From Acidobacteriaceae bacterium (GTDB lineage: Bacteria > Acidobacteriota > Terriglobia > Terriglobales > Acidobacteriaceae), in the NCBI GenBank assembly GCA_030038195.1, contig JASHPJ010000040.1, forward strand, positions 30,533 to 94,532: a DNA stretch of 64,000 nt, read 5' to 3'. Both the position numbers and the translations under genes were made by a program. The notes below the pieces were generated by a model. That model did not search any database, was not told where the DNA came from, and saw only the letters and a program-made list of their open reading frames with translations. Shown here in pieces: positions 1 to 64,000 of the stretch. The first letter of the stretch is position 1. The number at the start of each line of letters is the position of its first letter.

Positions 1-217
1 TCCGCGAGGAGTGCAGAATCGTTCCGCCCTTCAACTGGATGCCGTCGGTGTTCTCAAGCGTGAGCGGAATGAAGTTGTTGTCCAGAACGCCGCGCCAGCC
101 GTTGAGGAAACCGATAAACTCGTCTCCGTAGTGGTTGATGCCCTTTTTCACAGCCGCGTAAATGACTGCGTTCAATCCGGGGCAATCTCCGCCTCCGGTC
201 AATAAAGCAACTCGCAT
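1..217 (-). CDS. pfkA: 6-phosphofructokinase, N-terminal part (runs off the window)
   Basis: The reverse strand from 217 reads MRVALLTGGGDCPGLNAVIY, the nucleotide-binding start of the PFK family (GGGDCPGLNA glycine-rich loop), and continues open to the window edge for 72 residues. The enzyme phosphorylates fructose 6-phosphate in glycolysis. ATP- and pyrophosphate-dependent forms cannot be separated from this fragment. An AAGAGGAG ribosome-binding site lies just upstream of the ATG. It is absent from the ORF track because it is cut by the edge. It is transcribed divergently from the next gene, with a 211-bp spacer. Confidence 0.88.
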   Translation of the reverse strand, partial: MRVALLTGGGDCPGLNAVIYAAVKKGINHYGDEFIGFLNGWRGVLDNNFIPLTLENTDGIQLKGGTILHSSR

Positions 218-428
218 CGCAAAATCTCCTCTTGGAATTCCCATGAGCCGGGACGGAGGTCCCGGAAGCTGTGCGTCCGGCGGCGTGCAATCGCCGTTCT
301 CGACGCCTTAACCAGTGTACTCTGCCGTTGTAAAGAGGCGATGGTGATCCGGCGCACCCCGCTGTCGAAAATTCCCGCCCTGTGCATTTCTCCGGCCTGC
401 CCCGCGCCGGAATGATTCAATAGGAGTT

Positions 429-1085
429 ATGCCCGGAAGTGGAGCACTGCTGCTGCTGGCCTTTGTCAGCCTGGTTTTTATCGTCCTGCTGGTTCTGCTG
501 CAGTTGACGCGGCTCGGATTCCTCATTCGCGCCACCATTCCCGACCGTCCGCGCCGCCGCATGTTTATTGCCTCGGTCTCCTTCCTGATTACCTTTGCCG
601 GAGTCCGCATCCTCGTTCACCGCATTGTGAATCACGAGGGCCACTTTCAGTGGGTGGTGGTGCGCGGCGTGCACATCCATCACCTGGTGTGGGGAATTCT
701 TATCCTGCTCCTGGTTGGCTATGGCTGGCTGCTCGACCTGGGCCGCTCGCACTCGCCCATGTCGATCTTTATGAGCCGGCTCATGGCCGTGAGCTACGGC
801 GTGGGCGCCGCACTCACGCTGGACGAGTTCGCGCTATGGCTCAACCTCGAGCCGGACGCCTACTGGTCCAGCTCGGGCCGGTTGAGCATCGATGCCGTCG
901 TGTTTTTCGGCGCGGTGCTCGCTGTGGGCGCGTGGGGTGCGCCGTTTTTTCGCGCGCTGCAGATCATGTGGACCAAGCGAGTTCTGTTCCGCCGCGGCCT
1001 GTGGCGCATCAGCTCGCCGATTCGCCGCGTGCGGTTGCTTCGTCCGCGTAGAGTTCGGCGAGCACCGCCGCGTATCGCTCCGTGA
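429..1085 (+). CDS. Integral membrane protein of unknown function
   Basis: A 218-residue protein with about five hydrophobic segments: residues 5-30, a segment near 50-65, one after the motif HIHHLVWGILIL near 85-105, one near 120-135 and one near 155-170. The HIHH pair beside a membrane segment could bind a metal, but this is only a visual impression. The tail (about 27 residues) is very Arg-rich and overlaps the 3' end of the convergent acyl-CoA ligase by 77 bp, so the true conserved domain probably ends before the overlap. An AGGAG lies unusually close (2 nt) to the ATG. I do not recognise the family. Confidence 0.65.
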   Translation: MPGSGALLLLAFVSLVFIVLLVLLQLTRLGFLIRATIPDRPRRRMFIASVSFLITFAGVRILVHRIVNHEGHFQWVVVRGVHIHHLVWGILILLLVGYGWLLDLGRSHSPMSIFMSRLMAVSYGVGAALTLDEFALWLNLEPDAYWSSSGRLSIDAVVFFGAVLAVGAWGAPFFRALQIMWTKRVLFRRGLWRISSPIRRVRLLRPRRVRRAPPRIAP

Positions 1086-2817
1086 TCACGCGGCGCTTGA
1101 GCTTCAGGGAGGGCGTAAGCTCTCCCGTTTCCTGCGACCACTTTTCGGCCACCACGTGGAACCGCTTCAGCGTCTCAAAGCTCGCCAGGCCGCTGTTCAC
1201 CTCGCTCACCAGCCCGCCGTAAAGAGCAATCACCCGGCTGTCGGCCACCAGCTCCGCGCACGATCGGGCCTCAATCCCCTGCTGCCGCGCCCAGTCTCCG
1301 AGCGCGGCAAAGTTGGGCGAGATCAGCGCCGAGATGAACTTGTGCTTGTCACCCACCAGGGCCGCCTGGCTCACCAGCACCGAGTTCTTGAGCTTGTTTT
1401 CGATCGGCTGCGGCGCCACCAGCTTGCCGCCCGAGGTCTTCAGCAGCTCCTTCTTGCGGTCGGTGATGTAGAGAAATCCATCGACGTCCATATGGGAGAT
1501 GTCGCCGGTGCGGAACCATCCCTCGGCATCGAAGCACTCGGCCGTGGCCTCGGGCTTTTGCCAGTAGCCGACGAAGACCGAAGGCCCGCGGACCAGCAGC
1601 TCGCCGTCCGCGGCCAGCTTGAGCTCGATATTCGGCACCGGCAGCCCTACGGAGCCCATCCGCTGCTTCACGGGATTGTTCAGCGCGATCACCGGGGAAG
1701 TCTCGGTGAGTCCATATCCCTCCCACAACGCGATGCCGACCGAGGCGAACCACCGCGCCGTGTCCATTCCCAGCGGAGCGCCGCCGGAGAGGAAGACCTT
1801 CACCCGCCCGCCGAATGCCTCGCGCACCTTGCTGTACACCAGCTTGCGCGCCAGCTTCCACCGCAGTGAAGACGGCTGCCGGCCGCTGTAGACCTCATCG
1901 GCATGGCGCGAACCGGTCTTGACGGCCCAGGCAAGAATGCGCTTCTTGATCGCCGATACCGAGGACTTCTGCTCCACTGCCTGGCGAATCTTTTCGTAGA
2001 CGCGCGGAACACCCACGATCACCGTGGGCCGCACCTCTTTCATCGCCGCCGGCAGCTTGTCGAACTGCGCGCAGTACGCCACCTGCGCGCCACGGCCATA
2101 GATCGCGTAGTCCAGCGAGCGCGCCGTGATATGCGAAAGCGGCAGGAACGAGATGCAGGCGTCGGCCGCGCTAAACGAGAAGGCAAGGGTGGCGCAGTTC
2201 TGGTTGGCGGCAATGTTGCCGTGCGTCAGCATGACGCCCTTGGGCTCTCCCGTGGTGCCGGAGGTATAGATCAGCGTGGCCAGGTCAGACGGCTGCGCCG
2301 CGCGCACCAGCGCATCGAAGACCGGATCGCGCTCGCCGCCCAGCGCATCGGCGCCGGCCAGCAGGTCGCTCATGGCGACAGCGCCCTCGGGAACCGAGCC
2401 ATCCATCATCACAATGCGCTCGAGTTGCGTCTGCGCGCGCACAGAGTTGAGCTTGTCATACTGCTGGCGCGTGGAGACCACGGCAATCCGGCAGCCGGCG
2501 TCCTGGATGAGCGCCGCTGTCTGCTCGCCGGTGAGCGTGGGATAGATGGGCACGTCCGCGGCCCCGATGGCCAGCACCGCGAAATCCGTGACCGCCCACT
2601 CCCAGCGGTTTTCACTGATCAGCGCGATGCGGTCGCCCTTCTGCGCGCCCCAGGCGAGAAACGCCTTCGCCAGCGCGCGGACGCGCTGATAGATCTGGTC
2701 AGAGGAGATCGGCTGCCACTGGCCAAATCCATCCTGCCGTAGCGCGGCTTGCGGATTGCCGGCGGCGGCCACGCGTTGAAACAAATCGTTGAGGGTTGCA
2801 ATCGGAGCAGTCGTCAT
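1009..2817 (-). CDS. fadD: Long-chain fatty acid-CoA ligase (AMP-forming)
   Basis: A 602-residue ANL-superfamily adenylate-forming enzyme that activates fatty acids to acyl-CoA through an acyl-adenylate. The P-loop-like motif YTSGTTGEPKG is near residue 183, the A5 motif GYGLTETSP near 370, the A7 motif GWFRTGD near 433, and the A8/hinge region DRKKELLKTSGGK near 450. Length and the SGGAPL segment fit the FAA1/long-chain branch rather than acetyl-CoA synthetase. It stands alone on this strand, and its 3' end overlaps the convergent membrane gene. Exact chain-length preference cannot be read from sequence. Confidence 0.92.
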   Translation of the reverse strand: MTTAPIATLNDLFQRVAAAGNPQAALRQDGFGQWQPISSDQIYQRVRALAKAFLAWGAQKGDRIALISENRWEWAVTDFAVLAIGAADVPIYPTLTGEQTAALIQDAGCRIAVVSTRQQYDKLNSVRAQTQLERIVMMDGSVPEGAVAMSDLLAGADALGGERDPVFDALVRAAQPSDLATLIYTSGTTGEPKGVMLTHGNIAANQNCATLAFSFSAADACISFLPLSHITARSLDYAIYGRGAQVAYCAQFDKLPAAMKEVRPTVIVGVPRVYEKIRQAVEQKSSVSAIKKRILAWAVKTGSRHADEVYSGRQPSSLRWKLARKLVYSKVREAFGGRVKVFLSGGAPLGMDTARWFASVGIALWEGYGLTETSPVIALNNPVKQRMGSVGLPVPNIELKLAADGELLVRGPSVFVGYWQKPEATAECFDAEGWFRTGDISHMDVDGFLYITDRKKELLKTSGGKLVAPQPIENKLKNSVLVSQAALVGDKHKFISALISPNFAALGDWARQQGIEARSCAELVADSRVIALYGGLVSEVNSGLASFETLKRFHVVAEKWSQETGELTPSLKLKRRVITERYAAVLAELYADEATARGESAS

Positions 2818-3104
2818 GGGATGCCGGAAACCACGCGCGGCGTGGCGTAATCCTGGTCACTCGGCAGTGTATCAGCGCGAACCCCGAAGGCCCTTGCCAG
2901 TTCGCGGACCTGTCCCAATCTGCGCAGCGCTGGCTTCGGACGGTCGCTGCCACGCGCAGCCCAGACCGTGAATCCCTTGGGGCCGTCTTGAAAAATCTGT
3001 GAATTTCCGGACTCGGCCAGGGCCCGTCAGGCGGTAGACTGGACCCACGGAACCAACCTGGCAGCTCAAACAAGAACCAGAAACTCAGGCTGTGCAATTG
3101 AACC

Positions 3105-4481
3105 ATGCCCAAATTGATCCCAGATCTGCAACCAACTGAACCTGACTCGGCAACGCTCGAACGGCTGGCGCACGTGGAGCGAGCCTTGCTGGTGGCAGTT
3201 ATCCTGCTCACAGCCGCGAACCTGGCCGGCTGGCTGTTTCTGGCCGCAGGCTGGAGCCTTCCCGACAGCAACGCGCTGATGAAGGCTCCGTCGGTGTTTG
3301 CCGCGCTTTTCTGTGCGCTCAGTCTGCAGTTTTCCGCCTCGCAATCCTCCAGCCGGATTCGCCGCCTGGGCGTGCTGCTGTCCCTGGCCTCCGCTCTGAT
3401 CTCTCTCGGCGTGGTCTGTGAATACGTTTGCCATATCTGGTTCGGCATCGATCTGCCCGTGGCGGCCAGCCAGAGCCTGATGTCCATGTTTATGGACCGG
3501 ACGTCTTTCCAGACCGCTGCAGGGTTTGCGAGTCTGGCGGTTACGATCCTGGTTATTCCGGCGCGCAGGCTGCCGGCGGTCGTCGCCGCGGATGTGCTGA
3601 CTTTTTTCCTGGTGCTCCTGGTGCTCGTCCTGGTGTCAGGGCACCTGCTCGCCGTCTCGCACGTCTTCGCGCCGACGTCCACGGTAGCGACCTCGTCGTG
3701 GAGCATGATTGCGCTGCTGCTGCTCACCGTTGTGGCGTTTTTGCGCAAGGCGGAAAACGGCGTCTACTCGATCCTGCTCGGCCACGGCATTGGCAGCAAT
3801 ATCGCGCGCGGACTTTCCCCCGTGCTGCTGGTGCTTCCCTATCTGCGCGAAACCCTGCGCGCCCGTTTCATCGGCTCGCGGCAGATGCCCCCTCACTACA
3901 CCACGGCCATTCTTGCTTCCCTCGCCGTGATGCTCTCCTTCGCGCTGCTGCTGTTTCTCGCCTGGCGCATCAACCGGATGGAGTTGGAGATTCACGACCT
4001 GTCTCTGCGCGACGCGCTCACCGATCTCTACAACCTGCGCGGCTTTCGCCTACTGGCCGAGCAGGCGCTGCGCATGGCCCGCCGCTCCGGCCTCTGTTTT
4101 TCGGTGCTCTTCATCGACCTGGACAACCTGAAGCGCACCAACGATACCCTCGGCCACCAGGCCGGGTCCGATTTCCTGGTGGAAACGGCGAAGATTCTCA
4201 AATCCTCCTTCCGCGAAGCCGACGTGGTGGGGCGCATCGGTGGCGACGAATTCGCCGTGGCCGGCCAGTTCAACCAGTCCGGAATCTCCCTGGCGGCGCA
4301 GCGCATCGAAGAGTCAGTGGCGCGGCGCAATGCGCAGAACAGCAGTGGCCCTCCGCTGAGCCTGAGCATCGGCTGCGTCACCTCGGAGTCGCTGCGCAAC
4401 GAGTCGCTGCCGGAGCTGCTGGCCAGGGCCGACCACGCCATGTACGAGGAAAAGCGCCGCAAGAAAATCCTGGTCAACTAG
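3105..4481 (+). CDS. Membrane-bound diguanylate cyclase (GGDEF)
   Basis: A 458-residue protein with about seven N-terminal hydrophobic segments (residues 25-50 to about 290), then a GGDEF domain. The active site reads GGDEF near residue 379, and an intact RxxD inhibitory site (READ) precedes it with the spacing seen in product-inhibited cyclases, so it should make c-di-GMP with feedback inhibition. No EAL or PAS domain is visible. The membrane part resembles a MASE-type sensor but I cannot name the family. Its TAG stop lies inside the CTAG that begins repeat copy 1. A c-di-GMP enzyme fits a genome with pilus genes, but no direct link is shown. Confidence 0.88.
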   Translation: MPKLIPDLQPTEPDSATLERLAHVERALLVAVILLTAANLAGWLFLAAGWSLPDSNALMKAPSVFAALFCALSLQFSASQSSSRIRRLGVLLSLASALISLGVVCEYVCHIWFGIDLPVAASQSLMSMFMDRTSFQTAAGFASLAVTILVIPARRLPAVVAADVLTFFLVLLVLVLVSGHLLAVSHVFAPTSTVATSSWSMIALLLLTVVAFLRKAENGVYSILLGHGIGSNIARGLSPVLLVLPYLRETLRARFIGSRQMPPHYTTAILASLAVMLSFALLLFLAWRINRMELEIHDLSLRDALTDLYNLRGFRLLAEQALRMARRSGLCFSVLFIDLDNLKRTNDTLGHQAGSDFLVETAKILKSSFREADVVGRIGGDEFAVAGQFNQSGISLAAQRIEESVARRNAQNSSGPPLSLSIGCVTSESLRNESLPELLARADHAMYEEKRRKKILVN

Positions 4482-4642
4482 TGTGGTGTCCCAGAAGTTC
4501 GTATCATAAATTGACATCCCAGACCGCAGGTCCCGCCACGGCGGATCTTCGACCTTCGACTCTCCGCCGCGGCGGACCGCGGCGACCCTCGCTCAGGATG
4601 ACGGCGTATTTTGTGATACGAACTTCAGACTCAGGATACTAG
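4478..4642. mobile_element. MITE-like palindromic element, family A copy 1
   Basis: A 165-bp element bounded by CTAG at both ends. The ends are imperfect inverted repeats sharing GAAGTTCGTATCA and the outer CTAGT. The interior has the frame CTTCGACTC ... GCTCAGGATGAC around the palindrome TCCGCCGCGGCGGA, plus a second CCGCCACGGCGG. Four related copies occur in the window. It has no ORF of its own and starts at the stop codon of the diguanylate cyclase gene. Confidence 0.85.
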
Positions 4643-4695
4643 AGCGGTTTTCCAGATTACGTGGCACGGCCGGCGGCGTATCCGCCGCGGCGGAC

Positions 4696-4720
4696 GTCTT
4701 TTTCTCAAGGAAAAAGAGAC
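4696..4720. repeat. Satellite T/A-rich hairpin next to family A copy 1
   Basis: CTTTTTC-TCAAG-GAAAAAG hairpin with GTC/GAC outer pairing, followed on the reverse strand by a CCGCCGCGGCGG palindrome. A closely similar hairpin plus GCGGCGGA block lies beside copy 3 (41142), and looser relatives lie beside copies 4 and 5. The rest of 4643-4790 holds no gene that I can see. Confidence 0.55.
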
Positions 4721-4798
4721 TGGAGAGTGGCGGCTTTGTCTTGCAGCAACCGGAAACTGCCGTAGTCAGCCAGCTCTCCCGGATCCTGCAAAATTTGC

Positions 4799-4837
4799 GT
4801 TGCATACTTATTCACCATTATTGTATATTTATACGAG
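4799..4837 (+). promoter_or_regulatory. Arginine operon promoter overlaid by two ARG-box-like operators
   Basis: Box 1 (4799-4816, reverse strand core TGAATAAGTATGCA) and box 2 (4820-4837, core TGTATATTTATACG) resemble the ArgR consensus TGAATwwwwATTCA. Their centres are 21 bp apart, the known spacing of paired ARG boxes in enterobacteria. A candidate promoter TTGCAT (4800-4805), 18 bp, TATATT (4824-4829) has its -35 inside box 1 and its -10 inside box 2. Bound ArgR would cover the polymerase site, implying autoregulation of argR and repression of the whole operon by arginine. Confidence 0.72.
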
Positions 4838-4900
4838 CGCGGTTTCCGCATTGCGGACCGCGCCTTCGATTTTTCTATGGGCAGCGCCGGAAATTTCGCA

Positions 4901-5356
4901 ATGAAGACTCAGCGGCTCAGTGCCATTCGCGATGTCGTGGCAAGCTCGCCGGTGGCCAGCCAGGACGAGCTGCGGCGCAAGCTGCGCCGGCGTGGCATTC
5001 ACGTCACGCAGGCCACGCTCTCGCGCGACATTCACGAGCTCCGTCTTTCGAAAGGACCGGGCGGATACGTGCTGCCGAATGGAAATGGAATCCATGCCTC
5101 TGCCGAGGACGACGGACCGCCCTCTTTCGAGGAGATGCTGGAAAGCTTTGGTCTGCGCGTGCGCCAGGCCATGAACCAGGTAGTGGTGAGCACGGTCCTG
5201 GGCGGCGCGCAGCCGGTGGCTGCGGCGCTTGACCGCGTCGGCTGGCCCGAGGTGGTGGGTACCATTGCCGGAGACGACACGGTGCTGGTGATCTGCGCCG
5301 ATCAGCGTAAGGCCGGCGACGTGGAAGACCGGATAAGGACACTTCTCGAATCATGA
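4901..5356 (+). CDS. argR: Arginine repressor ArgR
   Basis: About 151 residues from ATG 4901. The ORF track starts at 4877, but the family begins at the KTQRLSAIRDVV helix and a GGAAA lies upstream of 4901. The N-terminal winged helix carries TQATLSRDIHEL, the recognition helix signature. The C-terminal hexamerisation/arginine-binding domain carries GTIAGDDTVLVIC, where the Asp pair contacts arginine. ArgR senses arginine and represses its synthesis. It is first in the arg operon, its stop overlaps the argC start by ATGA, and paired ARG boxes lie just upstream, so it is very likely autoregulated. Confidence 0.93.
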   Translation: MKTQRLSAIRDVVASSPVASQDELRRKLRRRGIHVTQATLSRDIHELRLSKGPGGYVLPNGNGIHASAEDDGPPSFEEMLESFGLRVRQAMNQVVVSTVLGGAQPVAAALDRVGWPEVVGTIAGDDTVLVICADQRKAGDVEDRIRTLLES

Positions 5357-6420
5357 CGGATACGGTACAAACTGCGGTTATCGGGGTTACCGGGTACGCC
5401 GGCGCGGAGCTGGCGCGACTGCTGCTGCATCACCCACGCCTGAAAGGCAAGCCGCCGGTCTTCGCCGGGCGGCTGGACGAAAAGGAAGCTGCGCGCGGCG
5501 GCACGCCGCTGATTGAGATTCATCCGCATCTCGGCGGCAACAACGGCGCCAGCGGGCTGCGCATGGAGCCTTTCACCTGGGAGCTGCTCACCCGGTGGAA
5601 CGTGGACGTGCTGTTCCTGGCCACGCCGCACGAACAGTCCCGCGCGTGGGCTCCGGCGGCGCTCGAACGCGGCATGCGCGTGATCGATCTGAGCGGAGCA
5701 TGGCGGCTCACCGAAGCGGCGAACCGGGCCGTCTACGCGTTTGAAGACGACGGCTCCGCGCAGGCCGTGGCCACGCAGGCGAAGGCCGTCTACGGCATGC
5801 CGGAACTGTATCGCAGCCAGATTGCCGGCGCAGAACTCATCGCCAATCCCGGCTGCTACCCGACCTCAGTGATTCTGGCGCTCAAGCCGCTGGTGGCGGC
5901 CGGGCTGCTCGATCTGGGCGCCGGCATCATCGCCGACTCGAAGAGCGGCGTGAGCGGCGCGGGCAAAGCGCCTACGGCCAAGACGCACTTCATGTACGCG
6001 GCCGACAACCTCTCGGCATATGGCGTCTTCAGCCATCGCCACACCGGCGAGATGCTGGAGCAGATCGGGCTGGCGGCCGGCCAGCTCGTCTTCACGCCGC
6101 ATCTGCTGCCCATCCCGCGCGGGATTCTGTCGACGATCTACGTTCGCTTCCACGAAGCGCAGACGCGCCAGTCCATCGCAAAGATTTACCAGGAATTTTT
6201 CGCCGGCAGCCCGATGGTGCGCATTTATGAGAAGACGCTGCCGCAGATTCAGTACGTGGTGCGAACCAATTACAACGACATCGGCTTTCAACTGGATGCG
6301 AGCGGCCGCCGCGCGGTGATTGTCAGTTGCCTGGATAACCTGCTGAAAGGCGCAGCCGGCCAGGCCGTGCAGAACATGAATGTGGTGCTCGGCTGGGGCG
6401 AGTCGGAGGGGCTCGAATGA
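5353..6420 (+). CDS. argC: N-acetyl-gamma-glutamyl-phosphate reductase
   Basis: A 355-residue NADPH-dependent reductase, third step of arginine synthesis (acetylglutamyl phosphate to the semialdehyde). The N-terminal Rossmann motif is GVTGYAGAELARLL. The catalytic cysteine is in NPGCYPTSVILAL, and KSGVSGAGKAPT follows. Length is typical. It overlaps argR upstream and argB downstream by 4 bp each (ATGA), so translation is coupled. Confidence 0.95.
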   Translation: MTDTVQTAVIGVTGYAGAELARLLLHHPRLKGKPPVFAGRLDEKEAARGGTPLIEIHPHLGGNNGASGLRMEPFTWELLTRWNVDVLFLATPHEQSRAWAPAALERGMRVIDLSGAWRLTEAANRAVYAFEDDGSAQAVATQAKAVYGMPELYRSQIAGAELIANPGCYPTSVILALKPLVAAGLLDLGAGIIADSKSGVSGAGKAPTAKTHFMYAADNLSAYGVFSHRHTGEMLEQIGLAAGQLVFTPHLLPIPRGILSTIYVRFHEAQTRQSIAKIYQEFFAGSPMVRIYEKTLPQIQYVVRTNYNDIGFQLDASGRRAVIVSCLDNLLKGAAGQAVQNMNVVLGWGESEGLE

Positions 6421-7199
6421 AATACGTCGTCAAGCTGGGCGGAGCGGGACTGGAGAATCCGGCTCTTCTCAATGGCTGCGTGCGCGCGATCGTGGAACTG
6501 GCGCGCGACGGCAACCAGGTGGCCGTGGTGCACGGCGGCGGCGTGCAGTTGACCCGCACGCTCAAGGCGCTGGGCAAGCAGAGCGAGTTTATTGACGGCC
6601 TGCGCGTCACCGATGCGGAGACTCGCGACGTGGCGCTGATGGTCTTTGCCGGCAAGGTGAACAAGAGCCTGGTCGCTGCCCTGGGCGCGCAGGGCCAGCC
6701 CGCCGTGGGGCTCTCCGGCGGCGACGGACTGCTCTTCCGCGCGCGCAAGAAGCGCACCGCGCCCGACCTGGGCTACGTGGGCGAGATTGCCGCCAGCGAT
6801 CCGCGCTGGATCGAAGCCATCTGGCAGTTGAACGGTGTGCCGGTGCTCTCTTCCATGGCGCTCGGCTTCGACGGCGAGTTTTATAACATCAATGCCGACG
6901 AGATGGCTTCAGCCTGCGCCGTCGCCTGCCGCGCCGACGCGCTCGTCTTTCTTACCGACGTCCCCGGCGTCAAAGGAGCGGACGGCGCAGTATTGCGATG
7001 GCTGTCCATCGACCAGATTGCGGAGATGGCGCGAAGCGCGGTCATCTCCGGCGGCATGCTGCCCAAACTGGCCGCCTGCCGCGAGGCGCTTTTGAACGGC
7101 GTAAAGCGCGTGCGAATTCTGCCCGCCGAGGCTGCCGGCTCGTTACCCGACCTGTGCAGCGCGCGCGTGGCCCACGGCACAGAAGTGATGGTCGCCTGA
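6417..7199 (+). CDS. argB: Acetylglutamate kinase
   Basis: A 260-residue amino acid kinase, second step of the pathway. It shows KLGGAG at the N-terminal phosphate site, VVHGGG, GLRVTDAETRDV and NINADEMASA, all in family order. The protein begins directly at the first strand and lacks the extra N-terminal helix of arginine-inhibited hexameric kinases. By family knowledge this suggests an arginine-insensitive enzyme, leaving control to ArgR and the acetylglutamate synthase at the end of the operon. Confidence 0.94.
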   Translation: MKYVVKLGGAGLENPALLNGCVRAIVELARDGNQVAVVHGGGVQLTRTLKALGKQSEFIDGLRVTDAETRDVALMVFAGKVNKSLVAALGAQGQPAVGLSGGDGLLFRARKKRTAPDLGYVGEIAASDPRWIEAIWQLNGVPVLSSMALGFDGEFYNINADEMASACAVACRADALVFLTDVPGVKGADGAVLRWLSIDQIAEMARSAVISGGMLPKLAACREALLNGVKRVRILPAEAAGSLPDLCSARVAHGTEVMVA

Positions 7200-7211
7200 G
7201 GAGAAACGACA

Positions 7212-8465
7212 TTGACCAAACTCGAACAGATTCGCGCCGCTGAATCGCGACTGCTGCTTTCCACCTACGAGCGGAGCCCCATTCTCTTCGTCAAGGGCGA
7301 GGGCGTTCACATCATCGACGAGCAGGGCGAGCGCTATCTCGACCTGCTCAGCGGCATCGGCGTCAACGCGCTGGGCTACGGCCATCCGGCGATCGAAGCG
7401 GCCATTGCCAGGCAGAGCCGCGCGCTCATTCACATCTCGAATCTCTACTATCACGAGGGCCAGGCCGAGCTGGCGCTGCGGCTCACCGAGCGCACCGGCC
7501 TCGATCGCTGCTTCTTTGCCAACACCGGCACCGAGGCGTGGGAAGGCGCGCTGAAGCTGGCTCGCGCCTATGCCGGCCTGAAGCGCAGCGAAGGCACGCA
7601 GATCGGCACCAAATTTCTCGCGCTCGACCAGAGCTTCCATGGACGTACCTTCGGCTCCATGTCCACGACGTACAAGGCGAAGTACCGCGAGCCCTTCGGT
7701 CCAGTGGTTCCCGGCGTGGAGTTTGTGCGCTTCAACGACGTGGCCGACCTGCGCGCAAAGTTTTCGAGCGAGGTTTGCGCCATTCTCGTCGAGGCCATCC
7801 AGGGGGAAGGCGGCATCCGTCCGCTTACGCAGGAGTTTTTCGCCACAGCGCGCGCGCTGGCCAGCTCGACCGGCGCACTGCTCATCGCGGACGAGATCCA
7901 GGCCGGCATGGGCCGCACCGGCAAGTGGTGTGCCTATCAGCACTACGGCATCCAGCCCGATATCACGACGCTGGCCAAGCCTCTCGCGGGGGGCCTTCCC
8001 CTCGGTGCAGTTTTGTGCACGGAGGAGGTCGCGCGCGCCATTCACGCCGGCATGCACGGCACCACCTTTGGCGGCGGACCGCTGGCCTGCGCGGTGGCCA
8101 TCGCCGTTATCGACGCGATGGAGAAAGATGGGCTTCTGCAACACGCAACGGAGGTGGGCAACTACTTTCAGGAGCAACTGCGCAACCTTGCCGCTCGCCA
8201 TGAATCTATTGTGGATGTGCGCGGCAAAGGGCTGATGGTAGCTGCCGAGGTTGATTCCGCCGAGCTGGGCAAGCTGGTGGTGGCCGAGATGCTCAAGCGG
8301 CGCATCCTCATCAACTGCACCAGCGACACGGTGCTGCGCTTCCTGCCGCCGTATATCGTTGAGCATGCGCACATCGACACCGCAATTGCGGCGCTCGACC
8401 AGATTCTCACCGAACACACCGCACACGCTGCGGCACTCTCCGCGGGAGGACATCAACGTGGCTAG
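7212..8465 (+). CDS. argD: Acetylornithine aminotransferase
   Basis: A 417-residue class III PLP aminotransferase that converts N-acetylglutamate semialdehyde to N-acetylornithine. The PLP-lysine motif is TLAKPLAGGLPLGA, and the cofactor Asp is in LIADEIQAGMGRTG. The start is a TTG with GAGGAG about 8 bases upstream; no better ATG precedes the conserved N-terminus. It follows argB by 12 bp and overlaps the argF start by 8 bp. Confidence 0.93.
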   Translation: MTKLEQIRAAESRLLLSTYERSPILFVKGEGVHIIDEQGERYLDLLSGIGVNALGYGHPAIEAAIARQSRALIHISNLYYHEGQAELALRLTERTGLDRCFFANTGTEAWEGALKLARAYAGLKRSEGTQIGTKFLALDQSFHGRTFGSMSTTYKAKYREPFGPVVPGVEFVRFNDVADLRAKFSSEVCAILVEAIQGEGGIRPLTQEFFATARALASSTGALLIADEIQAGMGRTGKWCAYQHYGIQPDITTLAKPLAGGLPLGAVLCTEEVARAIHAGMHGTTFGGGPLACAVAIAVIDAMEKDGLLQHATEVGNYFQEQLRNLAARHESIVDVRGKGLMVAAEVDSAELGKLVVAEMLKRRILINCTSDTVLRFLPPYIVEHAHIDTAIAALDQILTEHTAHAAALSAGGHQRG

Positions 8466-9501
8466 CAAAGCAATCATTGACCGGCCTGCGCCGGACGTCC
8501 CCGTACAGAAAGACCCTGACATCCTGGCGGCGGCGCGCCTGGCCGGCGAAGACCTGTGCTCCATCGCCGACCTGTCGAGCGCCGAGGTACGCGCCATCCT
8601 CAAGCTCGGCCATGACGTGAAGCGCAACCCGCGCGAGTATCGCCACGCGCTGGACGCCAGGCAGATGGTGCTGATGTTCGAGAAGGCCAGCCTGCGCACG
8701 CGGCTGAGCTTCGAAACCGGCATCAATACCATGGGCGGCAACGCGATTTTCGTGGACCACACCAGCTCGCCGCTGGGCGAGCGCGAATCGATTGCCGACG
8801 TGGCGCGCAACGTGGAGCGCTGGGTGGACGTGATCGTGCTGCGCACTTACGCGCACGACACCATCACCGAGATGGCCGCCAACTCGCGCGTGCCGGTGAT
8901 CAACGCGCTCTCTGACTTCGAGCATCCCTGCCAGGCGCTGGCCGACTTCATGACCCTGCAGGAGCACTTCGGCGCCGTAACCGGCATGAACTTTACATAT
9001 GTGGGCGACGGCAACAACGTCTGCCACTCGCTGATGCTCACCGGCGCGCAGCTTGGCGCCAACGTAACCGTGGCCACGCCGCGCGGCTACTCGCCGGACA
9101 TCGAGATCGTCACCCTGGCGCGCGAGATGGCGCAGGCCAACGGCTGCGAGGTGCGCCTGCTGCAGGACCCGCAGGCGGCGGTGGAGAATGCTGACGCCGT
9201 CTATACCGACGTGTGTGTGAGCATGGGCTTTGAGCACGAGTCCACCAAGCGCGCGCCCATCTTCCGGCCGTTCCAGGTGAACGAGGCGCTGATGCAGAAG
9301 GCCGCCAGTCACGCGGTCTTCATGCACTGCCTGCCCGCGCGCCGCAACGCCGAAGTGACCGACGCGGTGCTCGACGGGCCGCAGTCCATCGTCTTCGACC
9401 AGGCCGAAAACCGCATGCACGCGCAGAAGGCACTGCTGCTTCTGCTGCTGGGCGGCCTGGCCAACACGGCGAGCTTCAAGAACGAGCGCGAGCTGGCGTG
9501 A
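8458..9501 (+). CDS. argF: Ornithine carbamoyltransferase
   Basis: A 347-residue enzyme from a GTG at 8458. The ORF track extends it falsely to 8251 inside argD; GGGAGGA sits before 8458. The carbamoyl phosphate site reads FEKASLRTR (the usual STRTR is SLRTR here), with HPCQALAD, the ornithine-loop DVCVSMG and the catalytic HCLPARR. It makes citrulline from ornithine. The N-terminus has about 25 extra residues before the conserved LCSIADLSS region. Acetylornithine carbamoyltransferase is less likely because the SMG motif matches the ornithine enzyme. Confidence 0.92.
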   Translation: MASKAIIDRPAPDVPVQKDPDILAAARLAGEDLCSIADLSSAEVRAILKLGHDVKRNPREYRHALDARQMVLMFEKASLRTRLSFETGINTMGGNAIFVDHTSSPLGERESIADVARNVERWVDVIVLRTYAHDTITEMAANSRVPVINALSDFEHPCQALADFMTLQEHFGAVTGMNFTYVGDGNNVCHSLMLTGAQLGANVTVATPRGYSPDIEIVTLAREMAQANGCEVRLLQDPQAAVENADAVYTDVCVSMGFEHESTKRAPIFRPFQVNEALMQKAASHAVFMHCLPARRNAEVTDAVLDGPQSIVFDQAENRMHAQKALLLLLLGGLANTASFKNERELA

Positions 9502-9531
9502 GTCATTCGCCGAAAAGAAAGAGGCAATGCA

Positions 9532-10947
9532 GTGAAGATGTGGTCCGGGCGGTTTCGCGAGCCGCTCGACAAAGAGTTCGAAGCCTGGCAGCGCTCCATC
9601 GTCTTCGACTGGCGGCTCCTGAACGCGGAGATCGCCGCCAGCAAGGCGCATGCGTCGGCGCTTTTTGCCGCGGGCGTGCTCACCGAAGCGGAGACTGCGC
9701 AGTTGCGTGGAGCGCTCGATTCGATCGGCGTCGAGTTCGCCTCCGATGCGGATAAGACGCGCGTGCGCGATCACGAGTTGGCGGAAGACATTCATCACTT
9801 CGTGGAGATCAAGCTCATCGAGCGCGTGGGCGCGCTGGGGCGCAAGCTGCACACCGGCCGCAGCCGCAACGAGCAGATCGCCACCGACCTGCGCCTGTAT
9901 GTGCGCAAGCAGGCGGGGCTTGCCATCGACGGCCTGGCTGCGTGGGCCACGGCGCTGCACGACCAGGCGCGGCTGGCCGGCGAAGCTGTGATGCCCAGCT
10001 ACACGCATCTGCAGCGGGCCGAGCCGGTGCTGGTGGCACACTGGCTGCTGGCTTACGTGGAGATGGTGCTGCGTGACGCCGGCCGTTTGCGCGACTGCAT
10101 GGCGCGGCTGAATTATTGTCCGCTCGGCTCGGGCGCCGTGGCCGGCGCAACGCTGGCGCTCGACCGCGACATTGCTGCGCGCGAGCTTGGCTTTACCGCG
10201 CCCACGGCCAACTCGATGGATGCAACCAGCGACCGCGATTTCATCCTCGAATATCTGCAGGCGCTGACCTTCGTGGGCCTGCATCTCAGCCGCTTTGCGG
10301 AAGAGATCACGCTGTTCTCGACGGCCGAGTTCGGCTTTGTGCAGTTACCTGAAGCATTCTCGACGGGATCGAGCGCCATGCCACAGAAGAAGAATCCCGA
10401 TCTCGCCGAGCTGCTGCGCGCCAAGGTTGGATGCATCCACGCGGCGGCGGAGGCGGTGACATTGCAGCTCAAAGGCCTGCCGCTGGCCTACAATAAAGAC
10501 ATGCAGGAGACCCAGGAGCCGGCGTTCCAGGTCGAGTTCGTGCCGGCGATGCTCACGCTCGTTGCCCGGTTCACTTCGGCGCTTCAACTCAACCGCCAGC
10601 GCATGAGCGATGCGGCCCAGTCGGGCTATCTTAACGCCATGGCCGCGGCCACGTATCTCGTCCACAAGGGCGTTCCTTTCCGCACCGCGCATGAAAAGAT
10701 CGGCAACGCGGTGCGCTTTGCGCTCGAAAAAGGCGTGGAACTGGGCGAGCTCACGCTCGACGAGCTGCGATCATTCGGCGCCGAGTTTGGCGCGGATTTT
10801 TATGCAGCCGTGGCTCTCAGCGCAACGCTCGACTGCCACGACGTAACCGGCGGCACGGCGCGCGGACGCGTGCGCCAGGCGCTGGACCATGCGACGCGCC
10901 GCATTGCCGCTCTCACCGCCCAGGAGGCTGTCCATGCTGGTGCGTAA
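9532..10947 (+). CDS. argH: Argininosuccinate lyase
   Basis: A 471-residue member of the fumarase/aspartase superfamily, last step of arginine synthesis (argininosuccinate to arginine and fumarate). It begins KMWSGRF, typical of the family, and carries the signature GSSAMPQKKNPD on the catalytic serine loop. The start is GTG 9532 or ATG 9538. It follows argF by 30 bp, and its 3' end overlaps the next gene by 14 bp. argG, argJ and argE are not in this window. Confidence 0.95.
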   Translation: MKMWSGRFREPLDKEFEAWQRSIVFDWRLLNAEIAASKAHASALFAAGVLTEAETAQLRGALDSIGVEFASDADKTRVRDHELAEDIHHFVEIKLIERVGALGRKLHTGRSRNEQIATDLRLYVRKQAGLAIDGLAAWATALHDQARLAGEAVMPSYTHLQRAEPVLVAHWLLAYVEMVLRDAGRLRDCMARLNYCPLGSGAVAGATLALDRDIAARELGFTAPTANSMDATSDRDFILEYLQALTFVGLHLSRFAEEITLFSTAEFGFVQLPEAFSTGSSAMPQKKNPDLAELLRAKVGCIHAAAEAVTLQLKGLPLAYNKDMQETQEPAFQVEFVPAMLTLVARFTSALQLNRQRMSDAAQSGYLNAMAAATYLVHKGVPFRTAHEKIGNAVRFALEKGVELGELTLDELRSFGAEFGADFYAAVALSATLDCHDVTGGTARGRVRQALDHATRRIAALTAQEAVHAGA

Positions 10948-11455
10948 GGCGCTGCTGCACGATGCCTCCAATATCTACGACCTGGTGAACTCGCTCTCCT
11001 CCGACGGCACACTGCTCAAGCGCGCCTTCGCGGAGATCTGCGAAAACATCCGCGACTTCACGGTTGCCGAGTCGGACGGCGGCGTGTTTCTGGGCTGTGG
11101 CGCGCTGCATCTTTACGGGCCGCATCTCTGCGAAGTGCGCTCCATCGTCGTCAAGCCCGAGGCCAAGGGCCAGGGCGCCGGCGGCGGCATCCTGCATGCC
11201 CTGATTGAGGAAGCGGAGATGCACGGCATCCAGTCCGTATGCCTGTTCACACGCATTCCGGACTTCTTCTTCAAGTATGGCTTCCGCGTGGTGGAAGATA
11301 AGGCCGAGCTGCCCGACAAGATCTTCAAGGACTGCCAGAACTGCCCACGCCTGCACCGCTGCGACGAGGTCGCGATGGTGCGCGGACGTATCCCGCGCAT
11401 CTCCATCCTGGGACCGCGCCACGAAGCGCAGGAACTGGTGCGTCTCTCCGGCTAA
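10934..11455 (+). CDS. argA: N-acetylglutamate synthase, short GNAT type
   Basis: A 173-residue single-domain GNAT acetyltransferase from ATG 10934, with CCAGGAGG upstream; the track start at 10889 lies inside argH. The acetyl-CoA loop is SIVVKPEAKGQGAGGGIL. It lacks the amino-acid-kinase domain of classical ArgA. By known analogy it matches the short synthase that in some marine gammaproteobacteria is fused to the C-terminus of ArgH. Here it is translationally coupled to argH, which supports a role in the first step of the same pathway. No argJ or argA of other type was seen. Confidence 0.82.
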   Translation: MLVRKALLHDASNIYDLVNSLSSDGTLLKRAFAEICENIRDFTVAESDGGVFLGCGALHLYGPHLCEVRSIVVKPEAKGQGAGGGILHALIEEAEMHGIQSVCLFTRIPDFFFKYGFRVVEDKAELPDKIFKDCQNCPRLHRCDEVAMVRGRIPRISILGPRHEAQELVRLSG

Positions 11456-11506
11456 GCAGCCGCATCCCTTCCTGATCGATACAATGCGCAGGCTGTTCCG
11501 CGCTGT

Positions 11507-12244
11507 GTGAGAATTCTGGCTATGGCGATTTGCACGCGGCGTGGAACAGCTCGCGCATTTTGGGCCGTTGCGCTGTGGCTGCTGGCCAGCCGCATGACAG
11601 CGCAGCAGCCAGATCCCGCCGCAATCATCCGCACCATCGACGCCGCCGTGCAGGCCCGCTATGAAAGCGTGCTGGCTTTCACCGATATTGAGCACTATGC
11701 CGTGTTTCGAGGCAGCGATCAAGCTCATCCCGTAGCCGAAATGACAGTGAAAGACAGTTACCGCAAAGGCGAAGGCAAAACTTACACGGTTCTTTCCGAG
11801 AGCGGCTCGGCGGTCGTACAGAAATTCGGCCTGAAACCGCTGCTCCAGAACGAGGAGCTCATCAATCAGCCCGACAAGGTCGCGCAGTCGTGGTTTACCT
11901 CGGCCAATTACCATATGGAGCTCGATCCGGGCGGTCCGCAACTGCTCAATGGGCGCGCCTGCTTTGCGCTTACCATCTATCCCTATCGCAAGGCGCCCAA
12001 CATGATTGACGGCACCCTGTGGGCGGATGCGCGCGACGGCTCCATTGCGCAGATCGACGGCATCGCATCGAAAAGCCCGTCTATCTTTGCCAGGACAACG
12101 CACATGATGCGCCAGTACGAGCAAATGGACGGGTTCCCGATGGCTAGGCGGGCGCGCGCCGAGTCGAACAGCTTGCTCTTTGGCCACACCGTGGTCATTA
12201 TCGACTATTCCGATTACCACCTCCAGCTCCGGAACGGAAAATGA
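11507..12244 (+). CDS. Secreted LolA-like protein of unknown function
   Basis: About 245 residues from GTG 11507 (or ATG 11522). The N-terminus is a signal peptide (basic start, hydrophobic stretch AFWAVALWLLAS). The mature part has alternating beta-strand patterns such as GKTYTVLSESGSAVVQKF and LNGRACFALTIYPYRKAP, like the LolA/lipoprotein-carrier fold. The exact family is not certain. It follows the arg operon by 51 bp on the same strand but has no obvious role there. Confidence 0.65.
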   Translation: MRILAMAICTRRGTARAFWAVALWLLASRMTAQQPDPAAIIRTIDAAVQARYESVLAFTDIEHYAVFRGSDQAHPVAEMTVKDSYRKGEGKTYTVLSESGSAVVQKFGLKPLLQNEELINQPDKVAQSWFTSANYHMELDPGGPQLLNGRACFALTIYPYRKAPNMIDGTLWADARDGSIAQIDGIASKSPSIFARTTHMMRQYEQMDGFPMARRARAESNSLLFGHTVVIIDYSDYHLQLRNGK

Positions 12245-12302
12245 CGCAGCCGGCGTGACCTGCGCCACACCAGTTTCCCGTTTCTCCTCTATACTGGGTT
12301 CC

Positions 12303-13070
12303 GTGACCGTGCTTCCCAAAGACCTGGGCCTGTATGCCGCGCTGGGCTCCTGCCTGGTGCTTGGGCTGCGTCACGGCTTTGACTACGATCACCTGGCCGC
12401 CATTTCGGACATTACCGCCGTGCAGCGCAACTGGCGCAGCGGGCTGGGGCTGGGCATGACCTATGCGCTCGGCCACGCCTTTACGGTGGCTGCGCTGGGC
12501 GTTGCGGTGCTCGAGCTGCACATGGGCCTGCCCGATGGGCTGGATCACTGGACCGAACGGCTGATTGGTCTTACGCTCATCGTGCTGGGCATCGGCGTCG
12601 TTGCCGGCATCCTGCGCAAAAACGCGCACGGCCACCGGCACGGCCGCGTGGAAAGCCGCCTGGCCATTGCCATCAACGGCATTCTGTGGGCGGCCTGGCA
12701 GGTGCGCCGGCTATGGAACCGGACAGCGCCACGGCCCGAACGGTTCCAGTGGATGTACACCGGAAAGTCGGTCTTCCTGATCGGCATGCTGCACGGCGTG
12801 GGCGCAGAGACACCGAGCCAGCTCGCGCTCTTCTTCCTGACCGCCAACCTGGGCGGCACGTCGCGCGGGCTGATGGGCCTGCTGGCCTTTGCCATCGGCC
12901 TGGTTACCATGAATGCGCTTATGACCGCGTCGATGGGTGGAGCGTTCAGCGCGGGCAATTACCGGCCGCGCTTCTATCACGCCATTGCCTGGACCGGCGC
13001 TGCGTATAGCTGCATCATCGGCGTGATCTTCCTCTTCGGCATCTCGGACCGGCTGCCGCCGCTGGGCTGA
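12303..13070 (+). CDS. Nickel/cobalt permease-like protein (NiCoT/NicO)
   Basis: About 255 residues from GTG 12303; the track start at 12180 runs through the previous gene. RHGFDYDHLAAISD matches the HxxxxDH metal signature of NiCoT transporters. About six hydrophobic segments follow. A His-rich loop KNAHGHRHGR lies mid-protein. It probably moves Ni2+ or Co2+ across the inner membrane; which metal cannot be told. A perfect 12-bp hairpin follows the gene. Confidence 0.75.
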   Translation: MTVLPKDLGLYAALGSCLVLGLRHGFDYDHLAAISDITAVQRNWRSGLGLGMTYALGHAFTVAALGVAVLELHMGLPDGLDHWTERLIGLTLIVLGIGVVAGILRKNAHGHRHGRVESRLAIAINGILWAAWQVRRLWNRTAPRPERFQWMYTGKSVFLIGMLHGVGAETPSQLALFFLTANLGGTSRGLMGLLAFAIGLVTMNALMTASMGGAFSAGNYRPRFYHAIAWTGAAYSCIIGVIFLFGISDRLPPLG

Positions 13071-13076
13071 GGCGCG

Positions 13077-13103
13077 CTTCACAGCTTCTGTGAAGCTGTG
13101 AAG
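13077..13103 (+). terminator. Perfect 12-bp hairpin after the nickel/cobalt permease gene
   Basis: CTTCACAGCTTC-TGT-GAAGCTGTGAAG, directly after the stop codon. No T-run follows, so it may be a weak terminator or an mRNA end-protecting hairpin. The rest of 13104-13263 holds no gene. Confidence 0.5.
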
Positions 13104-13263
13104 ATTTGGGCGTTAACTCGTTTCTTTTGATCGCCTCTTTTCCCTTCACAGTTTCACAGTTCCTATGGATTTAGAGGCTTCTCCACGATGACTTGGGGTT
13201 GTCTCAGTCCATTGTGAGGACGGAGCAGGGAATTTTCTGCAAACAGGCAGGAGCCTCGACGGG

Positions 13264-14688
13264 TCAGCGCATGTAATGCGCGAGCTTGATTACGTAGGCG
13301 TAGTTGCCGGGGAGCTTTTCAGGCAGCGTGATCTTCAGGTTGTCGCCGTCGGCTTTCCACGCGAGCGGCTTTGGATCGCCCAGCAGGTAAACCTCGAGCA
13401 GCGGATGCGCAGGCACGTCTTCGAGCGTAACGGTGTGCGCCTTGGGAGCACCGAGAATCGTCGCGTAGAGCTCGGCGCCGGCGCCGCTGCGCGTAAAGCG
13501 GATGTCGTCGCCTTCAACGGACTGGCCCACGGCGCGATCCCACGGCACAGTGTCGTAGATGGCTTCGCCGTTCTGTTTGAGCCATGCGCCAAGGGCCGTG
13601 AGCCGCTCCATCTGCACCGGGGGAATGGTTCCGTCGGCTTCGGGTCCCACGTCGAGCAGCAGGTTCCCGTTCTTGCTCACGATGTCCACCAGCAAAGCGA
13701 TCAGGTCAGCCGGCGCAATCGTCTCGGCTTCGCCCTCGGCGCGGTTGTAGCCAAAAGAACGGCCAAGGCCACGGCACTCTTCCCATTTCCTGGGGCTGAT
13801 CGCATCGAGCTCCTGATATTCAGGGGAGGTGAAGTCGGCGTGGGCGATGCCGAAACGGTCGTCAACAACGCCGTCGGGAACGGCGTTGTAGTAGTCCGCC
13901 TCAACCTGGAGCACGCGGCCGGTCTTGGGCCAGTCGATGTCGTTCCACAGGATCGACGGATGGTAGCGATTGATGAGCTCGTGAATCTGCGCAAAGGCGT
14001 AGTCGCCGTAGGCCTGGCTCTCCGGCTTGACGCTCTGGTAGTCGGCAGCGGTGCGGATGGGGCCGGGCACAAAGGTCCAGTCGTAGCCGCCGGAGTAGTA
14101 GAGCCCCATGCGCATGCCCTGCTTGCGCACAGCCGCGGTAAGCTCGCCTACAATGTCGCGCGTGGCGTGCTGGCGGTCGGGCGGCAGCGTGGGATTGGGC
14201 GTGGAGCTGGGCCACAGCGTGAAGCCCTCGTGGTGCTTGCTGGTGAGCACCACGTAGCGCGCGCCGGCCTCGCGGAAGATGGTCGCCCACTGGTCGGGAT
14301 TCCACTTCTGAATCTCGCGGTCGAAGATGGGCGCAAAGTCGTAGTAGTTGAAGTTGGCGCCGTAGTGCTCGCGATGGTAGGCCTGCGTGGGCGAGCCGTC
14401 GATGCGCATCACGTTGTAGTACCACTCGGCGTAGGGATTGTTGATGATGTAATCTTCCGAGCTGAAGTCGTGGTTGGGATGCGAGAGCGGCGCCCAGCCA
14501 GGCACCGAGTAGAGTCCCCAGTGAATGACGATACCCAGTTTGGCGCCGGCATACCACTGCGGCAGCGGATGATGGTTGAGCGAATCGAGCGTGGGCTCGT
14601 AATGCCTGGGCGCCTGCGCGGCGGCGAATAAACCACTCAAAGAAAGAACTACCGCAACTACTGCCCAGAACAAAAGCTTCTGCTTCAC
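13264..14688 (-). CDS. Secreted alpha-L-fucosidase-like glycosidase (GH29)
   Basis: A 474-residue protein from GTG 14688, with AGGAG at 14696-14700; the track start adds 31 residues without support. The N-terminal signal peptide is KQKLLFWAVVAVVLSLSGLFAAAQA. Family features: GAKLGIVIHWGLYSVPGW, VVLTSKHHEGFTLWPS and ILWNDIDWP. The Asp near residue 249 in WND is the expected nucleophile. A short C-terminal beta domain follows. It should release fucose from plant or microbial glycans outside the cytoplasm. Confidence 0.9.
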   Translation of the reverse strand: MKQKLLFWAVVAVVLSLSGLFAAAQAPRHYEPTLDSLNHHPLPQWYAGAKLGIVIHWGLYSVPGWAPLSHPNHDFSSEDYIINNPYAEWYYNVMRIDGSPTQAYHREHYGANFNYYDFAPIFDREIQKWNPDQWATIFREAGARYVVLTSKHHEGFTLWPSSTPNPTLPPDRQHATRDIVGELTAAVRKQGMRMGLYYSGGYDWTFVPGPIRTAADYQSVKPESQAYGDYAFAQIHELINRYHPSILWNDIDWPKTGRVLQVEADYYNAVPDGVVDDRFGIAHADFTSPEYQELDAISPRKWEECRGLGRSFGYNRAEGEAETIAPADLIALLVDIVSKNGNLLLDVGPEADGTIPPVQMERLTALGAWLKQNGEAIYDTVPWDRAVGQSVEGDDIRFTRSGAGAELYATILGAPKAHTVTLEDVPAHPLLEVYLLGDPKPLAWKADGDNLKITLPEKLPGNYAYVIKLAHYMR

Positions 14689-14790
14689 ACCAACACTCCT
14701 CGATGCCGCAGACAAGAGGTGCAGCCTGCGTGCTTGAATTTGTTCCCTACGCATCATAGAGAGTGGCGCCGGTTCTGCCAATCTTTGCGC

Positions 14791-15081
14791 TCAATCATTT
14801 GCCAGTCCTTCCACCAGCGCTTCCCACTCGGCTGCAAGCTCGGGTCGGTGAAAGTGCTTGCCGGCGCGGCGGTACCAGTAGTCGGCGTTCCAGTCGACAC
14901 CCTCTTTGCGGTGCAGATAGGCATGAACGGCCATCCCTTCGGGCGTCTCCAGGTTGTCGACGAGGCTGTGGGCGCGAGCCCAGTCGCCCTTGGCGTCCCA
15001 CCACAGCGCGGCCAGCGGCGCGGGCAGGTCGGCGGGTGGGGAATCCTGAGCAAGCGTGGCGCGGAAGGCGTCGACCGTCAT
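14791..15081 (-). CDS. Small conserved hypothetical protein
   Basis: A 96-residue acidic, Trp-rich soluble protein (ALWWDAKGDWARAHSLVDN, DYWYRRAGKHFHRP). The pattern is of short helices like an alpha-alpha repeat, with no signal peptide. The amino acid composition and codon use look like a real gene. I remember similar small proteins in several phyla but cannot give a function. It lies just upstream of the fucosidase on the same strand (102-bp gap). Confidence 0.65.
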   Translation of the reverse strand: MTVDAFRATLAQDSPPADLPAPLAALWWDAKGDWARAHSLVDNLETPEGMAVHAYLHRKEGVDWNADYWYRRAGKHFHRPELAAEWEALVEGLAND

Positions 15082-15304
15082 GCCCCTCTTGTATCACCCG
15101 GTTTCCGCCGCTGGCAACCATGCGCCCACCGCAGGCTCTTGTGACATCCATCACATCGGTGATGCCCTGGCCGCTGTTACAAATGACTCACCGTTCATAG
15201 AGCCCGCCAGGGGGCTGGAAGCCATTGAGAGCCGGAGCGGCGCTGTCCCCGTGGCGGTCGAACATCATGGGAATGCGCAGAAAAAGATGCCGTTATGCCC
15301 GTAC

Positions 15305-15354
15305 TTGCTACCCGGACCGGAATGGTCGTATACTGAATTGCGACCATTCCGGTC
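15305..15354 (+). promoter_or_regulatory. feoAB promoter with perfect 14-bp inverted repeat operator
   Basis: A candidate promoter TTGCTA (15305-15310), 18 bp, TATACT (15329-15334). The arms GACCGGAATGGTCG (15315-15328) and its exact complement (15341-15354) flank the 12-bp centre that holds the -10. A dimeric regulator bound here would sit on the -10 and start site. The sequence is not a classical Fur box; the regulator is unknown. The rest of 15082-15401 shows nothing else. Confidence 0.7.
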
Positions 15355-15401
15355 GTAGTTTCAGAGCGCAGCGATTCCGGCGCCGCAACGGAGCCTGGCG
15401 G

Positions 15402-15692
15402 GTGAGCGTATTAAGCGAGTTGGCCGTGGGTAAGAGCGGGATTCTGGTTGCCCTCGACCTTCCTGAGTCCGTTCAGAACCACCTGATGCATATGGGTTTT
15501 GTGCCCGAAGCCAGAGTAGCCGTTCTGCGCCGCGCGCCGGCTGGCGACCCCACTGTATACGCCGTGGACGGCCTGGAAATTGCGCTGCGCCGCGAGACTG
15601 CGGCAGCTATTCGCGTGCGCGTCCTTGAGCCTAACCCGGTGACAAACGCGCCAGTCGAGGGAGTCCGCGAGCTCGCCGGTGCCGGTCGATGA
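15402..15692 (+). CDS. feoA: Ferrous iron transport protein A
   Basis: About 96 residues from GTG 15402; the track extends 59 residues further upstream through the operator. The SH3-like FeoA fold is visible in LSELAVGKSGILVAL, HLMHMGFVPEARVAVLRR and GLEIALRRETAAAIRV. FeoA is a small cytoplasmic partner of the FeoB iron channel. Its stop overlaps the feoB ATG (ATGA). Confidence 0.88.
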   Translation: MSVLSELAVGKSGILVALDLPESVQNHLMHMGFVPEARVAVLRRAPAGDPTVYAVDGLEIALRRETAAAIRVRVLEPNPVTNAPVEGVRELAGAGR

Positions 15693-17602
15693 AAGAGTGC
15701 TGCGCACCTCCGGAGTTTAAGCCGCCGGCCGCGCCGGCAGCCCACGGAGCACTGCGCACGGTGGTGCTGATCGGCCCTCCCAACTCCGGCAAGTCCACCC
15801 TTTTCAATCGTCTGACTGGCCTGCGCCAGAAAGTGGCCAACTATCCCGGCGTCACCGTGGAGCAGCGCATGGGCCTGATGGCCGGCGTGGGGCGCGAAGA
15901 CCTTACGCTCATCGACCTGCCCGGCATCTACTCGCTGACGCCTTACTCTGAGGATGCGCGTGTCGCCGTGGACGTGCTGCGCGGCAAGATGCCCGGCACG
16001 CCCAAGCCGGACGCCGTCCTGCTGGTGCTGGACTCGCTGCATCTCACCCGCCAGCTCATGCTGGCTGCGCCGGTGCTTGCGCTGGGACTGCCCACGCTGG
16101 TGCTGCTGAACATGAGCGACCTGATGAAGGCGCGCGGCGGCAAAGTCGATTCGCTGCAACTGGCCCGCGAGCTGAACGCGCCGGTAGCCCAGATCAGCGC
16201 CACGCATGGCTCGGGCATGGACGCGATTCCGCTCTTCCTGAATCAGCCCGGCAACGGCACGGCTGCGCAGCCGCTCACCCTGCCGGTGCTGGGCAACCCG
16301 GCCAGCGCACATACGTGGGCGGCGCAGGTGAGCCGGCGGACGGGCTATCGAGCGCCTCTGTCTATTGAGAGCACACGCAAGATCGACAACGTGCTGCTGC
16401 ACCGCGTCTGGGGTCCGCTGCTGTTTCTACTGATAGTGGTGGGCGTGTTCGAGGTGGTTTTCTCGATCGGCCAGCCGCTCTCGGACGGGTTCGGCGACAT
16501 CCTCGCCCAGATTGGCAACCTGGCGCAGCCGCTGCTTCCCGTGGGCTGGCTGCAGTCGCTGGTGCTGGACGGCGTGTGGAAGGGCATCTCCTCGGTGCTC
16601 GTCTTCCTGCCGCAGATTCTGCTGCTGTTCCTGTTTATCGGCATACTGGAGGATTCCGGCTACTTGGCGCGCGCGGCGCTCATCGCCGACCGCGTGATGC
16701 GCTCTATCGGGCTGAACGGCAAGGCATTCATTCCGCTGCTCTCGGCTTACGCCTGCGCGGTGCCGGCCATCATGGCCACGCGCACCATCGAGAACCGCCG
16801 TGACCGGCTGGCGACCATCCTGGTGACGCCGTTCATGACCTGCTCGGCGCGGCTGCCGGTTTATCTGCTGCTGATCGCCGCGTTCATACCCGACATCCAC
16901 TACCTGCATGGATTCCTGGGCCTGCGCACGATCGTGATGCTGAGCCTGTACGTGGCCGGCTTCGTGGCCGCGTTCACCACGGCGCGGCTACTCAAGAGCT
17001 CGATCCTCAAGTCGAGCGAGACGCCGTTCATCCTCGAGCTGCCGCAGTACCGCATGCCGACGCTGCGCTCGCTGGCGCTTCGTCTCGTGGACCGCGCGCG
17101 CATCTTTTTGCGCCAGGCCGGAACCATCATTCTGCTGGTCACGCTAGCGCTGTGGGTGCTGGCGCATCTGCCGGTGGTGCAGACTTCCACCGGAACGCTG
17201 GCTGCGCCGGAGCTGGCGCAGAGCCTGATCGGCCGGCTCGGCCACTTCATCGAACCGGTGATTGCGCCGCTCGGCTTTGACTGGAAGATCGGCATCGGGC
17301 TGCTTTCAAGCGTGCTGGCACGCGAGGTGATGGTGAGCACCATGGGCACGCTCTATGGCGCCGATCCGAGCACGCAGACCCTCAACCTGCAGACCGCGCT
17401 GCACCACGACATGACGCTGGGCGGCGCGCTGGCGTTGATGATCTTCTTCGCCTTCGCCATGCAGTGCACTTCCACCATCGCCGTGGTGCGCCGCGAAACC
17501 AATAGCTGGAAGTGGCCGGCCCTGCAGTTCGCCTACATGCTGGTGCTGGCCTACGGCGCAGCGTTCGTGGTGAACCACCTGACGATGGCGATCCTGGGCT
17601 GA
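15689..17602 (+). CDS. feoB: Ferrous iron transporter B
   Basis: A 637-residue inner-membrane Fe2+ transporter with a cytoplasmic GTPase domain: G1 GPPNSGKST (residues 30-38), G3 DLPG and G4 NMSD. A multi-helix membrane part follows, with two Gate-type segments (AYACAVPAIMATRTIENRRD and SSVLAREVMVSTMGTLYG). It is at the short end of the family. A CC pair at residues 4-5 might bind metal. It is coupled to feoA and closed by a strong hairpin at 17704. Confidence 0.95.
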   Translation: MKECCAPPEFKPPAAPAAHGALRTVVLIGPPNSGKSTLFNRLTGLRQKVANYPGVTVEQRMGLMAGVGREDLTLIDLPGIYSLTPYSEDARVAVDVLRGKMPGTPKPDAVLLVLDSLHLTRQLMLAAPVLALGLPTLVLLNMSDLMKARGGKVDSLQLARELNAPVAQISATHGSGMDAIPLFLNQPGNGTAAQPLTLPVLGNPASAHTWAAQVSRRTGYRAPLSIESTRKIDNVLLHRVWGPLLFLLIVVGVFEVVFSIGQPLSDGFGDILAQIGNLAQPLLPVGWLQSLVLDGVWKGISSVLVFLPQILLLFLFIGILEDSGYLARAALIADRVMRSIGLNGKAFIPLLSAYACAVPAIMATRTIENRRDRLATILVTPFMTCSARLPVYLLLIAAFIPDIHYLHGFLGLRTIVMLSLYVAGFVAAFTTARLLKSSILKSSETPFILELPQYRMPTLRSLALRLVDRARIFLRQAGTIILLVTLALWVLAHLPVVQTSTGTLAAPELAQSLIGRLGHFIEPVIAPLGFDWKIGIGLLSSVLAREVMVSTMGTLYGADPSTQTLNLQTALHHDMTLGGALALMIFFAFAMQCTSTIAVVRRETNSWKWPALQFAYMLVLAYGAAFVVNHLTMAILG

Positions 17603-17703
17603 AGGGCTCGAAAAGACAGGAGCCAGCAATCTTTAAGCACCAGGCGTGCGTCCTTAACGCCATGATAGGAAACCCGTGGACCATCTTCGCTCCTTCGTGG
17701 CGC

Positions 17704-17748
17704 GATGGAGAAGGCGCGCACATGCAGGGATCGCGCATCTTCTCCATC
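17704..17748 (+). terminator. Terminator of feoAB
   Basis: Stem GATGGAGAAG-GCGCG paired with CGCGC-AT-CTTCTCCATC (15 pairs, one 2-nt bulge, 13-nt loop), followed by a T-rich run (TTGTTTCCTTTGTC). It lies 100 bp after the feoB stop. The 17749-18006 stretch holds no gene that I support. Confidence 0.65.
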
Positions 17749-17927
17749 CTGTTGTTTCCTTTGTCATTTCTTTGTCGCTGCCCGGCGTATCGGCTCCAAA
17801 AATTGCGATAATCCCTTCACGCGGTCTGCGGGCATGCCGGCGCACAGCGGGACAAGACGCATCCGATCCCGGCTTTCCAGCATAACGTCGCCACATGACC
17901 GCACGTCTCATTGAGTGCGCTTGGGAT

Positions 17928-17948
17928 GCGCTTGCGCAGTGCAAGCGC
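17928..17948 (+). promoter_or_regulatory. Inverted repeat upstream of the type III PKS operon
   Basis: GCGCTTGC-GCAGT-GCAAGCGC, a perfect 8-bp inverted repeat 59 bp before the PKS start. It is a candidate operator or leader hairpin for the polyketide operon. I see no clear sigma-70 promoter next to it. Confidence 0.4.
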
Positions 17949-18006
17949 GGTCAGTACGAATATTGCGTCACCCGTTTCATGGAGCAACCGCCACAAAAGG
18001 AGCACC

Positions 18007-19077
18007 ATGACCACCGCCTGCATCAATCGCATCGCTACCGCGGTTCCTCCGCACGATGTGCACCGCGCCTTCATCGATTTCGCAGAGACGCTGCTGCCGG
18101 AAGGTACGGAGCGGAATCTTTTTCGCCGCATGGTGCGTCTTTCGGCCATCGAGCATCGCTACTCGTTTCTACAGCCTGTTGCCACGACGGGCGGCACGTG
18201 GAACGACGCTGCGGGATTGTACGTGCCGGGCGATTTTCCGCCCACGGCGCGCCGCATGGAAGCCTTCGAGCGCTTTGCGCCGCAACTGGCGCGCTGCGCA
18301 TTGAACAAGCTGGCCGTAACGGAAGAGGAGCAGCGCGGAATTACCCACGTCATCGTTACTTCATGCACGGGACTCTACGCGCCGGGGCTCGATTTCGAGG
18401 TTGTCGAGCATCTTGGGCTGAATCGTTCGGTGGAGCGAACCATGATTGGATTCATGGGCTGCTACGCGGCGATCAATGCGCTCAAATCGGCGTATCACAT
18501 CATTCGCTCGGAACCGGATTCCAGGGTTCTCATTCTCAATCTCGAGCTGTGCACACTGCACTTTCAGGAAACGGCCAGCCTCGAGCGAATTCTTTCCTTT
18601 CTCCTGTTCGCCGATGGATGCGCCGCGTCGATCGTGAGCGCGCAGGCGCGGGGATTTGCCATCGACAGTTTTCTCGCGCTCCAGATCCCTGAAACGAGCC
18701 ACCTGATCACCTGGCGTATTCGCGAGCTGGGATTCGACATGCAGCTTTCAGGTCAGGTCCCGGCTGAAATTCGCCGCACGCTGGGAGAGATGGGCGACTG
18801 CATCACGCGCGGCGAAGATCCACAGGCGATCGATCTGTGGGCCGTCCATCCCGGCGGGCGCACGGTCCTCGATGCGGTCGAGAAAGGACTGAACCTGCCT
18901 GCAGACGCGCTGCTCCACTCGCGCAGCGTACTCGCTCAATATGGCAACATGTCCTCTGCTTCGGTCATGTTCGTTCTGCAGCAGGCGATGCGGTATGCGC
19001 AACCCGGCCAGCGCGGATGCGCCCTGTCTTTCGGCCCGGGCGTAACTGCCGAGACCATGCTCTTCCATGCCGCATAA
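18007..19077 (+). CDS. Type III polyketide synthase (chalcone/alkylresorcinol synthase family)
   Basis: A 356-residue protein from ATG 18007, with AAGGAG upstream; the track start at 17911 is rejected. The catalytic triad is visible: Cys120 in TSCTGLYAPG, His281 in AVHPGG and Asn314 in GNMSSAS. These homodimeric enzymes extend an acyl-CoA starter with malonyl-CoA and cyclise the product to a resorcinol, pyrone or phloroglucinol ring. Starter and product cannot be read from sequence. It heads a three-gene operon, overlapping the methyltransferase by 11 bp. Confidence 0.93.
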   Translation: MTTACINRIATAVPPHDVHRAFIDFAETLLPEGTERNLFRRMVRLSAIEHRYSFLQPVATTGGTWNDAAGLYVPGDFPPTARRMEAFERFAPQLARCALNKLAVTEEEQRGITHVIVTSCTGLYAPGLDFEVVEHLGLNRSVERTMIGFMGCYAAINALKSAYHIIRSEPDSRVLILNLELCTLHFQETASLERILSFLLFADGCAASIVSAQARGFAIDSFLALQIPETSHLITWRIRELGFDMQLSGQVPAEIRRTLGEMGDCITRGEDPQAIDLWAVHPGGRTVLDAVEKGLNLPADALLHSRSVLAQYGNMSSASVMFVLQQAMRYAQPGQRGCALSFGPGVTAETMLFHAA

Positions 19078-19786
19078 CATGCCCGATCTTCGCCGCCGCG
19101 CCCAGCTCACGGAACGGATGGACGAACCGTGCAGCCGCGACGAGCTGCGTGCCTGCCTGCGCGACATCCGCAAGATCAACCGCTGGTTTCTGGGCTATCG
19201 CCCGCTGTTCGCGTGGCTCGATTCCATGCTCCCCGCAGTGCGCGGCGCGGTGCGCATTCTCGACGCCGGTTGCGGCGATGGCGAGGGCCTGCGGCGCATT
19301 ACGCGCTGGGCAAAGACGCGCGGCATCGCGGTTGAACCGATCGGCCTCGACATCAACCCCGACGCCATTGCAATCGCGTCCGAGTCGGATAGCGGGACCG
19401 GCAATATCGAATGGATCGCCGCCGACATCTTTGCTTACACGCCAGGCCGGCCGATTCATCTTGTTGTCAGCTCGCTGTTCACGCATCATCTCGATGACGA
19501 CGCAATTGTTCGCTTTCTCAAGTGGATGGAGCGGCATGCCACGCTCGGGTGGTTTGTCAACGATCTCACGCGCAATGCAGTGCCGTATCATCTCTTCCGC
19601 GCTTTCTCAAAGATTGCGCGGTTGCATCCTTTCGTGCAGTATGATGGCCCCGTCTCCATTGCGCGCTCTTTTCGGCCGGAGGACTGGCAACGATTCTGCG
19701 ACGCAGCCGGACTCGGCAACGGCCAGGTGTCGATACGCGGCTACACACCGGCAAGGCTGTGCGTGGCACGGAGCAAAGCGCAATGA
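19067..19786 (+). CDS. Class I SAM-dependent methyltransferase
   Basis: A 239-residue protein whose motif I is ILDAGCGDGEGLRRI (near residue 63). The acidic end of strand 2 is GLDINPDAIAIA, and motif post-II is DIFAYTP. It probably methylates a hydroxyl or ring carbon of the polyketide made by the upstream synthase. Comparable type III PKS operons elsewhere carry a different, membrane methyltransferase, so this soluble type is a variation. Start is ATG 19067 or ATG 19079. It overlaps the next gene by 4 bp. Confidence 0.85.
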   Translation: MPHNMPDLRRRAQLTERMDEPCSRDELRACLRDIRKINRWFLGYRPLFAWLDSMLPAVRGAVRILDAGCGDGEGLRRITRWAKTRGIAVEPIGLDINPDAIAIASESDSGTGNIEWIAADIFAYTPGRPIHLVVSSLFTHHLDDDAIVRFLKWMERHATLGWFVNDLTRNAVPYHLFRAFSKIARLHPFVQYDGPVSIARSFRPEDWQRFCDAAGLGNGQVSIRGYTPARLCVARSKAQ

Positions 19787-20931
19787 GCACGTTTTCAAAG
19801 GTGGTGGATCACCTGGTCATCGGCGGCGGACCAGCGGGCTCGATGGTGGGCATCCTACTTGCGCGGGCAGGCCGGGCAGTCATGCTGCTTGAAAAAGAGC
19901 GCGACCCGCATCACAAGGTCTGCGGCGAGTTCCTGAGCGATGAGGCGGCAAACTATCTTCGCCACGCGGGCATTTCGCCGCGGGATTCAGGCGCTGCGAC
20001 GATCCGTTGCCTGCGTCTTTCTTCCGGTCGCAGCATGACGCAGGCTGCGCTTCCCTTTCGCGCGCTTTCGCTTTCGCGTTGTGCGCTGGATGCGGCCTTG
20101 GTGGAACGCGCTGCGGACCAGGGCTGCGCGGTGCTTCGCGGATATCGCGTGGAACGTCTCGCTCCCGACGGTGGCGTGTGGCGGGCGAGCCTAAGCGACG
20201 GCACATTGCTTCGCGCACAGAATGTCTTTCTGGCAACCGGCAAGCACGATCTGCATGAATGGAAGCGGGAGAGCGGCAGGCAATGCGACCTCATCGGTCT
20301 CAAGATGCACTGGAGATTGCCGCCTGCGCGCATCGATGAGCTGCGCGAGAGCATGGAGCTGTTTCTCTTCCGTGGAGGCTATGGCGGCTTGTCTCTGGTC
20401 GAAGGCGAGATGGCGAATCTCTGCCTGGTGGCGCGCCGCTCCGCGCTGCGGATCACGCGCGGATGGGATGGGCTCCTGGCGGCGCTGCTGCGCGAGAACG
20501 ATCGACTGCGCGGTTATCTCGGCTCCGCAACTGCGCAGTGGCCGCGGCCGATGGCCATCTCGCCCATTCCTTACGGATACATCGCCAGCGGCATGCGCGG
20601 GCTGTGGCGCGTGGGCGACCAGGCAGCCGTGATTCCGTCGTTCACCGGCGACGGCGTTTCGATTGCGCTGCATAGCGCTGCGCTGGCGGCGCAGATGTTC
20701 CTTGCCGGCGAATCGGCGGAGGGATACGGCCGCGCGCTGCGGGCGCAACTCAGCCGCGGAATGCGGCTCGCAACATGGCTTTCACGAGCGATGGTCACGA
20801 CGGCAGGCCGCAAGCTTGGCGTTCCCGCGCTGTCACTGTTTCCCCAGGCGATGCGCTGGATTGCCGTATCTACGCGGATTCCGGCGCGGGCTCTGCTTGC
20901 TGGAGCTGACGCACCTTTGGCGCTCGAGTAA
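19783..20931 (+). CDS. FAD-dependent oxidoreductase (geranylgeranyl reductase/hydroxylase type)
   Basis: A 382-residue flavoprotein from ATG 19783. The FAD motif is VIGGGPAGSMVGILLARAG near residue 12, followed by KVCGEFLSDEA as in the reductase/monooxygenase branch and by the GD motif WRVGDQAAVIPSFTGDG. It is likely to hydroxylate or oxidise the methylated aromatic product, for example to a quinone; this is inferred from the operon, not proven. It ends 21 bp from the convergent olsA-like gene. Confidence 0.85.
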   Translation: MSTFSKVVDHLVIGGGPAGSMVGILLARAGRAVMLLEKERDPHHKVCGEFLSDEAANYLRHAGISPRDSGAATIRCLRLSSGRSMTQAALPFRALSLSRCALDAALVERAADQGCAVLRGYRVERLAPDGGVWRASLSDGTLLRAQNVFLATGKHDLHEWKRESGRQCDLIGLKMHWRLPPARIDELRESMELFLFRGGYGGLSLVEGEMANLCLVARRSALRITRGWDGLLAALLRENDRLRGYLGSATAQWPRPMAISPIPYGYIASGMRGLWRVGDQAAVIPSFTGDGVSIALHSAALAAQMFLAGESAEGYGRALRAQLSRGMRLATWLSRAMVTTAGRKLGVPALSLFPQAMRWIAVSTRIPARALLAGADAPLALE

Positions 20932-20952
20932 AGGCACGCTACAAAAACAGCT

Positions 20953-21720
20953 TCACGCTCCGCGGCGTTTCAATGCTGCGGGCTCAGGCCACGAGCCCTG
21001 TGCGCGCAGGGCGGCGACTTCGTCGTGCGTGGCGTCTGCCGCAACGCGCGCATCGGCATACACGCGCGCATCCCCGAAGCAGATGCGTGCTGAAAAACCG
21101 GGAAGGCCGAGCACCTTCCACAAGTGGCGGAGAAATCCGGCGTCGCCATACCAGCAGAGATCACGCTCCTCTGCGCCACCCTGGGGAAGATAGCGAATGG
21201 CCGCGGGCGAGATGGGCGCGCCCGTCTCGATTGCAGGATGAAGAAGACGGCGGTGAAAGCGATGGACCTGGCTGCCGTCTGTGCTGGTGCCTTCAGGGAA
21301 AAGCAAAACTGGAACCGGCAGTGCGAGCCGCCCGGTAATTATGCTCGCGGCGAGGTTGGCGCTGGCCAGGCTGGTGCGATCGAGAAAGATAGCGCCGCCG
21401 GCGCGCGCGGCCCTGCCAAAGAAAGGCCAGCGATCGACCTCAGCCTTGGAGACGAAGAAGCACGGCATAGCCGCCGAGTAAATCACGATATCGAGATAGC
21501 CGAGATGGTTCGAGACGGCCAATCCGCGGCCAGGCAACGCGCCGTCCACGCGGAAGGAAATGCCCAGGCTGGCGAGAACGCCGCGCGATGCCGACTGAAG
21601 CCACTGCGCGCGGCGCTCGAGCGAGAGCGGGCCGCGCAAGCGGATGCGCCAGTAGCGAAGAACGCAAAGCGCCAGTGTCCATGCCAGCGCCACAGCGCGC
21701 CGGCAGCGGCGCAGCATCAT
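20953..21720 (-). CDS. olsA: Lyso-ornithine-lipid O-acyltransferase / PlsC-like acyltransferase
   Basis: A 255-residue protein from ATG 21720; the track start adds an unsupported 81 residues. It has an N-terminal membrane segment (VALAWTLALCVLRYW) and a PlsC-family acyltransferase domain with the catalytic motif NHLGYLD (the family's NHxxxxD box) and LLFPEGTSTDG. It follows the olsB-like gene with a 4-bp ATGA overlap. That gene pair is the known layout for ornithine lipid synthesis, where OlsA adds the second fatty acid. A general phosphatidic-acid role is the alternative. Confidence 0.8.
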   Translation of the reverse strand: MMLRRCRRAVALAWTLALCVLRYWRIRLRGPLSLERRAQWLQSASRGVLASLGISFRVDGALPGRGLAVSNHLGYLDIVIYSAAMPCFFVSKAEVDRWPFFGRAARAGGAIFLDRTSLASANLAASIITGRLALPVPVLLFPEGTSTDGSQVHRFHRRLLHPAIETGAPISPAAIRYLPQGGAEERDLCWYGDAGFLRHLWKVLGLPGFSARICFGDARVYADARVAADATHDEVAALRAQGSWPEPAALKRRGA

Positions 21721-22622
21721 TGCGCGAGCGGCGCCAGAAAGCGGTTGCGGGCCGAGGCTGCAAGCAACCGGAGATCGAGGAGCGTAAGAAAATCGATGGT
21801 ATGGAACTCGCGGTCCCAGGCCGGCGGCGCGGCGATGCGCGCGCCGATGGCAAGATAGGTTTTGAGCAGCTTGGGCACCTTGACCGGCTCGGCGACGGGC
21901 GACTCTCGATCCTGCTCGCAGGAGGGCGGCTGTGCGCACCTGTCCTGTGGCTCCGCGGGGCACGCGTACGCTGCGGCCGGCATAGTCTGGAACTCGGGTG
22001 AGACGCGGTAGTTCTGGAGCCGGCGATACATCTGCCAGCCCTCCGCCGGATCACAGGAGTTGAGCGACGAGCAGCCGAGCAGATAGCGAAGTCCCATGTC
22101 ATGAGCATACTGCGCAATGCCGCGCCACAACAACGTGAGCACTTCGGGCGTACGATGCTCGCGATCGATCGCGGCGCGGCCCAGTTCCAGGATGCCGGCA
22201 CGCAGCGGCTCATAGGGAGCGAGATTGAACTCCTGCCCGGAGTAGTAGCCGAGATTGCGCGCGGCCGTTTCACCGGACTGCATGCGATAAGTGCCAACTA
22301 CACGGCGGCTCTGCTTGTCTTCGACAACCAGGTGCTCGCAGACCTCGTCGAAGCGGTCTGTGTCCAGCCCGGTCTCATATGAGCTTTCGAGGCCTTCGCC
22401 CAACTCAAGATTGAAGATCCGGAAGCGCAGACGGCACGCGGCCTCGCGATCTTCGCGCGTCTGCGCCAGGCGGAGACGATAATTTCCCACCTCGGCACGA
22501 ATATCCGGACGCGCTGGAATCGCAAAGGGCGGCGGCGCTACTGCAGAAAAGGCAATCTCCACAAGGTTTGTGGAAACAGGAGCAAGCCTGATAGGGACTT
22601 TCAGCCGTATGCGAGGGATCAC
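21717..22622 (-). CDS. olsB: Ornithine N-acyltransferase-like protein (OlsB/GNAT hemolysin family)
   Basis: About 301 residues from GTG 22622 (TTG 22682 in the track is possible; the start is uncertain). The GNAT acyltransferase core runs from YRLRLAQTREDREAACRLR through VGTYRMQSGE, ILELGRAAIDREHR and LLGCSSLNSCDP, matching the OlsB/hemolysin-like family. OlsB attaches a 3-hydroxyacyl group from ACP to ornithine. A Cys/Glu-rich insertion (QDRCAQPPSCEQDRE) sits before the last segment. It is coupled to olsA. Confidence 0.8.
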   Translation of the reverse strand: MIPRIRLKVPIRLAPVSTNLVEIAFSAVAPPPFAIPARPDIRAEVGNYRLRLAQTREDREAACRLRFRIFNLELGEGLESSYETGLDTDRFDEVCEHLVVEDKQSRRVVGTYRMQSGETAARNLGYYSGQEFNLAPYEPLRAGILELGRAAIDREHRTPEVLTLLWRGIAQYAHDMGLRYLLGCSSLNSCDPAEGWQMYRRLQNYRVSPEFQTMPAAAYACPAEPQDRCAQPPSCEQDRESPVAEPVKVPKLLKTYLAIGARIAAPPAWDREFHTIDFLTLLDLRLLAASARNRFLAPLAQ

Positions 22623-22724
22623 GCTTGCAGTATGTGCGCGCGGCTGTAAAAGGATGGTCAAACTGATGCAAAAACAGTGCAAATATCCGGATCGGATTTC
22701 ATGGGGCTCTCACAAAACAGGACA

Positions 22725-22866
22725 CTAGTGTGGTGTCCCAGAAGTTCGTATCATAAATTGACATCCCAAACCGCAAGCCCTTTGACTCCGTTTGGCCGAA
22801 AAATCGGCCAAACGTCGCTCAGGATGACAGCGTATTGGTGGTGCGAACTTCTGACTCAGGACACCA
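22725..22866. mobile_element. MITE-like palindromic element, family A copy 2
   Basis: A 142-bp copy beginning CTAGTGTGGTGTCCCAGAAG. The internal cassette hairpin here is GTTTGGCCGA-AAAA-TCGGCCAAAC, unlike copy 1, while the frame (GACTC before, CTCAGGATGACAG after) is the same. Just to its left (22718-22728) is CAGGACACTAG, the exact right-end sequence of other copies, so a second element remnant shares the CTAG. Confidence 0.85.
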
Positions 22867-22876
22867 CGCTCGCATG

Positions 22877-22919
22877 AAAAAACGAACGGCCTGAAGCGCG
22901 ACTGCACCCCGGCCGTTCG
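22877..22919 (-). terminator. Rho-independent terminator of the metH operon
   Basis: On the reverse strand CGAACGGCC pairs with GGCCGTTCG (19-nt loop), followed by six Ts. It lies 92 bp after the 3' end of the metH gene and points the right way. With repeat copy 2 it fills the 22683-23010 gap. Confidence 0.85.
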
Positions 22920-23010
22920 AGGAGGCCCATTTTGTTCCCACCGTTACCTGATTCTTCATGCTACATAGATCGAAGAAATTCTACGCAAAATTCTGAGGAA
23001 TTGCCGTCGT

Positions 23011-25727
<2,717 letters not shown>

Positions 25728-25731
<4 letters not shown>

Positions 25732-26834
25732 GCTCTGGCCTCGATCAAGCCGGCATGGAGCTGGCGCGGGGGTTGGCCTTCAAGAGCCTTGGCGATGGCC
25801 GCGATGTGTTCGGGGGTGTTGCCGCAGCAGCCGCCGGCGATGTTGATGAGTCCGCCCTGCGCAAACTCGCTCAGCGAACGGGCCATGTCTGCCGGTCCGA
25901 GATCGAAGCCGGTTTCAGACAATGGATTGGGCAGGCCCGCATTCGGATAACAGGAGATGGCAACGTCGGCTTTCTCTGAAAGCTCGGAGAGAAACGGATA
26001 CATGAGCTGCGGGCCGAGCGAGCAGTTGAGTCCCACCGACAATGGCTTGACGTGGCGCACCGCGTTCCAGAAGGCCTCAGTGGTTTGCGCGGAGATGAGC
26101 GTCTCGCCACCGCGGCCGACGGCTGCGGAGATCATCACCGGCAGCTTTTTGCCCTGCTCTTCGAAGACTTCCTGAATGGCCACCAGCGCGGCCTTAGCGT
26201 TGAGCGAGTCGAAGATGGTTTCCACCAGCAGCAGGTCAACGCCGCCGGCGATGAGCGCGCGCGCCTCGTGCGCGTAGGCCGACTTGACCTGGTCGAAGGT
26301 GACGACGCGGAAGCTGGGATCGTCGGCGTCGGGCGAGTTGGAGAGCGAGACGGTGAGCGGGCCGATGGCTCCGGCGACAAACCGCTGGCGGCCGGTGGCG
26401 TTGGCCAGCCGGTCGGCCCATTCGCGGCACTGCCGCGCCGAGGTCTCGTTGATCTCCCAGGCAAGGTCGTTCAGAAACTTGTCTTCGATGACTTTCTGGT
26501 AGAACGCAGGGTCTTTGCGGCCGTCGTGCTCGCGCGGATCGTCGACGAAGAACTCGCTCTGGGTAATGCTTGTCGCACCAAAGGTATTGGTCTCGATGAT
26601 GTCGGCGCCGGCCTCGAGAAAGCGGCGATGGATGTCGCCGATCATCGCCGGCTGCGTGAGCGAGAAGAGGTCGCCGTTGTTGAGCAGGTCCTTTTTCGCG
26701 TCTTGGAAGCGCTCGCCGCGGATGTCGGCCTCCTTCATGCCGTAGGTGCGGATCGTGGTGCCCATGGCTCCGTCGATGATGGCGATCCGGCTCTCGAGAA
26801 TCGCTTCGAGAGGATGTTTCCGCTCCGTAGTCAT
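25728..26834 (-). CDS. Homocysteine S-methyltransferase module of split MetH
   Basis: A 368-residue protein from ATG 26834. The Hcy-binding TIM barrel has [11 protein letters not shown] at the start. Zinc ligands are visible: Cys in GLNCSLGPQ (near 269) and the Cys pair in GGCCGNTPE (near 335). It equals module 1 of MetH and would use the methyl-cobalamin carried by the next protein. Its stop overlaps the metH start (ATGA), so the split is a clean gene boundary rather than a frameshift. The 243 bp upstream show no riboswitch that I recognise. Confidence 0.9.
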
Positions 26835-27077
26835 GGAAAGTTCCTGAAAAATCCCGTCCAAGGTTATGAGTTATATGGGCCGCACGGTTTGATTCGGGGA
26901 CAAACAGCCTTCTATCAAGAATATCGAACTTCGATGAGCCCTCGAACCCATTCGCGGCGAATGCGCCGGGAAGACGGTTGAATTGCGCTCAGGACCTATC
27001 TAATGGATGCGCAGCCAACCCTGCGGATTCACCAGGCCGGCCAGCGAGCGGGCTATAAACTGAAGTAGGCACACGCA

Positions 27078-28073
<996 letters not shown>

Positions 28074-28087
28074 GGAAACAGGTTGCA

Positions 28088-29260
28088 ATGGCCGCGTGTG
28101 AGCACAATCCGAACCAGGACGCGTACTGGATGCGGCGCGCGCTGGAGCTGGCGCGGCGCGGCATTGGGCTGTGCTCGCCCAATCCAGTAGTGGGGTGCGT
28201 GATTCTGGATCTCGCCGGGCAGGTGGTGGGCGAGGGATGGCATGAGTACGACTTGATAGACCATGCGGAAGTGGTTGCGCTACGCGAGGCCAGGCAGCAC
28301 GCGAGCGAGCGGCTGCGTGGCGGTACGGCGTATGTGACGCTGGAACCCTGCAACCACACCGGCCGCACGCCGCCCTGCACCGGCGCATTGATTGACGCGG
28401 GGCTGGCTCGCGTGGTGGCCGCGACCGGCGATCCCAATCCCAATGTAGCCGGCGGCGGAATGGCTGCGCTGGCCGCCGCGGGGATCGAAACTGCCGTGGG
28501 CGTCTGCGAAGCCGAAGCCCGCCGGCTCAATGAAGGCTTTGCGCGCTGGAGCCGGCACAAGCGGCCCTTTGTGCTGATGAAGGTGGCCATGTCGCTCGAC
28601 GGGCGCATTGCGCCGCCAACCGGGATGCATGCGGCGCGCGAGTCTTTCTGGATCACGAGCGAAGCCGCCCGCGCCGCCGTGCAGCCGCTGCGCTGGCAGG
28701 CGGACGCGGCGATGGTGGGCGTGGATACGGTGGTTGCCGACGATCCGATGTTGACGGACCGCAGCGGGCTGCGGCGCAGACGGCCGCTGCTGCGCATCGT
28801 GCTGGACTCGGCTTTGCGGATGCCGCTCGACTCCAAGATGGTGGCGACGGCGCAGAACGACGTGGTGATTTATACGGTTTCCAACGACGAGCAACGGGCT
28901 GGCGCGTTGTGCGAGCGCGGCGTGCGCGTGGAAGTGCTGTCCGCCGAAGCCGGACGCGTTCCGCTGGGCAAGGTGCTGGACCAGCTTGGCCAGGAAGGCA
29001 TTCTCACGCTGCTGACCGAGACCGGCACGCGGCTGAACACGGCGCTGCTCTCGGCCGGGCTGGTGGATCGCGTGCACCTGTTCGTCTCGCCGCAGATCAT
29101 GGGCTCGGACGCGGTGCCGGCCTTTCGCGGGATGGCCAGCTTTGTGCGCATGACCGATGTGGAAGTGGAGCGGTACGGGAACGACCTGGGATTGTGCTCG
29201 CTGCTGCGCGACCCGTGGCCGAAGAACAGAGATCAGGGGTCAGGGGCCAGGGATCAGTAA
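28088..29260 (+). CDS. ribD: Bifunctional riboflavin biosynthesis deaminase/reductase RibD
   Basis: A 390-residue fusion. The N-terminal zinc deaminase has [10 protein letters not shown] and [11 protein letters not shown] as metal and catalytic motifs. The C-terminal NADPH reductase begins about residue 150 ([15 protein letters not shown]). It catalyses steps 2 and 3 of riboflavin synthesis. The last 10 residues ([11 protein letters not shown]) are atypical and may come from repeat sequence at the 3' end. ribE lies 2.6 kb away behind two reverse-strand genes. Confidence 0.94.
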
Positions 29261-29282
29261 ACTGTATGCGCCGATTAAAAAG

Positions 29283-29313
29283 GCGAGGGCGCATTCCCAG
29301 TTTGCGCCCTCGC
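29283..29313. terminator. Bidirectional terminator between ribD and the secreted-protein gene
   Basis: GCGAGGGCGCA-9 nt-TGCGCCCTCGC, a perfect 11-bp stem. On the reverse strand it is followed by CTTTTTAAT, serving the 29364 gene. On the forward strand T-rich sequence follows after 20 bp. Confidence 0.75.
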
Positions 29314-29363
29314 TGGAGGATGTTTCTCTATTTTTTCGTCTAATATAGGCGCACTATAGCCCG

Positions 29364-29753
29364 CTACTGGCCCTGCACGATGCGGATGGACGCACTCTCT
29401 ATATCTCTGGACCGCTTGTCGAGCCGGGACGTGATCTGGTTGCGGTATTGCACGCTGCGCAGCAAGTGATGCGAGCCGACCTCATCGAATTTGAGAACCA
29501 CCCGCCTGTCGGATGGAGGGGGATCGCCGGGATGAACGAGCCAGGTGAAGCTCCGCGAGGCTCCTGCGAGGATCACCGCGTTTCCTCCATCGGTTCCAAT
29601 CACTTTGTATAGGCCGGCGGGGCACGACTTGCCCTGCACCGTGAAGTTGAAAGGCACGTTGAGATTGGTTTCCGCCATAGCGGAGTGAGCGGTAAGAGCT
29701 GCTGCCGCCATCACGACTGGCGTCAGAACGAAGGAACGAAGTGTGATTCGCAT
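29364..29753 (-). CDS. Small secreted protein of unknown function
   Basis: 129 residues from ATG 29753, with AGGAGGT well placed; the track start adds 10. It has a signal peptide ending ALTAHSAMA. The mature part LNVPFNFTVQGKSCPAGLYKV and SFTWLVHPGD looks like a small beta domain that I associate with acidobacterial secreted proteins of unknown function. It lies 76 bp after the regulator gene on the same strand, so both may share a transcript. Confidence 0.75.
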   Translation of the reverse strand: MRITLRSFVLTPVVMAAAALTAHSAMAETNLNVPFNFTVQGKSCPAGLYKVIGTDGGNAVILAGASRSFTWLVHPGDPPPSDRRVVLKFDEVGSHHLLRSVQYRNQITSRLDKRSRDIESASIRIVQGQ

Positions 29754-29829
29754 GTGTGTTGACCTCCTGCCTGCGAAACACACTAGCCATCTCGAATTTC
29801 AAAGTCGTCAAGTTCCCATCCAAAAAACG

Positions 29830-31620
29830 TCAAGTTTTTTCTTGACGCTTCCTGGCTGTGTTTCTTGCCGGCTGACCGTCCCCGCGAGCTGCAAGATTCT
29901 TCTCCATGCGCTGCGCCTGCTCACGCAGCTCGGCAGCTTCTGCGTGCGCCTTGCGCCGTTTGGCGTGCTGCGCGGCTGAGTACAGGGCTGCAGCCGCATG
30001 CTGCCAACTGCCGGCTGCCTCGTAGTGCATGGCCATCTCGCGGGCCACGTCCGCTTCGCGCCCTGCGAACAGCTCGCCCAGGCGGCGCGCAACGCGCTCG
30101 TGGCGGCGCGCACGCCGCGACGCTGGCTGGCGCTGATAAAGCACCTCGCGATACAGGCCGTGCGCGAAGACGTAAAATGCTGAGCTGCCGCCATCCGGCA
30201 GCTCATCCTCACCGGCGCGCTCGACAAAGTGCACATGGCGCGCCAGGCCGTCACACAACTCTTCAATTTCAGCTGCGTCTTTTTCGAGGGCAGCGGCAAC
30301 GGCCCATGCGGAGAAGGCAACCGTCGTGAGGCTGCCGGCCTCAAGCACGCTCTGTTCCAATGAATTGAGCCGCTCGATCTCAAGCTCAACCATCTGGGCC
30401 AGCTCATCGGGCACGCCGGCGCCGGCCTGATCGAGCGGCGTGCGCAGCTCCCACGCGGTTGCGTCGGCTTTCTGGCTGCAGACAAGGCAACCCTGCACGA
30501 TCAGGTGCTCGAGGATAGCGATGGCAAACAGCGGATTGCCCTCGGAATGCCGATGAATAAAGGCACCCAGTCCTTCAGGCAGGTCTTCCTGCCTGAGCTC
30601 GCCGCTGACGAGCTGCTTGACCGAGGCGCGCGTCAGCGGCGCGAGCGCGATCTCTTCGCAGAGCTTGTGCACGCGCAGGTCCTGCCTGAGCGCCTTGAGC
30701 GGATGCCCGGCCGCTACGCTGCGCGGCCGGCAGGTGGCCAGCACCATCAACTGCGCCGGCGCACGGCGCAAGGCCAGCGCGGAGACGAGGTTGAGTGTGG
30801 CTTCATCGGCCCAGTGCAGGTCTTCGAGCACCAGGATCAGCGGCTTTACGGCGGCCAGTTCTTCGAGGGCTGCGCAGAGGTCGCCGGGCATGCGCTCGTG
30901 GTTGACGCCCTGGGCCGTCTCGGCAGACCGGCCAAGCCTGGCGAGCCACGCGGGTGCAATCCGCGAAAGAGTACGGCAAGCAGCATCACCGTCTGTCGAT
31001 GCGCATAGCTGGCCCAGCGCTTCCATCACGGGGTAGTACTCTTCCCTGACGCCCACTCCGGGCACGCACTGGCCGCGGGCTACGCGTGCAGCGTGGCCGC
31101 GGTTTTCCGGCCGGCAAAAGGCATCGACGAGAGCGGTCTTGCCGATACCGGCTTCGCCGGTAACAAAGACGATGCGCCGCTGCCCACGGGCAAGAAAGTC
31201 GAACTCCGCCTTGAGCCGCTCAAGCTCATGGCTGCGATTGACAAAACCGGCCGGCTTCCCGTCGCAGGGCGCCGGCGACACGGGCACGGCTGCGCGCACG
31301 TCAGTCACCGCTGCCACAAAGCAATAGCCGCGCTTGGGCAGCGTCTGGATGAAGCGCGGCTGGCCGGCGTCGTCGCCCAGGAGCTTGCGCAGCTCGAGCA
31401 CATAGGTACGGAGCACCTGCGGCTGCACATAGGTTTCCGGCCAGAGCGCATCGAGCAGCTCGTCGTGGGTTACCAGCCGCCCGGGGTGGCCCACGAGGTA
31501 TTCGAGCACCGCAAATGGCTTGGGCGGCAGCGGAATCTGCAGGCCATCGCGCCACAGGCATCCGTTCACCGCATCCAGCCGGAAAGGCTCAAACTGCTTC
31601 ATCCCTTTGGAATCTACCAA
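29830..31620 (-). CDS. Winged-helix transcriptional regulator with AAA-type ATPase domain
   Basis: 596 residues from a TTG at 31620 (ATG 31602 is the alternative). Residues 8-105 form an OmpR-type DNA-binding domain (LVTHDELLDALWPETYV, VLRTYVLELRKLLGDD, TLPKRGYCFVA). Then comes a STAND/AAA-like ATPase: Walker A VTGEAGIGKTALVDAF and Walker B LILVLEDLHWADEAT, with helical TPR-like repeats at the C-terminus (Ala-rich, residues 480-580). There is no receiver domain, so it likely senses a ligand by the ATPase/TPR part. The target is probably the adjacent secreted-protein gene or itself; this is inference. Confidence 0.85.
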   Translation of the reverse strand: MVDSKGMKQFEPFRLDAVNGCLWRDGLQIPLPPKPFAVLEYLVGHPGRLVTHDELLDALWPETYVQPQVLRTYVLELRKLLGDDAGQPRFIQTLPKRGYCFVAAVTDVRAAVPVSPAPCDGKPAGFVNRSHELERLKAEFDFLARGQRRIVFVTGEAGIGKTALVDAFCRPENRGHAARVARGQCVPGVGVREEYYPVMEALGQLCASTDGDAACRTLSRIAPAWLARLGRSAETAQGVNHERMPGDLCAALEELAAVKPLILVLEDLHWADEATLNLVSALALRRAPAQLMVLATCRPRSVAAGHPLKALRQDLRVHKLCEEIALAPLTRASVKQLVSGELRQEDLPEGLGAFIHRHSEGNPLFAIAILEHLIVQGCLVCSQKADATAWELRTPLDQAGAGVPDELAQMVELEIERLNSLEQSVLEAGSLTTVAFSAWAVAAALEKDAAEIEELCDGLARHVHFVERAGEDELPDGGSSAFYVFAHGLYREVLYQRQPASRRARRHERVARRLGELFAGREADVAREMAMHYEAAGSWQHAAAALYSAAQHAKRRKAHAEAAELREQAQRMEKNLAARGDGQPARNTARKRQEKT

Positions 31621-31857
31621 ATCTGCTCCCGTTCTTTTTTAGCAGTTTCCGTTCCACGCGCGCAGCGCGACTACCCAGCGAAAAGCCAAGGTTGATGGAT
31701 TGGGAAGCGCTACTCGTCTCATTTCTTTGCTCTCAAGCCGTTCATTTTCGAACAGGCGTGTCCGCTATAGAACATCGCCGGCGGCCAGACTGCTGAAAGG
31801 CTTTTATGCGTCCCTGAAGGGAACGGTTCGCTTATTGTGCCGCACTACAATAAGTTC

Positions 31858-32544
31858 ATGTTCACCGGCATCATTGAGCAGACGGGGACCCTCGTGAGCC
31901 TGGAGAGCCGCGGCGGCGTTCGGCGCATCACCGTCGAGGCGCCGGGGATCGCCGGGCGGCTGCGCGAGGGCGATTCGCTGGCTGTCTCGGGCGTCTGCCT
32001 GACCGCGCTCGACGTCGATCCAAACTACTTCCACGCCGACCTGGCGCAGGAGACGCTGGACCGCACCGCGCTTGGCTCGCTGGCGTCGGGCGCGCGGGTG
32101 AATCTGGAGCTGCCCACGGCAGCCGGAAGCCCGCTGGGCGGACATATCGTCCAGGGGCACGTGGACGGGACAGGTATCCTGACGGCGCTGGACCCGGTGA
32201 TCCCGGAGTCGAGCCCGCAGTTCGATCGCCAGACAACCGACTGGACCCTCAAGGTGCGGGTTCCGAAGAACACCCGGCAGTGGATGGTCCACAAGGGTTC
32301 CGTGGCCGTGGAGGGGATCAGCCTGACCATTGCCGGCTTCGACGGCGAGGAGATCAGCATCGCCATTTTGCCGCTGACCTACTGGCGGACCAATCTGCAC
32401 ACCCTGGCCTCCGGCGCGCCGGTCAATATCGAGGCGGATGTGTTGGTGAAGCTGGCGGCATCGCAGGCGCAAGCTGCACGAAAACCAGAGCGAAAACCGG
32501 AGTTCGAGCTGACCGAGGCGTGGCTGGTGGCAAACGGCTATTGA
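31858..32544 (+). CDS. ribE: Riboflavin synthase, alpha chain
   Basis: A 228-residue protein from ATG 31858; seven track residues are dropped because the family begins MFTGIIEQTG. Two lumazine-binding barrel repeats are visible (SGVCLTA ... HADLAQETL and HIVQGHVDGTG). It joins two lumazine molecules to give riboflavin. No FMN riboswitch is visible in the 237 bp upstream. The C-terminus carries a charged tail (ARKPERKPEFELTEAWL). Confidence 0.94.
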   Translation: MFTGIIEQTGTLVSLESRGGVRRITVEAPGIAGRLREGDSLAVSGVCLTALDVDPNYFHADLAQETLDRTALGSLASGARVNLELPTAAGSPLGGHIVQGHVDGTGILTALDPVIPESSPQFDRQTTDWTLKVRVPKNTRQWMVHKGSVAVEGISLTIAGFDGEEISIAILPLTYWRTNLHTLASGAPVNIEADVLVKLAASQAQAARKPERKPEFELTEAWLVANGY

Positions 32545-32719
32545 GACGGCAAGGCGCTGAAAACGGGAAGATTCCACCGGCTCGACCGGCCAGGAATCGG
32601 CGCCGAACGTTGGGACGCGCCAGCTCGTCTATCCGGTTGCCGATACTGATACCCTTGATCAGAGCGTTTTGGAAAGATTCGCCGGGCGCCGCTGGCGCGC
32701 CGGGGCGGTAACCGGAGTT

Positions 32720-33916
32720 ATGGCAGAGTTCGTCATCAAGCTGGCCGATGAGCGCGGCCGGATCCAGGAGCAGATCCAGACGGCGGCAACCGCCGATGAG
32801 CTGCGCCTGCGCTTTATCCATGCCGGTTATCACGTCTTTTCCGTCAAGGCGCGCGGCAGCCTGGGACGGCGGCGCAAGGTGAAGCTGGAGCCGTTCCTCA
32901 TCTTCAACCAGCAGTTCCTTACGCTCATCCGCGCCGGCCTGCCCATCCTGGGATCGCTGCAGATGCTAGGCAAGATCCAGAAGAGCGCGCACTTTGCCGG
33001 CCAGCTTGACGACGTGGCCAACCGCGTAAAGACCGGCGAGGCGCTTTCTACCGCCTTTGAGGCGCAGAGTGGCTTCCCGGTGATGTACACCACCACGCTG
33101 CTGGCCGGCGAGCGCTCCGGTAACCTGCAGGAGGTGCTCGAGCGCTACGTCAGCTTTCAGCGGGTTTCACTCGCGCTGCGCAAGAAGCTGGTTGGCTCGC
33201 TCATCTACCCTAGCGTGCTGCTCCTGCTGGTGGGCGGGCTGATGACCTTCATGTTCACGGTGGTGGTGCCGCAGTTCGCCGTGCTCTACGACCAGATCGG
33301 CGGCAAGCTGCCTACGCTCACCGTCTGGCTGCTGGCCTTCGGCAAATGGATGCAGCACAACATCATCTGGCTGGCCCTTGGAGCCATCGTCGTGGGCTTT
33401 TCCGCATACCGGTTCGCCATCACCGAGCGCGGCCGGGACTTTGTGGATGGCGTGCGCGTGGGACTGCCGGTCTTTGGCAAAATCTGGCTCAAGTACCAGG
33501 TGGCGCTGTTTTCGCGCACGCTCTCTACGCTGCTTACCGGAGGCCTGCCGCTGGTGCCATCGCTTGAAACGGCCGCGCGCTCCATCTCTTCGCGGCGGGT
33601 TTCGAGGGCCGTCGGCTCGTCGATCGCGACGGTGCGCGAGGGCAAGAGCCTGGCCGAATCCCTTGCCAGAACCGGGGTGTTTCCGCAGCTTTCCACCGAC
33701 ATGATTACCGTGGGCGAGCAGACCGGCGCATTGCCGCAGATGCTCAACTCGGTGGCGGAATTTTTTGAAGAAGACGTGGCCACGGCGCTGGCCGCCGCGC
33801 TGGCGCTCATCGAGCCCGCTATCCTGGTCGTGATGGGCGTGGTGGTGGTCTTCATTCTCATCTCGCTTTACCTGCCCATCTTCTCGCTGGGCCAGGCCGG
33901 CGGGATAGCGGGGTAA
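32720..33916 (+). CDS. pilC: Type IV pilus/T2SS inner-membrane platform protein
   Basis: 398 residues from ATG 32720, with GGAG upstream; 17 track residues are rejected. Two GspF/PilC repeat domains are visible: FNQQFLTLIRAGLPILGSLQML and ALFSRTLSTLLTGGLPLVPSLE. Three membrane segments are present, the last at the C-terminus (AILVVMGVVVVFILISLYLPIF). It anchors the assembly ATPase. First gene of a seven-gene operon with 6-bp or negative spacing to pilB. Confidence 0.93.
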   Translation: MAEFVIKLADERGRIQEQIQTAATADELRLRFIHAGYHVFSVKARGSLGRRRKVKLEPFLIFNQQFLTLIRAGLPILGSLQMLGKIQKSAHFAGQLDDVANRVKTGEALSTAFEAQSGFPVMYTTTLLAGERSGNLQEVLERYVSFQRVSLALRKKLVGSLIYPSVLLLLVGGLMTFMFTVVVPQFAVLYDQIGGKLPTLTVWLLAFGKWMQHNIIWLALGAIVVGFSAYRFAITERGRDFVDGVRVGLPVFGKIWLKYQVALFSRTLSTLLTGGLPLVPSLETAARSISSRRVSRAVGSSIATVREGKSLAESLARTGVFPQLSTDMITVGEQTGALPQMLNSVAEFFEEDVATALAAALALIEPAILVVMGVVVVFILISLYLPIFSLGQAGGIAG

Positions 33917-33922
33917 AACGAC

Positions 33923-35557
33923 ATGGCCGATGCAAATGTCATCACGCTTCCAGTGGCGGGAGCCGGCAACGAGCGCGAGCAGGCCGAAGCGCTGGCGCGC
34001 CGCTACCAGGCTGAGTTCGTCGATCTGAAGAACTTCAAGATTCAGCACGAGCTGCTGCGCACGGTGCCCGTGGAGCTGATGTTCCGCTACAACTTCGTGC
34101 CCATCGAGCAGAAGCCGGAGATGCTGGTGATTGCGGTCAGCGATCCTTCGCGGCTGATGGTGCTCGACGAGATTGTCGGCCTGCTTGGCCAGCGCATCCA
34201 GGCGCGCGTGGCTACGCTCTCGCAGATCACCGACCTGCTCAAGAAGACCGAGCAGTCGCAGCGCGTGCTGGACGAGGCCAGCGAGGGATTGACCTTCGAC
34301 GTGGTCACCGGTGAAGAGAATGCGGACGAAAACATCTCCATCGAAAAGCTCACCAGTGAGGAAGACATCAGTCCCATCATCCGCCTGGTGGATACGACGA
34401 TCTTCACTGCGCTCGAGCGGCGCGCTTCGGATATTCACATCGAGACGAATGATGACTCGGTCGTCGTCAAGTACCGCATCGACGGCGTGCTGCAGGCGGC
34501 CATGGCGCCCATTGCGCGCGAGCACCACTCGACCATCCTGAGCCGCATCAAGATCATGAGCGAGCTGGACATTGCCGAGCGCCGCGTGCCGCAGGACGGC
34601 CGCTTCCGGGTGCGCTACAAGGGCCGGCTGATCGACTTCCGCGTCTCGATCATGCCCACCGTGCATGGCGAAAACGCCGTGCTTCGCGTGCTCGACAAGG
34701 AGTCGATGAGCGAGAAGTTCCGCAATCTCACGCTGGACGTGGTGGGCTTTGCCGAGGCCGATCTGCGCCGCTTCCGCCGCTATATCCGCGAGCCCTACGG
34801 CATGGTGCTGGTGACGGGCCCGACCGGCTCGGGCAAAACCACCACGCTTTACGCCGCGCTGAACGAGATCAAGAGCGACGAAGACAAGATCATCACCATC
34901 GAAGACCCGGTGGAGTACCAGATTCGCGGCATCACGCAGATTCCGGTGAACGAGAAAAAAGGCCTCACCTTTGCACGCGGACTGCGCTCGATTCTGCGCC
35001 ACGATCCGGACAAGATTCTGGTGGGCGAGATTCGCGACCAGGAGACGGCGCAGATCGCCATCAACTCCGCGCTCACCGGGCACCTGGTGTTTACCACCGT
35101 GCACGCCAACAACGTGGTTGACGTGCTGGGACGCTTCCTCAACATGGGTGTCGAGGTTTACAACTTTGTCTCTGCGCTCAACTGCATCCTGGCGCAGCGG
35201 CTGGTGCGCACCATCTGCGAGTACTGCGCGCACATCGCCTACTACACCGACGAAGAGCTTACCGTCAGCGGCCTCAATCCCAACGAGTGGCGCGGCTTCG
35301 GCTTCCGCGAGGGCGCCGGCTGCATGGAGTGCGGCGGCACAGGCTACCGCGGCCGGACCGCGATCCACGAACTGCTGGATTTGACTGATCCGATCCGCGA
35401 GCTGATTCTCGAAAAAAAGCCTACGTCGGAGGTGCGCAAGATGGCGCAGAAGGAAGGCATGACGTTTCTGCGCGAATCGGCGCTGGACCGCGTGCGCCAC
35501 GGGCTGACGACGATTAAAGAGATCAACAAAGTCACATTCATTGAGGCCTCGCGCTAG
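33923..35557 (+). CDS. pilB: Type IV pilus/T2SS assembly ATPase
   Basis: A 544-residue GspE/PilB hexameric ATPase. It has an N-terminal MshEN/T2SSE_N-like domain, Walker A GPTGSGKTTTLYAAL near residue 300, an Asp-box segment (IEDPVEYQ), Walker B DKILVGEIRD, and the His box HLVFTTVHANN. The tetracysteine zinc motif is CEYC ... CMEC (near 431 and 466), as in extension ATPases rather than PilT. It powers pilin polymerisation. No retraction ATPase pilT is in the window. Confidence 0.95.
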   Translation: MADANVITLPVAGAGNEREQAEALARRYQAEFVDLKNFKIQHELLRTVPVELMFRYNFVPIEQKPEMLVIAVSDPSRLMVLDEIVGLLGQRIQARVATLSQITDLLKKTEQSQRVLDEASEGLTFDVVTGEENADENISIEKLTSEEDISPIIRLVDTTIFTALERRASDIHIETNDDSVVVKYRIDGVLQAAMAPIAREHHSTILSRIKIMSELDIAERRVPQDGRFRVRYKGRLIDFRVSIMPTVHGENAVLRVLDKESMSEKFRNLTLDVVGFAEADLRRFRRYIREPYGMVLVTGPTGSGKTTTLYAALNEIKSDEDKIITIEDPVEYQIRGITQIPVNEKKGLTFARGLRSILRHDPDKILVGEIRDQETAQIAINSALTGHLVFTTVHANNVVDVLGRFLNMGVEVYNFVSALNCILAQRLVRTICEYCAHIAYYTDEELTVSGLNPNEWRGFGFREGAGCMECGGTGYRGRTAIHELLDLTDPIRELILEKKPTSEVRKMAQKEGMTFLRESALDRVRHGLTTIKEINKVTFIEASR

Positions 35558-36495
35558 TGGCAGCGATTTTCAACCAGGGGAAGACCGGCGCGCAGCCCGG
35601 CGGGCGTCCGCCCGCCGCGGTGGAGCTTTCGCCGGAGGGCGCGCTGGCGGCGGCGCTGGCGGCGCCGGGTAAGCCGCCTGTCTACGCGTTTGCGCCGCTG
35701 CCGCAGGATGCGCTGGTTACCGGCATCGAGCAAGCGAATCTGCGCGCGCCGCAGGCCGTGGCTGACGCCATCCGCTCGGCGCTCGACCAGGTTTCGCCTC
35801 GCTCCCGCGCGATTACGCTGGTTGTGCCTGACACCGTGGTGCGTGTCTTTGTGCTCGACTTCGACTCCCTGCCCGCCAAAGCCGCGGAGGCCCTCCCCGT
35901 GCTGCGCTTCCGGCTGCGCAAGATGATCCCCTTCGACGTGGAGCACGCCGGCGTCAGCTACCAGATCCTTACGCAGACCAAAACCGAGTGCAAGGCGCTC
36001 ACGGCGGTTGTGCCGGGGCCTATTCTCGCCGAGTACGAAGCTGCGGTACGCGCCGCGGGCTACGAGCCGGGCGCCGTGCTGCCGTCCAGCCTGGCCGCGC
36101 TCGAAATGGCCGACTCGCTCGAAGCCGTGCTGGCCGCCAACCTGAGCAATGACGCCATCACCACGCTTATCGCCAATGGGCCGGACCTGCTGCTTTATCG
36201 CACGCTCGACCTGCCCGGCGCCCTCGAGGAGCGCGCCGCGGAGATTCGCCGCAACATTGCCGTCGCCGCCGCTTACTTTGAAGACAAGCTGGGCGCGCCG
36301 CCGCGCCGGCTCCACTACGCGGGCAACCGGGATGCGGGCGAGTTTGCCGGCTGGCTCGGGCGACCTGATCTTGCGGTTGTCCAGTTGGCTGAACGGCCGG
36401 AGAGCGGCCTGCTGACGCCGCTCGGGACCGAGAGCATCGCCGGAGTGGCTGGAGCGCTGGCGCTGCGCGGCGCGCAGGCGGGGGGCATTCGATGA
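35557..36495 (+). CDS. pilM: PilM-like actin-fold assembly protein
   Basis: A 312-residue protein from GTG 35557, overlapping the pilB stop by 1 bp. Position and pattern fit PilM/GspL cytoplasmic domains (VVPDTVVRVFVLDFDSLPAKA, VLRFRLRKMIPFDV). The normal phosphate-binding DIGxxxT motif is not evident; the equivalent stretch reads NDAITTLIANGPDLLLYR. So nucleotide binding may be lost. It should link PilB to the PilN-PilO layer. Confidence 0.8.
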   Translation: MAAIFNQGKTGAQPGGRPPAAVELSPEGALAAALAAPGKPPVYAFAPLPQDALVTGIEQANLRAPQAVADAIRSALDQVSPRSRAITLVVPDTVVRVFVLDFDSLPAKAAEALPVLRFRLRKMIPFDVEHAGVSYQILTQTKTECKALTAVVPGPILAEYEAAVRAAGYEPGAVLPSSLAALEMADSLEAVLAANLSNDAITTLIANGPDLLLYRTLDLPGALEERAAEIRRNIAVAAAYFEDKLGAPPRRLHYAGNRDAGEFAGWLGRPDLAVVQLAERPESGLLTPLGTESIAGVAGALALRGAQAGGIR

Positions 36496-37262
36496 GAATC
36501 ACGCTCAATCTCGCCACGCGGCCCTTTGTCGATCTCGGGCCGGCCATGAAGCGGCTGCGCATCGCCATGGGCGTCTGCGCGGGCGTCTTGCTGCTGTTGC
36601 TGCTTGGATTGCACGAGGTGCACCAGAAAGCCGAAGAGGCGCGCGCACACGAACACTCGCTCGACGGCGCTATTGCGCGCGTGCAGAGCGAGCGGCAGGG
36701 CTACATGGCGATGATGAAACAGCCCGACAATGCCGCCCTGGTGAGCCAGGTGGAGATGCTCAACCAGCTCTTCGACCAGAAGGCGTTTTCCTGGACCCTG
36801 GCGATGGAAAATCTCGAAACCGTGCTGCCGGCCGGCGTACAGGTGACGCAGATTCAGCCCATCCGCGCCAAGGATGGCCACATCACGTTGCAACTGCGCG
36901 TGCTTGGTCCGCACGATCTTTCCGTCGACCTGGTGCGCAATCTCGAGCATTCGAAGCGCTTCCTCAATCCGCGCATCTCGGGCGAGAGCGCGGAGTCCAC
37001 GGGCAGTGGCCCCAACCAGCGCCTGGAACCGGTGAGCGCTTCAAACCGCTTCGAGTTCGACCTGCTGGCCGACTATAATCCGCCTACGCCGGAAGAGCGC
37101 GCCGCGAACAAGAAGGCAGAGAAGGAATCGGCCGCCACGCAGGAAGAAGATTCCGGCAATCCTCCGCCGGGCACGCGCCGCGTTCCGCGTCCCGCGCCTC
37201 CATTCACGCAGAAAAATGACCGCCAGCCCTACACCGGCTCGCCGAATGGAGGCGCACGGTGA
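36492..37262 (+). CDS. pilN: PilN-like assembly protein
   Basis: A 256-residue bitopic inner-membrane protein. It starts MRITLNLATRPF, the short N-terminal segment that binds PilM in known systems. A membrane helix follows at residues 25-45 (GVCAGVLLLLLLGLHEV), then a periplasmic coiled coil and ferredoxin-like domain, then a charged Pro-rich tail (PPTPEERAANKKAEKE) that is longer than usual. It overlaps pilM by 4 bp. Confidence 0.85.
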   Translation: MRITLNLATRPFVDLGPAMKRLRIAMGVCAGVLLLLLLGLHEVHQKAEEARAHEHSLDGAIARVQSERQGYMAMMKQPDNAALVSQVEMLNQLFDQKAFSWTLAMENLETVLPAGVQVTQIQPIRAKDGHITLQLRVLGPHDLSVDLVRNLEHSKRFLNPRISGESAESTGSGPNQRLEPVSASNRFEFDLLADYNPPTPEERAANKKAEKESAATQEEDSGNPPPGTRRVPRPAPPFTQKNDRQPYTGSPNGGAR

Positions 37263-37888
37263 ACCGGGAACAGTTTTCGCCCTGGCACGAGCGGTTCACT
37301 TCTCCGCTCACCTGGCACTACGCGGGCTTCGCGGTGTTGCTTGTGGCCGCCATCGTCCTGGCTGTGCGGCTGGGACTGGACTGGGCGGCGGTCGACAGCC
37401 ACGCCGCTGACGTGCTGGCCGGCAAGCAGGTCGAACTGAAGGCCATGGAACTGCAGACTGCGCCGCTGCGCGGCCTGGACAAGCGTGTCGAGCAGTCGCG
37501 CGAGCAGGTGAACGCGTTTTTCGCCAAGCGCATTCCTCCCAACTACTCTACTATCTCCAACCGTGTCGATGAGCTCGGGGTAGCCTCGGATGTGCGTCCC
37601 ACGCGCGTTGAGTATACGCAGGGCGAGCCCGGCTCCAATCTCACGAAGATCTCCATGGACGCCAGCATTACCGGCGAATACCCGGCGGTCATGCGGTTCA
37701 TCAACAGCCTGGAGCGCGACCCCATCTTCTTCGTCATCGAAGACATGACCCTGACCGGCCAGCAGGGCGGAACGGTGAGCCTGCGCATGCAGGTGTCCAC
37801 GTGGCTGCGGCCGGCCGATGCACTGGCCAGCGGACTGCCGGCAACGCCGAAGTCCACCCAGCCGACCGCAAACCAGGAGGGCGAGTAG
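37259..37888 (+). CDS. pilO: PilO-like assembly protein
   Basis: A 209-residue protein from GTG 37259, overlapping pilN by 4 bp. One membrane helix lies near residues 20-38 ([18 protein letters not shown]). A periplasmic coiled coil ([28 protein letters not shown]) and a ferredoxin-like domain follow. It should pair with PilN. Order and size fit the pilMNO module. Confidence 0.83.
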
Positions 37889-37890
37889 CC

Positions 37891-38505
37891 ATGGCCCTGC
37901 AGCTTGGAACCGAGAACAAGCGCCAGGTTTACCTGGTTGTTGCGCTGTTCGTCATCATTCTTGGCGCGGGCGGATACGAGCTTTACTCGAGCTTCACGGG
38001 ACCGTCCGCGCCGCCTCCGGCTCCCGCAGCCGCAGCGGCCAGAAATGCGGCAAGGCCTGCCGGCCAGGCAACGCAGACCCCGCAGGAAGCCGAAAAACTC
38101 ACCAACGCCGGCATCGACCCCACGCTGCACCTCGATGAGCTCGCGCAGAGCGAGGATGTGGAGTACGAGGGCACCGGCCGCAATATCTTTTCAGCCAGCT
38201 CGGCGCCGGTGGTCGATATTCCCAAGCCCGTTGCCGGCCCGCGGCCCGGCGCTCCTGTCGTCAGCGTGCCCACTTTGCCTTCTGTGCCCAAACCGCCGGC
38301 CATTGACCTCAAATACTTCGGCTACAGTGAAGACAGGGACAAAACCATCAAGGCCTTTTTCGTCCACGGCGACGATATCTTTATCGCCACCGCGGGCCAA
38401 GTCGTGGACCATCGCTACAAGGTCGAGAACATCAAGCCCGGCAGCGTGCAGGTGACAGATATGGGCTATAACAACACGCAGACCCTTACGCTGACGGCGT
38501 TTTAA
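37891..38505 (+). CDS. PilP/GspC-like periplasmic linker
   Basis: 204 residues from ATG 37891. One membrane helix at residues 11-28 ([19 protein letters not shown]), an Ala/Pro-rich linker, then a beta domain ([38 protein letters not shown]) resembling the homology region of PilP/GspC that contacts the secretin. It is anchored by a helix rather than by a lipobox, as in GspC. Its start is 3 bp after pilO. Confidence 0.7.
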
Positions 38506-38516
38506 GCAGAACCACC

Positions 38517-39440
38517 ATGCAGAATCCGCTCAAAGCCCGGCGACATCCCAGGCCTTCTGAGGAGGGATACCTCCTGCTTTCGGTTATGTTTCTGCTGTTT
38601 CTGCTGCTGATGACGCTGTCGGTTGCAGCACCTAAAATGGCCCGGTCCATCCAGCGCGACCGCGAGGTGGAGACCATGGAGCGCGGCAAGCAATACATCC
38701 GCGCGGTCCAGCTTTACTATCGCAAGTTTCATGCCTACCCTCCCAGCGTGGACGCGCTGGTAAAGACCAACGACATCCGCTTTCTGCGCAAGAAGTACAC
38801 CGATCCCATCACCGGCAAGGATGACTGGAAGCCGATTATGTTCGGCCAGAACAAGGTGCCTATCGTCATGGGATTCTTCGGCCAGCCGCTGGCCACGGGC
38901 AGCTCGCTGGCCGGCATCGGACCCAGCGGCGGCAATGGCGTGAGCGGGCTCAACGGCACGGCATCCGGCGGGCTGTTCAATTCGTCGAGCACCGGCAGCA
39001 GCGGCCTCGACTCATCGGCTGCCGGCGCATCGGCGGGCACGCCGACTGGAACTTCAGACACAAGTGGCACGAGCGGTGCGAGTGGCGCAAGCGGCACAGC
39101 GACCGGAGGAACCGACGCCTTCGGCAATCCGTCCACGGGAACCGGCACCAGCGTCTCCGGGCAGACCTTCGGCGGGGCTGGCATCATCGGCTTCGAGCCG
39201 GGCAGTTCAAAGCAATCCATCCTGATCTGGAAAAAGAAGGACCACTACAACGAGTGGGAGTTCACCTACGATCCCATCATGGACATGCGGACCGTAAGCG
39301 GCGGGAATACCGGGACGATCGGCCAGCCCGCCAGCAGCATGACCAGCCCTGTCGGCTCCTCCGGCACGACGCCCGGCTCCGATACCGGCCCGGGCTCCGG
39401 CCCCTCGACGAGCGGGACAACGCCGTCTCCGCAGCAGTAG
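38517..39440 (+). CDS. Pseudopilin-like protein with Gly/Ser/Thr-rich tail
   Basis: A 307-residue protein with a prepilin-type leader: basic residues, then EEG before the hydrophobic helix YLLLSVMFLLFLLLM. Position +5 after the Gly is Ser instead of the usual Glu, as in tip-type minor pseudopilins. A GspG-like globular segment follows (YYRKFHAYPPSVDALVKTND, KYTDPITGKDDW). About 100 residues of Gly/Ser/Thr-rich low complexity come next, and a second such tail ends the protein. It is the last gene of the operon, closed by the 39469 hairpin. Confidence 0.8.
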   Translation: MQNPLKARRHPRPSEEGYLLLSVMFLLFLLLMTLSVAAPKMARSIQRDREVETMERGKQYIRAVQLYYRKFHAYPPSVDALVKTNDIRFLRKKYTDPITGKDDWKPIMFGQNKVPIVMGFFGQPLATGSSLAGIGPSGGNGVSGLNGTASGGLFNSSSTGSSGLDSSAAGASAGTPTGTSDTSGTSGASGASGTATGGTDAFGNPSTGTGTSVSGQTFGGAGIIGFEPGSSKQSILIWKKKDHYNEWEFTYDPIMDMRTVSGGNTGTIGQPASSMTSPVGSSGTTPGSDTGPGSGPSTSGTTPSPQQ

Positions 39441-39468
39441 GCACGCTCACAGCTTCAGCAGAAACACG

Positions 39469-39510
39469 AAGGCCTGCCTTCGCCAGGAAGACAGGCCTTT
39501 CGACTCTTTT
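39469..39510. terminator. Bidirectional terminator between the pilus operon and the A-type carrier gene
   Basis: AAGGCCTG...CAGGCCTT with an inner CTTC/GAAG continuation, giving a 12-pair stem with one C-A mismatch and a 5-nt loop. It is followed by TCGACTCTTTT on the forward strand. The two genes converge on it. Confidence 0.75.
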
Positions 39511-39530
39511 CCGGTGCGTGAGCCAGCGGC

Positions 39531-39902
39531 TTACGCGCTGAAAGACGATCCGCAGCCGCAGGTTGACTTCACCTGAGGATTTTCAAACTTGAAGCCGGCT
39601 GCTTCGAGGGTCTCCACGTAGTCCACGGTGCAGCCATTCAGGTACATCAGTGAAGTGGCGTCAACAAACACCTTCAGGTCGTCAAAACTGAATACCTTGT
39701 CCATCATGCCACTCTGGTTCTCGAAGGCCATGGAGTACTGGAAACCGGAGCAGCCCCCGCCCACTACGCCAATGCGCAGACCCGCCGGAAGCGGATCCTG
39801 GGTAGCCATGATTTCGCGCACCTTGGCAACAGCCTGGGGTGTAAGGCTGATCGGCGGCTTCTTGACGGATTCCTCTGTAGGTGCAACGGTTGCAGTGGCC
39901 AT
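39531..39902 (-). CDS. erpA: A-type iron-sulfur cluster carrier
   Basis: A 123-residue IscA/ErpA/SufA family protein. The three cluster-binding cysteines are visible: GGGCSGFQY and the C-terminal CGCGSSF. It delivers Fe-S clusters to target proteins. It has an N-terminal extension of about 18 residues. Two direct repeats of AGTACCTTC 23 bp apart lie upstream. The exact paralogue (ErpA or SufA) cannot be fixed; no suf or isc genes are nearby. Confidence 0.9.
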   Translation of the reverse strand: MATATVAPTEESVKKPPISLTPQAVAKVREIMATQDPLPAGLRIGVVGGGCSGFQYSMAFENQSGMMDKVFSFDDLKVFVDATSLMYLNGCTVDYVETLEAAGFKFENPQVKSTCGCGSSFSA

Positions 39903-40259
39903 GGTCTCTCCCGGTTTTTTGAAGTACCTTCCCGTATCTTTTAAGAGTACCTTCGGGCAGGCTCAAATACAAGTCCCGCCGCGGCCGATCTCTCAAAGCC
40001 AGTCTATCGGCTTATAGGATGCCGCAACCGGCTGGAAAGTCGCAGCGCCCTGCAAGGCGCGGGCCGGGGGGTGGCCGAAGCGGGTCATCCATGGGCTCGG
40101 GGCCTCAAGATTCGCACTTTTCTGTGCAGATTTAACCGGACAATCGCACCATTTTGACGCTATGATGGTCAGCCATCAAGGCCCCACTGCCCCCGGGACC
40201 GCGTTTCCGCCACGGACCCGCCGGTATCTGGGACCCGGCATCTTCTGTTGGAGGTGGGT

Positions 40260-40544
40260 ATGACATTTGTTCCGGTTATGTGGACGGTCTGGTGCACCCT
40301 TGTCGTGGTGATGGCCGGTCTGCACATCTATCGCTCGAGCCTTACCCGCGACGAAGAGGATCAGATTTTTCTTGATGATTCCTTTGAGCACGAAAAGGTC
40401 GCTCAGGAGGCAATTGTCGCCAAGGTTTCCAAGGTAGAACCGATTCTGCGGGTGGCGCAGTGGCTGGTTGCAGGTATGACGGTGATCGTCCTTGCCTACT
40501 ACGTACGCGATATCCTGGTGCATCTGAACGTAATCGGATCGTAG
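40260..40544 (+). CDS. Small two-helix membrane protein, paralogue 1 (unknown family)
   Basis: 94 residues from ATG 40260, with GGAGGTGG upstream. Helix 1 MWTVWCTLVVVMAGLHIY, then a charged middle RDEEDQIFLDDSFEHEKV, then helix 2 AQWLVAGMTVIVLAYYV. It is about 55% identical by eye, without gaps until the last residues, to the convergent gene at 40670. No function is known to me. Both termini are probably on the same side of the membrane. The upstream 39903-40259 spacer holds no other gene. Confidence 0.75.
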   Translation: MTFVPVMWTVWCTLVVVMAGLHIYRSSLTRDEEDQIFLDDSFEHEKVAQEAIVAKVSKVEPILRVAQWLVAGMTVIVLAYYVRDILVHLNVIGS

Positions 40545-40669
40545 CGGCTGCTCAGCTCTCACTCCATGGCCTCGACTGAGGGGAGGGGATGTGTTGCTCG
40601 ATGGGACGCGCAATTTGCGCGCGCCACACAGCCTCGCAGCATGCAGGGCCGTGGCGGGAGAACGCTAGT

Positions 40670-40942
40670 TCAGCGGAACTGCCGGATCATGTCCAGGACG
40701 TAATACACGATCACGAACAAGGTGGCCGCGGCCAGCACCCAGATCGCAATGCGCTCGATCGGCTCGATCCGGTTCAACTTTGTTGTAATCGCGGCCTGCG
40801 TGACCTTCTCCTGCTCAAAGGAATCATCCAGGAAAAGCTGGTCGTCCTCATCGCGGCCCAGCTTAACCATGTAAATCTTGAGCGCAGCCACTACCACCAC
40901 CAGGACGCACCACACCACCCACATCGCCGGAACCACTGGCAT
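40670..40942 (-). CDS. Small two-helix membrane protein, paralogue 2 (unknown family)
   Basis: 90 residues from ATG 40942, with GAGGTGG upstream; the track start adds 24. It has the same plan as paralogue 1: MWVVWCVLVVVVAALKIY, RDEDDQLFLDDSFEQEKV, then IAIWVLAAATLFVIVYYVLD. The acidic FLDDSFE core is identical in both. The pair is convergent, 125 bp apart. Confidence 0.75.
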   Translation of the reverse strand: MPVVPAMWVVWCVLVVVVAALKIYMVKLGRDEDDQLFLDDSFEQEKVTQAAITTKLNRIEPIERIAIWVLAAATLFVIVYYVLDMIRQFR

Positions 40943-41141
40943 AACCACCTCACACAAATCCTCGGTCCATGCCCCTCGCGAGGTGGGGGAGAATCCAACT
41001 CCCGCGAGTCCCATGGCCTTACGGTCGTAAATCTAGCGCCGCAGTGCGGGGTGTCTCTGTGACGGCAGTCACGAACTTGAGTGCATGCACGTCTACAGCA
41101 GTTTCACTTCAAGTGTGTACAGAACCGAGACTGCCGAGTAG

Positions 41142-41159
41142 TTTTTCCCTCAAGAAAAA
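41142..41159. repeat. Satellite T/A-rich hairpin near family A copy 3
   Basis: TTTTTC-CCTCAA-GAAAAA, followed by TCCGCTGCGGCGGACACGC. This aligns with the reverse complement of the block beside copy 1. It lies about 70 bp left of copy 3, within the 40943-41466 gap, which otherwise holds no gene. Confidence 0.5.
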
Positions 41160-41228
41160 GTCATCCGCTGCGGCGGACACGCTCTTCAGAAGTCAAGATG
41201 GGAAGCGAAACCGTTGTAATGTGGTGTT

Positions 41229-41402
41229 CCAGTGTCCTGTAACTGAAGTTCATAGCATAAGTTGAAATCCCGAACCGCAGGTTCCGCCACGGCGGATCTT
41301 CGGCCCGCCACGGCGGATCTTTGACCTTCGACTCGTCGCCGCGGCGACTCGCTCAGGATGACAGCAGTATTTATATTGCGAACTTCAGTTACAGGACACT
41401 AG
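41229..41402. mobile_element. MITE-like palindromic element, family A copy 3
   Basis: About 172 bp. This copy has the best ends: 21 bp AGTGTCCTGTAACTGAAGTTC is repeated exactly in inverse at the right end, which closes with CTAG (41399-41402). The interior has two CCGCCACGGCGG palindromes and the cassette hairpin GTCGCCGCGGCGAC, followed by TCGCTCAGGATGACAG. Confidence 0.88.
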
Positions 41403-41466
41403 CCAAGGGTGGGAAATGCGCAGGATCGCCACGCGGGAGCGAGCCAACAGCCCGGCGGGACGGCGG

Positions 41467-42687
41467 CTACTCCACTTCCTGCCGCGCACGGTAGCCGTCG
41501 CGCGCGATGATCTCGTACTGGAGCGGCTTGTGCTTCTGGTCCTGCATGCGCAGCGGCTGGCCTTCGTCGTCCACCAGCTCGACGCGCAGCTTGCGATAGG
41601 TGCCATCCTGCTTGGCGTTGGTCGGCCGGTAGACCAGCTCATACTTGGCGCGGATGTTCTCGTTGATCGTCCGCACCATGTCCGGCAGCTCGCCGGTGAA
41701 CTTGGGCTCGAACCACATGCCGCCCGTAATCTGCGCAAAGGTGCGCATCTCGTTGTCGGCCTGCAGGTAGTCCATATCGCGCATGGAGGCCATCATGCCA
41801 CCCCGGCCCTCGGTCATCTCGCGCAGCAGCCCGCCCGTCGAGATCGCGTAGATCGTGATGTCCTGCGAGCTCTTTACCGCCTTCAAAATCTTGTCGAAGG
41901 TGAGCTTCGACATCGAATCGATGCCCGAGGCGATCAGGACGATGTACTTGCGTCCCGGGATGCGCGAGAGCCGGTCCATGGACTCGTACAGCGCATCGAA
42001 GACGTTGGTTTCGCTGAAGGCCGCCGGCATCCAGACAGACATGCCCAATTGGTTGATGGCCTGCTGAATCTGGTTCTTGTCCTGGGTAAAGTCCACGTAG
42101 ATGTGGGTCCTCATGTCGAAGGTCATCAGCGCCACGTAATCCTGCGGCCTGAGCTGCTGCGTAAACGCCCACGCGGCGTTGAGCATGTCCATCCGGAAGA
42201 CCCAGCCTCGCGCGGCATACTCGCAAAGCAGCAGAGCGGTGATGGGCGCCTCAACCCGCTTGAATCCCTCGATCTTCTGTTCTACGCCGTCTTCGTAGAT
42301 GCGGAAGTTCTCCGGCTTGAGCCCGGGCACGAACTGCCCCGTCTTCTTCAGCAGCACGCCCACATCCACTGTCACTTCCGGCACGTCGATGTGCAGCGAA
42401 ACCGGTGGCATCCCGGTGGGATTGGTTACCTTCGGCTCCGGCGGAGCAGGTGGGGCCGGCGGCTCATCGGTGTCTTCTTTTTTCTTGGGGAGCGCAATCA
42501 CGCCGTTGTCGCCACTGGGGCCGCCCGCATCGGGCGCGGTCTGGTCCGGTTGCGGCTGCTGGCCAGAACTCGGCGCCTGGCTCTGCGCCATGCAAACCGG
42601 CGCCGCGCTCAAGGCCGCAACGGCCATCATCAGGACTGCAAACTGGATTCGGCGAAGAACGGGGAGGGTTGTGCGCGAAGTGGTCAT
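41467..42687 (-). CDS. Secreted VWFA-domain protein, acidobacterial type
   Basis: 406 residues from ATG 42687. Signal peptide (FAVLMMAVAALSAAPVCMAQ), then a Pro-rich linker (EPPAPPAPPEPK). The VWFA-related domain begins near residue 105 (VTVDVGVLLKKTGQFVPGL, FRIYEDGVEQKIEGF). The metal-site motif is degenerate: the usual DxSxS is replaced by the stretch ALLLCEYAARG. Such proteins are abundant in Acidobacteria with no assigned role. It lies divergent to the S55-type gene, with an 84-bp spacer. Confidence 0.87.
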   Translation of the reverse strand: MTTSRTTLPVLRRIQFAVLMMAVAALSAAPVCMAQSQAPSSGQQPQPDQTAPDAGGPSGDNGVIALPKKKEDTDEPPAPPAPPEPKVTNPTGMPPVSLHIDVPEVTVDVGVLLKKTGQFVPGLKPENFRIYEDGVEQKIEGFKRVEAPITALLLCEYAARGWVFRMDMLNAAWAFTQQLRPQDYVALMTFDMRTHIYVDFTQDKNQIQQAINQLGMSVWMPAAFSETNVFDALYESMDRLSRIPGRKYIVLIASGIDSMSKLTFDKILKAVKSSQDITIYAISTGGLLREMTEGRGGMMASMRDMDYLQADNEMRTFAQITGGMWFEPKFTGELPDMVRTINENIRAKYELVYRPTNAKQDGTYRKLRVELVDDEGQPLRMQDQKHKPLQYEIIARDGYRARQEVE

Positions 42688-42771
42688 AACAACCTCTGTG
42701 CTCACAAGCATAGTTGATCTGGCCGGTCGCCGTCGGGCAAAGACCCCACCGGTGGCTGTACTCTAATAGAC

Positions 42772-44625
42772 GTGAAAATCTGCCGAAAGGAAACCCGGTG
42801 GCTGCTCGCGGCACTGGCGGCGGGGCTGGCCATTGCTGCTTGGCTTGCAAGCGGCCAGGCGGCTACCGTCCCAAACGCTGCCTCGGAAGCCGGCCCGCCG
42901 CCCAGCAGCGGCGGCTTTTTCCCACTCAGCCAGGTGCGCCGCGGCCTCACCGGCACCGCCTGGACGGTTTTTGAAGGCACACGCCCGGAGCCGATGCAGG
43001 TGGAGATCCTGGGCGTTCTGCGCAGCGCCTTGGGACCGCACCAGGACCTGGTCCTGGCGCGGCTGCACGGACCCAGGCCCGAGTATACCGGCGTCGTGGA
43101 AGGCATGAGCGGAAGCCCGGTCTACGTCGACAACAGGCTGCTGGGCGCGCTCTCGTACCGCATCGGCCAGTTCAGCAAGGAGCCCATCGCCGGCATTACG
43201 CCGATCGAGCAGATGCTGCAGGTGCGCGACCTGCCAATGAGCCAGGCAGGGATCAGCACAGAGACTGCACAGGCGTCCAATCTCGCTTCCACAGAGTCTA
43301 CGGCTCAAGCCACTTTCCAGATGATCGACACGCCGCTGGTGATGAGCGGCTTCAGCCCGCCGGCCATCGAGTTCTGGCAAAAGCAGGTGAACGGCACCGG
43401 GCTCCAGCCCGTGGCTGCGGGCGGAATCGGTGGAGCAAGCGCCGGCGATATGCAGCCCTCGCCGGCGGCCGAGGCCACGCTCGAGCCGGGATCGGCGATC
43501 AGCGCGCAGCTTGTGCGCGGCGACCTGGAAATCTCGGCCACCTGCACCGTCACCTACATCGATCCCAAGCAACTGCTGGCCTGCGGCCATCCCATCCTGC
43601 AGGCCGGTACGGTTTCACTGCCCATGACCACGGCAGACGTGGTAACCACGCTGGCCTCGCCGCTGAACGCCTTCAAGATCATCAACACCGGCGCCACCGT
43701 GGGCGCGTTCACGGAAGATCGCAACTCGGCCATCCGCGGCGTGCTGGGCGCAACGGCGCACATGATTCCCATGCACATCGTGATGAGCGGGCCCGACGAC
43801 CATCGCGGCCTCAACGTGCAGATTCTCGATCTGCCCTCGCTCACCACGCAGGCCATGATGGTGGTGCTCTACCAATCATTGCTGCAGTCCGTCGCCAGCT
43901 CGGCCTCCATGAGCTACCACCTCACCGGCAGCATCGACCTCGACGGGTTTCCGGCCGTACCGGTGGACGAGTGGTCCACGCCGGGCGAGCTTGCGCCGGC
44001 GCCTCTCATGCTGGCTCTACTCACCGGCCAGCAATTCACCGCGCTTTACACCAACGGCGCACGCCAGGGCACGGTGCACAGTATCAACCTCCACGTGGAA
44101 GAGATTCCGCACCGCATCGGCGTCGAGCTCAAGAGCGCCCGTCTTGTTTCCAATGACATTGTGCACGCCGGCGATACCGTTGAAGTGGAAGCCACCATCC
44201 AGCCCTGGCAGCAGCCGGCGCGCAACGTACGCATCCCGGTGCACCTTCCTGACCGGCTCGACGCAGGCAATCTCCGCCTGCTGATCTCAGACGGCGCTAC
44301 GCTCGACCGCACGCTGCATCAACCGCAGGTACCTCCGCGGCCCGCAACGCTCTCTGCGCTGCTTGAAGAGGCGCGCAATCAGCACGCGGCCGACCGCATC
44401 TACGTGAGCCTGCTGGTGCCGGAAGCGCAGGCCGGCATGAATGGCCAGACGCTGGCAAACGTTCCGCTCTCGGTGGCCAACGCGCTCGAGCCGGTGCGCG
44501 CGGAAAAAGACATCAGCCTCAACGGCGAATCGGCCCAGGTGGCCGCCGATGCGCCCGCCGGAGGCGTGCTCAGCGGTTTTCAGGTTCTTACCCTGCACAT
44601 CGAGCCGGGCGGCGGTTTAAACTAG
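42772..44625 (+). CDS. SpoIVB/S55-like secreted protein
   Basis: 617 residues from GTG 42772, with an N-terminal signal anchor (LLAALAAGLAIAAWLAS). The S55 serine motif GMSGSPVYVDNRLLGALSY is near residue 112, and a His motif ACGHPILQAG near 270. In SpoIVB the His precedes the Ser; here the order is reversed. The second half is long, with beta-rich segments (VTLNVQILDLP, VHSINLHVEEIP) and no PDZ seen. Whether it is an active protease is uncertain. Confidence 0.75.
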   Translation: MKICRKETRWLLAALAAGLAIAAWLASGQAATVPNAASEAGPPPSSGGFFPLSQVRRGLTGTAWTVFEGTRPEPMQVEILGVLRSALGPHQDLVLARLHGPRPEYTGVVEGMSGSPVYVDNRLLGALSYRIGQFSKEPIAGITPIEQMLQVRDLPMSQAGISTETAQASNLASTESTAQATFQMIDTPLVMSGFSPPAIEFWQKQVNGTGLQPVAAGGIGGASAGDMQPSPAAEATLEPGSAISAQLVRGDLEISATCTVTYIDPKQLLACGHPILQAGTVSLPMTTADVVTTLASPLNAFKIINTGATVGAFTEDRNSAIRGVLGATAHMIPMHIVMSGPDDHRGLNVQILDLPSLTTQAMMVVLYQSLLQSVASSASMSYHLTGSIDLDGFPAVPVDEWSTPGELAPAPLMLALLTGQQFTALYTNGARQGTVHSINLHVEEIPHRIGVELKSARLVSNDIVHAGDTVEVEATIQPWQQPARNVRIPVHLPDRLDAGNLRLLISDGATLDRTLHQPQVPPRPATLSALLEEARNQHAADRIYVSLLVPEAQAGMNGQTLANVPLSVANALEPVRAEKDISLNGESAQVAADAPAGGVLSGFQVLTLHIEPGGGLN

Positions 44626-44723
44626 GGCCGGGGAACCAAAATATACCCTTTATTCTGCACCGAGATCGGAACGCCGGCGATACCGGCCGAACCGTTTCTA
44701 CGCGCCAGTGAGGATTCCGAGAC

Positions 44724-45731
44724 ATGGCTCAATTTCACGGCCTTGCAGCTCATGCAGCAGGAGCGGAACTCCTGCCTTATCACTACGACCCCGGCAAGCT
44801 GGGAGCGCAGGAGGTGGAGATCGCCATCACCCACTGCGGCATCTGCTACAGCGACCTTCATCTCATCTCCAACGACTGGGGCATCAGCCAGTATCCGTTC
44901 ATTCCGGGGCATGAGATCGTCGGCACGGTTGCGGCGGTGGGCAGCGACGTTCGGCTGCACAAGGCAGGCGACCGCGTGGGGCTGGGCTGGCAGTCGAACT
45001 CCTGTGGCGAGTGCGAATGGTGCATGAAAGGGATGGAGAACATCTGTCCCGCGTCCGAGGCAACCTGCGTGCGCCGCAACGGCGGCTATGCCGATCGCGT
45101 GCGCGCCAATGCGCGCTTTGTCATCGCTATTCCTGAAGCGATCAAGAGCGAGCACGCTGCGCCGCTGCTGTGCGCCGGCATCACGGTCTACAATCCGCTG
45201 CGCAGCCACGGCATCCACCCAGCATCGCGCGTGGGCATCGTCGGCATCGGCGGGCTGGGCCACCTGGCTATCCAGTTTGCGCGCGTCTTCGGCGCCGAGG
45301 TCACCGCGTTCTCGTCGTCGGCGGGCAAAGAAGAAGAAGTCCGCGCGCTGGGCGCGCATCACTTCGTGAATACGCGCGAGTCGAAGGCCATGAAAGAAGT
45401 GGCCGGCACGCAGGACTTCCTGCTCACCACCATCAATGCCGATCAGGACTGGGGCACCTACATCCAGGCGCTGCGGCCCACCGGCACGCTGTGCTTTGTG
45501 GGCGTTCCACCATCGCCCATCGCGCTGCATGCGTTTCCGCTCATTGCCGGCCTGCGCAGCGTGACCGGCAGCCCCATCGGCAGCCCGCACATGCTGCGCG
45601 AGATGATGGACGTGGCCGCGCGCCACGGGGTGAAGGCCACCACCGAAAACTTTCCCATGTCGAAGGCCAACGAAGCCATCGAGAAGGTGAAGAAGAACAA
45701 GGTGCGCTATCGGGCGGTGCTGGCGAATTAG
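44724..45731 (+). CDS. Zinc-dependent alcohol/aldehyde dehydrogenase (CAD type)
   Basis: A 335-residue medium-chain dehydrogenase. The catalytic zinc ligands are in HCGICYSDLH and PGHEIVG. The structural zinc cysteines are in CGECEWCMKGMENIC. The NADP-binding motif is GIGGLGHLAIQFARVFG. It resembles the cinnamyl-alcohol/YahK branch that reduces aldehydes with NADPH. It stands alone. Its TAG stop forms the left end of repeat copy 4. Confidence 0.92.
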   Translation: MAQFHGLAAHAAGAELLPYHYDPGKLGAQEVEIAITHCGICYSDLHLISNDWGISQYPFIPGHEIVGTVAAVGSDVRLHKAGDRVGLGWQSNSCGECEWCMKGMENICPASEATCVRRNGGYADRVRANARFVIAIPEAIKSEHAAPLLCAGITVYNPLRSHGIHPASRVGIVGIGGLGHLAIQFARVFGAEVTAFSSSAGKEEEVRALGAHHFVNTRESKAMKEVAGTQDFLLTTINADQDWGTYIQALRPTGTLCFVGVPPSPIALHAFPLIAGLRSVTGSPIGSPHMLREMMDVAARHGVKATTENFPMSKANEAIEKVKKNKVRYRAVLAN

Positions 45732-45868
45732 TGTCCTGCCCCCAAAGTTCGCAACATAAAAAGCCCCGAACCGCAGGTCCTTCGACTCCGTAAGCCGCAA
45801 AAAACGCGGCTTACTACGCTCAGGATGACAGCGTATTGGTGACACGAACTTCAGACTCAGGACACTAG
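45728..45868. mobile_element. MITE-like palindromic element, family A copy 4
   Basis: 141 bp from TTAG (the stop codon of the alcohol dehydrogenase gene) to CTAG. Ends AGTGTCCTG...CAGGACACT. The cassette hairpin here is GTAAGCCGC-AAAAAAC-GCGGCTTAC between CCTTCGACTC and CTCAGGATGACAG. A satellite hairpin follows at 45914. Confidence 0.87.
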
Positions 45869-45913
45869 CGCATCCTCGGAATGCACGTAGACTTTTTGAG
45901 ATGCGTGAAAGGT

Positions 45914-45935
45914 GGCTTTTTCTTAGAAAAAAGCC
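45914..45935. repeat. Satellite hairpin near family A copy 4
   Basis: GGCTTTTTC-TTA-GAAAAAAGCC (one extra A), preceded about 30 bp upstream by AATGCACGT. A related block (AATGCACGT ... GGCTCTTTCTTAGAAAG) lies beside copy 5. Confidence 0.5.
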
Positions 45936-45956
45936 TCTTGAGCGCGTACTTTCGGT

Positions 45957-47366
45957 CTACAGCGATTCCGAAATGCTATAGCCGCGCGGATGGATGAAAT
46001 AGACGAGCCCCAGATAGTCGTCGGTCAGTAAAAAACTGTCGGGGCCGACGCGCAGGATGCCACATGGACGGCCATGCACGACGGGTTTGCCATTCACGAT
46101 GGTCAGAAATCCGGTGATCAGGTTACGCGGCTGGCGGTCCGCCGGCGTAAAGCGCACTACGCGATAGCCGGTGCCGATATGCGGATGGCTGGCCCCGTGC
46201 AATGCGACGAGAAAGCTGTTTTTAAGAACCGTATCGGTTGACGGAAAATATGCAAAACCGAGCGGCGAGCTGTGCGCGGCAAAGGTGGTGTAGGCCGGCG
46301 GAACGCGCGCGCAGGATTTGAGCGCATTCGGCGCGCTGCCCAGAGCGGCGTTCGGATCGGTCCCTGACGCATGCCCTCCACCGGCGGTAAGATTCGTGCC
46401 AGCCACCGCCACGCCGGTTTGTTTGCCGTAGATCGAATCCGCCGCGTCATCGGCGGGAACCGGCGCCATCTTGCTCAGATCGTCGAGCGAGGGCAGCGGC
46501 GTCGTGTCGAGGACCGGCTTGCCATACGCGAAGTAGCAGGTGGGCCAGCCGTAGTTTGGCGGAACGGCCGGGGATTTATCGAGCTCGAAGAAAGTATCCT
46601 CCGGTAGCCGGTCGCCGAGATGATCGTCGCCCATATTGGTGGCGAAGAGCGCGCCGTCCAGAGCGGCGACCGCGTGCAGATCGACGGCGTTGCGCAACCC
46701 CTGCGCGATGATGACCGGATGTTTGCCGTCGGGATCCATACTGACAACCGCGGCGCGCATGACTTCGCGCTCCTGGCAGTAGTTGCACGACGAGCCCGCA
46801 GCGACGAAGATGCGGGCCGCACCGTTCACCTGCGCGACGGCGACGGTGCGCGTAAGATGCCAGCCGCCGTATTTGTAGCTGAGCCCGTAATCGGGGAAAC
46901 GCATGAGCGTTTCGGGCGGCGAAGACGGCGCGTTGTCTCCGGCGTTGTACCTGTAGCGGACGAGCTTGCCGGTGAGCGGCAGATAGAGCCAGCTCTGCCT
47001 GGTCGCCGGATCGGTCCAGAAGGCTAGGTTGTTGGGGTTGCGCAGGTGATCGAGATAACGGATGACGCGCCTGAAGGTGCGGGTCTGCGCATCCCAGCCG
47101 CCGAGGATGAAGACCGAGCCCTGCGTGTTGTCTGCAATGTCATGCATGCCGGTGACGAAGATGCGGCCATCCGGCGACTGCGCGAAGAAGCGCACGCGGC
47201 GCAGGCCGCTCGCAGCGATGTTGATGTCGAGAGACTGCGGCAGCGAGAGCGTGATGGACTTGCCCGGCGCGTAGTTGAGCGTGTGCCGCACCTGTGCGGG
47301 CAAAAAAGCCGCGCTTGTGCCTGCAAAGATCAGGAAAAATGCCAGCAGCAACGAGCGGGATCGCAC
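45957..47366 (-). CDS. Secreted sugar-dehydrogenase-like beta-propeller protein
   Basis: 469 residues from GTG 47366; the track's longer N-terminus lacks support, and the start is somewhat uncertain. Signal peptide LLLAFFLIFAGTSAAF. The body has sorbosone/glucose dehydrogenase-like propeller motifs (LRRVRFFAQSPDGRIFVTG, GLRNAVDLHAVAALDGALFATNMGDDHLGDRLPED, PPNYGWPTCYFAYGKP). PQQ dependence is possible but not shown. It is divergent from the OxyR-type regulator. Confidence 0.8.
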   Translation of the reverse strand: MRSRSLLLAFFLIFAGTSAAFLPAQVRHTLNYAPGKSITLSLPQSLDINIAASGLRRVRFFAQSPDGRIFVTGMHDIADNTQGSVFILGGWDAQTRTFRRVIRYLDHLRNPNNLAFWTDPATRQSWLYLPLTGKLVRYRYNAGDNAPSSPPETLMRFPDYGLSYKYGGWHLTRTVAVAQVNGAARIFVAAGSSCNYCQEREVMRAAVVSMDPDGKHPVIIAQGLRNAVDLHAVAALDGALFATNMGDDHLGDRLPEDTFFELDKSPAVPPNYGWPTCYFAYGKPVLDTTPLPSLDDLSKMAPVPADDAADSIYGKQTGVAVAGTNLTAGGGHASGTDPNAALGSAPNALKSCARVPPAYTTFAAHSSPLGFAYFPSTDTVLKNSFLVALHGASHPHIGTGYRVVRFTPADRQPRNLITGFLTIVNGKPVVHGRPCGILRVGPDSFLLTDDYLGLVYFIHPRGYSISESL

Positions 47367-47497
47367 GTTCCCAGTGTAGACGCATGCGCCTTGCGGGCAG
47401 AGAGGGCGCGCGATCGAGACGCAGCGATCTCCGCTGCGTTTTGGGGGCTGAATACGTCCGGCAGCCTGACTGCATGCAACCACGCAAGCCAAGTACT

Positions 47498-47514
47498 TTG
47501 ATAATTAAAATCAA
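47498..47514. promoter_or_regulatory. Inverted repeat in the oxyR/dehydrogenase divergent spacer
   Basis: TTGAT-AATTAAA-ATCAA, AT-rich in a GC-rich region, 45 bp before the regulator start. It fits the place where a LysR-type protein normally binds. The match to a specific OxyR consensus is not clear. Confidence 0.45.
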
Positions 47515-47559
47515 TTGTTCCTACAATGACGATTGCTTTGTTCTATGATAAGGCTGGTT

Positions 47560-48465
47560 ATGAACCTGCAAGACCTCCGCTATCTCGTCGCCGTCGCCGA
47601 GCACCGTCACTTTGGCCGCGCGGCGGAAGCCTGCAACGTGAGCCAGCCCACGCTGAGCAGCCAGATTAAAAAACTCGAAGACGAGCTGGGCGTAACGCTC
47701 CTCGAGCGCACCAACAAGCGCGTCGACCTGACGCCTGTCGGAAGCCAGATTCTGAATCACGCGCGCCGCGCGCTGGCCGAAGCCGGCCAGATGGAGGCCG
47801 TGGCCCGCGCCGCGCGCGATCCACTGGTGGGACCGCTCAAGCTGGGCGTGATTCCCACGCTGGCACCCTACCTGATGCCGATGATCCTGAAGCCGCTGAA
47901 GCAGTCTTACCCCGGACTGACGCTCGAGCTGTGGGAAGACCAGACGCTCTCGCTGATCGACGGGCTGCGCAACCACCGGCTGGACGCGGCGCTGCTGGCC
48001 ACGCCGCCGGACGCGCCGGAGATCACCGAACTGGCTCTGTTTGACGAACCGCTGCTGGCCGCGCTGCCGCCCCATCACCGGCTGTGCAGGGCCGCCACGG
48101 TCAGCGAAGATGCGCTGGCCGGCGAGCTGCTGGTGCTGGCCGACGGACACTGCCTGGCCAGCCAGGTGCTGGCTGCCTGCGGCGCGCGCAACGGAGCGCA
48201 GCGCGGGGCGATGCTCGCCTCGATGCAGGCCTCCACGCTGGAGACGCTGGTGAACCTGGTGGCCGCCGGGTACGGTTCTACGCTACTGCCGGCGCTGGCG
48301 GCCGACTCGTTCCGGGCGCGGGAGATCGTGCTGCGTCCGCTTGCCGGCTCGTCCTGCCGGACGATCCGGCTGGCCAGCCGCCCGGGGTTTCCACGGCCGC
48401 AGGCGCTGCGGGCGCTGGAGCGGGTGATTCATAAGGCTGTGAGTGGGACGATCCCCCAAAAATGA
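47560..48465 (+). CDS. oxyR: LysR-type regulator, OxyR-like
   Basis: 301 residues from ATG 47560. N-terminal winged helix HFGRAAEACNVSQPTLSSQIKKLEDELG. The effector domain has DGHCLASQVLAACG, placing Cys198 and Cys207 nine residues apart exactly like the redox pair Cys199/Cys208 of E. coli OxyR. So it should sense peroxide by disulfide formation. No catalase or ahpC is next to it; the divergent neighbour is the propeller dehydrogenase. Confidence 0.85.
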   Translation: MNLQDLRYLVAVAEHRHFGRAAEACNVSQPTLSSQIKKLEDELGVTLLERTNKRVDLTPVGSQILNHARRALAEAGQMEAVARAARDPLVGPLKLGVIPTLAPYLMPMILKPLKQSYPGLTLELWEDQTLSLIDGLRNHRLDAALLATPPDAPEITELALFDEPLLAALPPHHRLCRAATVSEDALAGELLVLADGHCLASQVLAACGARNGAQRGAMLASMQASTLETLVNLVAAGYGSTLLPALAADSFRAREIVLRPLAGSSCRTIRLASRPGFPRPQALRALERVIHKAVSGTIPQK

Positions 48466-48553
48466 CGGCTGAACATGAATTTTTCCTCTGTGGATTCCGT
48501 GTGGAAATCTGGTGCAAATCTGCCATGGAATCGGAAGATTTCCGGACAAATTC

Positions 48554-48597
48554 CGGGAATTCCCGAAGAAGTGGAATTCCGGCCCCTCTTATCCACA
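48554..48597. promoter_or_regulatory. Palindromes and a DnaA box upstream of smc
   Basis: A 12-bp palindrome CGGGAATTCCCG (48554-48565), three TTCCGG repeats in 43 bp, and one perfect DnaA box TTATCCACA (48589-48597). A weaker one (TGTGGATTC) is at 48489. These suggest a regulated smc promoter region. One perfect box is not enough to call an origin. Confidence 0.35.
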
Positions 48598-48759
48598 AAA
48601 ACACCCCTTGTGGCCGTTGACCCTGCCCATCCGGCTTCGTAGAGTCTCTAATCAAGACAGGTTTTTCGGAGCGCGTTCTGGTCGTGCACCCGGCGGCAAA
48701 AGAGTTTTTCAAAAGCCCTTGGACCGACGTGAAGCCTTCCCTCAGGTTCTGGAGAGACG

Positions 48760-51700
48760 ATGCTGAAATTAAAGAAGATCTACATCCTCGGCTTCAAGAG
48801 TTTCTGCGACCGCATGGAGCTGACGGTTTCAGGCAGCGGAATTGCCGCGGTGGTTGGGCCCAACGGCTGCGGCAAGTCGAATATTCTCGACGGCGTGAGC
48901 TGGGTGCTGGGCGAGCAGAGCGCCAAAACCCTCCGCGGCACTCAGATGCAGGATGTGATCTTTGCCGGCACCCGCGACCGCAAGCCGCTGGGCATGGCTG
49001 AAGTGACCATCACTATGGTCGATCCCGCGGCTTACGAGGGTCCGGTTCCGGTCGAGCCCGAAGTCGTCGTGGACAACGACGGCCCCGCCGACTGGGACGA
49101 GGATGAGGCTCGCAAGACGCGCGTTGCCGAGGTCGAGGAGATTGTAGCCGCCGAGCAGCCGGGGCAGGTGATCGAAGAAGAGTCAGAAGAAGATGCAGCC
49201 GCGCCGCAGACCGCCGAAGGTCCGCAGCCGGTGGTGCTGAAGATTCGCCGCCGCAGGTTTCAGCGCATGCCGCAGAAGGGCGAGGTGGTGGTTACGCGGC
49301 GGCTGTTCCGTACTGGCGAGAGCGAATACCTGCTCAACGGTAAGCTGTGCCGGCTGCGCGACATCCAGGACATCTTCATGGGCACGGGCCTGGGGCCGGA
49401 GAGTTACGCGATCATCGGGCAGGAGCGCATCGGCCAGATTCTCAGCTCCAAGCCGCACGAGCGGCGGGCGATTGTTGAAGAGGCCGCGGGCATTACCCGC
49501 TTCAAGACCAAGAAGCGGCTGGCGGAGCTGCGCCTTGAGTCCGCCAAGCAGAACCTGGCGCGCGTGGACGACATCTTTGAGGAAGTCACGCGGCAGATGA
49601 ACTCGCTCAAGCGCCAGGCGGCCAAGGCCGAGCGGTTCGCAGCGGTGCGCGACGAACTGCGCGGACAGTTGCGCGTGGTGCTGGCCAGCCGCATGGCGGC
49701 GATGGACGCCGAGCAGACCAGGCTCGACGAGGAGATTGCCGCGCTGAGCGAGCAGGCAAACGCTGCGGCTACCGAGATTGCCGGGCACGAGGCCAGCCAG
49801 CACACGCTCACCGAGCGTGGCTACGAGCTCGAGCGCGAGGGCCAGGCTGCGCAGGCGAGCGCCAATGAAGCCGCCGTCGAGCTGGAGCGCGCCATGGCGC
49901 GCGAGCGCAGCAACACGGAGCGCGTAAGCGAGCTGGAAGCGCGCATTGCTGCAGCCGGCGCGGAGCTGGAACAGACGAAGACGCAGCTTGGTGCGATTGC
50001 GGAAGAACGGGCGCAGCAGCATAGCTTTCTTGAGACGGCGGCCGGCGAGGCGCGCGAGTTCCGCCGGAAGGTGGAAGCGCGGCAGCAGGAGGCGCGCTTT
50101 GCGGCGGAAGAGGTCTTCAGCGCCGAGCGGCAGCTTGAGAGCAGCCGGCGACACGCGATGCATCTGCTCACGCAGGCAGGCAACGCCCACAACCAGACGG
50201 CGCAGGCTGAGGAGAGCCTAGCGGCGCTGGAGCGCGAGGCGGAGCGGCTGGAAGCCGAGATGCGCCAGGCGCGCAACGAGCGCGAAAATCTGGGCGTAGA
50301 GAGCGGACAGGCGCAGCTCAAATTCGAGTCAGCGGCAGAGGCGCTCAAGCGGTTTGCGGAGGAGATCGCCACGCTGCGCGAGACGCTGCAGGTCAAGCGC
50401 GCGGAAGAGAACACCCTGCGCGCACGGGCCAACCAGTTGCGCAGCGAACAGGCCAAGGCCGCGGGCCGCTGCGACTCGCTGCAGTCGCTCATCCGCAATC
50501 ACAGCTACTCGACGGACACGGTGCGCAAGCTGCTGAAGCCCGGCGCGCTGGGCCACGGCATGGCACCCAAAGGCACGCTGGCCGACTTTCTCGAGGTCAG
50601 CGGCCAGCACGAAGGCGTGGTGGACGAGTTCCTGCGTGAAGAGCTGAGCTACGTGGTCGTGGAAAGCTGGGGAGTGGCGGAAGAGGGTGTGCGCCTGCTC
50701 AAGACCAGCGACGGCCGCGCCACATTCCTTATTCATTCGGACGCGCAGGGCGAGCTCTTCGATCCCGGCTCAGGCGCGGTCAACGAGCCGGGCGTCACGC
50801 CACTGCGGGATGCGATCAAGGTGCTCAACGGCTTCGGCCGCTCACTGGAAGGCATCCTGCCCAAGCTGGGCAATGGCTACATCGTGGAGCATCCTGTTGA
50901 AGCGCAGCGACTGGCCACGGCGTATCCGCATGCGTTCTTTCTCACGCCGGATGGCGAGTGCTTCCACAACGCGACAGTCACGGGCGGCAAGCCGGCCAGC
51001 GAGGGTCCGCTGGCGCTGAAGCGCGACCTACGCGAAACCGAGATCCGGCTGGGCAAGCTGGAAGACGACCTTGGCCGGGCGGAGATGGAAGCGGCCGCGC
51101 TGACGCGCGAGATTGAACAGCTCACCGCGCGGCTCGAAGCACAGAGCGAAGAGCGCCGCCGCGCCGAGAGCGAGAGCGCGAACCTGGGCGCAGCGCTCAA
51201 GCAGATGGAGGCCGAAGCGCAGCGCATCGAGCGCCGGCTGCAGGAGTGGACGCTGCAGGCCGCGCGCAACAAGGACGCCTGCGAGGCCAAGCACCAGGCG
51301 ATTGCCCAGAAGCGCGACGAGGCCGCGCGGCTCGAAGCCGAGCACGCGCAAGCCGAAGCGGGCCTGGACACGATGCAGGTACAGCTCGACGAGCTGCGCA
51401 AGAAGCGCGAAGGGCTGCAGCAGGAGGCCGCGCAGCTCACCGCCGAGCTGGCCGGGCTGGAAGAGCGGCGCCGCGGTGCCGAAGCCGCGTTCCAACGCAT
51501 CGACCGGCTGCACGCCGATCTTGAGCGCCGCGTGCTGGCCATCGAGCAGCAGCGGGCCGCAGCCACGGCCGAGCGCGAGCAGCGCATCCACGAAAGCGCC
51601 ACGCTGGCCGAACGCCAGAAGGAGCTTGCCGCCGCGCGCGCAGAAGCGCTCACGCTGGCGCAGGCCATCGCCGAGCGGGCGCAGGCGCTGCGGCAGCAGC

Positions 51701-52572
51701 TTGCCGAGATGGAGACGCAGCTCAAAACCGGCCGCATTGCGCTCGACCAGTTGCGCGAGAGCCGTGCCGCGCGCTCGAGCGAACGGGCCAAGCTGAAGGC
51801 CGATCTGGAGCACCTGGAGGCAAGCTGCCTTGCGGAAGTGAATGTCGAGGCGGCGGTCCTGCGCGGCGACCGGGAGATCGTGCACCTGGCCGGCGAGGAA
51901 CTGGCTGCCGAAGAAGAGACCTGCCGCGGCCTGCGCCAGCGCATGGAGCAGATGGGCCCAGTAAACATGATGGCACTCGATGAGTACAAGGAGACGGCCG
52001 AGCGGCATGCGTTCCTGGAGACGCAGCGCAAAGACCTCATCGAATCCATCGAGAACACGCAGGAGACGATCAAGGAGATCGACCAGATTTCACGCACCAA
52101 GTTTGACGAGGCCTTTGCGCGAATCAACGAAAACTTCGGGCAGGTTTTCGCGCAGCTCTTCTACGGCGGCCACGCCTTTCTGCGGGTCACGGACGAGGAG
52201 AACCAGGCCGAGAGCGGACTGGACATCGTGGCTTCGCCCCCGGGCAAGAAGCTGCAGAACGTGCTGCTGCTCTCGGGCGGCGAAAAGGCTCTGACCGCGC
52301 TGGCGCTGCTGGTGGCCATCTTCCAGTTCCAGCCGAGCCCCTTCTGCGTGCTGGACGAGGTAGACGCTCCGCTGGACGAAACCAACGTGGGCCGTTTTGC
52401 AGAGCTGATGCGCACCTTGAGCAAGGAAACGCAGTTCCTCGTCGTCACCCACTCCAAGCGCATGATGCAGGCGGCAGACATCATCTACGGCGTAACGATG
52501 CAGGAGCCGGGCGTGTCGAAGGTGGTGAGCGTGCGGCTCGGGCACCACGAGCAGCAGCGGGCAACAGCATAA
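48760..52572 (+). CDS. smc: Chromosome segregation protein SMC
   Basis: A 1270-residue SMC ATPase. Walker A GPNGCGKSNILD (residue 34), two long coiled coils rich in Glu/Ala/Gln/Arg, and a hinge at about residues 595-745 (GTLADFLEVSGQHEGVVDEF). The C-terminal signature is LLSGGEKALTALALL near 1170 and Walker B FCVLDEVDAPLD near 1195. The N-terminal head has an acidic insertion of about 75 residues (88-162: DWDEDEARK, EEESEEDAAAPQ) between strands that are normally adjacent. GGAGAG precedes the ATG. scpA and scpB are not nearby. Confidence 0.95.
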   Translation: MLKLKKIYILGFKSFCDRMELTVSGSGIAAVVGPNGCGKSNILDGVSWVLGEQSAKTLRGTQMQDVIFAGTRDRKPLGMAEVTITMVDPAAYEGPVPVEPEVVVDNDGPADWDEDEARKTRVAEVEEIVAAEQPGQVIEEESEEDAAAPQTAEGPQPVVLKIRRRRFQRMPQKGEVVVTRRLFRTGESEYLLNGKLCRLRDIQDIFMGTGLGPESYAIIGQERIGQILSSKPHERRAIVEEAAGITRFKTKKRLAELRLESAKQNLARVDDIFEEVTRQMNSLKRQAAKAERFAAVRDELRGQLRVVLASRMAAMDAEQTRLDEEIAALSEQANAAATEIAGHEASQHTLTERGYELEREGQAAQASANEAAVELERAMARERSNTERVSELEARIAAAGAELEQTKTQLGAIAEERAQQHSFLETAAGEAREFRRKVEARQQEARFAAEEVFSAERQLESSRRHAMHLLTQAGNAHNQTAQAEESLAALEREAERLEAEMRQARNERENLGVESGQAQLKFESAAEALKRFAEEIATLRETLQVKRAEENTLRARANQLRSEQAKAAGRCDSLQSLIRNHSYSTDTVRKLLKPGALGHGMAPKGTLADFLEVSGQHEGVVDEFLREELSYVVVESWGVAEEGVRLLKTSDGRATFLIHSDAQGELFDPGSGAVNEPGVTPLRDAIKVLNGFGRSLEGILPKLGNGYIVEHPVEAQRLATAYPHAFFLTPDGECFHNATVTGGKPASEGPLALKRDLRETEIRLGKLEDDLGRAEMEAAALTREIEQLTARLEAQSEERRRAESESANLGAALKQMEAEAQRIERRLQEWTLQAARNKDACEAKHQAIAQKRDEAARLEAEHAQAEAGLDTMQVQLDELRKKREGLQQEAAQLTAELAGLEERRRGAEAAFQRIDRLHADLERRVLAIEQQRAAATAEREQRIHESATLAERQKELAAARAEALTLAQAIAERAQALRQQLAEMETQLKTGRIALDQLRESRAARSSERAKLKADLEHLEASCLAEVNVEAAVLRGDREIVHLAGEELAAEEETCRGLRQRMEQMGPVNMMALDEYKETAERHAFLETQRKDLIESIENTQETIKEIDQISRTKFDEAFARINENFGQVFAQLFYGGHAFLRVTDEENQAESGLDIVASPPGKKLQNVLLLSGGEKALTALALLVAIFQFQPSPFCVLDEVDAPLDETNVGRFAELMRTLSKETQFLVVTHSKRMMQAADIIYGVTMQEPGVSKVVSVRLGHHEQQRATA

Positions 52573-52602
52573 ACAGGTACAAGGCCGGCGGATGCAGTTG
52601 CC

Positions 52603-55029
52603 TTATTCTTCGCGCAGCGTCTGTGCGGGAGCAATGCCGGCCACGCGCAGGGCCGGAACGATGGTGGCAACCAGCGATACCACGGCGAAGACAGACACGA
52701 CGGAAAGAATCGTGAGCCCGTCGTAGACAGCTACGCCGTAAAGCACATTGCGTAAGACCCGCAGCACCCCGGCACACAAAACCAGGCCCAGGATGAGCCC
52801 ACATGCCGACGCCATGATGCCGGGGGTCCCGACATGAATCATGGCGCGGCGAATCGATGAGCCAAGGGCAATGCGAATGCCGATTTCGCGTGTCTTCTGC
52901 GCCACCACATTGGCCACGAGCGAAAAGATTCCGACCGCGCTCATCAGCAGCGCCAGCCCTGCCATGGCGCCCAGCAGCGCCACTTCAATGCGCTGCATCG
53001 CCAGAGTGCGCGCCAGCACGTCGCTCATGCTGTAGAAACCGGAGAAAGGCAGGCCCGGATCGACGCCGGCCATGGCGCGCTGCATCTGCTCCGTCAGTCC
53101 CTGCACCGGCCCCGCGACGCGCACAATCCAACTGGGCTGGAACCAGGTGTGAATAAGCGCGAGGTACTGCGGCTGCACCATCTGTGCAGCCGGAACGTAC
53201 ATCGTCTCTTCGGTCTGCAGCGGGCCGACCGGGTTGAGACCAGACAAAAGCTGGACATCGCCTACTACGCCCACGATGACGACGCCCTTGTTCAGCGTGC
53301 GTCCAACGGGGTTGGCGCCGTGATAAAACCTCTCGGCAAACGAGCGGTTGACAATGACGACCGGCTGCGTGTTGGGCCCGTCTGAGCTTGTGAATGCGCG
53401 TCCCGCGAGAAGCGGAATCCGGAGAGTTGCAAAATAGCCGGGCGTCACGTAGACAAAATCCGAGCCCACGTGCTCGCCGGCTTCCTTGCCGTCCGCGAGC
53501 GTTACCTGGTCGTTCAGAGTTCGCTCGAATGGAAGCGTGAGCCCAACGGCAGCGCTCTCCACACCGGGGATGCGAAGCATCGACGCGGTGCTTTCTGCGA
53601 GCAGCTTGCGAAATGCCGGCGGATCGCTGAAGCGCACATCGTTGAGCGAGGCCTTGGCCGTCATGACTCCCTGCGGCACAAACCCCGGCGGCAACGTTTC
53701 CAGATGGACAAGAGTGCGGATCAGCAGGCCTGAACCCGCCAGCAGAACAACGGTAAGCGCCACTTCACCGGCAATCAATGACTGCCGCAGACCCAGGCGC
53801 TCTGTGCTTGCCGCGCTGCGGCTTGCCAGCGCGGAGCGCAGATCGATCCTGTGCGTGGCAAGCGCCGGCAACATGCCAAACAGAATGCTGGTGAGTACGG
53901 AGACAATCAGCGTAAAGGCAAGCACCCGGCCATCGAGATGCACGCCGGCAACCGGCAGGAATCCAAGGGGCAGCATGGCCAGCAGACCGCGCAGCGCCAG
54001 GAAGCCCACGGCGATGCCAGCCACACCGCCGCCCACGGCGAGCACCAGGTTTTCCATCCAGAGCTGCCGCTCAATCTGCCATCGCGAGGCGCCCAGGGCC
54101 AGCCGTGTAGCAATGTCCGGCGTGCGCCGCAGCATGCGCACCAACGTAAGCCCGGCAAGATTGGCGCAGGCGATCAGCAGGATCAGTCCCGCGGCGAACA
54201 TCAGCGCCAACGCCTTGGGACGCAGCGTGGCAGTCTCGCCTTGCTGCAGCGACCGGGAGTAAAACGATATCCTCGCGGCGCTGTTTTCGTTCGCCAGCAG
54301 CGCCGCTTCTCCAGCCCAGGCGCGATTGATCTCCGCATCTGCCTGCCGCCAGTTGGCTCCGTCACGCAAACGGGTGATGACCTGGTAATTCGTGCCTCCG
54401 CCCTCGCCCTGCGTGCCGGGCTGCAGCGCCGTGTAAACGTCGGCATTTTGAGGCGTGGTTGCCGATTGTGGCAGAATGCCTACCACGGTGTACATCTCGC
54501 CCCGGAGATGGATCGCCTGCCCCACAATGCTGCCGTCGCTGCTGAAGATGTCGCGCCAGAGGCTGTAGCTCAAGATAGCGGCGTTGGGTCCGTGCGGCGT
54601 ATCCTCGGCTGCGGAAAAGCTGCGGCCGGCGGCCAGGTGGATACCCAGCACGTCAAAGTAGTGCTGCGAGACGCGCGCATCCTGCACATAGGCCACGCGC
54701 ACGCCGGCCTGAAGATTGACGCCCGCGGTTGAGCCGGAGACGGCCGAGATGAGCGAAGGCACATTGTCGCGCAGCAGCTCCCATTGCTCTCCATTGATTG
54801 CATGAAGCCCGTCATACGGTCTTTGCCTTTCGACGTGACGGAAGATCGTTCCCATGCGCTCCGGATGCGGATAGGGCAAACTTTCGAGCAGGAGCGCGTT
54901 CACGATCGAAAAGATGGCCGTATTTGCGCCGATAGCCAGAGACAGGGTAATCATAACGGCCGCGGTAAATCCCGGATTGCGGCGCAACTGCCGGATGGCA
55001 AATCGCAGATTCAGCGCAAATGTCCGCAT
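52603..55029 (-). CDS. FtsX/MacB-type permease, ADOP family
   Basis: An 808-residue protein. It starts NLRFAIRQLRRNPGFTAAVMITLSLAIGANTAIFS, the characteristic opening of the acidobacterial duplicated orphan permeases. A MacB periplasmic core domain follows, then two FtsX-like membrane blocks (FAAGLILLIACANLAGLTLVRML and LLGAMAGLALLMSAVGIFSLVANVVAQ). There is no ABC ATPase gene adjacent, as expected for this orphan type. AGGAGGGG lies before the ATG. Substrate unknown. Confidence 0.92.
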   Translation of the reverse strand: MRTFALNLRFAIRQLRRNPGFTAAVMITLSLAIGANTAIFSIVNALLLESLPYPHPERMGTIFRHVERQRPYDGLHAINGEQWELLRDNVPSLISAVSGSTAGVNLQAGVRVAYVQDARVSQHYFDVLGIHLAAGRSFSAAEDTPHGPNAAILSYSLWRDIFSSDGSIVGQAIHLRGEMYTVVGILPQSATTPQNADVYTALQPGTQGEGGGTNYQVITRLRDGANWRQADAEINRAWAGEAALLANENSAARISFYSRSLQQGETATLRPKALALMFAAGLILLIACANLAGLTLVRMLRRTPDIATRLALGASRWQIERQLWMENLVLAVGGGVAGIAVGFLALRGLLAMLPLGFLPVAGVHLDGRVLAFTLIVSVLTSILFGMLPALATHRIDLRSALASRSAASTERLGLRQSLIAGEVALTVVLLAGSGLLIRTLVHLETLPPGFVPQGVMTAKASLNDVRFSDPPAFRKLLAESTASMLRIPGVESAAVGLTLPFERTLNDQVTLADGKEAGEHVGSDFVYVTPGYFATLRIPLLAGRAFTSSDGPNTQPVVIVNRSFAERFYHGANPVGRTLNKGVVIVGVVGDVQLLSGLNPVGPLQTEETMYVPAAQMVQPQYLALIHTWFQPSWIVRVAGPVQGLTEQMQRAMAGVDPGLPFSGFYSMSDVLARTLAMQRIEVALLGAMAGLALLMSAVGIFSLVANVVAQKTREIGIRIALGSSIRRAMIHVGTPGIMASACGLILGLVLCAGVLRVLRNVLYGVAVYDGLTILSVVSVFAVVSLVATIVPALRVAGIAPAQTLREE

Positions 55030-55458
55030 GGAAATTTACCCCTCCTGACTCAGGGTCGCACCGCCCGCACTGCGACCGAAGCCTGGCTTGGAGTCCGGTA
55101 CTGGCAAGGACGGCATCTTTGATGGAATTGCACATCGGATGCCAAAGTGTGGATTTCGATAAGCCCTCTTGAATGTGCCGGTCCCTCCCCGTTCCACATA
55201 ACCCTGACGATACACGCATGTCCGCTTTCGAACATGGATGTACGTGCACGGACAGGCACAGCCTGACGCGCACAGCCACGAACTGGAAACGGCGAGCAGG
55301 TTGAGGGTTCCTGAACGGAAGAGAAGACGGCTGAAACGATATCGGTTGCAGGCGATCCGGGGTCTCACCCGGCGCGTAAGGCCGAGTCCCGTGCTCTTCA
55401 AGGCCCGCAGGATATGTCCGTGCGGCGACAGGGCTGGAGCCGTTGCGGATCCAGACGC

Positions 55459-55497
55459 AAAAAATCACCTCCGAAGGAAACCGTCACTTCGGAGGTG
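55459..55497 (-). terminator. Rho-independent terminator of the structured RNA
   Basis: On the reverse strand CACCTCCGAAG pairs perfectly with CTTCGGAGGTG (10-nt loop) and is followed by ATTTTTT. No protein gene ends here; the sequence just upstream on that strand folds into a long rod, so it likely ends an RNA gene. Confidence 0.75.
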
Positions 55498-55645
55498 CTT
55501 GCAGTGGAACACAAGAATGGATTGCTCGGGAACCAGTAGCCGGCGCTGGAGGTCGGTAGCGCGCGACTACTGGTGGTCCCCGCACTAACGAAGCGAGCCG
55601 CGGCTTCCCCGTTCCACTGCTGCCTCGTGTCGCCCGGCTCAAAGA
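55498..55645 (-). ncRNA. ssrS: Structured RNA candidate, 6S-like rod with central bubble
   Basis: The closing stem GCAGTGGAAC (55501-55510) pairs exactly with 55611-55620. After a large asymmetric bubble (17 and 30 nt), ACCAGTAG (55532-55539) pairs with 55567-55574, extended by GGGA/TCCC past a 2-nt bulge, then an apical GCGCT/AGCGC stem. The longer bubble strand can form a small GAAGC/GCTTC hairpin. A stem, open bubble, stem plan of this size next to a purine gene recalls 6S RNA. The ends are estimates. The remainder of 55030-55458 holds nothing I can name. Confidence 0.45.
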
Positions 55646-55823
55646 GAGCTATATGACTTACGTGCCCTCCGAGCCCTGTTGACGAATTGAGTTTCGCTTA
55701 ATCGCAAATTGGCGTCCGTGATGGCCGTCACACATGTTTGGGTCACCTTCAAAAAAATACGCAGGAGCAGGATGCGCGTTCTTCGGGAGCTAAAAAAGCC
55801 CCATTGATTTTGTGCAGCCTGGT

Positions 55824-55987
55824 GTACGGGCTGAAGAGGTTGCTGAAAAAGTCCATTGGGCGTGAGAAGAATCCCGCAGCGGCTGAAGCCGACATTGCTA
55901 TGAAGCCTTTATGGCACGACTCAAAGTCGTTCCCTGACACTTCGTGCCTGTCGGGAAATATTTTTCAGCAAGCTCTGAAGCCCGTAC
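55824..55987. mobile_element. MITE-like element, family C
   Basis: 164 bp with 27-bp terminal inverted repeats (24/27 match), inner part TTGCTGAAAAA / TTTTTCAGCAA perfect, outer part GTACGGGCT perfect. The interior has two small hairpins, CGGCT-GA-AGCCG and ACGACT-CA-AAGTCGT. It has no ORF. It resembles a repeat I have seen in acidobacterial intergenic DNA. It lies in the purC upstream region. Confidence 0.8.
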
Positions 55988-56029
55988 CATGCACTGAAGT
56001 CTGTACCAATCAGGCTGATGCTCGTACCA
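55984..56029. repeat. Three GTACCA repeats at about 20-bp spacing
   Basis: GTACCA begins at 55984, 56003 and 56024 (spacing 19 and 21 bp, two helical turns). The first overlaps the right end of the family C element. They end 35 bp before the purC -35 box, so could be regulator sites or decayed element ends. Confidence 0.45.
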
Positions 56030-56063
56030 TTCAAATTGACCTACTGCCTGAGTGCGGGGTGCG

Positions 56064-56092
56064 TTGACAAAGCGCGCCTTCCGCCCGACAAT
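56064..56092 (+). promoter_or_regulatory. Sigma-70 promoter of purC
   Basis: TTGACA (56064-56069), 17-bp spacer, GACAAT (56087-56092). It is the closest match to consensus in the window and gives a leader of about 30 nt before the purC start. Confidence 0.75.
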
Positions 56093-56127
56093 CGGAGATT
56101 CAGTGTCCACGAGGAAATGGCGCATCT

Positions 56128-57021
56128 GTGACCGCTTTATTGACGACGAACCTGGGTGAAACGCCGCTGGTGGGCCGCGGTAAAGTGCGCGATCTGTACG
56201 CCGTGGGCGACGCGCTGCTGCTGGTGGCCACGGACCGCATCTCGGCTTTCGATCATGTGCTGGCGACCGGCATTCCGGGCAAGGGAAAGATTCTTACCGA
56301 GATCTCGCTCTTCTGGCTCGGGTTGCTGGCCGATCTTGTGCCCAGCCACCTGATCACGGCGGAGGTGAGCGAGTATCCGGCTGCGCTCAGGCCCTATGCC
56401 GATCAGCTCGCCGGTCGCTCGATGCTGGTAAAGCGGGCCATGATGTTTCCGGTGGAGTGTGTAGCGCGCGGCTACCTGGCGGGATCGGGGTGGAAAGAGT
56501 ATCGCGAGCGTGGCACGGTTTGCGGCATTTCCCTTCCCGGCGGGCTGCTGGACGGTTCGCGGCTGCCGGAGCCTGTCTTTACGCCGGCCACCAAGAGCCA
56601 GGATGGCGCACACGACGAGAACATCTCTTTCGAAGCTACGGAGGCGCTGATGGGCGCGCAGGACGCCGCCGAGCTGCGCCGGCTGACGCTGGCCCTCTAC
56701 CAGCGCGCCAGCCAGCACGCCGAGTCGCGCGGGCTGATTCTGGCCGACACGAAATTTGAGTTCGGCCGCACCGGGGAAGGCATTCTCCTTGCCGATGAAG
56801 TGCTTACGCCGGACTCCTCGCGCTACTGGGAAGCAGAGAGCTGGAAACCCGGAGGAGCGCAGCCTTCGTTCGACAAGCAGTACGTGCGCGACTATCTCGA
56901 GTCGATCCGCTGGAACAAGCAGGCGCCCGCGCCGGGCCTGCCGGACGAGGTGGTGGAGCGCACGCTGGGCAAGTACATGGAAGCCTTTCGCCGATTGACC
57001 GGACGCGGTATCCAACTGTAG
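56128..57021 (+). CDS. purC: SAICAR synthetase
   Basis: A 297-residue protein from GTG 56128, with GAGGAA 11 bases upstream. It catalyses ATP-dependent addition of aspartate to CAIR in purine synthesis. GRGKVRDLYAVGDALLLVATDRISAFD is the family N-terminus; KRAMMFPVECVARGYLAGSGW and LILADTKFEFG also match. Length fits the longer, eukaryote-like branch. It is followed by cvpA after 19 bp. Confidence 0.95.
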   Translation: MTALLTTNLGETPLVGRGKVRDLYAVGDALLLVATDRISAFDHVLATGIPGKGKILTEISLFWLGLLADLVPSHLITAEVSEYPAALRPYADQLAGRSMLVKRAMMFPVECVARGYLAGSGWKEYRERGTVCGISLPGGLLDGSRLPEPVFTPATKSQDGAHDENISFEATEALMGAQDAAELRRLTLALYQRASQHAESRGLILADTKFEFGRTGEGILLADEVLTPDSSRYWEAESWKPGGAQPSFDKQYVRDYLESIRWNKQAPAPGLPDEVVERTLGKYMEAFRRLTGRGIQL

Positions 57022-57040
57022 TGCGTATACGGAGCGCATC

Positions 57041-57586
57041 ATGACCTGGATCGATTGGGCCATCGTGGCTGTTATGCTCGGATTTGTGATCGGCGGGCTG
57101 GCGCAGGGATTTTTCCGCACCGCCTGCTCGCTGATGGGGCTGATCGTTGGTCTCTCGCTGGCGGCATGGAATTACGGCCGCATCGCTGCAATCGTGACGC
57201 CGATAGTGAAGTTCGAGGCGATCGCCGACGCGATCGGATTCTTTTTCATCGCGATCGTGGTGCTGGCGCTGGCCAACCTGCTGGGCAACATGCTAGGCAA
57301 GGCGCTGCACTGGATGGGCCTGGGCTGCCTGGACATGCTGGCCGGCGGGGCGCTGGGATTCTTCCAGGGACTGATCTTCGTTTCGCTGTGCGTGCTGGTG
57401 GGCGTGGCGTTTTTCCCCGGTTCCGTATGGCTTACGCAGTCGCGGCTGCCCAGGCAGTTTTTTGGCGTGCTGCACTTGAGCACGCACATTACGCCGGGCG
57501 AGCTTGCCGACCGCGTGCGCGAGGGCTTCCACAAGATGGAACTGGAGGCACCGGATTGGGCGCATCCGAAAAACGGTGTATCGTGA
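57041..57586 (+). CDS. cvpA: CvpA family membrane protein
   Basis: A 181-residue protein with four membrane helices (DWAIVAVMLGFVIGGLAQGFF, ACSLMGLIVGLSLAAW, FFFIAIVVLALANLLGNMLG, GALGFFQGLIFVSLCVLVGV). The order and spacing fit the CvpA/colicin V production family, often linked to purine genes. A location behind purC agrees. A 192-bp spacer follows. Confidence 0.85.
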   Translation: MTWIDWAIVAVMLGFVIGGLAQGFFRTACSLMGLIVGLSLAAWNYGRIAAIVTPIVKFEAIADAIGFFFIAIVVLALANLLGNMLGKALHWMGLGCLDMLAGGALGFFQGLIFVSLCVLVGVAFFPGSVWLTQSRLPRQFFGVLHLSTHITPGELADRVREGFHKMELEAPDWAHPKNGVS

Positions 57587-57640
57587 GGAGATGAGCCGGC
57601 GGAAGTTTGGGAACGCGCCCGGCGGCTTTGTAAATGGGTC

Positions 57641-57670
57641 TTGAATAAAACGGGGTTGACCCCGTATAAA
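57641..57670 (+). promoter_or_regulatory. Promoter with palindromic operator before the Fis-like gene
   Basis: TTGAAT (57641-57646), 18 bp, TATAAA (57665-57670). The palindrome ACGGGGT-TG-ACCCCGT (57650-57665) lies between the two boxes. A protein in that position could repress or, like MerR types, realign the promoter. Confidence 0.5.
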
Positions 57671-57778
57671 AGACAACACGAAACAGAGGGACCCGAGCTC
57701 CGAGACAGGCGATTTTCCCCGCGTCCGCCGCCCGTTCAGTTCGACTGTTTTACCTGGCTCCGAGGAGCGTGAACGAAA

Positions 57779-58174
57779 TTGAATCCTTCTATACCCAGCA
57801 ACCGCTTCAGCTCAAATACTCTTTCCACGGCAGCCGGCAGAACTCCATCCACGCCGGTTAAACTAAATCAGCGATTCGAGCACGAGGTGGACGTGAAACG
57901 AGAACTGGATAGCCTGGTGGCGCAGATGCACTCCAGCGGCATCCGCTATGAGGAAGCGGTACGGGAGTTCAAACGGCAGTATCTGCGCGAAGTGCTTGTA
58001 GCGCACCGTGGCAACCAGTGCAAGGCAGCCGAGGAGCTGGGCATGCACCGCAACACGCTGAGCCGGACCATGGCCGAGCTGGGGCTGGAACTGTCCGAAG
58101 TGCGGGCCGGGCTCAAGCGTCCGCCGCGCTCCGAGCGTCCAGTGTATGGAACGCTCCGCCAGGGCTATCGCTAA
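57779..58174 (+). CDS. Fis-type helix-turn-helix DNA-binding protein
   Basis: A 131-residue protein from TTG 57779, with GAGGAG 11 bases upstream. The C-terminal HTH_8/Fis motif is FKRQYLREVLVAHRGNQCKAAEELGMHRNTLSRTMAELG (around residues 60-100), like the DNA-binding end of NtrC proteins and Fis. No ATPase domain is present. The N-terminal 40 residues are Ser/Thr/Pro-rich. Its TAA stop is immediately followed by the family B element. Confidence 0.85.
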   Translation: MNPSIPSNRFSSNTLSTAAGRTPSTPVKLNQRFEHEVDVKRELDSLVAQMHSSGIRYEEAVREFKRQYLREVLVAHRGNQCKAAEELGMHRNTLSRTMAELGLELSEVRAGLKRPPRSERPVYGTLRQGYR

Positions 58175-58459
58175 GGAAGCTCTGATTCAGTCACTCACTC
58201 ATTCTTCAGGGGCTATTGACTCCTGCAAATGGAATGTCCTATGTCATGAGAAAGGCAACCGCAGATCCTTCGACTCTCCGCCGCGGCGGACTGCACGGGA
58301 CTTCGCTTAGGACGACAACCGGACATTCTTTATGCAGCAATCAATAAAACCCCACTGCTCATCTTACGGTACCCCTTCGACAAGCTCAGGGCAGGCTCGA
58401 AGCCGTGCCTTTTCAAAAACGGTGACTCAATCAGAAATGGTGACTGAATCAGAGCTTCC
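58175..58459. mobile_element. MITE-like element, family B
   Basis: 285 bp with perfect 20-bp terminal inverted repeats GGAAGCTCTGATTCAGTCAC. It begins directly after the stop codon of the Fis-like gene. The interior carries the same cassette as family A (CCTTCGACTC, then TCCGCCGCGGCGGA, then a TCGCTTAGGACGAC variant), and a second CCCTTCGACAAGCTCAGGG block. Two direct repeats (GGTGACTCAATCAGA/GGTGACTGAATCAGA) adjoin the right end. No ORF. Confidence 0.9.
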
Positions 58460-58501
58460 CTGAAGCGCAGGCCCGCGGCCGGGCGTGACCGGCAATCTAT
58501 G

Positions 58502-58744
58502 ATGCATTCCCGAACACAGAGCCAGGAACCGCGCGTCGCCGTCGCACCAGATTTCGAGTGGGACGGTCAGGACACGTATCTGTTCGACATTGACGGCCCG
58601 CTCGCCGCGGCGAGCCGCGACCGCATCCACATGGATTCGGTGGCCACGGGCAGATCCAGCTTCAACGCGCTGCTCCAGCACAAGCCGGAGGTCTGCGCCT
58701 CCTCACTGGCCGACCTGCTGGCCGTTAGGCGGGCTGAGCCATGA
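58502..58744 (+). CDS. Small ORF coupled to the secretin gene
   Basis: An 80-residue ORF (MHSRTQSQEPRVAV..., with DFEWDGQDTYLFDIDGPLAA) whose stop overlaps the secretin ATG by 4 bp (ATGA), which favours a real gene. There is no good ribosome-binding site, no signal peptide and no domain I recognise. It begins 42 bp after the family B element. Confidence 0.4.
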   Translation: MHSRTQSQEPRVAVAPDFEWDGQDTYLFDIDGPLAAASRDRIHMDSVATGRSSFNALLQHKPEVCASSLADLLAVRRAEP

Positions 58745-60660
58745 GAGCGCCGCGCGTGCAGTTCGTTGCGGCCGCGCTGCTGCTGTGCGTGTTTCCTGCA
58801 AACATTCTTGCGCAGGCGGATGCTCCACCGGCCGCTGCGGTTTCTTCCAGCCAGGCGGCGCAGAGCCAGACGGACGACGCCGCGCACACGCCCACCGCAA
58901 GTGAGAAACGGCGCGCCACCCGGCTCTATCTCGACGCGAGCAAGCTCTTCGTGAGCGACCAGTTTGAGGCGGCGATGCGCGGATTCGCGCAGGCGGCCAA
59001 ACTCGATCCAACCAACAACGACTACCGGCTGTCACTGGAAGTGGCGCGCAGCCACGCGGTGACCGCGCTCATTCAGGCGGCGGCCAAGGCGCGGCTGACG
59101 GGCGACGAGGCAACGGCGCGGGCCGATCTGTCGCAGGCGCTGGAGCTCGACCCGAGAAACGCCGAGGCTACGCAGCACCTTGATGAGCTGGCCGACGATG
59201 CGGTCAGCGGCCAGCCGCAATCCATTTACGCGCAGACGGCGGCCACGCTGGGCGACGTGGCGCAGTTGCTTCCCGCCACGAGCCAGCACAGCTTTCACAT
59301 GCGCACAGACCGGCTGCAGGCCATTCGCCAGGTGTTTCAGGCGTATGGGGTCACAGTCATGCTCGACGACAGCGTGAGCAATCTGCCGGTGCGCATCGAT
59401 ATGGACGATGCGAGCTTTGCCGAGGCGGCGCGCATCCTGAGCATGGTGACGGATACGTTCTTCGTCCCGCTCGATCCGCATCACGCGCTGGTGGCACGCG
59501 ACACGCGCGAGCTGCGCGACCGCTACACGCGCGAAGAGCTGGAAACCATCTACACTCCGGGGCTGAGCAGCGACGAGCTGACCGAAGTGGAAAACCTGGC
59601 GAAGAATGTTTTCAACGCCAAGCAGACGGCAAAGGACCCGGCTGCCGAAAGCATCACGCTGCGCGCGCCGCCCAGCACGCTGGCCGCATTCAACCGCACC
59701 ATGCGCGTGCTGCTGGGCGGCCGCAACCAGGTGCTGCTCAACGTGAAGATGATCCAACTGGCGCACAACAGCACGCGCAATACGGGCGTGCAGCCGCCGC
59801 AGACGGTCACCGCCTTCAACGTCTACGCCGAGGAGCAGTCGATCCTGAACCAGAATGCGAGCCTGGTGCAGCAGATCATCTCGTCAGGGCTGGCGAGCCC
59901 GGGAGACACGCTGGCCATCCTGGGTATTCTGCTCGCTTCGGGCCAGGTTTCGAGCTCGCTGTTCTCCAGCGGCATTGTGCTGTTCGGCGGCGGATTGACG
60001 CTTTCAGGCCTTTCACCCACACCGGTGACCTTCAACCTGAATCTGAACAGCTCCGACTCGCGCGCAATCGACGATATCCAGTTGCGGCTGGGCGACGGCG
60101 AAGACGGAACGATCAAGGAAGGCGAGCGCTACCCCATTCAAACCTCGTCGTACTCGAGCCTTTCGTCCAGCGCACTGAGTAGCATTGCCGGATTAACCGC
60201 CGCAGGCACATCGGGCAGCCTGGCTTCGCTGGCCTCGTCGCTGGCCAGCACCGTGCCGAATATCCCCATGATCCAGTACCAGGATCTCGGGCTGACGCTC
60301 AAGGCCACGCCCAGGGTGTTGCGCAACGACGACGTCGCTCTCAAGCTGGATTTGACCCTCAGCGCGCTCTCCGGATCTTCGATCGACGGCAACCCGATCC
60401 TGAACAACCAGTCGTACTCAGGAGTGGCTACGCTCAAGAAGGATGAGGCGACGGTGATTGCCACGGAACTGAGCCGGTCACAGAGCATGGCGATCAGCGG
60501 GACGCCGGGGCTCAGCGAGATTCCCGGCCTGAACAACGCCACCAGCAAAGACCAGCAGCAGAACTACGCGACGCTGGTCATCGTGATCACGCCGCACGTG
60601 GTGCGCGGCACGCAGGCCGCCGGACACACGCCGATGATGCTGGTGGACAAGGACCAGTAG
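58741..60660 (+). CDS. Secretin of a type II secretion/type IV pilus system
   Basis: A 639-residue outer-membrane channel protein with a signal peptide (QFVAAALLLCVFPANILAQ). TPR-like repeats occupy residues 55-150 (DQFEAAMRGFAQAAKLDPTN, LTGDEATARADLSQALELDP), then N-domains (IRQVFQAYGVTVMLDDSVSN; NVFNAKQTAKD). The secretin domain starts about residue 330 and ends with IPGLNN...ATLVIVITPHVV, the family signature. A Ser/Ala-rich stretch near 470-500 may be the gate loop. It probably serves the pilus operon 19 kb upstream. Confidence 0.9.
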   Translation: MRAPRVQFVAAALLLCVFPANILAQADAPPAAAVSSSQAAQSQTDDAAHTPTASEKRRATRLYLDASKLFVSDQFEAAMRGFAQAAKLDPTNNDYRLSLEVARSHAVTALIQAAAKARLTGDEATARADLSQALELDPRNAEATQHLDELADDAVSGQPQSIYAQTAATLGDVAQLLPATSQHSFHMRTDRLQAIRQVFQAYGVTVMLDDSVSNLPVRIDMDDASFAEAARILSMVTDTFFVPLDPHHALVARDTRELRDRYTREELETIYTPGLSSDELTEVENLAKNVFNAKQTAKDPAAESITLRAPPSTLAAFNRTMRVLLGGRNQVLLNVKMIQLAHNSTRNTGVQPPQTVTAFNVYAEEQSILNQNASLVQQIISSGLASPGDTLAILGILLASGQVSSSLFSSGIVLFGGGLTLSGLSPTPVTFNLNLNSSDSRAIDDIQLRLGDGEDGTIKEGERYPIQTSSYSSLSSSALSSIAGLTAAGTSGSLASLASSLASTVPNIPMIQYQDLGLTLKATPRVLRNDDVALKLDLTLSALSGSSIDGNPILNNQSYSGVATLKKDEATVIATELSRSQSMAISGTPGLSEIPGLNNATSKDQQQNYATLVIVITPHVVRGTQAAGHTPMMLVDKDQ

Positions 60661-60699
60661 GATTCTTCTGCGCCCGTGTCATTTCCCTACAGACACGTA

Positions 60700-60735
60700 C
60701 CCCTCACGGCAGCTCCTTCGAGTTGCCGTGAGGGG
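60700..60735. terminator. Bidirectional hairpin between secretin and DsbA-like genes
   Basis: CCCCTCACGGCA-12 nt-TGCCGTGAGGGG, a perfect 12-bp stem in the 100-bp convergent gap. It has few Ts, so it may need Rho or act as a barrier. Confidence 0.65.
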
Positions 60736-60760
60736 TTACGCCATGAGAGACGCCTGTTCC

Positions 60761-61771
60761 TTACTGCATGATGCCGTCCAGCTTGGCCTGGTACTGGATG
60801 ATCTTCTTCAGCGTGTCGTAGGGTGCATTGGCCGGGACTATGCGGCCGTTGATGGCCAGCATGGGCACCGAGGTCACGCCCAGATCGGATGCAAGCTTGA
60901 TCGACGCCTCCACCTGCTCTTTGACTGCGGGAGTCTGCGCGCAGGCTGAAATCTTCGCCGGGTCGAGTCCGGCCTTGGTGGTGGCGCTGTTCAGAGTCAG
61001 CGTGGCGCCGTCGGACGTGCCCAGGCCCTCCTGGCCTTCAAACACGGCCGCAGCGTACTGGAAGAAAGCGTTGCTGCCGCCCAGCTTGTTCACGCACACG
61101 CCGTACTCGGCCGCGCTGAGCGCCTGCGGGTGGATCTGAACGATGGGATCGTTCTGGAAGACGAAGCGCGCGTTGGGAAAGTCCACGGCCAGCTTGTCCA
61201 TATTGGCCTGGGCCTCTTTGCAGTGCGGGCATTGAAAATCGGCAAACTCGACCACCTCGAAGTCCTTCGACGCCGAGCCACGATAGGGGCCGTCCGCGCG
61301 CTGCTGAAGGTCGGCACGGTGCTCCGCAAAGGGATGCGCGCCGAAGGGGATCACGTCGTCGCCGGAGATGACGTGCTTGCCATCGGGAAGGACAAAGAAC
61401 TCAATTCCCTGCGGCTTCTCCTTGCCGGTTTTGTCGCCAATGAAGATGATCACCTTGCTCAACCCATCTACCGGCGTCTTCAAAATGGCCTGCACCTGCC
61501 AGATGCGGTTCTCGTCGTAGCCCCAGTTGGATTCGAGAAAGGCGTTGATCTCATCCCTGGTGGGCGAGGCGGCGGTAAAGTTTGCCGGATCAGGCTTGGG
61601 AAACACAGGCGGCGCGGCGGGCGCGGGCGCAGCCGGCGCAGGCGTGGTGGGTGTGGCGGGCGTTTGAGCGGGCGCGGCAGGAACCTGCGTCTGCGCGCGG
61701 GCTGGAATCATGGACAGGGAAAGGGAAAAGAGCGCAGCAGCGCTGAGAAAACGAACGGACGGACGAATCAA
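60761..61771 (-). CDS. DsbA-like thioredoxin-fold protein, secreted
   Basis: A 336-residue protein from TTG 61771, with AAGGAG upstream. Signal peptide (LSAAALFSLSLSMIPARA), Pro/Ala-rich linker (30-60), an N-terminal domain with ESNWGYDENRIWQVQAI, then a thioredoxin/DsbA domain with the redox motif CPHC near residue 181. The cis-Pro loop is TSVPMLAING. It likely oxidises or isomerises disulfides in the periplasm, where the secretin assembles. Two further Cys (GVCVNKL, ISACAQ) may form a structural disulfide. Confidence 0.88.
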   Translation of the reverse strand: MIRPSVRFLSAAALFSLSLSMIPARAQTQVPAAPAQTPATPTTPAPAAPAPAAPPVFPKPDPANFTAASPTRDEINAFLESNWGYDENRIWQVQAILKTPVDGLSKVIIFIGDKTGKEKPQGIEFFVLPDGKHVISGDDVIPFGAHPFAEHRADLQQRADGPYRGSASKDFEVVEFADFQCPHCKEAQANMDKLAVDFPNARFVFQNDPIVQIHPQALSAAEYGVCVNKLGGSNAFFQYAAAVFEGQEGLGTSDGATLTLNSATTKAGLDPAKISACAQTPAVKEQVEASIKLASDLGVTSVPMLAINGRIVPANAPYDTLKKIIQYQAKLDGIMQ

Positions 61772-61880
61772 GCGGTTCTCCTTAAAGCGTTTCTCACCAC
61801 CAGGCCAGGAAACGCTGCGTTTCGCGGAATCCGGGGCCTCCCAAGCTCGCGCGGAGCCGTTCCGAATCCCAGACTCTAGC

Positions 61881-63524
61881 TTATACCTTCACTTTCACGG
61901 CGATGGGAAATCTGCGCCCCATGCCGAAGGATTTGGAGGTAACTTTCAGCACCGGCGCGGCCTGCTGGCGCTTGTATTCGGCGCGCTCGATGAGCCGCAC
62001 CACCTGTTGGACGAGGTCGATCGGGAATCCGTTGGCGGCGGCGATGCGCTCGGGGGTTTCGTAGCGCTCGACGTAGGCTTCCACGATGGGATCAAGCACT
62101 TCGTAGGGCGGTAGCGAGTCGGTGTCGCGCTGGCCAGGACGCAGTTCCGCCGAGGGTGGCTTTTCAAGGATCGCAGCCGGAATGATCTCCCACTCACGGT
62201 TGAGCCAGTTGCAGACGGCGTAGACGCGGGTCTTGACCAGGTCGCCGATGACCGCCAGCGCGCCCACCATGTCACCGTAGAGCGTGCAGTAGCCCACGGC
62301 CATCTCGGATTTGTTGCCGGTGGTGAGCACCAGCGCGTTCAATTTGTTCGAGAGCGCCATCAGCAGCGTGCCGCGAATGCGCGGCTGGATGTTTTCTTCG
62401 GTGATATCGTGCTGCAGGCCGCGAAAGACCGGGTGCAGCGACCGGTTGAACTCCTCGAAGAGCACGGTGATGGAAATCTGCTCAAACGCAATGCCCAGAT
62501 TGGCGGCGAGCCTGCGGCTGTCGTCAATGGAGCCGCTCGATGAGTAGGGGCTGGGCATGCCGATGCCGATGACGTTTTCGGCGCCGAGGGCATCGGCGGC
62601 GATGGCGGCCACCAGGGCAGAGTCGATGCCGCCGCTCAGGCCGACGAGGACCTTGCGGAATCCGCATTTGCGCACGTAGTCGCGCGTACCCAGCACCAGA
62701 GCGCGATACGCGGCCTCGGTGTCGTCGTCTTGGGGAGCGGCAATCACCGGCGCGGTGAAGGGATCGAGGACGACCAGGTCTTCCCTGAATGACGCGGCCT
62801 GCGCGGTGAGCTCGCCGCGGCCGTTCAGCGCTAGCGACGAGCCATCGAAGATAAGGCTGTCGTTGCCGCCCACCTGGTTGCACAGCAGCACGGGGATTCC
62901 GTCGCGGCGGGCGATGGCCGCCAGCATCTCGCGGCGGACGGCACGCTTGGAATGCCAGAAAGGCGAAGACGACAGATTGATGTGCAGCGCAGGATGCTGG
63001 CGCATCAACTCTTCCATGGGGTCGACGGTGTAGAGCCGGCGCGGCCAGAAGTTCTTATCGTTCCACGCGTCTTCGCAGATGCTGATGGCCAGGCGCACGC
63101 CGTCAAGCTCGGCCACCTGCTGGGTTTTCGCGGGTGCGAAGTAGCGCTGCTCGTCAAAAACGTCGTAGAACGGCAGCAGGCGCTTGTGCTGCTCCAGGAG
63201 CAGACGGCCCTTGTCGAGCAGCACGGCCGCGTTGACTGCGGGCTTTCCGGCATCGCTGTCAGAAGGCAAGGCCACGCCGGCCAGAACCGCGGCGGGCAGA
63301 TCGCGCGTGGCTTCAGCCAGCTCGTCCACGGCCTCGCGGCAGCGGGCCAGGAAGCTGGGCTTTTCGAGAAAGTCGGCAGGCGGGTAGCCACAGACGGCCA
63401 GCTCGGAAAATACCACCAGCCGCGCTCCAGCCTGCGCCGCGTGCTGGCTTGCGGCAACAATTTTTTCAAGATTTCCGGTGAAATCCCCCACGGTGGGATC
63501 TACCTGGGCGAGCGCGATCTTCAC
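61881..63524 (-). CDS. nadE: Glutamine-dependent NAD+ synthetase
   Basis: A 547-residue protein from GTG 63524. The N-terminal nitrilase-like amidase has Glu in FSELAVCGYPP, Lys in EQHKRLLPFYDVFDE and Cys in ISICEDAWND. The C-terminal synthetase has the ATP pyrophosphatase loop SGGIDSALVAAIAADALG near residue 293. It makes NAD+ from deamido-NAD with ammonia from glutamine, last step of NAD synthesis. Length is typical for this two-domain form. The gap to the DsbA-like gene is 109 bp. Confidence 0.95.
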   Translation of the reverse strand: MKIALAQVDPTVGDFTGNLEKIVAASQHAAQAGARLVVFSELAVCGYPPADFLEKPSFLARCREAVDELAEATRDLPAAVLAGVALPSDSDAGKPAVNAAVLLDKGRLLLEQHKRLLPFYDVFDEQRYFAPAKTQQVAELDGVRLAISICEDAWNDKNFWPRRLYTVDPMEELMRQHPALHINLSSSPFWHSKRAVRREMLAAIARRDGIPVLLCNQVGGNDSLIFDGSSLALNGRGELTAQAASFREDLVVLDPFTAPVIAAPQDDDTEAAYRALVLGTRDYVRKCGFRKVLVGLSGGIDSALVAAIAADALGAENVIGIGMPSPYSSSGSIDDSRRLAANLGIAFEQISITVLFEEFNRSLHPVFRGLQHDITEENIQPRIRGTLLMALSNKLNALVLTTGNKSEMAVGYCTLYGDMVGALAVIGDLVKTRVYAVCNWLNREWEIIPAAILEKPPSAELRPGQRDTDSLPPYEVLDPIVEAYVERYETPERIAAANGFPIDLVQQVVRLIERAEYKRQQAAPVLKVTSKSFGMGRRFPIAVKVKV

Positions 63525-63581
63525 ACTTCCAGTTTAGAGCAGTTCTCCAATGCACGTGCAGTGTGCACGAATGTGCCTGGT

Positions 63582-63601
63582 GGCTCTTTCTTAGAAAGGC
63601 C
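63582..63601. repeat. Satellite hairpin near family A copy 5
   Basis: GGC-T-CTTTC-TTA-GAAAG-GCC, 10 bp left of copy 5, preceded by AATGCACGTGCA as beside copy 4. Confidence 0.45.
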
Positions 63602-63611
63602 GGAAACTATT

Positions 63612-63788
63612 CTAGTGTGGTGTCCCAGAAGCTCGTATCCTAAATTGACATCCTAAAGCGCAGGTTCCACCACGGCGGATCTTTGACCTTCGACCTTCGA
63701 CCTTCGACTCAGTTTGGCGCAAAACGCGCCAAAATTCGCTCAGGATGACAGCTTATTTGTGATATGAACTTCTGACTCAGGACACTAG
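63612..63788. mobile_element. MITE-like palindromic element, family A copy 5
   Basis: 177 bp, CTAG at both ends. The terminal repeats pair over about 37 bp with mismatches. The cassette hairpin is TTTGGCGC-AAAAC-GCGCCAAA. TTCGACC is repeated in tandem just before it (three times) and CTCAGGATGACAG follows. Its right CTAG is also the left edge of the transposase-bearing IS. Confidence 0.88.
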
Positions 63789-63836
63789 GGTGTGCCGTCA
63801 CGAGATGGTGTAATGTGCGAAGATGGCAGAGTGAGG

Positions 63837-64000
63837 ATGCAATCAGCCGCGTATCACCGTCACGACCTGAGCGATCACGCCTGGGAATTGCTCTCTGTTC
63901 ATCTTCCAGGACAAAAGGGTCAATGGGGCGGTATCGCCCAGGACAACCGGCGCTTTCTCAACGGTGTTTTCTGAATATTGCGCAGCGGAGCACCCTGGCG
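63837..64000 (+). pseudogene. IS5-family transposase, N-terminal part with in-frame stop
   Basis: From ATG 63837 (GAGTGAGG upstream) it reads RHDLSDHAWELL, LPGQKGQWGG, DNRRFLNGVF, the usual N-terminus of IS5/IS427-type transposases. TGA at 63972-63974 then stands where the family has Trp (FLNAVLWILRTGAPWRDLP type). The same frame continues ILRSGAPW to the window edge, so this is a nonsense change, not a frameshift. The probable IS left end GGGTGTGCCGTCACG begins just after the CTAG of copy 5. Confidence 0.8.

Follow-up and report, generated by a model that had tools for sequence, protein, structure and literature searches.

A strongly conserved, undescribed small RNA family of soil Acidobacteria with two invariant loops and a CRP-type promoter site

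In the 64,000-nucleotide stretch of Acidobacteriaceae DNA that we analysed (the window), the minus strand of a 1.1-kb gap beside purC carries a structured RNA that ends in an intrinsic terminator. The first-pass annotation had drawn attention to this gap as one free of protein genes, and it does run without one from the start of a permease gene at 55029 to purC at 56128, the identity of purC being confirmed by its SAICAR_synt match. The features of the locus, in order of coordinates, are these.

48760..52572, plus strand: smc, the convergent neighbour in most relatives (SMC_N and SMC_hinge matches; synteny)
52603..55029, minus strand: MacB/FtsX-type permease between the RNA and smc (Pfam match)
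55459..55683, minus strand: gene of the small RNA, whose transcript would be about 225 nt long with its 5' end at 55683 (covariance models R1/R2 and terminator)
55459..55497, minus strand: P5, an intrinsic terminator followed by a U tail (13 pairs; in alignment A2, 99.2% of cells pair)
55498..55515, minus strand: variable hairpin P4 (CUUGU/GCAAG), seen in the genus alignment A2 and weakly tested
55501..55620, minus strand: species-specific closing stem of a rod (55610-55620 with 55501-55511; all 11 pairs form in this species, 1-7 of them in 18 relatives)
55528..55580, minus strand: hairpin P3 (in helices 4 and 5, double-sided changes at 19 of 19 pairs)
55548..55556, minus strand: P3 loop CCGACCUCC, of anti-Shine-Dalgarno type (GACCUCC unchanged across 72 of 72 distinct sequences, with a median probability of 0.94 of being unpaired)
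55588..55628, minus strand: hairpin P2 (14 pairs, 8 with double-sided changes in alignment A4)
55604..55610, minus strand: P2 loop GGGGAAG (unchanged across 72 of 72 distinct sequences, with a median probability above 0.99 of being unpaired)
55629..55683, minus strand: 5' hairpin P1 (compensatory changes in most pairs)
55690..55695, minus strand: -10-like box GAAACT at -12 to -7 (GAnACT in nearly all homologues at a fixed distance; consensus resemblance only)
55718..55732, minus strand: CRP-type palindrome TGTGACGGCCATCAC, centred at -41.5 (fixed spacing to the first base of the model in homologues)
56128..57021, plus strand: purC, the divergent upstream neighbour (SAICAR_synt, E 1.6e-72; synteny)

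The covariance models R1 and R2 match the minus strand at 55526-55683, and the terminator with its U tail finishes at 55459. The terminator described earlier for the reverse strand is real: a hairpin of CACCTCCGAAG and CTTCGGAGGTG followed by T6, at 55497-55459. The other end of the element had been set about 38 nt too short, because the conserved 5' hairpin reaches 55683, which promoter spacing also marks as the probable start. The rod that had been described is likewise present in the window's own sequence, which folds into an 11-pair closing stem joining GCAGTGGAACG (55620-55610) to TGTTCCACTGC (55511-55501), an asymmetric interior loop, a long terminal stem reaching 55528, and the terminator with six U; its folding energy beats that of 200 of 200 dinucleotide shuffles (z = -4.2). 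The closing stem is found in 1 of 19 aligned species, so the rod is not the conserved fold. The consensus of the oriented alignments consists instead of P1, P2, P3, the variable P4 and the terminator. In silico, the rod of the window's own sequence is 4.8 kcal/mol better than P2; the evolutionary record supports P2, not the rod.

Covariation in this consensus fold is extensive. Among 47 distinct sequences (alignment A4), 96.8% of cells are paired, and double-sided changes are seen in 41 of the 48 core pairs, against a mean of 12.9 in shuffled controls and 13-19 in slid controls; among 72 distinct sequences (A5), 97.6% of cells are paired and 36 of 48 pairs have such changes. Both alignments were fitted to a model, which favours the structure, and the MAFFT alignment A2 agrees (98.6% of cells paired, 12 of 61 double-sided versus 3.4), being fitted to no model although its structure was derived from A2 itself. 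A pseudoknot between the GGGG loop and CCCC after P3 was considered and rejected, since in the alignment, judged by eye, CCC covaries with GGG of P3 instead. The pattern of change also bears on whether the locus might be a small protein gene or a dual-function RNA with a short open reading frame, as an ATG near the 5' end of many species would allow. This is most improbable, for the ATG is absent from several species, the window's included, loop indels of 1-4 nt break any frame, and the changes keep pairing rather than codons.

The suggestion of 6S RNA arose because of the species-specific rod, and an RNA of this kind, or a second 6S paralogue binding RNA polymerase holoenzyme, would suit the rod-like minimum-energy fold of one species, a length within the range and purC as a neighbour. 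We nevertheless consider it extremely unlikely. The Rfam 6S model (RF00013) has no match in the region, either at its gathering score or at E values up to 10, and the consensus is a row of hairpins without the conserved closing stem, central bubble and terminal stem of a 6S rod. The same model finds one place in this genome, on another contig and directly 3' of zapA (45.0 bits, E 1.3e-7, near the gathering threshold of 46.4). This is the classic setting of 6S: zapA is followed by it in beta- and gamma-proteobacteria (PMC7641849). This second locus (G000:C100:10884-11069, L001) is probably the true 6S RNA of the window's genome. Across the genus, 14 of 25 genomes, including this one, have 6S matches, zapA lies beside 6S in 6 of 12 loci examined, and relatives carrying the small RNA also have a separate 6S match. 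Put to two of the tests that had been proposed for it, a covariance-model match and compensatory changes in relatives, the first-pass annotation is refuted as to 6S and confirmed in its broader alternative of some other structured RNA, which is now strongly supported by conservation, covariation, and an accompanying promoter and terminator.

Nothing in Rfam accounts for this element. A cmscan of the window with all families of Rfam 15 returned nothing at the gathering score, and no family in the library matches the small RNA or its relatives; weak matches to sul1 and Ysr224 (about 14 bits) were set aside as chance. The element is an undescribed, strongly conserved small RNA family of soil Acidobacteria, new to the databases searched, and we have hardly any doubt that the family exists. 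By blastn, 21 of 25 genomes of the genus have it, counting the window's own, and identity in the relatives is 73-84%. Larger samples were searched under stricter filters and may therefore miss distant members: model R1, run on 249 genomes of the order, found the RNA in 27 genomes of the genus and in 6 that belong to two sister genera, model R2, run on 300 genomes of the family, found it in 28 genomes from 4 of 79 genera, and a covariance-model search of 396 genomes of the phylum gave no match outside Acidobacteriaceae. One class-level match (G365, 28 bits) was rejected because it lacks promoter, loops and terminator. In an exact-pattern search, all 62 records found in named genomes were Acidobacteria, including Occallatibacter savannae AB23 and Terracidiphilus metagenome-assembled genomes. 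As far as these sequence searches reach, the small RNA is present in most genomes of the window's genus and in three sister genera of Acidobacteriaceae, with no convincing member elsewhere in the sampled phylum.

The smc gene converges on the RNA in most loci where the contig reaches, and purC is divergent in nearly all homologous loci, in keeping with the proximity to purC remarked on earlier. The RNA might be supposed to act in cis, as a riboswitch or attenuator in the leader of the downstream permease, given that a terminator follows the structured region, or as a regulator of purC, its divergent neighbour almost everywhere. The permease, however, has no match at that position in the relatives compared, where the downstream gene is usually the convergent smc; because that gene is convergent or unconserved, the small RNA is not a leader. 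The RNA is, moreover, directed away from purC, and second copies adjoin unrelated genes, which leaves a cis role improbable.

These second copies, found in three genomes (L079, L081 and L082, in G119, G116 and G083), are diverged and lie at unrelated loci, adjoining cysteine synthase-like, glycoside-hydrolase-like, and threonine synthase-like and lexA-like genes (names assigned by eye). They keep both invariant loops and a recognizable CRP-type palindrome, with a mismatch or a one-base shift; the RNA gene is therefore self-contained. Its putative promoter and terminator are fixed in homologues independently of the neighbours, as expected of a stand-alone gene, and the sister genera still have a terminator, of different sequence, in the same place.

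The promoter region points to control by a protein of the CRP/FNR family. Counting from the inferred start, the palindrome TGTGA-N6-TCAC is centred exactly at -41.5 in 41 of 47 homologues and at -42.5 in 3, and carries one mismatch in 3. At CRP-dependent promoters a site resembling TGTGA-N6-TCACA is expected at -41.5 or -61.5, and class II promoters have just the geometry seen here, with the start at the first base of the model (55683). The site travels with the small RNA, also at L030, L037 and L075, where purC lies 1-2 kb off. The window's genome encodes two CRP-family proteins (L200 and L201) with the recognition helix RETVTR, which fits the pattern RE..R; that of E. coli CRP is RETVGR. Taken together, CRP-type control of the small RNA seems likely. 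The two proteins (G000:C106 and C64) also display an FNR-like N-terminal cysteine pattern (CxxC...C). Such cysteines could hold a cluster, and the proteins could sense oxygen or NO.

Two loops of the RNA, GACCUCC and GGGGAAG, are the same in 72 of 72 sequences and predicted to be single-stranded, as would be expected of a conserved unpaired seed, whereas the mean identity of the stem columns is 89%. CCUCC is the anti-Shine-Dalgarno core. Hfq is encoded in 30 of 31 genomes, the window's included. Since the CCUCC loop is invariant, Hfq is present and CsrA was not found, the likeliest function is repression in trans at ribosome-binding sites. We therefore favour, with a probability of roughly 0.6, a stand-alone trans-acting small RNA that is activated by a CRP-type protein, possibly dependent on Hfq, and similar to CyaR in placing a CCUCC loop on ribosome-binding sites. 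The anti-Shine-Dalgarno action itself we hold to be reasonably probable.

The mechanism that we propose builds on features read from the genomes, namely the conserved structure, the promoter site at fixed spacing, the terminator, the invariant loops predicted to be unpaired, and the genes for Hfq and CRP-type regulators; from these we infer transcription, binding by CRP and Hfq, base pairing and repression. A CRP/FNR-family activator would bind TGTGA-N6-TCAC at -41.5 and bring in RNA polymerase in the manner of class II CRP promoters. The small RNA would then fold into P1 to P3, the variable P4 and the terminator, and the exposed CGACCUCC loop of P3 would pair, probably aided by Hfq, with the Shine-Dalgarno regions of its target mRNAs and so block their translation. 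The GGGGAAG loop of P2 may be a further point of contact, for a pyrimidine-rich target or for a protein. Because CCUCC alone fits very many mRNAs, specificity must come from flanking bases. The complement of the nine-base loop, GGAGGTCGG, showed no enrichment near ATG over the reversed pattern in 6 of 7 genomes, and no orthologous gene recurs among the matches from the seven. G009 (Occallatibacter savannae) differs from the other six: GGAGGTCGG-N2-9-ATG has 14 occurrences there and the reversed control has 2.

Alternatively, the RNA might act mainly through a protein, as a decoy or scaffold for an Hfq-like or unknown RNA-binding protein at the GGGGAAG loop, rather than by pairing with mRNA. 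GGGGAAG is as invariant as GACCUCC, and the window's own genome has three Hfq-domain matches. CsrA is the classic GGA-binding partner, yet it was found in 0 of 6 genomes, so that a CsrB-type decoy for CsrA was rejected, and pairing accounts better for a CCUCC loop that is both exposed and invariant; we therefore rate action through a protein as unlikely, though well ahead of a cis role or 6S RNA. Of the three Hfq-domain matches (G000:C8:22084, C25:2058 and C63:39360), one is strong, at 100 bits, and the other two are weak, at about 30 bits; this pattern recurs in most genomes of the genus.

Extending the preferred reading of a trans-acting, pairing RNA, one could speculate that this is a lineage-specific global regulator of Acidobacteriaceae, which has two distinct loops that never vary, an anti-Shine-Dalgarno one and a purine-rich one, and which, under a CRP/FNR-family protein with N-terminal cysteines, links a signal from the environment, be it cAMP, oxygen or NO, to the translation of many mRNAs. 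The loops might contact target and partner, or each other between molecules, in a manner without parallel among known small RNAs. We offer this broader idea tentatively, as a doubtful possibility.

Hardly any small RNAs are known from Acidobacteria. A review of 2022 lists 4 annotated ones in the entire phylum, compared with 345 in Proteobacteria (PMC9029176). The family described here is well defined, with promoter, terminator, structure and putative seed across dozens of genomes, and its presence in the isolate Occallatibacter savannae AB23 makes CRP-controlled riboregulation outside Proteobacteria directly testable.

Comparison with known systems places the family in context. Acido-1 and Acido-Lenti-1 (RF01686, RF01687) were likewise reported as structured RNAs from Acidobacteria (PMC2864571), but neither matches the small RNA or its relatives in Rfam. 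6S RNA (RF00013) shares its size class and, in the window's species only, a rod-like predicted fold; its model gives no match, the consensus fold is different, and the genome has a separate 6S candidate after zapA. The Rhizobiales anti-Shine-Dalgarno RNAs alpha-r14 and NfeR1 share a conserved CCUCC-type motif in unpaired loops on varying stems. NfeR1 carries three identical CCUCCUCCC motifs in three hairpins and represses by covering ribosome-binding sites with these loops (PMC10746234), whereas in the RNA described here GACCUCC occupies a single loop and the other loop, GGGGAAG, is different; we saw no homology to these Rhizobiales RNAs. Enterobacterial CyaR, which is CRP-activated and covers the ribosome-binding site of ompX (PMC11795201), has no sequence, structural or Rfam match to our RNA, which at about 225 nt has three conserved large hairpins, a class II site position inferred from spacing, and a distribution confined to Acidobacteriaceae. 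The two are nonetheless alike in their CRP-type control, intrinsic terminator, exposed Shine-Dalgarno-complementary sequence and available Hfq.
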